Positions 1 to 43,804 of a stretch of 43,804 bases of DNA are shown one piece after another (positions within the stretch are counted from its first letter, which is position 1; each line of letters begins with the position of its first letter). The notes beneath the pieces were generated by a model. The model saw only the letters and a program-made list of their open reading frames with translations. It ran no database searches and was not told where the DNA came from. Source of the stretch: an uncultured Alphaproteobacteria bacterium (lineage in GTDB: Bacteria; Pseudomonadota; Alphaproteobacteria; CAAHEQ01; UBA3637); the NCBI GenBank assembly GCA_944392785.1, contig CALXXW010000009.1:1-43804 (forward strand). Direction: 5' to 3'. A program made the position numbers and the translations under genes.

Positions 1-1331
1 TAACGGTATCGGATATACCGCAAGGGGTGTGTGATAAGGTCATAGACATCAACTGGCAAATGCCGGCGGCTATTTTGTTGGATGGTGTTGCCGTTGATGA
101 CAATACGGTTTGTGGTGAAGGTAATAATGAGATGTTGTTTGCGTTTGCCAATGATTTAAAGAGCGGCGCTGTGGCCGGCGGAGAGGGGGAAGAAACGCCG
201 GACCCGAATGAAGAGCATTGTTGGGGCCATGGCACCTGGGACGGCACGTCATGTTTCTGTGAGCCCGGTTGGTCCGGAGATGATTGCTCGATGACACAAT
301 TCTGTAATACAAACGGCACCTGTTATGATTGTGATGCAGATGTTTCGGACCTAGTTGATGCTGCAGAGTGCTCTAAATGTGATGACAGTCGTGCACCACG
401 ATTTATGAGTACCAATGGTATGTGCGTCAGCTGCAGCTATTCATATGGCCTAAAAGCGACCGCAGCCGAATGTGCCAAGTGTGATGACAGTGGGACACCT
501 CGATTTATGGGGACCGATGGCTCTTGCTACGGCTGCAGCATTTCAGGTGGCGTTCTAGCGACCGCGGCCGGATGTGCGATGTGTGATAGCACTGATACAC
601 CACGAGTCTTGTTAGAGAATGGATATTGTGCTTTGAAAAGCTGTGGGGCGAATCAGTTCCGGGATACCGATGGCAATTGCTACAGCTGCAGCACTTCATA
701 TGGCGTTTCAGCGACCGAGGCCGAATGTGCCAAGTGTGATGCCAGTAGCACTCCCCGCGAGATGAGAAGCGGGGTTTGTATTCTGCCAGGATATTGTCCT
801 GAGGGATTTTTGAGTTCTGATGGCTATTGCCGCAGCTGCAGCGATTCATATGGCGTTTCAGCGACCGAGGCCGAATGTGCGATGTGTGATAGCAGCAGCA
901 CACCTCGCGAGATGAGAAGCGGGATTTGTATTCTACGAGGATATTGTTCTGAGGGATTTTTGAGTACCGGTGGCTATTGCGCCAGCTGCAGCGATTCATA
1001 TGGCGTTTCAGCGACAGAAGTCGAATGTGCCAAGTGTGATGCAAGTAGCACCCCCCGCAAAATGTTTGGTGACTATTGTGGGTTAATTAACTGTGGAGCG
1101 AATCAGTTCCAGTCTACCAGTGGCTATTGCCGGAGCTGCAGCGATTCATGGGGCGCTTCAGCGACCGAGGCCGAATGTGCGATGTGTGATGACAGTAGCA
1201 CACCGCGATATATGAGCGGAGACCAGTGTTATAAATGTCCGACAAGTTTAAGTTCCGGCAGCTTGAACACCCAAGGGAAGTGTGAATCGTGTCATGGGAC
1301 ATGGGACGGTAAGACACAGAAATGCTCCTAA
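1..1331 (+). CDS. Cys-rich repeat surface protein, 5' truncated by window edge
   Basis: The frame is open to the left edge with no stop, so the GTG at 27 is probably internal and the gene begins outside the window. An EGF-like module (HCWGHGTWDGTSCFC, then GWSGDDC) is followed by about seven Cys-rich units of 35-50 residues. Each carries a core like YGVSATEAECAKCD, then TPR, then a GxC-xSCS ending. A short C-terminal echo of the first module (GTWDGK) precedes the stop. Evenly spaced CxxC pairs suggest a disulfide-rich extracellular protein. The signal peptide, if any, is outside the window. No transmembrane segment or sorting signal is visible at the C-terminus. Function is unknown; adhesion or surface decoration is inference only. 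Confidence 0.8.
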   Translation, partial: TVSDIPQGVCDKVIDINWQMPAAILLDGVAVDDNTVCGEGNNEMLFAFANDLKSGAVAGGEGEETPDPNEEHCWGHGTWDGTSCFCEPGWSGDDCSMTQFCNTNGTCYDCDADVSDLVDAAECSKCDDSRAPRFMSTNGMCVSCSYSYGLKATAAECAKCDDSGTPRFMGTDGSCYGCSISGGVLATAAGCAMCDSTDTPRVLLENGYCALKSCGANQFRDTDGNCYSCSTSYGVSATEAECAKCDASSTPREMRSGVCILPGYCPEGFLSSDGYCRSCSDSYGVSATEAECAMCDSSSTPREMRSGICILRGYCSEGFLSTGGYCASCSDSYGVSATEVECAKCDASSTPRKMFGDYCGLINCGANQFQSTSGYCRSCSDSWGASATEAECAMCDDSSTPRYMSGDQCYKCPTSLSSGSLNTQGKCESCHGTWDGKTQKCS

Positions 1332-1347
1332 CCCCGGAGCCTAGGTC

Positions 1348-1383
1348 GGGCTTAAAGGGGGAAATTACCCCCCTTTAATGCCC
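1348..1383 (+). terminator. hairpin downstream of the Cys-rich gene
   Basis: A GGGCTTAAAGGGGG arm pairs with CCCCCCTTTAATGCCC around a short AAATTA loop, starting 17 bases after the stop. No clear U-tract follows. It is either a weak or factor-assisted terminator or an mRNA 3'-end stabilising hairpin. Confidence 0.5.
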
Positions 1384-1457
1384 GGTCTGTCAACTAAAAC
1401 AGCTGCAGCAGGTCGGCGGTTGCACCCACACCCCAAAGGTGGAATTGAAATAATTTC

Positions 1458-1486
1458 TTGATTTTTGTGAAAAAGGTGTGTATACT
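1458..1486 (+). promoter_or_regulatory. rpsO-pnp promoter
   Basis: TTGATT (1458-1463) and TATACT (1481-1486) are separated by exactly 17 bp, a strong sigma70-type promoter. Predicted start of transcription is near 1493. It lies after the hairpin of the previous gene and is the only good promoter before rpsO. Confidence 0.8.
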
Positions 1487-1492
1487 AACAGA

Positions 1493-1599
1493 GCCTGTTA
1501 AAAAAGGACTTGTTGAAGACCGCTCTGGACGACATCTTGGTGCGGCCGTTTGCAGGTCAAAAGGCGTGTTATATTAACTTAATAAGAAAGGATAAACAG
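1493..1599 (+). promoter_or_regulatory. rpsO 5' leader, possible S15 autoregulatory site
   Basis: About 107 nt lie between the predicted transcription start and the rpsO ATG. CCGC (near 1521) and GCGG (near 1542) can pair across an 18-nt loop, and the end holds the AGAAAGGA ribosome site. In several bacteria S15 represses its own translation through structured leaders. That this leader does so is inference from length and position. Confidence 0.3.
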
Positions 1600-1869
1600 A
1601 TGTCGTTAACAAAAGAACAAAAGCAACAAATTATTTCTGACTTCGCAACAACTAAAGGCGATACCGGTTCTCCGGAAGTGCAAATCGCTGTCTTGACAGC
1701 TCAAATTGCCAGCTTGGCTGAGCATATGAAAACGCATGCGAAAGATTTTCATTCTCGTCGCGGCTTGTTGGCCATGGTGGCTAATCGTCGGCGGCTGTTG
1801 GCGTATCTTAAAAAACAGAATGCAGCCAGATATGATGCTCTCATCTCTCGGTTGGGGTTGCGTAAATAG
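1600..1869 (+). CDS. rpsO: 30S ribosomal protein S15
   Basis: S15 is a primary binder of the central domain of 16S rRNA in the small subunit. The 89-residue product has the normal family length and the typical helical sequence, with GDTGSPEVQ near the N-terminus and HSRRGLL in the middle. The ATG at 1600 is preferred over an in-frame upstream start at 1510. It matches the S15 N-terminus (MSLTKEQK) and has AGAAAGGA at a proper distance, while the extension does not resemble S15. It is followed by an intrinsic terminator and then pnp, the conserved rpsO-pnp arrangement. Confidence 0.97.
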
Positions 1870-1879
1870 TTCTCAAAAA

Positions 1880-1912
1880 AAAGAGGGCGTCAGGGGATGC
1901 CCTCTTTCGTTC
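1880..1912 (+). terminator. rpsO-pnp intercistronic terminator/attenuator
   Basis: AGAGGGC (1882-1888) pairs with GCCCTCT (1899-1905), followed by a short T-rich run. Preceding A residues can extend the stem. It sits in the 65-bp rpsO-pnp gap where no second strong promoter is visible, so partial read-through probably sets the pnp level, as known for this operon in Escherichia coli. Confidence 0.75.
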
Positions 1913-1934
1913 ATTGTGATTAGGAAGGAAAGAT

Positions 1935-4118
1935 ATGAGTATTTTTAAAACAGTCAAAAGAGAAATGGTATGGGGTGGTAAAACACTCAGCATTGAAACA
2001 GGAAAATTATCTCGTCAGGCAGATGGCGCCGTCATCGTTAAATACGGTGATACCGTTGTGCATGCCGCGGTGTGTGCCAGTAAAAAAACACCCGATACAT
2101 TTGAAGATTTTATCCCTTTGACCGTCAATTATCAAGAAAAAGCATATGCTGCCGGGCGTATCCCGGGCGGCTTCTTTAAACGCGAGGGAAAACCATCCGA
2201 ACATGAGGTCTTGACATCTCGCTTGATCGATCGCCCCATTCGCCCCTTGTTCGTTAAAGGCTTTAATAACGAAACGCAAATCGTCTGCACGTTAATCAGT
2301 CATGATCTGGTCACTCAACCGGATATCGTGGCTATGATCGCAGCATCGGCCGCTTTGACATTGTCGGGTCTGCCTTTCTTGGGGCCTATCGCCGGGGCTC
2401 GGGTCGGTTATATCGATGGAATGTATGTGCTGAACCCGGATATGAAAACCATGAAGCATAGTCGCTTGGATTTGGTCGTCGCCGGAACCTTAGAGGGCGT
2501 CTTGATGGTCGAATCCGAAGCTCAAGAACTGTCCGAAGATGTTATGTTGGGTGCCGTCGAATTCGGTCATAATCAATTAAAACCTGTCATCGACATGATT
2601 ATCTCTTTGGCAGAAGAATGCGCTAAAGATCCTTGGACCGTCCAAGAAGAACCCGCTGAGTATGCCATCGTGCGCGACAAAATTAAAACAGCTTTGGGAG
2701 CCGATATTGAACAAGCTTATACCATCCATAATAAGTTGGAGCGTTTGGATGCTTTGGCTCTGATCCGCGATAAAGCTAAAGAACTGTGTGCTGATAATGA
2801 GGCCGAATTGGCTATCTATGAAAAAGTGTTCCATGAATTGGAAGCTCGGACCGTGCGAGATGCTATCTTGGCCGGAAAAAAGAGAATAGACGGCCGCGAT
2901 ACAAAAACCGTGCGAATCATTGAAACAGAAGTCGGATTGCTGCCAAAAGCTCATGGCTCGGCCTTGTTTACGCGGGGAGAAACCCAGGCCTTGGTGACAA
3001 CAACTCTTGGAACCGGAGAGGATGAACAAATCGTCGATTCACTGGCCGGTGAGTATAAAGAGCACTTCTTGTTGCACTATAATTTCCCCCCTTACTCGGT
3101 CGGTGAAGTCGGACGTTTGGGATCACCCGGGCGGCGAGAAATCGGGCATGGAAAATTGGCTTGGAGAGCTATCCATCCCATGCTGCCTTCTCAAGAAGAA
3201 TTTCCTTACACTATTCGCGTCGTGTCCGATATTATGGAATCAAATGGTTCTTCGTCCATGGCAACCGTATGCGGCTCTACTTTGTCTCTGATGGATGCCG
3301 GCGTGCCGATGAAAAAGCCTGTGGCCGGTATCGCAATGGGCTTGATTAAAGAAAGTAATCAATTCGCCGTATTGACAGATATTTTGGGTGATGAGGACCA
3401 CTTGGGGGATATGGACTTTAAGGTCGCCGGAACAAAAGATGGTGTCACAGCCCTGCAAATGGATATTAAAATCACCTCCATTACCAAAGAAATTATGGGT
3501 ATTGCCTTGGCGCAGGCTCATGAAGGACGGTTGCATATCTTGAGTAAAATGGCCGAATCTTTGGCTGAGCCTCGGTCGGAAATCAGTCCGAATGCTCCGC
3601 GTATTCAAGCTTTTGTCATTGACAAAGAAAAAATTCGTGATGTTATCGGAACAGGTGGTAAAGTTATCCGTGAAATCGTCGAAAAAACCGGTGCTAAAGT
3701 CGATATCGAAGAGGATGGAACCGTCAGAATCGCTTCTGTCTCGGCAGAGGCCGGAAAAGCCGCTTATGACTGGATTCAAGGTATTGTCGCCGAACCGGAA
3801 ATCGGAAAGGTGTATACCGGAAAAGTGGTCAAGTTGATGGAATTTGGTGCTTTCGTGAATTTCTTGGGACCTAATGACGGCTTGGTGCACATTTCAGAGC
3901 TGGCCCCTTATCGCGTCCCGAAAGTGACGGATGTGGTGCATGAAGGCGATGTCGTCAAAGTGTTGTGCCTGGGCATGGATAATCGAGGTAAAATCAAGTT
4001 GTCCATGAAACGTGTCAATCAAGAAACAGGTGAAATCATTGAAGTCCAGGAAGACACGAAAAAAAATGATAAAAAACATCATCATACCGAAAAAGAGCTA
4101 GAAACACCAACCGAATAA
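1935..4118 (+). CDS. pnp: polyribonucleotide nucleotidyltransferase (PNPase)
   Basis: PNPase degrades RNA 3' to 5' by phosphorolysis and is a core RNA-turnover enzyme. The 727-residue protein has two RNase PH-type domains flanking an alpha-helical linker. A KH domain follows near residue 570 ([12 protein letters not shown]), then a C-terminal S1 domain from about 620 ([15 protein letters not shown]). The tail is Lys/His/Glu-rich. AGGAAGGA precedes the ATG. Length and order are those of the family. It lies downstream of rpsO and probably relies on rpsO transcription. A strong terminator follows. Confidence 0.97.
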
Positions 4119-4145
4119 TGTGTTGAGCTCTGGCTTTCTTTTTTA

Positions 4146-4188
4146 AAGCCCCCTCTGACCTAAAAGGTGTGAGGGGGCTTGTCTTTTT
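4146..4188 (+). terminator. pnp intrinsic terminator
   Basis: AAGCCCCCTC (4146-4155) and GAGGGGGCTT (4171-4180) form a perfect 10-bp stem with a further inner ACCT/AGGT pairing. GTCTTTTT follows. Confidence 0.9.
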
Positions 4189-4202
4189 CATCAAGTTTCA
4201 GC

Positions 4203-4238
4203 TTGACGCCCGGGAGAAAAGAGGTTAAGATACCTCTT
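4203..4238 (+). promoter_or_regulatory. pckG promoter with dyad around the -10 box
   Basis: TTGACG (4203-4208) and TAAGAT (4226-4231) are 17 bp apart. The -10 hexamer sits exactly inside a perfect inverted repeat, AAGAGGT (4219-4225) and ACCTCTT (4232-4238). A regulator bound to this dyad would block or remodel RNA polymerase. Predicted transcription start is near 4238, so most of the dyad is not transcribed and it is more likely a DNA operator than an RNA hairpin. Confidence 0.65.
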
Positions 4239-4259
4239 ATCTAAGGGAGGAGATGTATC

Positions 4260-6080
4260 ATGATTAAACAAGCAATACCGACAAAAAATAAACAAGTCAT
4301 TGACTGGGTGAATGAGGTCGCGGCTTTGACGGAACCGGATTACGTCTATTGGTGTGATGGCAGTGAAGAGGAAAATATGGCCATCTGCGCCAAACTGGAG
4401 CGCGCCGGGACCTTTATCAAACTCAATCCCAAAAAACGCCCTAACAGTTATTTGGCGCGATCTAATCCAAAAGATGTGGCGCGCGTCGAGTCCAGAACGT
4501 TTATTTGCTCCCAAAAGCAAATTGATGCCGGACCAACCAATAATTGGGCGCCTCCTAAAAAAATGAAGGCAACCTTAAAAAAACTGATGAAGGGGTGTAT
4601 GCATGGGCGAGCGATGTATGTGATTCCTTTTTCTATGGGACCTTTGGGATCAAAAATTGCTCAAATCGGTATTGAAATTACGGATAGCCCTTATGTCGTG
4701 GCAAATATGCGTATCATGACGCGGATGGGAAAGGCTGTCTGGAAAGTATTGGGAAACGGAAATTTCGTCAAATGTCTACATTCAGTGGGTGCTCCGTTGA
4801 AAAAAGGAGAAAAAGACGTTCCTTGGCCATGCAATCCGGAAAATACCTATATCACACATTTTCCGGAAACACGAGAAATTATCTCGTTTGGCAGCGGATA
4901 TGGCGGAAATGCTTTGTTGGGTAAAAAGTGTTTGGCTCTTCGTATCGCTTCAACAATGGCCCATGAAGACGGCTGGTTGGCCGAGCATATGTTGATTGTC
5001 GGATTGGAAAATAAAAAACAGAAATTAAAAGCCTATGTGGCCGCCGCTTTCCCCAGTGCCTGTGGTAAGACAAATATGGCTATGTTAATTCCGCCCAAAG
5101 AAATGAAAGACTGGAAGGTGTCAACCGTCGGAGATGATATCGCTTGGATTAAGCCCGGACAAGATGGGCGGTTGTATGCCATTAACCCTGAAGCTGGTTT
5201 CTTCGGTGTGGCTCCGGGTACTTCCGTTAAAACAAATAAAAATGCCATGGAATCTTGCCGCCGGAATACTATTTTTACCAATGTGGCTTTGACAGATGAT
5301 GGCGATGTTTGGTGGGAAGGAATGACCGATAAGGCTCCGGAGCATTTAATCGATTGGCAGGGTCATGATTGGACTCCTCGCAGTTCGACTCCGGCCGCAC
5401 ACCCGAATTCGCGCTTTACGGCACCGGCCGCACAGTGCCCGACAATAGATAAAAATTGGGAAAATCCGGCCGGTGTTCCTATCTCTGCTTTTGTGTTTGG
5501 TGGACGATTGGCATCTAATACTCCGCTGGTTTATCAGGCTTTTGATTGGACACACGGTGTCTTCCTTGCCAGTACAATGGGATCTGAAAAAACAGCGGCT
5601 GCCGAAGGAAAAACCGGTGAAATTCGTCGAGATCCTTTTGCTATGTTGCCTTTCTGTGGCTACAATATGGGAGACTATTGGACGCATTGGTTGAAAGTGG
5701 GCGCTCGGTTGCGGGAAAAGCCTTTAATCTTTCGTGTCAATTGGTTTCGGAAAGATGATCAAGGAAAGTTTATGTGGCCCGGCTTTGGAGATAACATGCG
5801 CGTCCTGGAGTGGATCGTGCGTCGTACGGCCGGACAAGTCAATGCTATACAGACGGCTTTAGGTATGTCGCCGCGCTATGAGGATTTAACCTGGACAGGA
5901 CTGAAAATGACTCAACAACAGTTTCAAGCTTTAATGGATGTCGATGCTCAAAAGGCCTTGGAGGATGTCGGGGCCCAGTCCGAATCATTTGAACCTTTAC
6001 GTCAAGAAGATAAAATACCAATCGAGTTCGAAGCAGAGTTGGTGTTGTTGGCCGAGCGATTGAAACGTTCTATGGCATAA
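4260..6080 (+). CDS. pckG: phosphoenolpyruvate carboxykinase (GTP)
   Basis: The enzyme converts oxaloacetate and GTP to phosphoenolpyruvate, CO2 and GDP, linking the TCA cycle to gluconeogenesis. The 606-residue product has the GTP-class signatures. The kinase-1 loop FPSACGKTN is near residues 263-271. The metal and nucleotide segments VGDDIAWI and [14 protein letters not shown] follow. Length is typical of the GTP class and clearly above the ATP class (about 530). GGGAGGAG precedes the ATG. It is monocistronic between strong terminators, with its own promoter overlapped by a dyad, which suggests specific regulation. Alphaproteobacteria more commonly carry the ATP-type enzyme. Confidence 0.95.
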
Positions 6081-6083
6081 TTT

Positions 6084-6120
6084 AAAACAGGCGTCAGAAG
6101 ATTAAGACGCCTGTTTTTTT
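6084..6120 (+). terminator. pckG intrinsic terminator
   Basis: AAAACAGGCGTC (6084-6095) pairs with GACGCCTGTTTT (from 6106), a 12-bp stem ending in a run of seven T. Confidence 0.93.
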
Positions 6121-6233
6121 GTGACGAAAAATTATTTCCCTTTTTTCGTTCCGCAACCACAACCCGGCATGTTAATCCCCCTCCTTTCTGACATGTGTCT
6201 GACTCTTTGTTGAAATAAGAGGTGTTTGGGGGC

Positions 6234-6262
6234 TTGTCAAGAGTCAGGCTTTTTGCTATCAT
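6234..6262 (+). promoter_or_regulatory. promoter giving a probably leaderless lipoprotein mRNA
   Basis: TTGTCA (6234-6239) and TATCAT (6257-6262) have a 17-bp spacer. The ATG of the next gene begins at 6270, only eight bases after the -10 box, about where transcription should start. No Shine-Dalgarno sequence can fit on the transcript. Confidence 0.7.
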
Positions 6263-6269
6263 CTCTGTT

Positions 6270-7028
6270 ATGAAAAAATTCGTCTTGTTTTTCGTTTTGA
6301 TGTTGGGGGGGTGTGCCGCTCGCAACCCCCTGGTGGATTTTCGATTTCAAACGCAAATGGTGCCGCCTTATGTCATCGCTTCTTGGTATCGCTTGACGGA
6401 ACCGGGAAAAACGGTGAAAATTTATATCGAAGGAGATGGGGCGCTTGTTGATGCCGAGGGACACTCGGCGGATAATCCGACACCGAATTCGACATTTGTG
6501 CGTGAAATAGCCGCTCAAGATGATAGCCCTAATGTCGCTTATTTGGCGAGACCGTGTCAATATCTACAGGTGGGTGCCTGTCGTGAGACGGATTGGACAA
6601 CAGGACGCTTTTCGCCTGCCGTGATTGCCAGTATGGAGCAGGCGGTTTTAAATTTAATAAAAAAAGCCGGGGCAAAGCAGGCTATTTTGATAGGTTATGC
6701 CGGTGGAGCGCAAATAGCAGGTTTGGTCGCTGTGCGTCATCCCGAATACATTCGAAAAGTGATCACGATTGCCGGTGTGTTGGATCAAGAAGCATGGGTG
6801 GCGTATCAGGGAAAAGCGCCTTTAACGGATTCGTTAAATTTAAAAGATGTTGATACGCTGTTTGCCGATATTCCGCAAATACATTATGTCGGTGAACAGG
6901 ATAAGGTGGTCCCTCCTGCTTTGACAGAGGCCTTTGTCTCAGATCCCACAACGGTTGTTGTGGTGCCAAAAGCAACTCATACAAAAGGATTTCAATCAAT
7001 TTATCCTGCCATTTATCAAGAAAGGTAA
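6270..7028 (+). CDS. lipoprotein, alpha/beta-hydrolase fold lacking the nucleophile serine
   Basis: A 252-residue protein with a lipoprotein signal peptide (MKKFVLFFVLMLGGC, lipid-accepting Cys15). The rest looks like an alpha/beta hydrolase: strand-elbow-helix LIGYAGGAQIAG, an acid-turn GEQDKVVPP (Asp211) and a late ATHTKGF (His237). The elbow reads G-Y-A-G-G, with Ala144 where the nucleophile Ser is expected; the codon is GCC. Asp and His are kept. It may be a non-catalytic relative or use another residue. The ATG at 6270 is chosen over 6222 because it begins a proper signal peptide and matches the promoter. The ELM1-like gene follows four bases after the stop, probably one operon. Confidence 0.8.
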   Translation: MKKFVLFFVLMLGGCAARNPLVDFRFQTQMVPPYVIASWYRLTEPGKTVKIYIEGDGALVDAEGHSADNPTPNSTFVREIAAQDDSPNVAYLARPCQYLQVGACRETDWTTGRFSPAVIASMEQAVLNLIKKAGAKQAILIGYAGGAQIAGLVAVRHPEYIRKVITIAGVLDQEAWVAYQGKAPLTDSLNLKDVDTLFADIPQIHYVGEQDKVVPPALTEAFVSDPTTVVVVPKATHTKGFQSIYPAIYQER

Positions 7029-7032
7029 AAAA

Positions 7033-7989
7033 ATGAATGTTTGGATTTTAGCCGATGACCGTATGGGAAATGTCAATCAACTGCTGGGAATAGCCGAAGC
7101 TTTTGGAGAGGGATATAAACGCGTGGAAGTCCGCTATAATGCTTTCATTCGGTTGCCTAACTGGATGAGAGGCTCTTCATTGGTGGGGGTGAGCACGGCA
7201 ACTAGAAAAGCTTTGTGTTCCGAAACAGAATGGCCGGATGTTGTGTTGAGTGCCGGTCGGCGATCATTTCCTGTCGCTTGTTATATTCGGCGTCGCTCCG
7301 GCGGACGGACTAAAATCATACAGGTGATGAATCCGGGACGAGCCGTCGAAAATAAAGCTGATTTGTTGATTTTACCGGCTCATGATGGTCGACAAGCGAC
7401 CAGCCGTGTCATGGTGGTTGTCGGAACACCTCATTGTGTGAACAAGGAACGTTTGGCCGTTGAACGGGCCAAGTGGGCGCCGGTATTTCAGGCGTATCCC
7501 CATCCCCGTCTTTCGTTAATTGTCGGCGGTGCGACGAAAGATAAACCGTTTACAATGGCGCAGGCACATGCCTTGGTGGAAGGAGTGCGCGCAAGAAAAA
7601 TGGCCTCTTTGTTGATAACAACTTCACGGCGTACGCCGGATGAGGTTGTAGACCTATTGCAGAAAGAATTACCTCAACCGATGTTCTTTTATCGTTTTGG
7701 CTCGGCTGGAGAAAATCCTTATTTCGGATTGTTGGCTTCGGCAGACGAGTTGGTCGTGACCGGAGATTCTATGTCAATGTGCAGTGAATGCTGTGCCGCA
7801 CAGGTGCCGGTTTCCATATTTGCTCCCGACGAGATGATGAGCCCTAAACATAAACGATTCCATGAGGCGCTTTATCAGGCCGGTTTGGCCGTCCCTTTGG
7901 GCAAAGAGCCCCAAGCACCACGCTTCTCCTTTAATCCGGCGCAGGAAATTGCCGAACGTATTCGGACAATGTTTTTTTCCGATGGATAG
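7033..7989 (+). CDS. ELM1/GtrOC1-like protein (DUF1022 family)
   Basis: The 318-residue product begins WILADDRMGNVNQLLG and carries PDVVLSAGRRS, IQVMNPGR, SLIVGGATKDKPF and ELVVTGDSMSMCSEC. These segments are typical of the ELM1 family, widespread in alphaproteobacteria and named after plant mitochondrial fission protein ELM1. The bacterial role is not firmly known; the sequence resembles a GT-B type glycosyltransferase fold and an envelope role is often assumed. The ATG at 7033 follows AAAGG and four bases of spacing after the lipoprotein stop. A longer start at 6934 would overlap that gene and lacks family similarity. Confidence 0.85.
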   Translation: MNVWILADDRMGNVNQLLGIAEAFGEGYKRVEVRYNAFIRLPNWMRGSSLVGVSTATRKALCSETEWPDVVLSAGRRSFPVACYIRRRSGGRTKIIQVMNPGRAVENKADLLILPAHDGRQATSRVMVVVGTPHCVNKERLAVERAKWAPVFQAYPHPRLSLIVGGATKDKPFTMAQAHALVEGVRARKMASLLITTSRRTPDEVVDLLQKELPQPMFFYRFGSAGENPYFGLLASADELVVTGDSMSMCSECCAAQVPVSIFAPDEMMSPKHKRFHEALYQAGLAVPLGKEPQAPRFSFNPAQEIAERIRTMFFSDG

Positions 7990-8053
7990 AGGAGAATCGG
8001 GATGTCGCTCATTCGCCTTAAAGATTTAAGAAATCAAAAGACGCCGAACAGAA

Positions 8054-8839
8054 TTAAAGCGATAAAAAGTATCCCCACAGAAATATTCCGAGTATTATTC
8101 GGTAGATGGCAAAAATGGCAAAGGAGCCCTTCTGAACCCATTTCATCAAAAACCAGACGGCTATCAGGCCAAAAAAGGCCGAAAATCCGATTCCGGATAG
8201 AAGAATCGGCCAGCTTGACCCAATGCTTTCATGTGGGGAAAGCCATGTGCTTAATGCCATATAGCCGGCCGCCAACAAGATGGTCGGAATCGAAAGAAGC
8301 ATGGAAAAACGAGCACTATCTGAACGATTAATTCCCAGTGCACGAGCCATGGTCATGGTAATACCGGAACGGCTGGTCCCCGGAATAAGAGCCAATGTTT
8401 GGGCAAGCCCAATCCAAAGTGCATCACGGTAGCGCATGGTATCAAGCGTCTTTTTTTTGGGCGAGTATCGATCAGATGCCCATAAGAGTATACCGTAAAA
8501 AATGGCCGTAAAGGCAATAATAAAAGGAGAGCGAAAGACGCTTTCAATCAGATTTGCCAGAGCAAAGCCTATAACAATGATGGGAAGGGTCGCTATGATT
8601 AGTTTGCCGCATAAATTCCGAGCCGGTCCCTTGATGAAAAGTCCTTTGATCAGTGTTATGACATCGGTGTAAAAATATCCCAGAACAGCCAAAAGAGTGC
8701 CGACATGAAGAGCCACATCCACCAATAAAGACTGATTCGAAAAATTAAAAGCTTGTGCCAGAACCAGATGCCCCGATGAACTGACCGGTAAAAACTCGGT
8801 CATACTTTGAATAAAAGACAACAATAAAATCGTACCCAT
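8054..8839 (-). CDS. uppP: undecaprenyl-diphosphatase
   Basis: UppP dephosphorylates undecaprenyl diphosphate at the inner membrane, recycling the lipid carrier for peptidoglycan and LPS O-chains. The 261-residue polytopic protein has both signature segments: TEFLPVSSSGHL near the N-terminus and PGTSRSGITMTMARALG in the middle. The ATG at 8839 is chosen over 8917 because it matches the family N-terminus and has AAAGGA eight bases upstream; the longer form would cover the promoter. It is transcribed away from ppa from back-to-back promoters. Confidence 0.93.
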   Translation of the reverse strand: MGTILLLSFIQSMTEFLPVSSSGHLVLAQAFNFSNQSLLVDVALHVGTLLAVLGYFYTDVITLIKGLFIKGPARNLCGKLIIATLPIIVIGFALANLIESVFRSPFIIAFTAIFYGILLWASDRYSPKKKTLDTMRYRDALWIGLAQTLALIPGTSRSGITMTMARALGINRSDSARFSMLLSIPTILLAAGYMALSTWLSPHESIGSSWPILLSGIGFSAFFGLIAVWFLMKWVQKGSFAIFAIYRIILGIFLWGYFLSL

Positions 8840-8876
8840 CGCGTGTGTTCCTTTAAAGCGCTGTATGACGGGCCAT

Positions 8877-8905
8877 ATATTAAGAGCCATCGTGTTATTT
8901 GTCAA
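8877..8905 (-). promoter_or_regulatory. uppP promoter
   Basis: On the minus strand TTGACA (8905-8900) and TAATAT (8882-8877) are 17 bp apart, giving a leader of about 30 nt before the ATG at 8839. Its -35 box is one arm of a 7-3-7 inverted repeat shared with the divergent ppa promoter. Confidence 0.75.
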
Positions 8906-8910
8906 GAGCC

Positions 8911-8939
8911 TTGACAATGCAAGCCTCTTTTATTATAAT
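8911..8939 (+). promoter_or_regulatory. ppa promoter, perfect consensus
   Basis: TTGACA (8911-8916), 17 bp, TATAAT (8934-8939): both hexamers match the sigma70 consensus exactly. The ppa ATG lies at 8968 after AGAAAGGA. This is expected to be among the strongest promoters in the window. Confidence 0.92.
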
Positions 8940-8967
8940 GAGGCAAAAGTAAGAAAGGATATTCAAA

Positions 8968-9513
8968 ATGCATCCCTGGCATGAAGTTGAACTTTATTCG
9001 GAAGCTCCCGAAATTGTGCCGGCAATCATCGAGGTCCCTCAAGGTTCTCAAGTCAAGTATGAATTGGATAAAAAAAGCGGTCTGATTAAAGTGGATCGTA
9101 TCTTGTATAGCTCGGTACACTATCCGGCTAATTATGGATTTATTCCGCAAACATATTGTGAGGATAACGATCCTTTGGATATTCTGGTCCTGGGACAATT
9201 CCCTGTGGTGCCGTTAAGCATTCTGCGTGCTCGCCCGATTGGCGTTATGAAAATGATTGACGGGGGAGAGGCAGATGATAAAATTATCGCTATTCACCTG
9301 GATGATCCCGAATTCAATGACTATCAAGATATATCGGACCTGCCGATGCATAAACTCAAAACGTTGCAACGCTTTTTTAAGGACTACAAAAAGTTGGAAA
9401 ATAAGCGCGTTCAAATTGAGGCTTTTTTGGGTGCGGCAGAAAGCAAGGAAATTATTCAAACAGCTCTTTCTTGTTATCAACAATATCGGGATAAATTAAC
9501 GGGAAAAAAATAA
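8968..9513 (+). CDS. ppa: inorganic pyrophosphatase, family I
   Basis: The enzyme hydrolyses pyrophosphate to phosphate and pulls biosynthetic reactions forward. The 181-residue length fits bacterial family I. The signature DNDPLD, with the metal-binding aspartates, lies near residue 67, preceded by KYELDKKSG and [10 protein letters not shown]. It is the first gene of a tight same-strand group (HAD, HIT, kdsB), driven by a consensus promoter. Confidence 0.97.
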
Positions 9514-9514
9514 C

Positions 9515-10384
9515 ATGACTCAAGGTCCGGTTATGGCACTTTCCTCTCTGAATGAAATTGCGGCTTCGTTTGAGCTTTTCCTATTCGATATGTTTGGAAC
9601 ACTCTGGAACGGTGAGGCGTTGTTTCCCCATACGTTGGATGTTTTAACCCAATTAAAAAAAAACGGAAAAAAAGTATTCATTGTTTCAAACTCTACGGTT
9701 TCTGAGGCTCTTTCAGAAAAGCGAGCCTGTCAAAATGGACTCATTAAAAATCTTCATTTTGATGCCTATATCACGGCAGGCGAGACGCTTTTCCACGAAA
9801 TGAGACAAGGGTTGTTTGAGCAACTGACGGGGCAACAAGAATGGCGCTTTTATACATTGCCATGGACAGTGTCAAATGCGCCTGAAAACATACGTCATCG
9901 ATATGTGGATGACATTAAACAAGCCCATATATTGTTCTTAACATGGCTGTGCCATCCCAATTCGGAGCCACCGGAAACGTTGGATCCGTTCTATGAAATC
10001 TTAGAGCAAGGATTGGAAAGAAAGCTACCTTTTGTGTGTGCTAATCCGGATTATATGGCTTTTCGAGGAAGTTTTAAATACATCACATTAGGCGCTGCCG
10101 CTCAATGGTATGCCGATCAGGGCGGGTACGTGTATTGGGTGGGTAAACCGTATCCTCAAATTTATCAGAGAGCGCTGCAAACGGCTCAAGTCGAACCGCA
10201 CAAGGCCTTGATGGTGGGAGATACTATTCGAACCGATATCTTAGGCGCCTTTCGGGCAGGAATAAAAAGTGTGCTGGTCACAACAGGTGTGACAGGGTAT
10301 TATATGGCGCAGGGGGACAGTTTGTCGGCGCGCATGGAAAAAGAGGGAGCTATCCCGGATTATTTATTAAAGGAGATTTGTTGA
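9515..10384 (+). CDS. HAD superfamily class IIA hydrolase (TIGR01459-like)
   Basis: A 289-residue haloacid-dehalogenase fold phosphatase. Motif I reads FDMFGTL (nucleophile Asp, with Phe where many HADs have the second Asp; this D-x-W/F-G form fits the TIGR01459 group). Motif II is IVSNST, motif III VGKPYPQIY and motif IV MVGDTIRTDILGA. The substrate is unknown. Two ATGs are possible: 9515, one base after the ppa stop, and 9533, which has AAGG seven bases upstream and may be the real start. It is cotranscribed with ppa and HIT. Confidence 0.82.
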   Translation: MTQGPVMALSSLNEIAASFELFLFDMFGTLWNGEALFPHTLDVLTQLKKNGKKVFIVSNSTVSEALSEKRACQNGLIKNLHFDAYITAGETLFHEMRQGLFEQLTGQQEWRFYTLPWTVSNAPENIRHRYVDDIKQAHILFLTWLCHPNSEPPETLDPFYEILEQGLERKLPFVCANPDYMAFRGSFKYITLGAAAQWYADQGGYVYWVGKPYPQIYQRALQTAQVEPHKALMVGDTIRTDILGAFRAGIKSVLVTTGVTGYYMAQGDSLSARMEKEGAIPDYLLKEIC

Positions 10385-10792
10385 ATGTTTCAATTACATC
10401 CGGCTTTACAGGAAAAAACGTTTATTTGTGACTTACCGCTTTGCCGTGTCTTACTGGAAGATAATAGGGCATATCCGTGGATTTTTTTGGTGCCTAGAAA
10501 AGAGGGCGTTAAAAATATGCTGGATTTAACCTCTCAAGAACGTCAAACGTTGATGCAGGAAATAGAGCTGTGTGAAGAAGTCATGTATCGCTTGTTTCAG
10601 CCAAATCAAACCAATGTCGCCGCAATAGGTAATATAACGCCGCAGCTGCATGTTCATATCATTTGTCGTTTTGTGGGGGATCCCGCTTGGCCGGGAGTCG
10701 TATGGGGAACAAAAGGAACCCCATGCTCGCCGGCCGAAAAAGAAAAACGTTTAATGCTTATTAAAAAGGAGATTGAAAAATGTCAAAAGTAG
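10385..10792 (+). CDS. HIT domain protein (histidine triad)
   Basis: A 135-residue HIT protein with QLHVHIICRF followed by DPAWPGVVWG, a pairing typical of proteobacterial members annotated as diadenosine-tetraphosphate hydrolase-like. The third triad position is Ile rather than His, which appears normal in this subgroup. HIT proteins bind and hydrolyse nucleotide phosphoanhydrides or phosphoramidates; the substrate here is unknown. AAGGAG precedes the ATG, which directly follows the HAD stop. Its end overlaps kdsB by 13 bases, implying translational coupling. Confidence 0.87.
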   Translation: MFQLHPALQEKTFICDLPLCRVLLEDNRAYPWIFLVPRKEGVKNMLDLTSQERQTLMQEIELCEEVMYRLFQPNQTNVAAIGNITPQLHVHIICRFVGDPAWPGVVWGTKGTPCSPAEKEKRLMLIKKEIEKCQK

Positions 10793-11553
10793 CCGTCTTA
10801 ATCCCAACACGTTTAAAGTCAACGCGTTTGCCAAACAAACCGTTGTTGAAGATTAACGGAAAGCCCATGATTCAACATGTTTATGAGCATGCTATTCGGG
10901 TCCATCCGCCAGAAGATGTCTATATTGCTTCGGGTGATCAGGAAATTATCGATGAGGCTTTGCGGTTTGGTGCTCAATGCGTCTTAACGGATGCCTCACT
11001 ACCCTCGGGGACGGACAGAATTGCCGCTGCTTTGAATACGATTGATCCGACAGGACACAAGTATGATATTATCGTCAATTTTCAAGGAGACGGCGTCAAT
11101 GTTAATCCCCAATTAAATGTAGAGCTGGTGCAGTTAATGGAAAAAACGGGAGCGGATATGGTGACCGTCGGAATGAAAATAACAGATCCGGCCGATATTC
11201 AAGACCCGTCTCATGTGAAAATTGCCTTAGGGCTCCCGGAAGGACAAGATTATGCGCGAGCCCTTTATTTCTCACGTAGTCCGGTGCCATTTAATCGGGA
11301 TGCCGTACCGGCTTATAATTATGCATATTGGCATATCGGTATTTATGTGTATCGCGCAGAGGCGTTGAAAAAATTCGTCTCTTATCCGGTGGGTGTGCTG
11401 GAGAATATTGAAAAGCTTGAGCAATTGCGAGCCCTTGAAAATGGTATGTCCATTTATGCTAAAATCGTTAAAAGCATCAAGTTGGTCGAAGAGGCTCCGG
11501 CCGATATCAATACGCCGGAAGAATTAGAGAACGCTCAAAAATATATGCATTAA
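10780..11553 (+). CDS. kdsB: 3-deoxy-manno-octulosonate cytidylyltransferase
   Basis: KdsB activates KDO with CTP to CMP-KDO, needed for the LPS inner core. The 257-residue product begins VAVLIPTRLKSTRLPNKPL, the nucleotide-binding loop, and carries NFQGDGVNVNP (metal and sugar-phosphate site) and a late ADINTPEEL. Length matches the family. The ATG overlaps the HIT gene and has AAGGAG upstream. Its presence indicates a KDO-containing LPS. Confidence 0.94.
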   Translation: MSKVAVLIPTRLKSTRLPNKPLLKINGKPMIQHVYEHAIRVHPPEDVYIASGDQEIIDEALRFGAQCVLTDASLPSGTDRIAAALNTIDPTGHKYDIIVNFQGDGVNVNPQLNVELVQLMEKTGADMVTVGMKITDPADIQDPSHVKIALGLPEGQDYARALYFSRSPVPFNRDAVPAYNYAYWHIGIYVYRAEALKKFVSYPVGVLENIEKLEQLRALENGMSIYAKIVKSIKLVEEAPADINTPEELENAQKYMH

Positions 11554-11573
11554 CGCAAAAACAGCTTGGAGAG

Positions 11574-11602
11574 CGGTGTCGGTTTAATAAAAATCGGCAC
11601 CG
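11574..11602. terminator. hairpin between convergent kdsB and the PyrD-like gene
   Basis: CGGTGTCGGTTT pairs with AAATCGGCACCG (12 bp with two G-U pairs, 5-nt loop). The hairpin overlaps the last codons of the minus-strand gene. On the minus strand a T5 run follows about 15 bases later; on the plus strand there is no U-tract. It may serve both 3' ends. Confidence 0.45.
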
Positions 11603-12708
11603 ATGGCTTCTTTGACAGAAGCATAACCGTTTTGTCGTAATAAATCTACCAGTTCTCGATTGATTTTTGTAATAATTTGAGGTCCTTCATATGTCAGAGC
11701 CGTGTTGACTTGAACTAATGAAGCACCGGCTTTGATTTGGTCAAAGGCATCCTGTCCCGAAAAGACGCCATCACAACCAATGATGGGAATTTTGCCTCGT
11801 GTAAATTGATAGACCTTGCCGATAAGCTCGACTAAATACTTTTGTGTCGGCGCCCCGGATAGCATACCGACATGCGGAACTTTTTTGTCTTGGATGCTGA
11901 TCCCTGTATTTTTAAATAAAGAGGTGGGACCTGCTACAATAATACCGGCAATCTCGGCCTCTGATAAAATTTGGCAAACAAGAGGAATCTCTAGCGGCGT
12001 GAGGTCTAAGGGGAGCTTCACGAGGATAGAGGGAGTCTGAATCGGCGCTGCTTTTTGAGCCGCTTCCTTAATGGCTTTCAAAAGAGGCAGCATGGTCGAA
12101 GCATCTGACACCAAAGCCGATAGCTCACTTTCCGGATGCCCGAAATCTACCGTGATGTAATCGCAATAAGGCGCTACTTTTTGAACCATCATCGGAAATT
12201 CTTCCATATAGGACATCAGACGACCCATCTTAATGTTTTCCCCTTCATTGTGGGTTGTAATCGTCAGGTTGATCCCAATGACGTTGGGTAAATAGCGCCG
12301 GTTGATAAAAATAGGCAGCATGGCTTGAAGCCCGGGATTTCGGTATCCCAGGCATTGTACTAAAACGGCGCGTTCCTTTGTCAAATAGTATGTTTCTTTG
12401 ATGGGCATTTCTCGCTCTAAGGTATAAGGGCCGAATTCTCCAAAACCAAAACCCATATAAATTAAACTATCAATAATGTTTCCTCGCTTATCAACTCCGG
12501 CCCCAATACCGATAGGCGTGGAAAAGTGTTGTCCAAACACATCAATGTTTAATTCCGGGGGCTGTTGACGGACCGGCGGAAAGGCTCCGTCTCGAAGTCC
12601 CCAATAAGCCAGAGTATGCGAGAAACGAGGACTGATATTATGACCGAAAAACCATAGAACAGAATAAAGAAAACTTTTTAATAGGGAGCGTCTGATTCGT
12701 TTGGACAT
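11584..12708 (-). CDS. PyrD-like dihydroorotate dehydrogenase family protein with altered active site
   Basis: A 374-residue protein of class 2 dihydroorotate dehydrogenase shape. It keeps PIGIGAGVDKRG (Lys74), ILVKLPLDLT (Lys231), GMLSGAP and the FMN-phosphate region IPIIGCDGVFSG plus GASLVQVNTAL. The segments that contact orotate and carry the catalytic base differ. MGFNN is LGYRN (120-124). N-x-S-S-P-N is D-F-G-H-P-E (188-193), so the catalytic Ser position is His191 and flanking Asn are Asp/Glu. ATNTT is VAGPTS. It probably binds FMN, but normal dihydroorotate oxidation is doubtful. It lies seven bases after metG, likely cotranscribed. Confidence 0.8.
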   Translation of the reverse strand: MSKRIRRSLLKSFLYSVLWFFGHNISPRFSHTLAYWGLRDGAFPPVRQQPPELNIDVFGQHFSTPIGIGAGVDKRGNIIDSLIYMGFGFGEFGPYTLEREMPIKETYYLTKERAVLVQCLGYRNPGLQAMLPIFINRRYLPNVIGINLTITTHNEGENIKMGRLMSYMEEFPMMVQKVAPYCDYITVDFGHPESELSALVSDASTMLPLLKAIKEAAQKAAPIQTPSILVKLPLDLTPLEIPLVCQILSEAEIAGIIVAGPTSLFKNTGISIQDKKVPHVGMLSGAPTQKYLVELIGKVYQFTRGKIPIIGCDGVFSGQDAFDQIKAGASLVQVNTALTYEGPQIITKINRELVDLLRQNGYASVKEAIGADFY

Positions 12709-12715
12709 ACTGCTT

Positions 12716-14410
12716 TTAAGCCTCCACTTCTTTATATTTAAGTTTTAATTCCTGAACACGTTCGGGTGAAATTTTCTGGAATAAAGGATCGGATGGATTA
12801 AACGAAGAATGCGCCGGTAATTCCGTCAGATAAGAGGACATGGGCTTGACCGTCCAAACGGGTTCCGGTTTTAGATTTAAAATCGCCAGCATCTTATCGG
12901 CGGTTTCGGGCATAATGGGGCGATTGAGCTCTGCAAACAGACGAATGAGATGAAGGGCTGTCGCCAAAATCGTGCCCGCATACGCCGGATCTGTCTTAAC
13001 CACTTTCCATGGTTCCGTTTTGGCGATATAGTTATTGCCGGATACCCAAATCTCTCGAAGCGTACTCATGGCCTTTCTCAACTCTAATCGGTCCATTAAA
13101 TGAATATAATTCTGAACAAGCGTATCAAGAGTTTGATAAAGCTCTGTCTCATGGGCTGTCGTCGGTCCCATGGCGGGAATGACCGCACCGAAATGATGCG
13201 TGGTCATTTTTAAAACACGGTTGATAAAGTTACCCAAGACATCATTTAAATCTTTATTGATGGTGGTGGCAAAATGTTCAAAAGAAAACATACTGTCGCC
13301 TGTCTCAGGAGCGTTGGCAATTAACCAATAACGCCAATAGTCGGCCGGAAACTCCGTCAAAGCATCATCGGCAAAAATACCTCGGTGGGCGGATTTCGAA
13401 AATTTACCTCCCGCAAAATTGAGGTAATTCATACCCTTTAAAAAGTCAACCTGTTTCCAATTTTCACGTGTGCCGCATAAAGTGGCCGGAAAAGAAATCG
13501 TGTGGAAAGGAATGTTGTCTTTTCCCATGAATTCCGTATATGTGACATCTTCCGGTTTTAACCACCAATCTTCCCAAGAACGTTCTGTTGGTTGTTCATC
13601 CGCCCATTGCTTGGTAATGCCTATATAACCGATGGGGGCGTCGAACCATACATAGAACACTTTATCTTCCAGACCCTCTTTCGGAACGGAAAAACCCCAT
13701 TTTAAGTCGCGGGTAATACTGCGCTCTTGCAGACCTTCTTTGAGCCATTTTTTGGCAATGGAATAGGCAATGTCTGGCCAAATACCCTTTTTTGTTTCAA
13801 TCCATTCCTCCAGCTCCTTTTCCAATTTCGGCAGCTCTAAGAATAAATGCTTCGTTTCACGAATTTCAATGTGTGTACTGCCGGATAAAGCGCTTTTGGG
13901 ATTGATTAAATCAACCGGGTCCAGAACCTTAGTGCAATTTTCGCATTGATCCCCTTTGGCACGGTCATAGCCGCAGTAGGGACAAGTGCCGATGACATAA
14001 CTGTCGGGTAAATAACGACCGTCATCAGGAGAATAGACTTGTTGTGTCGTCTTCTCTTTAATAAAACCATTGGCGTCCAAAGCATGAAAAATACGGTATG
14101 TTATCTCTTTATTTTGATCAGAGCTGCTGCGTCCGAAATAATCAAAAGAAAGATTGAAACCTTTATATATCTTGGCATGTAAGTCGTGATATGTTTGACA
14201 GTAATCTTCAACGCTAACCCCTTCTTTTGCCGCGGCAATCTCACTGGTCGTTCCGTGTTCATCCGTGCCGCAAATATACAAAACCTCAGCCCCTTTTTGG
14301 CGCAACCAACGAGCGTAAACATCGCTGGGTAAAAAACATCCCACCATATGACCTAAATGCGGTAGACCGTTAACACAGGGGAGAGCGCTTGTAATTAGTT
14401 GTTTTTTCAT
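12716..14410 (-). CDS. metG: methionyl-tRNA synthetase
   Basis: MetRS charges tRNA-Met with methionine. The 564-residue protein shows the HIGH-type motif (NGLPHLGHMVG) near the N-terminus. A zinc knuckle CPYCGY...CENC is near residues 143-160, and the KMSKS-type loop reads KFSKSAHRG. An anticodon-binding helical domain follows. The optional C-terminal tRNA-binding domain of longer MetRS forms is absent. The promoter is TTGCTC-17-TATAAT at 14485-14457. The PyrD-like gene follows on the same strand. Confidence 0.96.
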   Translation of the reverse strand: MKKQLITSALPCVNGLPHLGHMVGCFLPSDVYARWLRQKGAEVLYICGTDEHGTTSEIAAAKEGVSVEDYCQTYHDLHAKIYKGFNLSFDYFGRSSSDQNKEITYRIFHALDANGFIKEKTTQQVYSPDDGRYLPDSYVIGTCPYCGYDRAKGDQCENCTKVLDPVDLINPKSALSGSTHIEIRETKHLFLELPKLEKELEEWIETKKGIWPDIAYSIAKKWLKEGLQERSITRDLKWGFSVPKEGLEDKVFYVWFDAPIGYIGITKQWADEQPTERSWEDWWLKPEDVTYTEFMGKDNIPFHTISFPATLCGTRENWKQVDFLKGMNYLNFAGGKFSKSAHRGIFADDALTEFPADYWRYWLIANAPETGDSMFSFEHFATTINKDLNDVLGNFINRVLKMTTHHFGAVIPAMGPTTAHETELYQTLDTLVQNYIHLMDRLELRKAMSTLREIWVSGNNYIAKTEPWKVVKTDPAYAGTILATALHLIRLFAELNRPIMPETADKMLAILNLKPEPVWTVKPMSSYLTELPAHSSFNPSDPLFQKISPERVQELKLKYKEVEA

Positions 14411-14456
14411 GTCTTTTATATCCTTTATTGATATGATGAAACCTTATTTGCTTTAC

Positions 14457-14485
14457 ATTATATAAAAAAACCGTAAAAAGAGCAA
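14457..14485 (-). promoter_or_regulatory. metG promoter
   Basis: Minus-strand TTGCTC (14485-14480), 17 bp, perfect TATAAT (14462-14457). The leader to the metG ATG is about 40 nt and carries AAAGGA. Confidence 0.65.
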
Positions 14486-14504
14486 GCAAGATTATCATTA
14501 GAAC

Positions 14505-14533
14505 TTGATTTTTATTTCAAAATAGAATATACT
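14505..14533 (+). promoter_or_regulatory. rpoZ promoter
   Basis: TTGATT (14505-14510), 17 bp, TATACT (14528-14533). These are the same hexamers as the rpsO promoter, with the same CTTGATTTTT context. It is divergent from the metG promoter. Confidence 0.8.
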
Positions 14534-14575
14534 TAAACCAGTTGTGAATCGTTTTCCAAAAAGAAAGGATAAAAT

Positions 14576-14938
14576 ATGGCCAGAGTGACTGTTGAAGAAT
14601 GTGTGGAAAAAGTCCCCAATAGATTTGATTTGGTTTTGTTGGCAGCCGGACGCGCCAAGTCTTTGGCATCCGGTGCCGCCTTAACGGTGGATCGTGATAA
14701 TGATAAAAATACGGTTGTTGCCTTGCGCGAAATCGAAGAGGGAACAATTGATTTGAAACAGGTCAAGGACAATGTTATCGCCGGTATGCAAAAATACGCT
14801 AAACCTCAAGAGGGTTTGTTGGATAGCCAAGAAATCAAAGAGGTAGAGGCCGAAATTATGGGCGACTCTTTGTATGCAGACTCAGAGTTTGTTGAATCTG
14901 ATGCTTTCCAAGTTGTGGATGATGTGACGGAGGCTTAA
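14576..14938 (+). CDS. rpoZ: DNA-directed RNA polymerase omega subunit
   Basis: Omega is the small assembly and stability subunit of RNA polymerase and, in proteobacteria, part of one ppGpp site. The 120-residue protein has the typical [23 protein letters not shown]-type N-terminus, split here as MARVTVEEC and [15 protein letters not shown], then [10 protein letters not shown]. An acidic C-terminal tail follows. AGAAAGGA precedes the ATG. It lies directly upstream of the (p)ppGpp enzyme gene, a conserved pairing. Confidence 0.95.
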
Positions 14939-14990
14939 TTAGGGCTGACGCTGTGTGGGGGAATTGTTGGCGGGAGGAGAAAATCGGTAA

Positions 14991-17132
14991 ATGCGTCAGT
15001 ATGAGTTGGTTGAACGTGTTAAATCCTATGATCCTAATGCCGATGAAGATGCTTTAAACCGAGCCTATATTTTTGCTATGCGCATGCACAGTGCGCAGAA
15101 ACGAGAGTCCGGAGAACCCTATTTTTCTCACCCCTTGGCTGTGGCTGAGCTGTTAACCGAGTTTCGATTAGACTCGGCGACTATTATCGCCGCCTTATTA
15201 CATGATACAATCGAAGATACGGCCGCATCATACGCCGATTTAAAAGAATTGTTTGGTGAGGATGTTGCCAATTTAGTTGCCGGGGTGACAAAACTATCAA
15301 AAGTACAGTTAAAGTCAGAAGCATCCAAACAGGCAGAAAATTTTCAAAAACTGGTTTTGGCTATTAGCTCCGATATTCGAATTTTGCTGATTAAGCTGGC
15401 TGATCGCTTGCATAATATGCGAACTCTGGGATACAAAAAGCCGGAAAGTCGATTGCGTATCGCCAAAGAAACAATGGAAATTTATGTGCCGCTGGCCGAA
15501 CGAATCGGTATGCAAAACATGAAAGATAATCTGGAGGATTTGGCTTTTAAGGTCTTGTATCCCGATGCTTATGAAACTATCGAAACGCGGTTGGCGTTTT
15601 TGGCCGAAAAAGGTCAAGAAGAAGTGGCAGAGGTGATTCGGACTCTATCCGCAGATATGGCCGAAAACGGTATCGAAGCCAAAATCAGCGGTCGGCAAAA
15701 GCGTCCTTATTCTATTTGGCGAAAAATGCAGGATCAAAATGTTCCTTTTGAGCAAATTTTTGATATTATGGCTTTTCGTATTATCGTGAAAGATGTGGCT
15801 GAGTGCTACCATGTGCTGGGAGTTATTCACACCAAATATCCCATGATTCCGGGGCGTTATAAAGACTATATCTCAACACCGAAATTAAATGGATATCGAT
15901 CTTTGCACACCGGGGTTATCGGCCCTCTGGGAAGGCGTATCGAAATTCAAATACGTACACAGGAGATGCATGACGTGGCCGAGTGGGGCGTGGCGGCTCA
16001 TTGGGAGTATAAACAGGGCGCTCATAAAGAGGGAAAACAATATCGCTGGCTGCGTGATTTGTTGGATTTGATGAATCACTGCTCTGATCCAAATGATTTC
16101 TTGGAGCATACAAAAATTGCCATGTATCAGGATCAGGTCTTTTGTTTTTCTCCTAAAGGAGATTTAATTACGTTGCCGAAAGGTGCAACGCCAATAGACT
16201 TCGCCTATGCTGTCCACTCCGGAGTGGGGGATACATGTGTCGGTGTGAAAATTAACGGTAAAATTAGCCCGCTGCGAACGATTTTGCAAAACGGAGATCA
16301 GGTAGAGATTTTAACGGCTAAAAATCAGACGCCATCAGCCGAATGGGAGCGGATTGCCGTGACGGCTAAAGCTAAGGCTGCTATTCGTCGATTCGTCAGA
16401 ACCCAAAAACGCAGAGAATGGATTGATGAGGGACGTAGCGCTTTGGCGGCGTTGGCTAAAGAATATGACTTGCTTTTTTCGGATAAAGATTTGTCCCCTA
16501 TCCTTGCCAACACAAAGTTTAAAACAGAAGATGATTTGTTGTCAGGTATCGGTGAGGGATTAGTTTCTGCCAAAGAAATTTTTCATTTAATGCATCCTCA
16601 GAATAAACTTTCTTTGTATCGCAAAACCATGTCACTTTTCCGAAAGTCTCCGGCAAAAACAGAATCAAAAACCGAGTCGCAGATGCCCGTGACAGGTGTC
16701 TTCCCCGGCCTGTCGTTGACTTTTGCAAAATGCTGTCATCCGGTCCCCGGCGATCAAATTGTCGGAATTGTGACAACCGGAAAAGGCATCGCTATTCATA
16801 CACAGGATTGTCCTGCCTTGGCTGAATTGAAAGATGAACCAGAGCGTTGGCTGTCCGTGGACTGGAATCCCGTTAAGTTGCAGGGAGCCCGTTTGCCGGC
16901 ACGTATTAAGATAACTCTGGAGGATAAAACGGCGGCAATGCCTGAATTGATGACGTTGCTGGCTCAACAAAAGGTCGTTGTGTCCAGTTTGAATACGCTG
17001 ACGCGATCCGGAGGATGGGTGGATTTGTTGCTGGATATTGAAGTCGCTGATAAAACACAGTTGGATTCGGTGATGCAAATGTTGCGAGCCAACCATTTCG
17101 TGAGTACCGTCAATCGTGTTAAGGCAGGATAG
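14991..17132 (+). CDS. spoT: bifunctional (p)ppGpp synthetase/hydrolase (RelA/SpoT homologue)
   Basis: It makes and degrades (p)ppGpp, the stringent-response alarmone. The 713 residues show an HD hydrolase domain (His71-Asp72 in LLHDTIEDT, then LADRLHNMRTL). The synthetase domain has PGRYKDYISTPK, the RxKD form typical of bifunctional enzymes, then NGYRSLHT. A TGS domain begins near 380 (QVFCFSPKGDLITLPKGATP), and a C-terminal ACT domain covers about 635-710. Both catalytic sites look intact. GGGAGGAGA lies upstream of the ATG. Alphaproteobacteria usually have one such enzyme, often called Rsh. acpS follows two bases after the stop. Confidence 0.95.
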   Translation: MRQYELVERVKSYDPNADEDALNRAYIFAMRMHSAQKRESGEPYFSHPLAVAELLTEFRLDSATIIAALLHDTIEDTAASYADLKELFGEDVANLVAGVTKLSKVQLKSEASKQAENFQKLVLAISSDIRILLIKLADRLHNMRTLGYKKPESRLRIAKETMEIYVPLAERIGMQNMKDNLEDLAFKVLYPDAYETIETRLAFLAEKGQEEVAEVIRTLSADMAENGIEAKISGRQKRPYSIWRKMQDQNVPFEQIFDIMAFRIIVKDVAECYHVLGVIHTKYPMIPGRYKDYISTPKLNGYRSLHTGVIGPLGRRIEIQIRTQEMHDVAEWGVAAHWEYKQGAHKEGKQYRWLRDLLDLMNHCSDPNDFLEHTKIAMYQDQVFCFSPKGDLITLPKGATPIDFAYAVHSGVGDTCVGVKINGKISPLRTILQNGDQVEILTAKNQTPSAEWERIAVTAKAKAAIRRFVRTQKRREWIDEGRSALAALAKEYDLLFSDKDLSPILANTKFKTEDDLLSGIGEGLVSAKEIFHLMHPQNKLSLYRKTMSLFRKSPAKTESKTESQMPVTGVFPGLSLTFAKCCHPVPGDQIVGIVTTGKGIAIHTQDCPALAELKDEPERWLSVDWNPVKLQGARLPARIKITLEDKTAAMPELMTLLAQQKVVVSSLNTLTRSGGWVDLLLDIEVADKTQLDSVMQMLRANHFVSTVNRVKAG

Positions 17133-17133
17133 C

Positions 17134-17532
17134 ATGGCCATTTTGGGAATTGGAACCGATATCGTCCGTATTCAACGAATGGAAATCATAGAGCAGCGTT
17201 TGGGGGATAGGTTCTTCAAGCGAATTTTGACGCTGGATGAACGGATGGAGGCTGAACGATTGCCTCAGCATAAGCGGGCGGCTTTCTATGCAAAACGATA
17301 TGCCGTTAAAGAGGCTGTTTCAAAGGCTTTGGGAACGGGTATCGGACAACAGGTCTCTTGGCAAGATATTGAAGTGCAGCACACAACAATAGGAAAACCA
17401 CAAATCCTTTTGCGAGGGAAGGCTGAACAAACAGTCAAACAACTGGCGGCCGGCGCATCATGGAACATACATGTCTCTATCAGTGATGATGATTTTGCGA
17501 TAGCTTTTGTTGTCTTAGAGGCCGTGTCTTAG
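17134..17532 (+). CDS. acpS: holo-[acyl-carrier-protein] synthase
   Basis: AcpS transfers 4'-phosphopantetheine from CoA to acyl carrier protein. The 132-residue product shows both conserved motifs: GIGTDIVRIQRME at the N-terminus (metal-binding Asp) and AKRYAVKEAVSKALGTG (catalytic Glu/Lys). The ATG at 17134 is chosen over 17116 because it begins the family N-terminus and follows AAGGCAGG. Its stop overlaps the convergent DUF6468 gene by four bases. Confidence 0.95.
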   Translation: MAILGIGTDIVRIQRMEIIEQRLGDRFFKRILTLDERMEAERLPQHKRAAFYAKRYAVKEAVSKALGTGIGQQVSWQDIEVQHTTIGKPQILLRGKAEQTVKQLAAGASWNIHVSISDDDFAIAFVVLEAVS

Positions 17533-17912
17533 TGTAGGGCGTTGAGTGCCTTGATAAGCTCTTCTTCCGATGTCGGATTGGGATGTCTTTCTTCCGAGGA
17601 TGGCGGCTGGGGTTGTTGGATAGATGATATCGGATTTTTTTGTGAAATAATCTCTTGTAAAGAGTGATGCACTTCCGTTGCTCGAATAATATCTTCGGCT
17701 AATTGTTGCCGTGTTGTTTGGGTAATTTGTTGCAGGGTTTGCATCTCGGTTTGCGCTTTTTGAACTGCTTGATAAAATTGCTCTAACAGATTGGTTAACC
17801 GGCGCTGCTCTTCTTTCGCTCGGGAAAAACGCTGCCCCAAATAAAGCGCATAAGCTATCCAGACCGTCAATAAAAAAACTATGAGAACATCGAAAAATAA
17901 CGACAAAGACAT
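17529..17912 (-). CDS. DUF6468-like single-pass membrane coiled-coil protein
   Basis: A 127-residue protein with an N-terminal transmembrane segment (LFFDVLIVFLLTVWIAYAL), a long predicted coiled coil rich in Glu/Gln/Arg up to about residue 90, and a Pro-rich tail. The order and helical pattern (SRAKEEQRRLTNLLEQF) resemble alphaproteobacterial DUF6468, often found near flagellar genes. No flagellar gene is in this window. It lies 17 bases after the DUF4167 gene, probably in one transcript. Function is unknown. Confidence 0.72.
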   Translation of the reverse strand: MSLSLFFDVLIVFLLTVWIAYALYLGQRFSRAKEEQRRLTNLLEQFYQAVQKAQTEMQTLQQITQTTRQQLAEDIIRATEVHHSLQEIISQKNPISSIQQPQPPSSEERHPNPTSEEELIKALNALH

Positions 17913-17929
17913 CAGAGCATTCCTACAAT

Positions 17930-18451
17930 CTAGGGAAAAGAGGAAGTGTCGGTATTTTTCTTAGAACGAGAACGGCCGCTTTTTCGTTCCGTTTTTTGAG
18001 ATATAACAGAGGGCTCATCTTCTGTGAAAGACGTCGTGAGCTCTTCAGGTTGAGACAATATCGAATCATCCATCGAATCGGACAGCTCTACGGCAGGGGA
18101 GGCGATAGATTCAACCTCAGGAGCCTTTTCTTCTATAGAGGCCGAGGAAGAAGGCTGTTTCGATGGTGTACGCATCATTTGCTCGTTGGCTATGGCGATA
18201 TTTTGAAGGCGCATATAATGATCCGCGTACTGTAAGCAGGTTTGCCCTAGAATATCATCATTTTGTACAAAAAAATTCTTAGCCGCGGCATTATATTTTT
18301 CCGCTAATTGTAAAGCCGTGCCGCGTAATTTCCCACAAGGGCCCGTGCTTTCCAGAGATGTGTTCCGTAAAATTAACAGAGGTTTGGATGCCCGATTGGT
18401 GGTGGCTTGATTATGACGGCCGTTAAATCGATTTCGTTGATTTTGTTTCAT
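17930..18451 (-). CDS. DUF4167 domain protein
   Basis: A 173-residue protein. The N-terminal half matches the alphaproteobacterial DUF4167 pattern: a basic Asn/Arg-rich start (MKQNQRNRFNGRHNQ), ESTGPCGKLRGTALQLAEKY, then CLQYADHYMRLQNIA. The second half is acidic and Ser/Pro-rich, ending in a basic patch (KSGRSRSKK), probably disordered. The basic start suggests nucleic-acid or ribosome contact, but the function is unknown. The ATG at 18451 (AGAGGA upstream) begins the domain. A longer start at 18517 would read through a palindrome that looks regulatory. Confidence 0.82.
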   Translation of the reverse strand: MKQNQRNRFNGRHNQATTNRASKPLLILRNTSLESTGPCGKLRGTALQLAEKYNAAAKNFFVQNDDILGQTCLQYADHYMRLQNIAIANEQMMRTPSKQPSSSASIEEKAPEVESIASPAVELSDSMDDSILSQPEELTTSFTEDEPSVISQKTERKSGRSRSKKNTDTSSFP

Positions 18452-18470
18452 GAATCCTCTTTTCTTCCCT

Positions 18471-18499
18471 TTTATACCAAAGCGCGACATGTGTCGCGC
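18471..18499 (-). promoter_or_regulatory. extended -10 promoter with 8-2-8 palindrome upstream of DUF4167
   Basis: On the minus strand TGG-TATAAA (18476-18471 for the hexamer) forms an extended -10. Immediately upstream lies GCGCGACA-CA-TGTCGCGC (18499-18482), two perfect 8-base arms with a 2-base spacer, where a -35 box would be. No good -35 hexamer is present. The two-base spacer is too short for an RNA hairpin, so an operator is the simplest reading. Confidence 0.55.
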
Positions 18500-18541
18500 A
18501 AAAGTAGATTTTCCCATACAGTCATAATTGAAATAGGGGAA

Positions 18542-19597
18542 TTAGTACCCATAGTAGGGCATAGTGTTTTGTGTTGTATATCCCATAGGTTGAGCCGACA
18601 CTTGTTGCGGTAAAGGTTGGGGCGTGGAAACAACGGGTTGTGATGAAGCCACCGGCGTCGTCGATTGCGGGGCTGGCACCTGTTGTACCGATACCGGCTG
18701 AGGCATCAACATGGCGGGTGTTTGACCATAGGGTAAAAATTCAACGCCCGTTCGTTGCATGGTGACTTGCGTTGTCATGGGTTGTGCCGCAGGCATCATG
18801 GCAGGTTGAAGCGGTTGACAGGGATAGCCCGGTTGAGGTCCGCATAGGTGTTGGGTCGAAACCAGTTGCGTTGTCGCACCCATGGGAACAACAGGCGCCG
18901 TCATCCCGACGGAGGCGGGAGATTGAACCACAACGGGTTGCTGTTGGATATAGGTTGTGGGCTGCTCCATAACAACCGGGTATTGTTGTACGAAAGCCGG
19001 TTGGCGTTGAACCGTAATTTCCTGTTGCATAACAACGGGCTTTTTAACGATAACGGGTTGCTGCATGACAACCGGCTGTTGTACGGTCACTGCCCGTTGT
19101 ACCGTTACGGGATATTCAACGGAAACAGGGTATTGTTTCGTAATGGGATATTCAACCTTAATCGGATTTTGAAGTTGACGGGGATCTAATTGAGCATGAC
19201 GAACCGTCTCTTGCGCTATGGATACAGGCGCCAACTGTTGTGTCGGAATAGGTTGAGCCGTTCTGCGGTTGCAACTGGAGTAAGCACAAGCCGTCTTATT
19301 GGCAACAGGTACGACAGCCGGTGCCGGTATTTCAGCCCGAGGCAGAGGCGTCTCTGAAACGGTCTCTATATCGGTTTCCAAAAAAGTATCTGTATCCAGA
19401 TATTCCGGATCATTATAGATATTTTTGGTATCTGTTTCGGCATCAACCGGCTCTTGTACAACGGTTTTTTTCTCAACACCATTGACGTAAGACCAGTCGA
19501 TATAGTCAGCACTTTCTCCATCGGCCAGGGCGTAGGCGCTAATCGATAAACCAATGGATAAACCGGATAATAGAGCAACAACTAACTTTGTATTCAT
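18542..19597 (-). CDS. secreted Pro/Gln/Val-repeat protein
   Basis: A 351-residue protein with a signal peptide (MNTKLVVALLSGLSIGLS, cleavage likely near AYA-LADG). Residues about 150-230 hold an irregular repeat of a Y/Q-P-V-x-V-Q/E type (YPVSVEYPVTVQ, QQPVVMQQPV, KKPVVMQQ). A Pro/Gln/Thr-rich tail ends YYGY. Two Cys pairs occur, including CAYSSC. The ATG follows AAGGGAG. The repeat looks superficially like alveolin-type valine/proline repeats, but composition bias alone can produce that. It is probably periplasmic or surface-exposed; function unknown. Confidence 0.78.
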   Translation of the reverse strand: MNTKLVVALLSGLSIGLSISAYALADGESADYIDWSYVNGVEKKTVVQEPVDAETDTKNIYNDPEYLDTDTFLETDIETVSETPLPRAEIPAPAVVPVANKTACAYSSCNRRTAQPIPTQQLAPVSIAQETVRHAQLDPRQLQNPIKVEYPITKQYPVSVEYPVTVQRAVTVQQPVVMQQPVIVKKPVVMQQEITVQRQPAFVQQYPVVMEQPTTYIQQQPVVVQSPASVGMTAPVVPMGATTQLVSTQHLCGPQPGYPCQPLQPAMMPAAQPMTTQVTMQRTGVEFLPYGQTPAMLMPQPVSVQQVPAPQSTTPVASSQPVVSTPQPLPQQVSAQPMGYTTQNTMPYYGY

Positions 19598-19632
19598 GCC
19601 AAAACTCCCTTGATTAAATGAATCATAAGCAC

Positions 19633-19661
19633 AGTGTAAGCTGATTTTTTTTAAAAAGCAA
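19633..19661 (-). promoter_or_regulatory. promoter of the Pro/Gln/Val-repeat gene
   Basis: Minus-strand TTGCTT (19661-19656), a 17-bp A-rich spacer, and TACACT (19638-19633). The -35 box lies only three bases past the stop of gapR, so this gene has its own start although gapR read-through is possible. Confidence 0.6.
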
Positions 19662-19663
19662 GC

Positions 19664-19909
19664 TTAATCCGCAATCCCTAAAAGTTTTTTATATTCATCT
19701 CGCAAAAACTCTGTTTCTGCCCGATCGGCAGGATCCATTTTTCGAAGCCGGATAATTTGGCGCATAACTTTTGCGTCAAAGCCGTTTCCTTTGGCTTCGG
19801 CATAAATTTCACGAATGTCCGCGCCTAATTCCCGACGTTCTTCCTCTAAACGTTCAATGCGCTCAATGTAGCTGCTGAGTTGGCCGGCATCGGCAGATGT
19901 GTTTGTCAT
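19664..19909 (-). CDS. gapR: nucleoid-associated protein GapR (DUF2312)
   Basis: GapR, studied in Caulobacter, is a small coiled-coil protein that encircles overtwisted DNA ahead of forks and polymerases and stimulates type II topoisomerases. The 81-residue product matches: a coiled coil IERIERLEEERRELGADI, the hallmark IYAEAKGNGFDAKVMRQIIRLRK, and a short C-terminal helix. The ATG at 19909 has AAGGGAG nine bases upstream. A longer frame to 20137 overlaps the neighbouring membrane-protein gene and carries no GapR similarity. Confidence 0.92.
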   Translation of the reverse strand: MTNTSADAGQLSSYIERIERLEEERRELGADIREIYAEAKGNGFDAKVMRQIIRLRKMDPADRAETEFLRDEYKKLLGIAD

Positions 19910-19955
19910 TTTTATTCTCCCTTTTCTTTGTTGATAATATGAATTGAATTGTTGA

Positions 19956-19984
19956 ACTCTACGGTGAAACCTCTCGGTTGTCAA
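19956..19984 (-). promoter_or_regulatory. gapR promoter
   Basis: Minus-strand TTGACA (19984-19979), 17 bp, TAGAGT (19961-19956). It lies in the 92-bp gap between gapR and the upstream membrane-protein gene, with a leader of about 40 nt. Confidence 0.7.
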
Positions 19985-20001
19985 GATGATTTGAGGCTGC
20001 G

Positions 20002-20967
20002 TTAATATGTTTTGGCATAAGTGTTTGTTGTTTGTGCCGACTCTTTTAAACGGGTTAAGTCCGAGCTTTCCCGAGCAATGCCCAAAAGCTCTCGGGTCTT
20101 GCGCTCCTCCAACGTTTCGCCCGTTGTCAGATAGCAAACGCTTTGAATAACCAGATGACAGAAAAAAGCCAGTATCGAAAACAGCAAGGAATTACTCAGG
20201 TACAAATAAAACAAGACAACATAGATGACGCCACCCGAAATGTCGCCGGCACTTTTCGGTAAAAAAGAAGAAAAAGCGACAGCAAACGGAATGAGTAGTA
20301 ATGATAGTAAAGATGCACCTCGTGTCTTTTGACCCAGAAAACCTATAATCATCGGGAAAAGAAGGATGAAAATCAGGCTACTTTGGTTCCACGCCTTTAT
20401 CAGAAAAATGCTCCCATATGCTAAAACACCGACAATAACCAGGAACAATAACGTTTGTCCGGCGATGGCAATAATCAGAGAAGGACTGGAAAAAGCTTTG
20501 GTCAATTTGTCCAAAAAATCACTCATATTAAAGCGCTCAGTATACGCTATCAAAAAAGCGATATAAGTATAAACAAAAAAACTACTAACGGCTAAAATGG
20601 CAAGCGTTTGCGGTAAAGGAGGAAGTAAAAAATAGAATAGAAAAAAAATGACAGAATAAACCAGAGAAAAGCATAGGCTGAATAAAATCATTAACAATGT
20701 CTTGTGAACAAAAAAAGTCCCAGAGGTGCCACGGTAGTTAAAAATATCTTTTTTCGCGGTAATCAGAAAATAAGTGGTAGAAATCAGAAAAATCAGGATA
20801 GGACACAAAGCAACGGTTAATTCCTGTCCCGCCGATAAAGAAAGGGTTTGAGATGTTATTAAAACAAACAGAGGAACAATCAACCCCAATACGGTTGCAA
20901 GACCCCCCAAAATAAAGGATGGTAGGCCAGATGCAAATTGAAAAGCAGCCTCTGATGACAATTTCAT
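20002..20967 (-). CDS. polytopic inner-membrane protein of unknown function
   Basis: A 321-residue protein with about eight hydrophobic segments spread over residues 15-280 (for example LPSFILGGLATVLGLIVPLF and FFLFYFLLPPLPQTLAILAV). A soluble charged C-terminal tail follows (TGETLEERKTRELLGIARE). The central phenylalanine- and leucine-rich helices resemble integral membrane carriers, but I recognise no family motif. The ATG at 20967 (AAAGGGGA upstream) is preferred over 21006. It lies between trcR and gapR on the same strand, but gapR has its own promoter. Confidence 0.72.
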   Translation of the reverse strand: MKLSSEAAFQFASGLPSFILGGLATVLGLIVPLFVLITSQTLSLSAGQELTVALCPILIFLISTTYFLITAKKDIFNYRGTSGTFFVHKTLLMILFSLCFSLVYSVIFFLFYFLLPPLPQTLAILAVSSFFVYTYIAFLIAYTERFNMSDFLDKLTKAFSSPSLIIAIAGQTLLFLVIVGVLAYGSIFLIKAWNQSSLIFILLFPMIIGFLGQKTRGASLLSLLLIPFAVAFSSFLPKSAGDISGGVIYVVLFYLYLSNSLLFSILAFFCHLVIQSVCYLTTGETLEERKTRELLGIARESSDLTRLKESAQTTNTYAKTY

Positions 20968-21061
20968 GTGTTTTCCCCTTTCTTTTTCAACAAGAATGGC
21001 CTTCACGCGTCTGAATCAACAAGAATAACACTCAAGTGCCCTAAGGGCTTCTCGGAAAAAA

Positions 21062-21586
21062 TCACTTCTTCCGAGCAACAGATACGGCAATGGCTTTGTT
21101 TAAATCAGACTCGGAGCACAGACCCAAAGTGACCGGGCTTTGCGGCACAATGGTGTGAATGTTTTTATGCGTTTTATTTCGAAAAGCCGTGATGGTCGCT
21201 TTCGTCGTCCGCAGAAGTTTTATAATTTGTGCATCACTTATTTCCGGATGATTTTTAACAATCCAAGCAATGGCTGCCGGTCGGTTCGTCCGCTTGGCGT
21301 TTGAAACATAGCGAGCCCCCCGATTAAGAAGACGATCAATTTCAGGATGTGATAACAACGTTAATGTGGCCCCAGGATCTTTTTCACAACGATGAATTTC
21401 TTCCAAGGATAACTGTTCATTTGCAACCGGGTCCAGCCCCATAATATGCGAGGCAACATCGCCATCGGCAATTGCTTGAACCTCTAACAAATGCATGCCG
21501 CAAAAATCGGCAATTTGTTGAAATGATAACGATGTGTTTTCAACCAACCAGACGGCGGTTGCTTTGGGCATAAGTGGTAAAGCCAT
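21062..21586 (-). CDS. trcR: TrcR-like cell cycle transcriptional regulator (DUF1013)
   Basis: A 174-residue alphaproteobacterial DUF1013 protein, labelled in databases as cell cycle transcriptional regulator TrcR. An N-terminal segment MPKATAVWLVENTSLSFQQIADFCGMH resembles a helix-turn-helix (shown here in two halves: KATAVWLVENTSLSF and QQIADFCGMH). A second such element is PAAIAWIVKNHPEISDAQI and KLLRTTKATITAFRN. Length is slightly below other members. AAAGGA precedes the ATG. Its own promoter lies 45-70 bases upstream. Conserved alphaproteobacterial distribution makes it a good lineage marker. Confidence 0.87.
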   Translation of the reverse strand: MALPLMPKATAVWLVENTSLSFQQIADFCGMHLLEVQAIADGDVASHIMGLDPVANEQLSLEEIHRCEKDPGATLTLLSHPEIDRLLNRGARYVSNAKRTNRPAAIAWIVKNHPEISDAQIIKLLRTTKATITAFRNKTHKNIHTIVPQSPVTLGLCSESDLNKAIAVSVARKK

Positions 21587-21629
21587 GTTCTATCCTTTCT
21601 TGATTAACTATTCTAAATGGAATGACGGC

Positions 21630-21658
21630 AGTATAGCAAAAATCTTTTCAACATGCAA
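21630..21658 (-). promoter_or_regulatory. trcR promoter
   Basis: Minus-strand TTGCAT (21658-21653), 17 bp, TATACT (21635-21630), divergent from the barrel-protein promoter just to the right. Confidence 0.65.
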
Positions 21659-21666
21659 TAAAAATG

Positions 21667-21695
21667 ATGACAAGCAAAAAATAATTTGTTATGCT
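21667..21695 (+). promoter_or_regulatory. promoter of the outer-membrane barrel gene
   Basis: ATGACA (21667-21672), 17 bp, TATGCT (21690-21695). Predicted start near 21702, about 35 nt before the ATG at 21737 with AAAAGGAGG in the leader. Confidence 0.55.
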
Positions 21696-21736
21696 GCTCG
21701 GTAGACAATCATCAAATAAAAAGAAAAGGAGGAAAT

Positions 21737-22282
21737 ATGAAAAAAATAATTTTAGCCGTCTCGGCCGTCTTATGTATCGGTTGGGGGATTTCGGCAAAAG
21801 CTGATTTCTACGCCGGTGCCGGGTTGGGTATGAGCTTTAATAACGGTAGTATTGATGATGTGCGCGGTTTTAAGGATTCGTATAAAGATACGCCGGCTTA
21901 TGCCTTGTATGGCGGATATGAGCTGCCTCTGCCGCTTTTGGATGTGCGGGGCGAAGTGGAGTATTTGCGATTGAAACCGAAAGCAAAGTATGGTAAAAGC
22001 CGCACTATGGATGCCGCTATAGCCAGAGCGATCGCCGTTGTACCTTTTGTGCCGTTGGTTGATCCGTATGTCGGTTTAGGTTTGGGATATGCACGGTATG
22101 ACCATGCGAATGTGGCCTTACAAGAGGTGACGGCCGGTGTTGAATATGAGTTGCCCTTGATGCCTGTGACGGTTGGGGCCGAGTATCGCTATTTAAAAAC
22201 AAATGAAAAGGCAGGAAAGTGGTATTCGGAAAGTAAATTTCACACCAATATCTTGATGCTGAAAGCAAAGTATTTGTTCTAA
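21737..22282 (+). CDS. outer-membrane beta-barrel protein
   Basis: A 181-residue protein with a signal peptide (MKKIILAVSAVLCIGWGISA, cleavage near AKA-DFY). A porin-like barrel of alternating residues follows: FYAGAGLGMSF, YALYGGYEL, VRGEVEYLRLK, PYVGLGLGYARY, VTAGVEYELP, VTVGAEYRYLK, and a terminal strand ending in Phe (LMLKAKYLF), typical of BAM-inserted barrels. The size suggests eight strands. The ATG at 21737 follows an exact AAAAGGAGG. Role unknown; small barrels of this kind act in adhesion, defence against host factors or structure. Confidence 0.85.
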   Translation: MKKIILAVSAVLCIGWGISAKADFYAGAGLGMSFNNGSIDDVRGFKDSYKDTPAYALYGGYELPLPLLDVRGEVEYLRLKPKAKYGKSRTMDAAIARAIAVVPFVPLVDPYVGLGLGYARYDHANVALQEVTAGVEYELPLMPVTVGAEYRYLKTNEKAGKWYSESKFHTNILMLKAKYLF

Positions 22283-22301
22283 TCGAAAAACATTCCGACA
22301 G

Positions 22302-22328
22302 GCGCTCTTCTTTAAGAGGAGCGCTTTT
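22302..22328. terminator. shared terminator of the barrel gene and GT32 gene
   Basis: GCGCTC (22302-22307) pairs with GAGCGC (22319-22324), with T4 following on the plus strand. The loop region includes the stop codon of the convergent minus-strand gene (22312-22314). Confidence 0.7.
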
Positions 22329-23313
22329 GACATTTGGGCAGAGATATCTCTTGTCCGTCCCGGAGGCGTTGGAATAAATACATATCGTCTGTTTCATCCA
22401 GCCATTTTAAATCAAGATGGTCCGAAAGGCGGTAATAGGTGCCATCCCAACGGGGGATAATCGGTTCGCAGTTTTTTGAATCCTCCGGACCTTGAATAAA
22501 CAAGGCGTGGCTTTGGATAAAAAGGCTGCGATACCAATCATAATAAACACTGAAACGAAGAGTGTTGCCGCCGGCGTAGGCATGCTTGGCAACATTTTCT
22601 CCGCCTCCCAGATCAAACATGGCCAGATTGGCCGGTAAAAGGGTGAGAATCGGTGTTTCAACTCGTTCGCCGGAAAAGCGGCGTTGACGTAATACCTTTA
22701 AAACATATCCGGATATAAGAGGGTTGGGACCAACGTAATTTGCGGGAGGGTTCGCAACCTTTTTCAGAAGATAACGTATACAGGGATGATGGGGAATGGC
22801 GGCAATAAACGAGGCGGATAAAGAGGCATCGTGTTCATAGGTCAAGACAAGTTGGCGTCCTTTCAACAGTTTGTCGGGATTTTGGGTGAGAAAATGATCC
22901 GTATCCAAATATAATCCTCCATAGGCTTCCAATGCTTTAAAACGGCAGTAGTCAGAGACAAGATTATAGCTTTTTTGATTATAAAATGCTTGAATTTTGG
23001 GATTGCTTTGAATGTCGCACCGATCTTCATCCCACAGCATGAACTGATACTCCGGAGCGTATTTTTTCCAGGATTGAATAACCGGATCAAATGTCTTTAA
23101 TTTTTCTTTGTCCCCGACCCAAACATAATGGATGATTTTGGGAATTTGCTGGCGTTGCATATAGTTTATCCATAAATAAATCTCAACACCAAAAAGCAGC
23201 CCTAATATAAGGCAGCCGTACTTCCAGAAAGATAAGTTGGGCTGGATAAACGTTCGAGAGGTGAAGGGCGCGGACGCTTCGGATGAGGTGTGTTTGTGGT
23301 AAGGTTGCTTCAT
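22312..23313 (-). CDS. membrane-anchored glycosyltransferase, DXD (GT32-like) family
   Basis: A 333-residue protein. One N-terminal transmembrane segment lies at about 29-50 (FWKYGCLILGLLFGVEIYLW). A GT32 catalytic domain follows: IPKIIHYVWVGD, LWDEDRC, DYCRFKALEAYGGLYLDTD with the DXD motif at 137-139, and a late IQGPEDS region. Relatives include Och1-type enzymes and bacterial capsule or LPS transferases. They move a sugar from a nucleotide donor. Acceptor and donor are unknown. The anchor-plus-catalytic-domain layout resembles Golgi enzymes and is less common in bacteria. Confidence 0.87.
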   Translation of the reverse strand: MKQPYHKHTSSEASAPFTSRTFIQPNLSFWKYGCLILGLLFGVEIYLWINYMQRQQIPKIIHYVWVGDKEKLKTFDPVIQSWKKYAPEYQFMLWDEDRCDIQSNPKIQAFYNQKSYNLVSDYCRFKALEAYGGLYLDTDHFLTQNPDKLLKGRQLVLTYEHDASLSASFIAAIPHHPCIRYLLKKVANPPANYVGPNPLISGYVLKVLRQRRFSGERVETPILTLLPANLAMFDLGGGENVAKHAYAGGNTLRFSVYYDWYRSLFIQSHALFIQGPEDSKNCEPIIPRWDGTYYRLSDHLDLKWLDETDDMYLFQRLRDGQEISLPKCQKRSS

Positions 23314-23338
23314 GTTGTTTGTCCCATTTTTTTAAGAA

Positions 23339-23367
23339 AAAATATCACAGGTTGACAGAAGTGTCAA
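23339..23367 (-). promoter_or_regulatory. promoter of the GT32 gene
   Basis: Minus-strand TTGACA (23367-23362), 17 bp, TATTTT (23344-23339). The -35 box is half of a 6-4-6 inverted repeat, TTGACA-GAAG-TGTCAA on the plus strand. Confidence 0.6.
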
Positions 23368-23415
23368 GTTGTTGGGTAAAACAGAAGGCAGAAGGAGGAT
23401 ATGGTGAAAAAGGCC

Positions 23416-23444
23416 TTGACAGATAGAAAAAAATCTGATAAAAT
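23416..23444 (+). promoter_or_regulatory. ffh operon promoter
   Basis: TTGACA (23416-23421), 17 bp, TAAAAT (23439-23444), with a TGA immediately before the -10. It should drive ffh and the ribosomal genes behind it. Confidence 0.8.
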
Positions 23445-23451
23445 CCGATTC

Positions 23452-23560
23452 AATTTCCAATATGGCTAAGATTCTTAGTCTCTACGGAGATACCTCGTTC
23501 CGCGATGGTTCGCGCACCGAGGTGACAAGAGTATGAGCATTATAGATAAAGGAATAAAGA
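23452..23560 (+). promoter_or_regulatory. structured 5' leader of ffh
   Basis: About 109 nt of leader hold two clear helices. The first is CTAAG-ATT-CTTAG (23466-23478). The second is a two-part hairpin: ACCTCG (23492-23497) with CGAGGT (23518-23523) and, across a 3x3 internal loop, CGCG (23501-23504) with CGCG (23511-23514). No U-tract follows, so it is not a simple terminator. It does not look like SRP RNA. A cis-regulatory leader or protein-binding site is inference. Confidence 0.45.
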
Positions 23561-24952
23561 ATGTTTCAAGGATTGGGCGACAGATTGGCAAAGATATTTG
23601 ATAAACTTTCACGTCGGGGAATTTTGACCGAGCAAGTTGTCGATGAAACCATGCGTGAAATTAAAATCGCTTTGTTGGAGGCCGATGTGGCTCTGCCCGT
23701 TGTCAAGTCCTTTATCGCCGATGTGCGAGCGCAGGCCGTCGGGGAAACGGTTATTAAATCTGTATCTCCCAGTCAAATGGTTGTCAAAATCGTTCATGAT
23801 GCTTTGGTCCGTTTGTTGGGTGAGCCGTGTCCGTTGGCCTTTAAAACAAAAGGACAAACGGTCGTGATGATGGTCGGTCTTCAGGGCTCAGGAAAAACAA
23901 CCAGCTCCGGTAAGCTTGCGCTGCGTTTGCAAAAAGAGGGGAAAAAGGTTTTACTGACTAGCTTGGATACCTATCGCCCGGCGGCTCAGGAGCAGTTGGC
24001 AGAAGTGGCGGCTGCAAACGGGCTATCGGCTTTGCCCATCGTGGCCGGTGAGTCGCCTCTGCAAATTACCCAAAGGGCTTTGAAAGAGGGACAGTTCGGC
24101 CTCTATGATGTCGTTATTTTGGATACGGCCGGGCGCTTACATATCGATGAAAAGATGATGCAAGAAATTGTGGCTATTCGTGATGTGGCGCAACCGGATG
24201 AAACATTGTTGGTCGTTGACGCTATGATGGGACAAGATGCCGTTCAAGTGGCGACAGCCTTTCACGGCCAATTAGGTATAACGGGTATTGTGTTGACGCG
24301 TGTGGATGGTGATGCACGCGGCGGGGCCGCATTATCCTTGCGTTCGCTGACGGGTGTTCCCATTCAATTCTTGGGCGTCGGTGAAAAAGCCACGGCTTTA
24401 GAAGTGTTTGATGCCAAACGAGTGGCCGATAGAATTTTGGGTATGGGTGATGTTGTCGGATTGGTGGAAACCGCTTTGGAGCAAGTCAATCAGGAAGAGG
24501 CTATCAAAACGGCCGAGCGCATGATGGATGGTCAATTCGATTTGAATGATATGTTGTCTCAAATGCAGCAAATTAACCGGTTGGGAGATATCAAAGGAAT
24601 TATGAAAATGATCCCGGGAATGAGGCAGTTTCAAGCACAAATTGACAAAGCAGATATCAGTAATCAACAAATTCGTCGACAGGAGGCCATTATCCTGTCT
24701 ATGACCCCCTATGAGCGACGCTATCCTCAGGTTATTAAAGCCGCTCGGAAACAACGTATCGCCGGGGGAGCGGGTGTTTCGGTAAATGATGTTAATCGTT
24801 TGTTGAAACAATATGAACAAATGGCACAAGTCATGAAAAAATTCAAAAAAATGGGGCCGTTGGGCATGATGTCTCTCGTGAAAAAGATGGGCGTCTTGAC
24901 GGACGGAAATAACCCATTGATGAAGAGGGGAGGATTTCCTCCGTTTAACTAA
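23561..24952 (+). CDS. ffh: signal recognition particle protein Ffh
   Basis: Ffh, with 4.5S RNA, binds signal sequences at the ribosome and delivers them through FtsY to the Sec translocon. The 463 residues show the N-domain and the G-domain ([18 protein letters not shown], then [17 protein letters not shown] and [13 protein letters not shown]). The methionine-rich M domain carries MIPGMRQF and repeated [20 protein letters not shown] residues. Length is standard. It heads the ffh-rpsP-rimM-trmD-rplS cluster. No SRP RNA gene was seen in the window. Confidence 0.97.
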
Positions 24953-24984
24953 CCGAACTTTACGATGAAAGGAAAAAGAAAGTA

Positions 24985-25443
24985 ATGTCAGTTCGTATTC
25001 GTTTAGCTCGTGGTGGCGCTAAAAAGCGTCCTTTCCACAAAATCGTTGTCGCAGATAAACGTTCTCCGCGCGACGGTCGTTTTATCGAAGCCATTGGCTT
25101 CTATAACCCGTTGTTGCCGAAGGATCATGCAGATGCTTTGCGTGTTGATGTTGAAGCTGCAAAAGCTTGGATGGCCAAAGGAGCCGAGCCAACAGAACGT
25201 GTGCAAAAATTGTTTGCTCTTGTCGGGTTGTGCGATAAACCCGCCGTGCGGGAAACACCCAAAAAATCAGCTCCAAAAGCTAAGGCTCAAGAGCGTATGA
25301 AAGAAGCCGCTGAAAAAGCCGAAGCAGCTCGTTTGGCCGCCGAAGAGGCAAAAGCAGCAGAAGAAGCTGCTAAGGCAGAAGCACAAGCCGCAGCAGAAGC
25401 TCCGGCTGAAGAAACTGCTCCAACGGAAACAGCCGCCGAATAA
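24985..25443 (+). CDS. rpsP: 30S ribosomal protein S16 with Ala/Glu-rich C-terminal extension
   Basis: S16 stabilises the 5' domain of 16S rRNA. Residues 1-80 are a normal S16 ([37 protein letters not shown]-like IGFYNP). Residues about 95-152 form a low-complexity Ala/Glu/Lys extension, predicted helical. Such tails are frequent in alphaproteobacterial S16. Its role is unknown. AAAGGAAAAAGAAAG precedes the ATG. It is followed by rimM twelve bases after the stop, which fits since RimM acts on the 30S head during maturation. Confidence 0.96.
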
Positions 25444-25455
25444 GGAGATCTCGAT

Positions 25456-25971
25456 ATGTCCCAGCTTGTCTGTGTCGGTCAAATCGTTAATGTCCATGGG
25501 GTTAAAGGAATGGTGAAAATTCGGCCATATCTGAAAGATCCGATGGGGATAGGTGCTTTGGGACCTTTATCAGATAAAAGCGGGAAATATGTTTTTGATG
25601 TGAAAGCAGCTCATCTGAAAAATGGATTCATTGTGGCGCGCATTAAGGGTATCGAGGATCGAACCGCAGCAGAACGCTTGAAAGGTGTTGAGCTGTATGT
25701 CGCTCAATCTTCTTTGCCAAAAGCACAAACAAATGAATTTTATTATTCGGATTTAATCGGCTTGCGTGTCCTGGAAAACAACCAAGAAGTGGGTCAAGTG
25801 GTCAGCGTGCAAAACTATGGCGCGGGAGATATTTTGGAAATTAAAACAAAAGCCGGAAAAATTATTCCGTTGCCGTTTTCCAAACAAACTTTTCCCCTGG
25901 TTGACATAGAAAAGAGAATGATCGTCTTGAATACACCAATCGGAATGGAGAAAGTTGTATATGAAGGTTAA
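25456..25971 (+). CDS. rimM: ribosome maturation factor RimM
   Basis: RimM helps mature the 30S head and binds S19. The 171-residue product has the N-terminal barrel start VCVGQIVNVHGVKGMVKI, the YYSDLIGLRVL junction to the PRC-barrel domain, and the LPFSKQTFPLVDIEKR ending. Length is typical. AAGGAG precedes the ATG. Its end overlaps trmD by 11 bases, so the two are translationally coupled. Confidence 0.96.
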   Translation: MSQLVCVGQIVNVHGVKGMVKIRPYLKDPMGIGALGPLSDKSGKYVFDVKAAHLKNGFIVARIKGIEDRTAAERLKGVELYVAQSSLPKAQTNEFYYSDLIGLRVLENNQEVGQVVSVQNYGAGDILEIKTKAGKIIPLPFSKQTFPLVDIEKRMIVLNTPIGMEKVVYEG

Positions 25972-26650
25972 TGTTCTGACACTCTATCCTGAGATGTTTC
26001 CCGGATGCCTGGGGTATTCGTTGGCCGGTAAAGCGTTGGCGGAAAAAAAGTGGGAGTTGAATGTTGTGAATATTCGTGACTTTGCAACAGATAACTATAA
26101 ATCCGTTGATGATACGCCTTTTGGCGGCGGTGCCGGTATGGTGATGAAGCCTGAGGTCTTGGATGCCGCCTTACAACGGGTGTATCGAACGGGGCCTCTT
26201 TACTATTTGTCACCGCGAGGCTGTGTGTTTACTCAAAAGCAGGCCGCAGAGTGGGCAATGACATCAGAAATAACATTTTTATGTGGGCGGTTCGAAGGAA
26301 TCGATGAACGTATTTTGGAAAAATGGCCTTTTCAGGAAATCAGCATCGGCGACTTTGTGTTGTCAGGCGGAGAGCCCGCTTTGATAACCATGTTGGACGC
26401 TATGATTCGGCTGATCCCATCGGTAATGGGTAATCGGGAGTCAGCTGTTGAAGAGAGCTTTTCTAAGGGGCTTTTAGAGTATCCGCAATATACCAAACCG
26501 GCCGTTTGGCAGGGAAGGGCTGTGCCGGATGTCTTGCTTTCAGGGCATCATGCGAATATTCAAAAGTGGCGTTTGAGTCAGGCCGAACAGCTTACAAAAA
26601 CCAGAAGACCAGACTTGTGGGAAAAATATCTGGCAGATCATAATCAATAA
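25961..26650 (+). CDS. trmD: tRNA (guanine-N1)-methyltransferase
   Basis: TrmD methylates G37 of tRNAs reading CNN codons, preventing frameshifts. The 229-residue SPOUT enzyme shows MKVNVLTLYPEMFPG at the N-terminus, DDTPFGGGAGMVMKPE, LCGRFEGIDERI and the knot motif IGDFVLSGGEPA. The catalytic and linker region follows (NRESAVEESF). The ATG at 25961 is chosen over an in-frame TTG at 25955 because GGAG is ten bases upstream of the ATG and too close to the TTG. It overlaps rimM and precedes rplS. Confidence 0.96.
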   Translation: MKVNVLTLYPEMFPGCLGYSLAGKALAEKKWELNVVNIRDFATDNYKSVDDTPFGGGAGMVMKPEVLDAALQRVYRTGPLYYLSPRGCVFTQKQAAEWAMTSEITFLCGRFEGIDERILEKWPFQEISIGDFVLSGGEPALITMLDAMIRLIPSVMGNRESAVEESFSKGLLEYPQYTKPAVWQGRAVPDVLLSGHHANIQKWRLSQAEQLTKTRRPDLWEKYLADHNQ

Positions 26651-26665
26651 GAAAGGAAAATGAAC

Positions 26666-27031
26666 ATGAACTTAATTAAACAACTGGAAAACGAACAAAT
26701 CGCGAAAATGGATAAAAAAATCCCCGACTTTAAGGCCGGAGATACCGTTAAAGTGATGTGTAAAATCGTTGAAGAAAAAGGAACAGAACGGTTGCAGGCG
26801 TATGAAGGTGTGTGTATCGCTCGAAGCAATGACGGTTTGAATTCGACTTTTACCGTGCGGAAAATTTCTTTCGGAGAGGGTGTGGAACGAGTATTCCCGC
26901 TGTATTCTCCTAATGTTGCCTCTATTACAGTGGTGCGTCGTGGTAAAGTTCGGCGCTCAAAACTGTATTATTTGCGCAGCTTGTTCGGTAAAAAAGCACG
27001 TATTACCGAGGAAAAAGACATTGTAAAGTAG
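26666..27031 (+). CDS. rplS: 50S ribosomal protein L19
   Basis: L19 lies at the interface of the ribosomal subunits. The 121-residue protein has the family start ([12 protein letters not shown]), the core [24 protein letters not shown] and the basic [14 protein letters not shown]. The ATG at 26666 is chosen over 26660 because AAAGGA is eight bases upstream of the former and only two from the latter. It ends the ffh operon before a strong terminator. Confidence 0.96.
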
Positions 27032-27061
27032 TTTGTTATTCATCACTTTAGGTGTTATCTG

Positions 27062-27092
27062 GAACCCTTTGCCGTTGGTGAAGGGTTCTTTT
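27062..27092 (+). terminator. ffh-rplS operon terminator
   Basis: GAACCCTT (27062-27069) pairs with AAGGGTTC (27081-27088), followed by T4. Confidence 0.88.
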
Positions 27093-27114
27093 AAAAAATG
27101 CCGTTGAGACGGCA
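27093..27114 (-). terminator. minus-strand intrinsic terminator facing the rplS 3' end
   Basis: Read on the minus strand, TGCCGT-CTCA-ACGGCA (27114-27099) is followed by six T (27098-27093). It is immediately next to the plus-strand terminator of rplS. No minus-strand gene ends here, so it would block antisense transcription into the ribosomal operon. Confidence 0.6.
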
Positions 27115-27261
27115 TGATTTGACAAAAATCAAAAAAGTGATACTCTTGATATAGAGGGTTTTTGAGGCGTGTTGTATGAGGCCGTATGAAAGACGCATCA
27201 TATCTATATGATTCAAAGCCTGTATTCCTGTTTCAATGAAGGCAATCAAAGGAGGTAGATG

Positions 27262-27543
27262 ATGGAACAATCCGATCTGTTTGAACAAAAAGTGCGCATG
27301 TATGTAGCTAAAAGCGATTATGCCGATGGTAAGGTGATCTCGGGGTTGGCTATTTTGGCGGCGGTGATAATGGGGAGTGTATCTCTGGGCTGTTTCGTCA
27401 GAGAGCATCATACCTATGGTATTGTGTCCGGCACCGTTGCCATGGGTGCAACCTTATTGGGTGGAATCAGTGTGAAGGGGACCCTGGAGGACAGAAAGAC
27501 ATATCGTGCCTTGTATAATAAACTGGTGCGTGAACGGGAATGA
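27262..27543 (+). CDS. small two-helix membrane protein
   Basis: A 93-residue protein with a hydrophilic N-terminus (MEQSDLFEQKVRMYVAKSDYA) and two hydrophobic segments (ISGLAILAAVIMGSVSLGCF and TYGIVSGTVAMGATLLGGIS) around a short HH-containing turn. The charged tail is RALYNKLVRERE. A full AAAGGAGG precedes two tandem ATGs at 27259 and 27262; the second has the better six-base spacing. No family is recognised. TTGACA at 27119-27124 has no well-spaced -10. It stands alone between terminators. Confidence 0.68.
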   Translation: MEQSDLFEQKVRMYVAKSDYADGKVISGLAILAAVIMGSVSLGCFVREHHTYGIVSGTVAMGATLLGGISVKGTLEDRKTYRALYNKLVRERE

Positions 27544-27658
27544 AGATCTTTTTTTACAAAAGTGGTGTTGGGGTTATCAGAAGATGGGTATAAAATGCTG
27601 TAATTCCATCGACGGGATTGGTCAAATAAGCTATATGTTATCCTTTTGGGGAGGGCGC

Positions 27659-27693
27659 AAAAAAAAGACAGGCAAGGAACCTGTCTTTTTTTT
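27659..27693. terminator. bidirectional terminator between the small membrane gene and gap
   Basis: A-tract plus GACAGG (27667-27672), loop CAAGGAA, CCTGTC (27680-27685) plus a long T-tract. The symmetric A and T runs allow termination on both strands, serving gap on the minus strand. Confidence 0.9.
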
Positions 27694-27710
27694 CGTAAAG
27701 ATGGATGGAG

Positions 27711-28724
27711 TTATTTTGAAATCAACTTACCCATGGCAGCGGCTGTATCCAGCATGCGGTTTGAGAAACCCCACTCATTATCATACCAGCTCATGACACG
27801 TAATTGTGTGCCACCCATTACTTTTGTGCCATTGGCATCAAACGTCGATGAATGTGAATTATGTGTGAAATCAATAGATACCAAAGGTAGGTCATTATAG
27901 CCTAAAATACCTTTTAAGGCCCCATCAGCATATTTTTTCATGGTTGCATTCACTTCATCTTTGGAGACTTCACGAGCCATAATAAAGTTCGCATCTACCA
28001 AAGAAACGTCCGGTGTCGGAACGCGGATGGATACACCGTCCAATTTACCAGCCAGTTGCGGCAAAACAAGGCCAACAGCCTTGGCTGCACCGGTAGAGGT
28101 CGGAATCATGCTCATCGCGGCAGCCCGAGAACGATACAGGTCTTTATGGACTTGGTCCAAAATCTTTTGGTCATTTGTGTATGAGTGAATGGTTGTCATA
28201 AAGCCTTGCTTAATGCCGAATTCTTTATCCAAGACATAGGCAACGGGAGCCAGGCAGTTTGTTGTGCAAGAAGCATTGGAAACAACAATATCTTCTGCTG
28301 TCAATGTATCTTGGTTCACGCCGAACACGATTGTTTTGTCGGCCCCTTGAGAGGGAGCTGAAACCAAAACGCGCTTTGCGCCGGCGGTAATGTGGACCAT
28401 GGCTTTTTCTTTGGCCGTAAAGATGCCCGTGCATTCAAACACAATATCAATGTCCATTTCTTTCCAAGGAAGTTGTGTCGGATCACGTTGTGCGATGACT
28501 TTTGTCTTATAGTCGCCGGCGATAATGTAATCTCCTTCAGCGCGCACATCAAAAGAAGTAGCCCGGTGGATAGAGTCATATTTTAATAAGTAAGCGTTGG
28601 CAGCGGCATCTCCTAAATCGTTAATGGCAACGATATCAATATCTTTGCGTCCCGATTCCAAAAAAGCACGATAAACCAAACGGCCAATACGGCCAAAGCC
28701 GTTAATAGCAACACGAGTTGTCAT
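27711..28724 (-). CDS. gap: glyceraldehyde-3-phosphate dehydrogenase, type I
   Basis: GAPDH oxidises glyceraldehyde-3-phosphate to 1,3-bisphosphoglycerate. The 337 residues show the Rossmann start TRVAINGFGRIGRLVYRA. An Asp after the second strand (AINDLGD) implies NAD preference. The catalytic motif is SNASCTTNCLAP, and the tail is SWYDNEWGFSNRMLDT. AAAAGGAG precedes the ATG. It is monocistronic with its own terminator, and with pckG in the same window points to a working lower glycolysis/gluconeogenesis pathway. Confidence 0.97.
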   Translation of the reverse strand: MTTRVAINGFGRIGRLVYRAFLESGRKDIDIVAINDLGDAAANAYLLKYDSIHRATSFDVRAEGDYIIAGDYKTKVIAQRDPTQLPWKEMDIDIVFECTGIFTAKEKAMVHITAGAKRVLVSAPSQGADKTIVFGVNQDTLTAEDIVVSNASCTTNCLAPVAYVLDKEFGIKQGFMTTIHSYTNDQKILDQVHKDLYRSRAAAMSMIPTSTGAAKAVGLVLPQLAGKLDGVSIRVPTPDVSLVDANFIMAREVSKDEVNATMKKYADGALKGILGYNDLPLVSIDFTHNSHSSTFDANGTKVMGGTQLRVMSWYDNEWGFSNRMLDTAAAMGKLISK

Positions 28725-28770
28725 ATTTTTCTCCTTTTACATATAAATGACATTAAAAATTCCGCCTTCT

Positions 28771-28799
28771 ATTTAGGCATATTTTTTACGAAAAAGCAA
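28771..28799 (-). promoter_or_regulatory. gap promoter (tentative)
   Basis: Minus-strand TTGCTT (28799-28794), 17 bp, CTAAAT (28776-28771). The -10 is imperfect; leader length is about 40 nt. Confidence 0.4.
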
Positions 28800-28834
28800 G
28801 GAAACTTTTGTGATATTTTTATTTTTTCATACTT

Positions 28835-29713
28835 TTAAACCTCGGAAATTAAGTTATAAGCTCGGCAACCCATTCCCAACGTCTCCATGTATGTCAGTTG
28901 GTGAAGTCCTTCCCGAGATTCAATGCGTTCTTTTAAATCATGTCGTTCATCCGGTGGAAGTTGATACACAAGATCAATGGAAGCTTGATCAATCGCCAAA
29001 AGATCGTTCGAGGCTAAAATCCCGATATCGCGTGCCTTAACAGGAGCCGCGTCAATACCGACACAATCACAATCAACAGACATGTTGCGCAGCACATTTA
29101 AATAAACTATCTTTTTGCCGAAATAATCACGGACGGCTTTGGCCGATTCGGCCATGTTTTCCATAAATCGTTTCCCTGTGCACCACTGACTGTAATCGGT
29201 TATGTCATCACCGGCTTCGTGAATCATTTTTTTCCCGATACGTCCGTCGGCACAACCAATGGCGATATTTTTCATGGAACCGCCAAAACCTCCCATCGTG
29301 TGACCTTTGAAATGCGTGAGGACAACCAGAGAGTCATAACGCAATAGGTGACTGCCGACAGACATTTCTTGAAAGTGTTTTCCGCCTATAACGGGAATCA
29401 TGACGGCTCCTTCCTCATCCAGAATGTCGACAGGACAAAAGTCCCATCCGTTGATGGCAAGAGTACGTCTGTGATCTGTGGTGTTTTGACGGGCGCCAGC
29501 ATATAGAGTGTTGGTTTCAACCAAGGTGCTGTTCGGAATGCTTTCCTGTAAGGCTTTGACCATGTCGCGAGGAATGATGTTAGGCCCCTTTGGTTCTCCG
29601 GAATGCCACTTAATGGCTACTTGGCCGGAGATATTGTGGTTGATTTGTTGATAGAGGCGTAATAGACTTTCAGCCGAAATGTCAGATGAAAAATAAACGG
29701 TTGCCTTTTGCAT
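28835..29713 (-). CDS. DUF362 domain protein
   Basis: A 292-residue DUF362 protein without the added ferredoxin module seen in many relatives. Characteristic segments are VAIKWHSGEPKGPNIIP, VETNTLYAGARQNT, VVLTHFKGHTMGGFGGSMKN-type residues (LTHFKGHTMGGFGG) and CDCVGIDAAP. Several Cys and His (CADGRIG, CDCVG) could bind metal. Biochemical function is not known. It sits 17 bases after a flavoprotein gene on the same strand, and the pair probably acts together in a redox task. Confidence 0.85.
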   Translation of the reverse strand: MQKATVYFSSDISAESLLRLYQQINHNISGQVAIKWHSGEPKGPNIIPRDMVKALQESIPNSTLVETNTLYAGARQNTTDHRRTLAINGWDFCPVDILDEEGAVMIPVIGGKHFQEMSVGSHLLRYDSLVVLTHFKGHTMGGFGGSMKNIAIGCADGRIGKKMIHEAGDDITDYSQWCTGKRFMENMAESAKAVRDYFGKKIVYLNVLRNMSVDCDCVGIDAAPVKARDIGILASNDLLAIDQASIDLVYQLPPDERHDLKERIESREGLHQLTYMETLGMGCRAYNLISEV

Positions 29714-29730
29714 GGGATTATCTTCCTTTT

Positions 29731-30369
29731 TTAATCTCGAATAAAATTCGTCAGCTCTGGCTTTTCAACAGCCGGCGGTGTGAGGCCTGCCGCTTTGGCC
29801 GCTGCTAAACATTTCAAAAAATAAGCCATGTTTCGAGCTAAAATGCGCATGTTTTGCATGCCCTCTTTATCTCGACGTACGTCATCGGGCGTAGACCCGT
29901 GTACCATATTCCAATACCGACCGGAAATGACAGGCATTTCGCTGATTTGAAAATACTTGTTTAACTGATCAATCGTCGGGGTCGTTCCGGCACGACGAGC
30001 ACTGACAATGGCCGTCGCCGGCTTGTGCCGAAAGACGCTTTTCTTAGCGTTGGCAGCCGAAAAAAAGACACGGTCCATAAAAGGAACAATAACCCCCGAT
30101 GCCGAAGCATAATGTACCGGCGTCCCAAAAACAAAAGCATCATATTGTTCGGCCATGTGAACAAAAGCATTCACGTCATCTTTCTCAATAATACACTTCC
30201 CCAATTGTCGACAGGCATAGCAGCCTAAACAAGGATGAATGGCTTGAGTGCCGATATGGTAGATATTTGCCTCTATCCCCTCTTTTTCAAACTCTGTCTT
30301 CATTTCTGCCAGAGCGGTGTACGTGCATCCTTTTTCGTGGGGGGAACCGTTGACTAGTAAAACTTTCAT
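29731..30369 (-). CDS. flavodoxin-fold NAD(P)H-dependent FMN reductase, iron-sulfur flavoprotein-like
   Basis: A 212-residue flavoprotein. The FMN phosphate loop is LLVNGSPHEKGCTYTAL. A Cys cluster CLGCYACRQLGKC near residues 48-60 could hold an iron-sulfur centre, as in iron-sulfur flavoproteins of anaerobes. FGTPVHYASASG and SARRAGTTPT contribute further flavin contacts. Electron donor and acceptor are unknown. GAAAGGAG precedes the ATG. Its partner, DUF362, lies immediately downstream. Confidence 0.87.
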   Translation of the reverse strand: MKVLLVNGSPHEKGCTYTALAEMKTEFEKEGIEANIYHIGTQAIHPCLGCYACRQLGKCIIEKDDVNAFVHMAEQYDAFVFGTPVHYASASGVIVPFMDRVFFSAANAKKSVFRHKPATAIVSARRAGTTPTIDQLNKYFQISEMPVISGRYWNMVHGSTPDDVRRDKEGMQNMRILARNMAYFLKCLAAAKAAGLTPPAVEKPELTNFIRD

Positions 30370-30397
30370 GTTTTTCTCCTTTCTGACTGATGATAAG

Positions 30398-30428
30398 AGT
30401 ATACGCTCACTTCAGGGGAGGGCGTCAA
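30398..30428 (-). promoter_or_regulatory. promoter of the flavoprotein-DUF362 pair (tentative)
   Basis: Minus-strand TTGACG (30428-30423) and TATACT (30403-30398) with a 19-bp spacer, longer than the 17 bp seen at most other promoters here. The region from here to 30644 shows no gene and no clear terminator for the thyX-like gene. Confidence 0.45.
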
Positions 30429-30644
30429 GTAAAATGTGTATCGGTTCTCTTTTTTTTGACGTTGAATTCGGAGGAAAAGGCCATCAAGCTCCCTCTTTAA
30501 AAAGTCTGAACAAGCTGAGAGGGACAGGATAGATTGTTGGGTGCGTTCTATAGAGTTTTAAGGCGATACATGGAAAGTCTCCACCCTTGCTCCAAAAATA
30601 AAATTGTCGGCCTTGAGACGTGTCCGTTGCCGGAAGCGATGACC

Positions 30645-31982
30645 TTAAACCAGACGCCGCTCAAAATAGCTGTCTGTTGGCTTTTGCGGCAGTAAGTGTC
30701 GACCGCAAAAGCGAGGACCTTCGGCACACTTGTGGGTTTGATAGCAGGGCGGTGCTAACATTTCCGCTAAGGGTAGACCGGCTTTTTCAACTTGAGCCCT
30801 TAACTGGCGAGAAATCTCGTAAATTTCTTCTTGTGCGCAAAGACACAGGCGTTTCCCTTGTTCATGTTTTAAAGCATTGATATCGGCTCGTTTAGTATAT
30901 TGAACCATAACACCATAGGGAGCTATCGTCGTCATCAAAGCCGGAGAAAGACGTTGAGCCAATTGTGTATAGGTTGTCATATAGGCTTGAGCTGTCTCAG
31001 CAAGCCCCGCCTTTTTCAGTAAAGGAGGCAGATAAAAGGCACCGGTCATCATCGGCGCCGAGCGCTTAATCGTGCGGTGACGTTGATCTTGTCCCATGGT
31101 GGCACAAGAAATTTCCACTTGTGTTTGAAGGTAGGCAATGTTATCGGCCATTGCAAACGGCGAAAAAGGTAAAATATCAACGGAGTCTTTGGCCTCGGGC
31201 GCGGTGCTTTCAGCCGTCTCATAGGATAGCAAACGACAGGTGGGTTGATCTTGGATGCGAGGTGCGTCAAACCGCATGGTCGGTGCCCAGTCTCGATTTT
31301 GACGTGCCGAGGCTTCAAACATGTAGGCAAGCTCCGGATGGTGCTCTAACACGGCGTCTCGCATCATATCGGTCACTTGGCGTAATTCCGGAGACCATGC
31401 GGCGCGCCACAAGGCACACAGAGCAGAGGTATCTATCGTATAATCCAGCGCGGTCGGCATGACTTGCGACAGGAACATACGTAGTTGCTCTTGCGCAAAT
31501 TTCGGGGCGTTTTGCATGATGTATTTATCCGAAGCCAGAGGACGTTCTTGTCGAATAGCCTCCTGCGCAAGCTGCGTCAGTGATAGGATATGTTTATGAT
31601 ATAGGTCTATACCTTGCGCAATAAAGGTTATGGCCGCTGTTATATCCTCTTGTGGATACAAGGCGGCTAAATGGGAGCGAATACCGGCTAAGTCCGGAGA
31701 GTGATACATCTTTGAAAAACGCCCCGAGCGTTGATCCGTATTATAAAAAGGAGCGTTTAAATGTAGACCAAACACAACCGAGGAAATGGATAATCCCTCT
31801 AAATTAAATGTGAAATAATTATGCTCCAGTGTGGTATGATGACCGGTGCGGAAAAGACGATGTTCAACATCTATGGTTTCTCCCATGCGCGGCACCTCTG
31901 CGGTATAGCATGTCTTGGCGGCATGTGAAGACAAAAAAATAGGATCAATATTCGTTTCGGCAATTAAATGAGCTGATATCAT
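30645..31982 (-). CDS. ThyX-family protein, tandem two-domain form
   Basis: A 445-residue protein of the flavin-dependent thymidylate synthase family, about twice the usual 220-250. The first half has GHHTTLEHNYFTF (substrate region, near 48-58) and a modified signature FGLHLNAPFYN...RSGRFS instead of RHRxxSxNxxSxRY. The second half has QDQRHRTIKRSAP (301-308), the other part of the signature, and ends in a Cys-containing segment (CAEGPRFCGRH). Each half alone is incomplete, so the active site may be shared. It may supply dTMP if the genome lacks ThyA. AAGGAGC precedes the ATG. Confidence 0.78.
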   Translation of the reverse strand: MISAHLIAETNIDPIFLSSHAAKTCYTAEVPRMGETIDVEHRLFRTGHHTTLEHNYFTFNLEGLSISSVVFGLHLNAPFYNTDQRSGRFSKMYHSPDLAGIRSHLAALYPQEDITAAITFIAQGIDLYHKHILSLTQLAQEAIRQERPLASDKYIMQNAPKFAQEQLRMFLSQVMPTALDYTIDTSALCALWRAAWSPELRQVTDMMRDAVLEHHPELAYMFEASARQNRDWAPTMRFDAPRIQDQPTCRLLSYETAESTAPEAKDSVDILPFSPFAMADNIAYLQTQVEISCATMGQDQRHRTIKRSAPMMTGAFYLPPLLKKAGLAETAQAYMTTYTQLAQRLSPALMTTIAPYGVMVQYTKRADINALKHEQGKRLCLCAQEEIYEISRQLRAQVEKAGLPLAEMLAPPCYQTHKCAEGPRFCGRHLLPQKPTDSYFERRLV

Positions 31983-32019
31983 CCGGGGCTCCTTGTTTTC
32001 CTGGGTTTAACGGATAGAA

Positions 32020-32048
32020 AGTTTAACAAAGAGGGGTGTGCTTGTCAA
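32020..32048 (-). promoter_or_regulatory. promoter of the ThyX-like gene
   Basis: Minus-strand TTGACA (32048-32043), 17 bp, TAAACT (32025-32020), leader about 30 nt. Its -35 box overlaps that of the plus-strand candidate at 32042. Confidence 0.78.
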
Positions 32049-32070
32049 CTTTTATCTGATATCTTAAAAA
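32042..32070 (+). promoter_or_regulatory. promoter of the small orphan gene (tentative)
   Basis: TTGTCA (32042-32047), 17 bp, TAAAAA (32065-32070). It shares five bases of -35 sequence with the divergent promoter on the other strand, so only one can be occupied at a time. Confidence 0.35.
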
Positions 32071-32152
32071 AATGACTTGACTTTATACACCAATTAAGAG
32101 AGATTATTACCCAAATAACACTTAAAAGTTAGTTGATATGGGGGCTATAAAC

Positions 32153-32377
32153 ATGGAAGAAAAACAACATTCATCCGTTATCTCATCCAAAGACAAGCGT
32201 GATTATATCGCCTTTCAATTTCAAGGGCTTATCACGACCTTGGATGCGTTTGAATACAATCATATGGCAAGAATTTTAAGGGCTTTATTTCGGTTATATC
32301 AACGTATGCCCGAGGATTCCATCATGTGTTTAAATCCTTCGGCTTGTCCGTTGCGGAAAAATAAACCATCTCAATAA
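32153..32377 (+). CDS. small soluble protein of unknown function
   Basis: A 74-residue protein. An N-terminal polar part (MEEKQHSSVISSKDKRDYIA) is followed by an amphipathic helical middle (EYNHMARILRALFRLYQRM) and a short tail with Cys-x6-Cys spacing (CLNPSACPL). No family is recognised. The ATG at 32153 has only a GGGGG run upstream; another ATG lies at 32138. Its last seven bases overlap the convergent MBL gene. Coding status rests on the intact frame and protein-like composition. Confidence 0.5.
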   Translation: MEEKQHSSVISSKDKRDYIAFQFQGLITTLDAFEYNHMARILRALFRLYQRMPEDSIMCLNPSACPLRKNKPSQ

Positions 32378-33051
32378 GCCGATCGGGGAATCGTCAGGTG
32401 CATATCCGTGGTTGCGACACCCGCAAAATCAAGCTCGTTAGCCTTGCACCGTAATGTTTCATAATCGGTTGCGCGATAATGAATCAGATATGTTTTCTGA
32501 CGAATTTCAAGGGGCGCTTCGGCTAATGCGGCCAGGCTGCAGTGAGAGGGATTCGTCTGCAAAGCGGTATCGTGAAAAATAACATGTGCTTTTTGAGCGC
32601 TGGGTGTGTTCAATAAAGAGGCGTTTGTATCCCCAGAATATAAAACACCGTGAGTGAATAATCCTGTCGACGGCATGCGCGGTGAGTGTGTGGTCGGAAT
32701 TAAAGTATATTGAGGCATGTCGGTTAAAAGTTCAGCATACAGCGACCATTCATCCCCCAATAAATCCGTCAATATATCCGATGTTATGGCGCCCAAAACA
32801 GCCGTCTTCTTTTGAAGTACTAACCAGCGGTATTCTAAAAGAGTTTCCAGAGAACCAATATGATCTTGATGCCGATGCGAAATAAAGACCGTGTTGATAT
32901 GTTCAACCATCCTTTTTTGTAAAACATCCTGAAAAACGGTCGAACCACAATCCAGCAAAAGCCCATTTTGAGGATTCTCCCATACAACCAAAGAGGTGTT
33001 TTTACCCTCTGAAAGGGCCCCATTGACCCCTAAAACATCTAATGCTATCAT
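32371..33051 (-). CDS. MBL-fold metallo-hydrolase
   Basis: A 226-residue metallo-beta-lactamase-fold protein with the metal motif SHRHQDHIGS (His59, His61, Asp63, His64). An early LLLDCGSTVF, a later LYSGDTNASLL (metal-bridging Asp) and a terminal HLTIP complete the pattern. It resembles the RNase Z/arylsulfatase-like group, but is shorter than RNase Z. The substrate is unknown. GAGGAGG precedes the ATG. Confidence 0.87.
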   Translation of the reverse strand: MIALDVLGVNGALSEGKNTSLVVWENPQNGLLLDCGSTVFQDVLQKRMVEHINTVFISHRHQDHIGSLETLLEYRWLVLQKKTAVLGAITSDILTDLLGDEWSLYAELLTDMPQYTLIPTTHSPRMPSTGLFTHGVLYSGDTNASLLNTPSAQKAHVIFHDTALQTNPSHCSLAALAEAPLEIRQKTYLIHYRATDYETLRCKANELDFAGVATTDMHLTIPRSAY

Positions 33052-33210
33052 GTTGCCTCCTCATCATTGGGCAGTGTATCATATTTAGAACGGAAAAACT
33101 ATAAAAAAATAGATAAAGTGGAGAGGCTTTTGTTTTTTTTGACGCTGATACACTTGATGCTTGATTCCATGGTATAAATGTGATACACAAAAAGAAAAGG
33201 AGGCTCTCTT

Positions 33211-34683
33211 ATGATTTCAACCGTGGATTACTATATCATCGCCGTTTACTTGTTCGTGATTTTTTGGGTGGGATTAACAGCCGGAAAGGGATTGAAAAAT
33301 ATCAAAGATTATGCGGTCGCTAATCGCTCGTTCAGTGCTCCGGTTTTGTTTGCGACGTTATCGGCTTCCTTTATCGGCGGCGGCTTTTCATTCGGCAATG
33401 CCGATACCGTCTTTTCGTCGGGAATCGGTGTGGCAACAACTTTGTGGGGCTTTTCCCTGATGCTGTTCTTGGTCGGCTGGTTTATCGCACCCAGAACAGA
33501 GGCCTTTCGTCACTGTATTTCCGTCGGAGATATCGTCGAGGAAAAATTGGGCTTGGGCGCGCGGGTGTTGTCCGGAGCCTTGGGAACACTTGTATGTATG
33601 GGGGTTTTGGGGGCGCAAGTCGGTGCCATGGGAGCGGTCTTCGCTTTGTTTACACCTCTGACTTTTGTCGAAGGAGTATTGGTCGGGTGCGGTATCGTAA
33701 TCGTTTATACATCGGTGGGAGGCATGAAGGCAGTTGTCTTGACAGATGTTATTCAATTCTTACTATTGGTCGTGCTTATCCCCGTGACACTGCTGTTTGG
33801 CATAGAGTATGTCGGCGGTTGGGATGCTTTAGAGCGGCGTATCCCCGAACATTTCTTGGAAATTACACATGTCGGTTTTTCTCCATTGACATGGCTGAGC
33901 CTTTTCTTGACATTCTTGATTGGGGAAACGCTGGTGCCGCCCTATGTGCAGCGGTTGTTAATCGCTAAGTCCGTTAAGGCAACTCAACAAGGGACAATTT
34001 GGAGCGCTTTGTTGTCCGTGCCGTTTTTCTTGATTACGGGATTGATGGGTTTGACGGCGTTGGCGATTGACCCGAATATACCCAGTAATTTGGCAATGCC
34101 GACACTGATTTCTGTGGCAGCTCCGGTGGTGGTGAAAGGGCTTGCTTGTGCCGCTATTATTTCTATCGTTATGTCTTCGGCGGACTCTTTTTTAAATGCG
34201 GCTTCCGTCTGTCTGATGGAAGATGTTATCAAGCCTTTGCGACAAAAGGCTTATACTTTCGAAACCAACGCAAAAACAGATTTATACCTCATTCAATTTT
34301 TGACGCTGTTTATTGGTATTGGTTCGGTCTTTTTGGCATTAAAAATTCATAATGTTTTGGATGTGCTGCGATTTTCATATAATTTCTGGGCGCCGATTAT
34401 GTTGGTATCACTGGTGATGATTTTTATGCGACGGCAGCTATTCCCTCGGGCCTTTTGGATCGGAGCATTTGTGGCTTCTTTGTCGGTCAGCTTGATCTTT
34501 ATGCTGGGTAAAAACGGTAAATTCTGCGGAATGGATGCCGTGGTTATCGGTACGGCTGTGAATGCCGTGACAATATTCGTCTTGAATACGTTTGAAAAAC
34601 ATCGCTTTCATCAGTCTTTGGCGCAAGTTTTGCCGGAAGCTAATAAAACAAATCCAGCATCATCATTGACAAAGGGAAAATAA
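33211..34683 (+). CDS. sodium:solute symporter family protein
   Basis: A 490-residue transporter of the SSS family with about 13 transmembrane segments, importing a small solute with Na+. Early motifs are YLFVIFWVGLTAGKGLKNIKD-type residues (VIFWVGLTAG) and ANRSFSAPVLFATLSASFIGGG-type residues (LFATLSASFIGGG). A mid YTSVGGMKAVVLTDVIQ and SSADSFLNAAS follow, the latter near the Na+ site. The substrate cannot be read. AAAGGAGG precedes the ATG. Upstream DNA has TGATACAC twice (33146-33153 and 33181-33188). No convincing -35/-10 pair was found. Its end overlaps the convergent GT8 gene by 44 bases. Confidence 0.9.
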   Translation: MISTVDYYIIAVYLFVIFWVGLTAGKGLKNIKDYAVANRSFSAPVLFATLSASFIGGGFSFGNADTVFSSGIGVATTLWGFSLMLFLVGWFIAPRTEAFRHCISVGDIVEEKLGLGARVLSGALGTLVCMGVLGAQVGAMGAVFALFTPLTFVEGVLVGCGIVIVYTSVGGMKAVVLTDVIQFLLLVVLIPVTLLFGIEYVGGWDALERRIPEHFLEITHVGFSPLTWLSLFLTFLIGETLVPPYVQRLLIAKSVKATQQGTIWSALLSVPFFLITGLMGLTALAIDPNIPSNLAMPTLISVAAPVVVKGLACAAIISIVMSSADSFLNAASVCLMEDVIKPLRQKAYTFETNAKTDLYLIQFLTLFIGIGSVFLALKIHNVLDVLRFSYNFWAPIMLVSLVMIFMRRQLFPRAFWIGAFVASLSVSLIFMLGKNGKFCGMDAVVIGTAVNAVTIFVLNTFEKHRFHQSLAQVLPEANKTNPASSLTKGK

Positions 34684-35680
34684 CGGTTCTGTGAAAAGCT
34701 TGATAGGGAGGGATAATGATTTTGATAATCACCCGCTCTGTCCCCGAAGCGATATCCAAAAACGTTTGATGCATTACCAAGAAGGGGAAAGGATTGTCTT
34801 GGTTCTTTAGAGCCTCTTTCATCTTATCATAGAATGCCCAATAAAAATTACGAAGTCCCATTTCATACCATGGCTTGGGATGACCGGCGTAATGAAGAAT
34901 AAGGCCGGTTTTATCGCTGATTTTTCGCATATCCATATTGTAGATACGGTCTTGTATCAAGGTTCGTTGATGCCATAAAATGTTAATAACATCCTGATCT
35001 GCCAGTTTAATGTGAGGATTATGAAGATTGGCTTGGATAAAACGATATACCTCGGGTAAAAGATGTTCTTCTCGTATTACTTTGAGATTGAGCAGTAAAA
35101 CACCTGCGTTGACATACTCTTGTACACCGTATGGTTTTAAGAGAGAAAGGTAGGTTTCTTTATAAGCATCCGGTGTGGCGGCTAGGATATGGTCTTGAAG
35201 CGGTGTGTCAAAAAACGATTGTATCGGACCATTGATAACAATATCGGCATCTAAATAAAGGGCTTTATCGACATGTGTCGGCAAAAGAGTCGGCAAGCTA
35301 AAGCGTAAGAAAGTTTCCTTGGTGATTGTCGAATGTTTCAGCAAGTTATTAAATTCATTCGGGATGCTTGTTTGAATAAAAGAAATGCGGCTATTAGGGA
35401 ATGGGGCCGTCAGCTCGGCAAGAGATTTCCTATTTTCCGGCGATAAAGATTCATGGAGAACATACAGGTAAATGCGACTGTTTTGGTTGTGCCATAAAAG
35501 GGAGGTAATACACGTCTCTAAAGGTTCGGCATATGTATCATTGACACCAAAAGCAATATGCATTTCGGGGGTATTTGCCGTCATAGGACGCGGTTTGAAA
35601 TGGTTCCAGTTTTGTATATACAGTCCGATAAACAGGAAGCAAAAAGAGCCGATGAATACGTAGGTAATATATCTTTTCAT
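34640..35680 (-). CDS. membrane-anchored glycosyltransferase family 8 protein
   Basis: A 346-residue protein with an N-terminal transmembrane segment (YVFIGSFCFLFIGLYI) and a GT8 domain: MHIAFGVNDTYAEPL, KALYLDADIVIN (DXD at 144-146), YVNAGVLLLNL, LADQDVINI and HYAGHPKPWYE. GT8 enzymes retain configuration and use UDP-glucose or UDP-galactose, for example in LPS outer-core synthesis. A C-terminal hydrophobic stretch (IIKIIIPPYQAF, then FPLSMMMLDLFY) may also touch the membrane. No strong Shine-Dalgarno is seen. A TATAAT at 35711-35706 with a weak -35 lies upstream. Confidence 0.88.
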   Translation of the reverse strand: MKRYITYVFIGSFCFLFIGLYIQNWNHFKPRPMTANTPEMHIAFGVNDTYAEPLETCITSLLWHNQNSRIYLYVLHESLSPENRKSLAELTAPFPNSRISFIQTSIPNEFNNLLKHSTITKETFLRFSLPTLLPTHVDKALYLDADIVINGPIQSFFDTPLQDHILAATPDAYKETYLSLLKPYGVQEYVNAGVLLLNLKVIREEHLLPEVYRFIQANLHNPHIKLADQDVINILWHQRTLIQDRIYNMDMRKISDKTGLILHYAGHPKPWYEMGLRNFYWAFYDKMKEALKNQDNPFPFLVMHQTFLDIASGTERVIIKIIIPPYQAFHRTVIFPLSMMMLDLFY

Positions 35681-35705
35681 GATGAATATAATGACGTCTT
35701 TAGGA

Positions 35706-35734
35706 ATTATACCGGTTGGTTGTTGGAGATGTTC
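35706..35734 (-). promoter_or_regulatory. promoter of the GT8 gene (tentative)
   Basis: Minus-strand perfect TATAAT (35711-35706) with a poor -35 (GAACAT, 35734-35729) at 17 bp. The short leader, about 20 nt, lacks a clear ribosome site. Confidence 0.4.
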
Positions 35735-35765
35735 TATCCCGTTTGAACTTCAGTTCGAGGTTGGA

Positions 35766-37322
35766 TTACTTTCCTTTCAATAAGGCATCAATCAGCTCTT
35801 CAACCGTGGGGATATGTCCGTTTTTATACATGGGATCTGTCCCGAAACGGTAGGCCAGATGGCCGGCAAACATCAGATTATCATCGACACTTTCACCATG
35901 TGCAATGGCCGTCAGCGTTTTGGTAATGCAAAATGAACGTGCATCAGGTAAGCGGTCCAAATGCCCGTTTGCTTGTGACCAGCCCGAAAAGGCACACGCC
36001 GACAAACAGCCGACACATTCTGCACGGTCGTTTTTAATGCGCGCATTCTCTTCTTTGGACAAGAAAATCAAAGACTCATCAGGCGTTCGAACGGCAACAG
36101 GCCTACCGTTTTGTTGATAGGCATGGGCTCGCTTGAGGTCATGTTCCGTCAAATAGACGGTGTGGGCCTCGGATACCTTAAAGGGTTTGACAAAAATACT
36201 CTCCGGTTTAGTTTTGTAGGGCATTTCCGTGTCCTTTCGATCCATCAACATTTGTAAAAAACGATTGCGGATAGCCGAAGAATAAAAACCGGTCGGAGAA
36301 AATTGTTGCAGAACAACATCCCCTTTTTTTAGACCCAACAAACATTTTTGCCAGTCCTTTGCTACCGGACTTTCTTGAGTCAATAACGGACGAGTGCCCA
36401 ATTGAAAGGCTAAGGGACCAATATCGGGATTATCAATGTAATCATCAAACTCAGATAAGTTCCAAACACCACCAGCCATAATAATCGGTGTCGTGTTTAA
36501 CTTGTATTCGTTCATTTGTCGACGTAAAGCAACCAGTCGCTCATAGGGACGTTCCGGTTTTTCCGGATCTTCGGAGTTGGACAAACCGTTATGTCCGCCG
36601 GCTAACCATGGGTCCTCATAGACGACGCCGCCTAAAAATTCAGGACAGTTTTTATAGCTTCTGAGCCATAGCGCTCGAAAAGCCCGAGCCGATGAAACAA
36701 TCGGGTAATAATAAATGCCGTATCGAGACGCAATTTCGGCCAATTTATAAGGCATGCCGGCACCACACGTCAGACCGTGGACTAAATTTTTGACTTCACC
36801 TAAAACACTATCTACAACCGGTATAGAGTTATCCAGACGTTTGTTGTATTGAAAGCGGAGCGCCCCCAGTGTTTGTTGAACGCGCTCCCCGACGGCCGTT
36901 AATTTATCTTGATATTTTTCAGGGGCCTTTTCCTTCAGAGAAACAACCAAATTTTCACAGGAATTCATAACGCCTTCCAAAATGGGTAAGCTTCCCCCCA
37001 TTTCCCAGAGAACATTCATGTGAATGCGGCCATTTCCTTGGGATATTTCGTGGGCAATTTTGGCTTGAGAAATACCCCCTTTAATTGACATTTCAATAAG
37101 CTCATCATGACGCTCTTTGCGTGAGCGGCGTGTGTAGACCTTTGGCACAATCTGACCCTTGTCATCCACGACATCGGCAAAGACGCCGGATATCGTTCCT
37201 ACCGCGCCGGCTTTGGCCCAGGCACCGGAGGAGTATCCATCTGAAACGGCAATCCCCTTGCCGCCCTCAATCAAAGGAATAACCTCTTTTCCGGAAATAA
37301 TAATAGGATTTAGTTTTTTCAT
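35766..37322 (-). CDS. nitronate monooxygenase-like FMN-dependent oxidoreductase
   Basis: A 518-residue TIM-barrel flavoprotein resembling the 2-nitropropane dioxygenase/nitronate monooxygenase family. IPLIEGGKGIAVSDGYSSG marks the start, TTPIIMAGGVWNLSEFDDY and GPLAFQLGTRPLL the phosphate-binding part. A C-terminal region carries CVGCLSACAF (C-x2-C-x3-C) and is longer than in usual members. The substrate is uncertain. The ATG at 37322 with AAAGGG upstream is chosen over 37448, whose extension would cover the neighbouring divergent promoter. Confidence 0.82.
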   Translation of the reverse strand: MKKLNPIIISGKEVIPLIEGGKGIAVSDGYSSGAWAKAGAVGTISGVFADVVDDKGQIVPKVYTRRSRKERHDELIEMSIKGGISQAKIAHEISQGNGRIHMNVLWEMGGSLPILEGVMNSCENLVVSLKEKAPEKYQDKLTAVGERVQQTLGALRFQYNKRLDNSIPVVDSVLGEVKNLVHGLTCGAGMPYKLAEIASRYGIYYYPIVSSARAFRALWLRSYKNCPEFLGGVVYEDPWLAGGHNGLSNSEDPEKPERPYERLVALRRQMNEYKLNTTPIIMAGGVWNLSEFDDYIDNPDIGPLAFQLGTRPLLTQESPVAKDWQKCLLGLKKGDVVLQQFSPTGFYSSAIRNRFLQMLMDRKDTEMPYKTKPESIFVKPFKVSEAHTVYLTEHDLKRAHAYQQNGRPVAVRTPDESLIFLSKEENARIKNDRAECVGCLSACAFSGWSQANGHLDRLPDARSFCITKTLTAIAHGESVDDNLMFAGHLAYRFGTDPMYKNGHIPTVEELIDALLKGK

Positions 37323-37408
37323 ATGGAGCCCTTTCTTGATAAAATTTTTTACCAGAATACACTCTTTTTTTGGAAAAAGCGAGTCTTTTTTAAAAAGAGG
37401 CTTGTTTT

Positions 37409-37436
37409 TTGTTCGGATTTTCGAGTATGATATAAA
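37409..37436 (+). promoter_or_regulatory. promoter of the HATPase-REC-PP2C gene
   Basis: TTGTTC (37409-37414), 16 bp, TATAAA (37431-37436). Predicted start near 37443, with AAAAGGA in a leader of about 20 nt. Confidence 0.5.
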
Positions 37437-37465
37437 AAGCACATACAAAAAGGATTTGACTTAAA

Positions 37466-39451
37466 ATGGGTTTTATTACCGGCAAACAAATATCGGAAGA
37501 GCATGTAAAACGATTGGCTAAGCTTTCAAAACAAAAACTATGGCCGTCTCGACAGGCTCCCTTTTTCCCGTCGGATATAGATGAGGATCGTTTCCCGACG
37601 GATTTGACCGTGTTGATGGAAAACGTGAATGAGCCCGAGCTTAAAGAGCTTTTAAGTTGGCCGATTATGCGATTCATAGACGCCAATGCTTTGGACGAAT
37701 CCGTCGTCGATTTCATCCAACATACGGAAAAAAACAAAATGAATAAATCATTCGGTATGCTCTTGACTTGTCCGACACTCTATGCGTGTGATGTCGCGCG
37801 CATTTTTATGGATGTTATTTATGAGCGTGTCTCGTTGAGCAAAAGTCGCTATAAAAATATCCATTTGGCCCTTCACGAAGCGATGGTGAACGGTTTGATC
37901 CATGGTAATCTTCAAATCTCCAGCAACCTTCGCCAATCAGCTCGAGATTTTATCGAATATGCCAGATTGCTGAATGAGCGTTTGAATGATCCGGATTATG
38001 CGCAAAAATCCATGAGCTTGTGGGCAACATGGGACGAGCATAAGTTGGAAATAAAAATCAGAGATGAGGGCGCCGGATATGCCGTTATGCCCGTCATGCG
38101 CGCACGACCCTCCGTTCGTTCAAAGTCCGGTCGAGGCTTGAAAATGATTGCCGGAACGGCCGATTCTTGTACAATTGATGATTTCGGTCGTGAAATTACC
38201 TTGTCTTTCTTGTTGAATGAACGAGAACATTATCAGCTCTTGGTTTCAACAGATGAAGAACCCAAAGAAACCATTTTAAACGGACAAACAACGGATTTAT
38301 CGGGTTGTCGCGTTTTGGTGATTGAAGATAACTTGAGTAATCAAGCGGTTTTGGGGCGCCTGTTGAATGTCATCGGTATTACAAATATCGATGCGGCTGC
38401 CGACGGTTTGGAAGGATTGCATAAGGTTCTGGAGTATAAACCGGATTTAATTATTCTGGATATTACGATGCCCAGAATGAATGGGTATGAGGTATTGCAT
38501 CATCTTAAATCGGCACCGGAAACCAAAGATATTCCCGTCTTGATTCAAACGGCTTCAGATACGCGGGAGACGCGAGAAAAAACCTTTAGTGCCGGTGCAA
38601 CGGATTTTATTTCTAAACCCATTAATCCCCTGGAATTCTTTGCGCGTGTTAAAGTGCATTTAGAAAATCGCTTGCTGGTGAATCATTTAGAAACACAATT
38701 AAAACATATTGAGGCCGAATTAAATGCCGCTCAGAGAATGCAGGTGGGTATGCTGCCCTCCGGTGATTGCTTGTCCGGCATTCGCGATACGTATCATTTG
38801 GATATGGCACAGCATTTTGAGCCTTCCTCTATCTTAGGAGGAGATTTTTGGCAGGTTGTGCCTATTTCTAAAAAGAAACTAGGTCTTTATATTTGTGATT
38901 TTTCGGGGCATGGTGTGGCCGCCGCATTGAATACGTTTCGTTTACAGGCTATTGTCTCACAAATGAATCGCGTGATTAAAAGTCCGGCAACTTTTCTGAG
39001 ACAGCTGAATACGCGATTATATCGACTGTTGCCGCGGGGACAGTTTGCTACTTTTTTCTTCGGTATTATCGATGTGGAAGAGGGCGTCTTACGGTATGCC
39101 AGCGCCGGATCGCCTGCACCGATTCTAAAAACAGCACGTGGAATAAAGCGTTTGTCAACGGCCGGTATGCCGTTAGGTATTATGAAGACACCTCACTATC
39201 AAGACCATGCCGTGCGCCTGCATGAAAATGATCGTTTGTTTTTATTCAGTGACGCTTTGACGGAAACACCTAATGCCGAGGGCGTGCGCTTAGGAGAAGA
39301 CGGATTCGCAAATATGGTGCGGCCTCATATGACAGCCGTGACGGCTCATGTCGCTCTGGACGGTATTATGTCCGATTTCTTTCGTTATGCACCCCCACCG
39401 CCTCCGGATGACGTGACAGGAGTCTTTATTCGTTGGGAGAAAAAAAGGTGA
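37466..39451 (+). CDS. partner-switch regulator: HATPase, receiver and SpoIIE-type phosphatase in one chain
   Basis: A 661-residue cytoplasmic signalling protein. Residues about 130-240 form an RsbW/SpoIIAB-like ATPase (LHEAMVNGLIHGNL as N-box, IRDEGAGY and RSKSGRGLKMI as G-boxes). Residues about 280-400 form a receiver domain (VLVIEDN, phospho-acceptor Asp332 in LDITMPRMNG, late ISKPINP). Residues about 430-660 form a PP2C/SpoIIE phosphatase (LGGDFWQVVP, CDFSGHGVAAAL, LFLFSDALTE). Kinase and phosphatase of a partner switch are thus joined around a phosphorylatable switch. No STAS antagonist, anti-sigma target or cognate histidine kinase is in the window. Its stop overlaps rsmE by four bases. 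Confidence 0.9.
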   Translation: MGFITGKQISEEHVKRLAKLSKQKLWPSRQAPFFPSDIDEDRFPTDLTVLMENVNEPELKELLSWPIMRFIDANALDESVVDFIQHTEKNKMNKSFGMLLTCPTLYACDVARIFMDVIYERVSLSKSRYKNIHLALHEAMVNGLIHGNLQISSNLRQSARDFIEYARLLNERLNDPDYAQKSMSLWATWDEHKLEIKIRDEGAGYAVMPVMRARPSVRSKSGRGLKMIAGTADSCTIDDFGREITLSFLLNEREHYQLLVSTDEEPKETILNGQTTDLSGCRVLVIEDNLSNQAVLGRLLNVIGITNIDAAADGLEGLHKVLEYKPDLIILDITMPRMNGYEVLHHLKSAPETKDIPVLIQTASDTRETREKTFSAGATDFISKPINPLEFFARVKVHLENRLLVNHLETQLKHIEAELNAAQRMQVGMLPSGDCLSGIRDTYHLDMAQHFEPSSILGGDFWQVVPISKKKLGLYICDFSGHGVAAALNTFRLQAIVSQMNRVIKSPATFLRQLNTRLYRLLPRGQFATFFFGIIDVEEGVLRYASAGSPAPILKTARGIKRLSTAGMPLGIMKTPHYQDHAVRLHENDRLFLFSDALTETPNAEGVRLGEDGFANMVRPHMTAVTAHVALDGIMSDFFRYAPPPPPDDVTGVFIRWEKKR

Positions 39452-40158
39452 TTCGCTTATTCGTTGACTGTCCTTTAAAAGAGGGAGATCGGGTGATGTT
39501 GGATGAGGGACAACGCCACTATTTGCGTGATGTGATGCGGCGAACGGTCGGAGATGAGGTGGCGCTTTTTAATGGTTGTGACGGCGAGTGGTCGGCCGAG
39601 ATTGTCGAACTCAGTAAAAAAACGGCTTCTTTGAGGGTGCAAAAACAGCTTCGGTCTCAACAAATCGACCCAACATCTCCCTGTATCTTATGTGTGGCGC
39701 TTTTGAAAAAAGACCCGATGGATCTTGTTCTTCAAAAGGCAACCGAAATGGGTGTCTCAGCAATTTATCCCATGATAACCGCCCGAACTGTCGTGCATCA
39801 GTTTAATCATCATCGTGCGCAGGCACTGGTGCGTGAGGCCGCCGAACAGTCGGAACGACTGGATGTTCCCAGAGTGACAGAGGTGGCTTCTCTGAAAGAG
39901 GTTGTGGCCTCTTTACCCCCGCAGGTTCAACCGGTTTTTTTGTCCGAGCGCGGATGCTCGGAAGGAGAGTGGGATACAAACAAGGCAACGGCTTATTTCG
40001 TGGGCCCAGAAGGCGGATTTACGGATGAAGAAGCCGGCTTTTTAGCTTCCTTGCCCTTGGGGGGCGTTTGTCATTTGGGCAAAACAATTTTACGGGCCGA
40101 AACGGCCGCATTAGCGATCATCGCTTGTCATCAGTTTGCGCGAGAAATAAAAAAATAA
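39448..40158 (+). CDS. rsmE: 16S rRNA (uracil-1498-N3)-methyltransferase
   Basis: RsmE methylates U1498 of 16S rRNA. The 236-residue SPOUT protein has LDEGQRHYLRDVMRRTVGDEV-type residues (GQRHYLRDVMR) in its PUA-like N-domain. The knot motifs are VGPEGGFTDEEAG and LGKTILRAETAALAI. The start is GTG at 39448, overlapping the upstream stop as GTGA with GGGAG eight bases before; a TTG at 39433 is less likely. Its coupling to a signalling gene is probably one of position rather than function. Confidence 0.93.
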   Translation: MIRLFVDCPLKEGDRVMLDEGQRHYLRDVMRRTVGDEVALFNGCDGEWSAEIVELSKKTASLRVQKQLRSQQIDPTSPCILCVALLKKDPMDLVLQKATEMGVSAIYPMITARTVVHQFNHHRAQALVREAAEQSERLDVPRVTEVASLKEVVASLPPQVQPVFLSERGCSEGEWDTNKATAYFVGPEGGFTDEEAGFLASLPLGGVCHLGKTILRAETAALAIIACHQFAREIKK

Positions 40159-40242
40159 CGGGATAGTCGTTTTGGTGTTGCATTTCGACCTTTTTTATGG
40201 TTTAGTACTACTATACCGTCATTAGCTGTGAAAGGAATGTGT

Positions 40243-41133
40243 ATGAAGATTTCTCGTTTTTTGCTGGTCTCTGCTTTTATGGTTATGGGGTTCGGGGCTC
40301 AGGTGGCCGCTCAAGGATTTTATAACCCTTTATTGATTTGTCGGGCGCATCAGTGTGCCGCTTCAACGTACGCTTTTTCAAAAAGCTTTCTGTTCAATGC
40401 TCTTGAAAAAATGATGACAGATAATATCGGACATAGTATTCGCGTGTGTGATGCGGATCCTTATACACATGCGTGCTTGCGATATGGTGTGCGCATCCCG
40501 GCTCAGGCCTCATTCGCTCAGGCTAATATCACTATTCCCGAAATTTATTTGTCCGATGTTAAGCTATCGCCCAAAGAGGCGACTTTGAATATGGTATGGG
40601 ACTATCGTGTAAAGGTGAATACAACTTATCCCCGCTGTAGTGCAGCCTCAACTCAATTAAGTGTCCCCTTTGTGAATAAAGTGCAACTTCGCTCGGCTGA
40701 ATTTGGGTGTGGCATGACGGAAACAGGACGATCGCTTTTGAACGCTACCTACGATGTGGATTATATCGATTTCGACTATGGACTGATTGGTGCTTATTAT
40801 ACAATCGGAACCGCAGGAACGGTTCGCGGAGGGCGCTCGGGGTATGTATTGATGGCGTTTGGAGCTAAAACAACCGTCGACATACCGGATGAAGCGTTTG
40901 AAGTGCCAGCTCCTCGTGTCGCTAACAACTGGACCGCTCCATTGGGGGAACCTCTATACATTCAACCGATTGCGCAAGAAGTCGTCGAAACAGCGCCTCA
41001 ATCAACACCAGCCCCCGTAATGGTGGATGATTATATTGGGGGTGTACCAATGGAAACACAGGAGATGTCCGATACATCCGGTCAATCTTCTCGGAGCTTT
41101 TTTGAACGGGTTGAGGACTTCCTCTATTTCTAA
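40243..41133 (+). CDS. secreted protein of unknown function
   Basis: A 296-residue protein with a clear signal peptide (MKISRFLLVSAFMVMGFGAQ, cleavage near VAA-QGF). The mature part begins with a Cys pair (ICRAHQCAAS), has further Cys (VCDADPYTHACL, PRCSAA, FGCGM), a beta-rich middle and a Pro/Thr/Glu tail. No transmembrane segment is seen after the signal. I recognise no family. The ATG at 40243 with AAAGGA six bases upstream is preferred over the GTG at 40228 and the ATG at 40237. Confidence 0.75.
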   Translation: MKISRFLLVSAFMVMGFGAQVAAQGFYNPLLICRAHQCAASTYAFSKSFLFNALEKMMTDNIGHSIRVCDADPYTHACLRYGVRIPAQASFAQANITIPEIYLSDVKLSPKEATLNMVWDYRVKVNTTYPRCSAASTQLSVPFVNKVQLRSAEFGCGMTETGRSLLNATYDVDYIDFDYGLIGAYYTIGTAGTVRGGRSGYVLMAFGAKTTVDIPDEAFEVPAPRVANNWTAPLGEPLYIQPIAQEVVETAPQSTPAPVMVDDYIGGVPMETQEMSDTSGQSSRSFFERVEDFLYF

Positions 41134-41165
41134 ACATAATCAGTTAACATTAAAAAGGGCAACTT

Positions 41166-42425
41166 ATGATTCAAACAACACGATTGTCAAATGGGATTCG
41201 TGTCATTACGGATGTGAATCCAACAGCGGAAACGGTTTCTTTGGGATGTTGGGTTGGTGTCGGGGCACGCTATGAAACCCCCGACATGAACGGTATTTCG
41301 CATGTCTTGGAGCATATGGCTTTCAAGGGAACGCAACATCGCTCGGCTTTTCAGATCTCGCGAGAAATTGAAGATGTCGGCGGCATCATTAATGCGTATA
41401 CGGGAAAAGATGTCACCGCTTATTATGTGAAAGTCTTGAAAGATGATATGCGCCTGGGGTTGGATATTATTGCAGATATTGTTCAGTATGCGACAATGGA
41501 CCAGGCAGAGCTGGAAAAAGAAAAAGGCGTTATCATTCAGGAAATTAATATGAGTAATGACACGCCGGATGAGTTGGTCTTCGATCATTTGGCGCATATT
41601 GCTTATCCGGACCAACCCTTGGGACGAACAATTTTGGGTACACCGGAAACGGTGCGCAGTATTACCAGTGATAAACTGCTGGCCTATGTACATTCACAGT
41701 ATGCGGCAGAACGTATGGTGGTGAGTGCTTCGGGGGCTTTTGATGCCAAAAGTTTCGTTGAGTTATGTGAAACATTATTGACTCATGTTTCTACTGTTTC
41801 GGTGTCTCAACCTATGCCGGCAGCTTATCGCGGCGGAGACTCACGCGTGCAAAAACAGCATGAACAAGTCAACCTTGTATTGGCATTTGAGGGAACCTCT
41901 TACTTTGATCCAGACTATTTTGCCGCGCGTATTTTGGCCGCTGTTTTGGGGGGCGGAATGTCCTCTCGTTTATTCCAGGAAATCCGGGAAAAAAGAGGTT
42001 TGGTTTACACTATTTCGGCATTTAATTCGTCCGAATCAGATACCGGATTGTTCAGTATATATGCCGGAACAGGAGAAAAAGAAGTGCAGGAATTGATGCC
42101 GGTTTTGTGTGATACGCTTTTGGCCTTGCCGGATTCTGTGACAGAAGAAGAAATTGCTCGCGCACAAGCACAGTATAAAGCGCGTTTGCTGATGCAAACG
42201 GAAAATATCTCGACACACGCCGAACGCCATGCCCTGGATATGATTACTCGGGGGCGCATTATTCCTTCCGAGGAGCTTGTCGCGGCTATAGAGGCCGTTG
42301 ATAAGGCAGCATTAAAACGGGTCGCTCATCGTTTGTTTTCCGGCGTTCCCAGCTTCGCAACGTTAGGTCCTATCGCGCATGTGATGCCCTATGATGTTTT
42401 GTGTGAGAGATTGAAGCATGCCTGA
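41166..42425 (+). CDS. M16 family zinc peptidase (processing-peptidase type)
   Basis: A 419-residue M16 peptidase. The inverted zinc motif HVLEH with its distal Glu (EKEKGVIIQEI) is intact, preceded by GARYETPDMNGISH. The C-terminal half has GGGMSSRLFQEIREKRGLVY, typical of the active subunit group including bacterial PqqL-like and mitochondrial beta-MPP relatives. It cleaves peptides; the substrate is unknown. No signal peptide is present, so it is cytoplasmic. AAAGGGC precedes the ATG. rnhB overlaps its end by eight bases. Confidence 0.92.
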   Translation: MIQTTRLSNGIRVITDVNPTAETVSLGCWVGVGARYETPDMNGISHVLEHMAFKGTQHRSAFQISREIEDVGGIINAYTGKDVTAYYVKVLKDDMRLGLDIIADIVQYATMDQAELEKEKGVIIQEINMSNDTPDELVFDHLAHIAYPDQPLGRTILGTPETVRSITSDKLLAYVHSQYAAERMVVSASGAFDAKSFVELCETLLTHVSTVSVSQPMPAAYRGGDSRVQKQHEQVNLVLAFEGTSYFDPDYFAARILAAVLGGGMSSRLFQEIREKRGLVYTISAFNSSESDTGLFSIYAGTGEKEVQELMPVLCDTLLALPDSVTEEEIARAQAQYKARLLMQTENISTHAERHALDMITRGRIIPSEELVAAIEAVDKAALKRVAHRLFSGVPSFATLGPIAHVMPYDVLCERLKHA

Positions 42426-43065
42426 TCTATCCGTTGAAGCAACCATTCAAACGGATGGCCTGATTTTCGGATTAGATGAGGCCGGACGAGGACCTTGGTG
42501 TGGCCCCGTCGTGGCGGCGTGTGTTTGTTGGAAATCGGGACAGGTGCCTTTGTCATTGGCGCATCAGATTAATGATTCTAAAAAATTAACCCTCAAAAAA
42601 CGTGAGGCGCTGTTCCCCTTGATTTTGTCGTGCCCAACGGCGATTGTCGGTGTAGGAGAGGCCTCGGCCGCCGAAATTGACTCCATGAATATCTTGCAAG
42701 CATCCTTTTTGGCCATGCAGCGGGCTTTGGACAGTGTGCGAAAACAAGGATACTCCCCCGCTTTTGCGTTGATAGATGGGAATCGTCTGCCGAATTGGGA
42801 CTTGCCCAGTCGTTGTTTGGTGAAAGGAGATGCTTTGTCGCTTTCGATTGCGGCAGCCTCAATTATTGCTAAAGTGGTTCGAGATCGATACATGGCGCGC
42901 TTGTCCCAAGAGTATCCGGCATATCATTGGGATAAAAATGCCGGTTATGGAACGCCGGAACATATAGCGGCTTTGCAGGCGTATGGTATTACACCGCATC
43001 ATCGCAAGAGCTATGCTCCCATTCGAAAACTTCTGATATCCAAAGCGCTTGCTGCAGAAGCTTAA
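42418..43065 (+). CDS. rnhB: ribonuclease HII
   Basis: RNase HII nicks RNA-DNA hybrids and removes single ribonucleotides from DNA. The 215-residue protein has the active-site start GLDEAGRGPWCGPVVAA (Asp and Glu of DEAGRG) and INDSKKLTLKKRE. ALIDGNRLPNW supplies another acidic residue, and SIIAKVVRDRYM and WDKNAGYGT follow. The start overlaps the M16 gene and lacks a strong Shine-Dalgarno, implying translational coupling. Its stop overlaps the convergent small gene by four bases. Confidence 0.95.
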   Translation: MPDLSVEATIQTDGLIFGLDEAGRGPWCGPVVAACVCWKSGQVPLSLAHQINDSKKLTLKKREALFPLILSCPTAIVGVGEASAAEIDSMNILQASFLAMQRALDSVRKQGYSPAFALIDGNRLPNWDLPSRCLVKGDALSLSIAAASIIAKVVRDRYMARLSQEYPAYHWDKNAGYGTPEHIAALQAYGITPHHRKSYAPIRKLLISKALAAEA

Positions 43066-43274
43066 TGGCTGGAGATACTGAACTCTGATATCGGCGCATG
43101 TGTCGGAGACGTGCGCGCTCCAAAGATGACGACACCGCAAATACAGGATAGGATAACCATCATCACCAACAGAGTATATGTTGACGTACCACGCTCATTT
43201 TCCCTTTGCTCTGTTCGGGCCAGAAGAGACAGAGAATCGATTTGGGGCTCTAAATCGTCTTGAGGGCTTATCAT
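43062..43274 (-). CDS. small single-pass membrane protein
   Basis: A 70-residue protein. A charged N-terminal part (MISPQDDLEPQIDSLSLLA, then RTEQRENERG) precedes one transmembrane segment (TYTLLVMMVILSCICGVVIF) and a short Ser/Pro tail. A full AAAGGAGG lies upstream of the ATG, and a perfect-consensus promoter precedes it, so expression should be high. No family is recognised. It overlaps the rnhB stop by four bases. Confidence 0.75.
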   Translation of the reverse strand: MISPQDDLEPQIDSLSLLARTEQRENERGTSTYTLLVMMVILSCICGVVIFGARTSPTHAPISEFSISSH

Positions 43275-43306
43275 GGACGACCTCCTTTCCTTTTGTTTTT
43301 TTAATA

Positions 43307-43335
43307 ATTATACCCCTAAACCGTATTTCTGTCAA
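43307..43335 (-). promoter_or_regulatory. perfect-consensus promoter of the small membrane gene
   Basis: Minus-strand TTGACA (43335-43330), 17 bp, TATAAT (43312-43307). Both hexamers match the consensus exactly; the ATG at 43274 has AAAGGAGG upstream. Confidence 0.88.
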
Positions 43336-43363
43336 ATGCGTGTATGTTTTGTGAAAAAAAAGC

Positions 43364-43392
43364 TTGATTTTTTGAAAAAAAGCGTGTATAAG
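43364..43392 (+). promoter_or_regulatory. promoter of the tRNA-Arg/tRNA-Gln unit
   Basis: TTGATT (43364-43369), 17 bp, TATAAG (43387-43392), with the same CTTGATTTTT context seen before rpsO and rpoZ. The tRNA-Arg begins 27 bases later. Confidence 0.72.
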
Positions 43393-43418
43393 GGAAAAGA
43401 CTTTACGAGAAGGGGTTT

Positions 43419-43495
43419 GCGCTTGTAGCTCAGCTGGATAGAGTATTGCCCTCCGAAGGCAAGGGTCGTGAGTTCGAATCTCGCCAAGCGCGCCA
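43419..43495 (+). tRNA. tRNA-Arg (anticodon CCG)
   Basis: The 77-nt cloverleaf has acceptor GCGCTTG pairing with CAAGCGC. The anticodon stem TTGCC/GGCAA encloses loop CTCCGAA, so the anticodon is CCG (43453-43455), reading CGG. GTTCGAATC marks the T-loop, and CCA is encoded. Confidence 0.96.
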
Positions 43496-43536
43496 TAAAG
43501 TTGACAGGCTTGGTTTTCTTGTAAAGAGGGGTTTAT

Positions 43537-43611
43537 TGGGGTGTCGCCAAGTGGTAAGGCAACGGTTTTTGATACCGTCATTCGTTGGTTCGAATCCAGC
43601 CACCCCAGCCA
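43537..43611 (+). tRNA. tRNA-Gln (anticodon TTG)
   Basis: The 75-nt cloverleaf has acceptor TGGGGTG pairing with CACCCCA. The anticodon stem ACGGT/ACCGT encloses loop TTTTGAT, so the anticodon is TTG (43569-43571). GTTCGAATC marks the T-loop, and CCA is encoded. It lies 41 bases after tRNA-Arg, probably in one transcript. Confidence 0.96.
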
Positions 43612-43622
43612 CAGAATACAAG

Positions 43623-43644
43623 CCGTCAGAAATGACGGTTTTTT
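43623..43644 (+). terminator. tRNA unit terminator
   Basis: CCGTCA-GAAA-TGACGG with a stable GNRA tetraloop, followed by T6. Confidence 0.92.
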
Positions 43645-43671
43645 CTTTATATATCAAGCATTTATACTGGC

Positions 43672-43725
43672 TCGGATGTTTAAAAGTCAAAATAGGCATT
43701 TTTAAAGCAACATCCGAACTTTTTT
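43672..43725 (+). terminator. second long hairpin with T-run near the window end
   Basis: TCGGATGTT (43672-43680) pairs with AACATCCGA (43709-43717), with an inner AAAAT/ATTTT pairing, then ACTTTTTT. It lies past the tRNA terminator. It could end a short RNA or a read-through transcript, or belong to a gene beyond the edge. No gene is seen from 43612 to the end. Confidence 0.45.
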
Positions 43726-43804
43726 ATTACCAATCTTTGTATTTCAATAGCTTACGGGATTTTAATCAATTTCGTATCTCACCTGAAAGATATTATCCCT
43801 CCCC

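Follow-up and report, generated by a model that had tools for sequence, protein, structure and literature searches.

The accessible text of PMC8520639 gives serine as the base of class 2 DHODH and describes class 2 enzymes of anaerobic fungi (Ura9) in which cysteine is the base and which nevertheless sustain pyrimidine synthesis. One anaerobic-fungal class 2 enzyme uses free flavins as acceptor, according to the same portion of that paper. Among the relatives of class 1A DHODH there are dihydrouracil oxidases, as set out in the available part of PMC10395836. Here, we describe a PyrD-derived protein, for which we use the name PyrD-L, encoded on a 43,804-nucleotide stretch of DNA (the window) from an uncultured alphaproteobacterium (assembly GCA_944392785.1, contig CALXXW010000009.1). 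In the literature searched, with subscription journals mostly outside our reach, neither a His-type PyrD nor PyrD-L itself turned up. Among named genomes, the nearest belong to uncultured Alphaproteobacteria, and many of these come from rumen and gut samples. Throughout, "family" means the bacterial family of the window, represented by 43 genomes, and residue counts were made over 41 homologues.

Results

PyrD-L matches the Pfam family PF01180 (DHO_dh) with 148.2 bits against a gathering score of 27 (3.7e-43). All NCBIfam class 2 PyrD models match it as well, each under its curated cut-off, as for TIGR01036 (190.5 against 200) and NF003645 (208.9 against 366). The class 1 model TIGR01037 stayed at 58.6 against a cut-off of 270, and the base position holds His191 and not Cys. 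No match to PF01207 (Dus) was obtained at E ≤ 1, and the best sequence match in the PDB was human DHODH (3e-47). An AlphaFold2 model built from 23 family members reached a pLDDT of 89.5 and a pTM of 0.89, and had human DHODH as its closest structure, with which it superposed over 344 residues (Z 46.3, rmsd 2.2; Foldseek was also run). Its N-terminal helices span residues 3–25 and 27–39, with pLDDT values of 63–76. The predicted fold is intact in both subclades of the family, including one of 10 genomes. Judged from sequence and model, PyrD-L is a class 2 PyrD homologue. The coordinates of the gene, its relevant codons and its surroundings are collected in Table 1.

Table 1. Features of the window, with the E. 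coli PyrD residue aligned to each codon and its state in the family
Feature	Coordinates	Strand	E. coli PyrD residue	Remarks
PyrD-L	11584..12708	minus		374 aa, ATG start; two N-terminal helices and FMN-type TIM barrel
metG, methionyl-tRNA synthetase	12716..14410	minus		TIGR00398, 520 bits; directly upstream of PyrD-L, 7-base gap
TIGR01459 HAD hydrolase	9515..10384	plus		TIGR01459, 136 bits, over cut-off; marks native pyrD neighbourhood
Lys74 codon	12487..12489	minus	Lys66	Retained; just 20/41 family members have Lys
Tyr108 codon	12385..12387	minus	Arg102 (class 2 quinone-site Arg)	Phe/Tyr/Leu across family; every canonical PyrD checked has Arg
Gln118 codon	12355..12357	minus	Asn111 (orotate contact)	Asn in 0/41 of family
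Asp188 codon	12145..12147	minus	Asn172 (orotate/FMN contact)	Family: Asn 31/41, Asp 10
His191 codon	12136..12138	minus	Ser175 (catalytic base)	His in 38/41 of family; Ser in 39/39 canonical PyrDs
Glu193 codon	12130..12132	minus	Asn177 (orotate contact)	Family conservation rank 307/370, not conserved
Lys231 codon	12016..12018	minus	Lys217 (flavin contact)	Lys in 38/41 of family
Gly260 codon	11929..11931	minus	Asn246 (orotate contact)	Gly in 40/41 of family; rank 20/370
ThyX-like protein	30645..31982	minus		445 aa, about twice the usual length; 40 bits against ThyX cut-off of 87.9
Divergent flavin-type barrel protein	35766..37448	minus		560 aa; weak nitronate monooxygenase/FabK-like Pfam match, 35.7 bits
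Long ORF	18542..19597	minus		No Pfam match at E 0.001
Long ORF	20002..21006	minus		No Pfam match at E 0.001
Long ORF	27..1331	plus		No Pfam match at E 0.001
Long ORF	40228..41133	plus		No Pfam match at E 0.001

E. coli PyrD served as the reference for residue equivalences; the orotate, flavin and quinone-site roles of its residues are those of the class 2 structures. An earlier note on this DNA, made from the letters alone, had claimed that both usual lysines are kept, that the catalytic serine position is a histidine, that the flanking substrate asparagines have become Asp188 and Glu193, that NTT reads GPT and that every orotate contact that could be aligned by eye departs from the class 2 pattern. 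The alignment agrees on every count: K66 and K217 correspond to Lys74 and Lys231, S175 to H191, N172 and N177 to the two acidic residues, and N246 and T247 to G260 and P261, so that Lys74 is the only orotate contact retained. The equation of MGFNN with LGYRN held only in part, since the loop is indeed changed but the substrate asparagine is N111 of the E. coli sequence NRMGFNN, which has become Gln118; the asparagine of LGYRN, Asn124, corresponds to E. coli N117. The remaining replacements are F115 to Y122, T178 to S194 and, at the FMN site, Tyr318 to Asn335 (E. coli residues first). When the structural alignment that the note had suggested was carried out, the model superposed on class 2 DHODH over its whole length, and neither a Ser/Cys base nor the substrate Asn was found at the aligned active-site places.

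A PyrD-L homologue is kept in 41 of the 43 family genomes. For comparison we assembled 39 canonical PyrDs, made up of 17 sequences (after removal of L089, a mis-grouped family member) and the 22 next-best class matches, and every contact is retained in all canonical PyrDs checked. The invariant serine of this set, set against the histidine of nearly all family members, places the changed site far beyond chance. Three members deviate from histidine, namely G015 with Asn, G025 with Thr and G010 with Ile; G015 is 94% identical to the His-bearing G006. At the position of the quinone-site Arg102, none of the 41 family members has arginine.

Ranked among the 370 family columns, His191 (27), Gly260 (20), Lys231 (35) and Gly285 (14) are strongly conserved, and there is no variation at the phosphate-binding glycines 285 and 328. 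The Asn172 column ranks 39th, whereas the other former orotate contacts mostly rank between 175 and 307. Two positions have thus been re-fixed and the flavin lysine has been kept while the rest drifted, which argues that the site is not merely degraded. The 10-genome subclade lacks Lys66 and Gly63 and mostly also Gly297, so that flavin binding is doubtful there. In genus g4, the homologues L009, L013, L017 and L019 have about 30–100 additional C-terminal residues, which in L009 form a long Pro/Gln/Val-rich tail.

The genome of the window is a metagenome assembly of 1.12 Mb and 98% completeness, in which PyrD-L is the only PF01180 gene; there is accordingly no second pyrD, the situation for which the earlier note had offered pyrimidine import as one option. 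Profile searches, in which the type II dihydroorotase model TIGR00856 was not separately included, detected no pyrB, pyrC, pyrE, pyrF or carB in this genome. A weak match to the pyrE model spans roughly 40 positions, in keeping with a phosphoribosyltransferase of another kind. Across the family, pyrB exceeded its cut-off in 2 of 33 genomes and pyrE in 1 of 33, while pyrF (0/25), pyrC (0/25) and carB (0/3 tested) did so in none. Since these absences were read from profile searches of metagenome assemblies, they are credible mainly because they recur across relatives. Together with the lack of a second PF01180 gene, they indicate that the import option was the right one and that these bacteria are pyrimidine auxotrophs. 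G001 and G019 carry a full pyrB over the cut-off, yet pyrC, pyrF and a true pyrE were not found there. G010, the member with Ile at the base position, has a pyrE-model match over the cut-off in a 345-aa frame. The salvage gene upp was not found in the window's genome either, and exceeded its cut-off in 2 of 23 family genomes.

UbiA-family prenyltransferases are needed for both ubiquinone and menaquinone. No UbiA-family enzyme of quinone synthesis was found in the window's genome, and the UbiA family exceeded its cut-off in only 1 of 36 family genomes. We considered a strict tie between the altered site and the loss of quinones, but the relation is not clean, as the outlying relative G092 has UbiA-family genes.

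Nei-Gojobori estimates of dN/dS for PyrD-L lay between 0.03 and 0.14 in close pairs with measurable dS, two further pairs being saturated; in the 10-genome subclade the range was 0.065–0.125. Because purifying selection is this strong, PyrD-L is not a dead gene, although a non-catalytic protein would still be compatible with these values. The low dN/dS and the presence of PyrD-L in the same place in 41 of 43 family genomes also led us to reject an artefact, contamination or a pseudogene.

In the phylogenetic tree the PyrD-L proteins of the family are monophyletic (support 100/100), and the proteins of G044, G092 and G111 join their clade, apart from all canonical PyrDs. These three also stood out in a class-wide profile search, with about 320 bits, whereas everything else outside the family scored 259 or less. 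A TIGR01459-type HAD homologue lies directly after pyrD in the Acetobacter, G104 and G072 loci, and such a hydrolase is also found beside the PyrD-L genes of G044, G092 and G111. The gene order, with a HAD gene in the window that was handed down from ordinary alphaproteobacterial pyrD loci, therefore shows that PyrD-L is the native pyrD, modified at its original site. Horizontal gain of a foreign paralogue was rejected, as both the tree and this inherited neighbour oppose it. As a separate observation, G104 encodes, alongside the canonical pyrD (L048) of the same genome, a second and very divergent PyrD paralogue (L049) that has Cys as its base residue.

In the family, PyrD-L has moved to a place immediately after metG, as seen in 37 of the 43 loci inspected, a count that includes some duplicates. 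A GGAGG motif lies within the tail of metG. The two genes, 7 bases apart, likely share one transcript, and their adjacency may reflect only a shared promoter. The idea, raised by the metG neighbour, that PyrD-L stands in for a missing Dus enzyme was dismissed, as the genome contains two Dus genes. The downstream neighbours, which by eye include a peptide-type ABC transporter, a sigma factor and ATP synthase genes, as well as kdsB by match to the window, vary by genus, and neither they nor any other neighbouring gene hints at a substrate. Elsewhere in the window, the ThyX-like protein apparently consists of two ThyX-like halves, with DQRSGRFS in the first and QRHRTIKRS in the second.

Discussion

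We favour, with a probability of roughly 60%, the reading in which the lineage's own class 2 PyrD was repurposed as PyrD-L after loss of its pathway, and in which PyrD-L is no longer a DHODH but probably a flavin enzyme acting on another substrate. With no quinone, no substrate, no enzyme to use the product and no substrate contacts, PyrD-L cannot do its old job; as it is retained under selection in some 40 species, it must do something. The further step, that PyrD-L represents a new flavoenzyme family derived from class 2 PyrD, with a histidine acid/base, in quinone-less, pyrimidine-auxotrophic gut Alphaproteobacteria, is one that we take tentatively, at somewhat short of even odds.

In the proposed scenario the family first lost de novo pyrimidine synthesis, and nearly throughout also quinone synthesis, and pyrD was repurposed afterwards. 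PyrD-L would still bind FMN and would use the flavin to oxidise or reduce some other small molecule; His191 would serve as acid/base on the face occupied by Ser175 in PyrD. The replacement of Asn246 by Gly260 would enlarge the pocket, and electrons might pass to a non-quinone acceptor, either a soluble one or free flavin. The N-terminal helices probably still hold the protein at the membrane. A flavin enzyme with His191 as its putative acid/base is the most economical proposal that we can offer. Two observations speak against a repurposed enzyme: the histidine is not absolute, being replaced in three members, and the 10-genome subclade has suffered losses at its flavin site.

The same observations nourish the main rival, in which PyrD-L is a non-catalytic descendant, a membrane-associated binding or scaffold barrel with or without flavin. 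Most orotate contacts drift freely, residue 191 can be Asn, Thr or Ile, and the 10-genome subclade, after losing Lys66 and most flavin glycines, has kept its fold under the same selection. A pseudoenzyme of this kind does not readily account for the marked conservation of His191, Gly260 and Lys231 within a pocket that otherwise drifts, nor for the invariant phosphate-binding glycines, and we regard it as rather unlikely, though it deserves serious attention. The earlier note had proposed either another substrate or inactivity; the lost pathway and the lost contacts support this pair of options, of which we hold the first to be the more probable.

Much less credit goes to the readings that leave PyrD-L in pyrimidine chemistry. 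It might act on another pyrimidine, such as dihydrouracil, for salvage in an auxotroph, and the available part of PMC10395836 provides a precedent for such a substrate shift inside the superfamily; the family, moreover, must import pyrimidines. However, the known dihydrouracil oxidases described there keep the SCPN motif, whereas the pyrimidine-binding asparagine set is gone in PyrD-L, and, with upp missing here and in most of the family genomes searched, free uracil could hardly be exploited that way. We therefore consider this reading improbable. We give even less weight to the notion that PyrD-L is still a DHODH, one with an altered base that has adjusted to living without quinones. Its full-length class 2 similarity would fit, as would the replacement of Ser by Cys together with loss of charge at the quinone site in anaerobic fungi (PMC8520639, accessible text). 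But the genome has none of the pathway genes needed to make or use the metabolites, and Asn111, Asn177 and Asn246 are lost, a loss that the accessible text does not mention for the fungal enzymes.

Automatic annotation likely calls PyrD-L-type proteins quinone-dependent DHODH and thereby credits gut bacteria with a pyrimidine step that they cannot use. PyrD-L is a clear example from nature of a core enzyme of metabolism that has survived its own pathway. The other pathway steps are missing, as is the electron acceptor of the enzyme, and yet some 40 species keep the protein under strong selection, with a newly conserved residue in the place of the catalytic base.

With class 2 PyrD (PF01180, TIGR01036), PyrD-L shares the end-to-end fold, the N-terminal helices, the two active-site lysines and the phosphate-binding glycines, as well as descent and the ancestral gene neighbourhood. 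It differs in having His for Ser, in the replacement of Asn111, Asn172, Asn177, Asn246, Phe115 and Thr247, in the loss of the quinone-site arginine, in scores under the curated cut-offs and in a genome without the pyrimidine pathway or a UbiA-family enzyme. The tRNA dihydrouridine synthases (PF01207) are FMN-dependent TIM barrels of the same broad fold, but form a separate family with two genuine members in the window's genome. The class 2 DHODH of anaerobic fungi (PMC8520639, accessible text) resembles PyrD-L in its setting without respiration, its changed base position and its lost quinone-site charge, whereas it has Cys and supports pyrimidine synthesis, while the window's genome lacks the pathway and PyrD-L the substrate contacts. 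Unlike PyrD-L, neither these fungal enzymes nor the dihydrouracil oxidases have lost the pathway, and loss of the asparagine set is not reported for them in the accessible parts of PMC8520639 and PMC10395836. Closest are the proteins of G044, G092 and G111, from three other alphaproteobacterial families, in which Asn246 is already Gly and both Asn111 and the quinone-site Arg are lost. Their base position is Asn, Ser and Cys, respectively, their gene lies beside the HAD hydrolase and not metG, and G092 has UbiA-family genes and G111 carB, unlike the genome of the window; these families thus offer intermediate states from which the change can be retraced.
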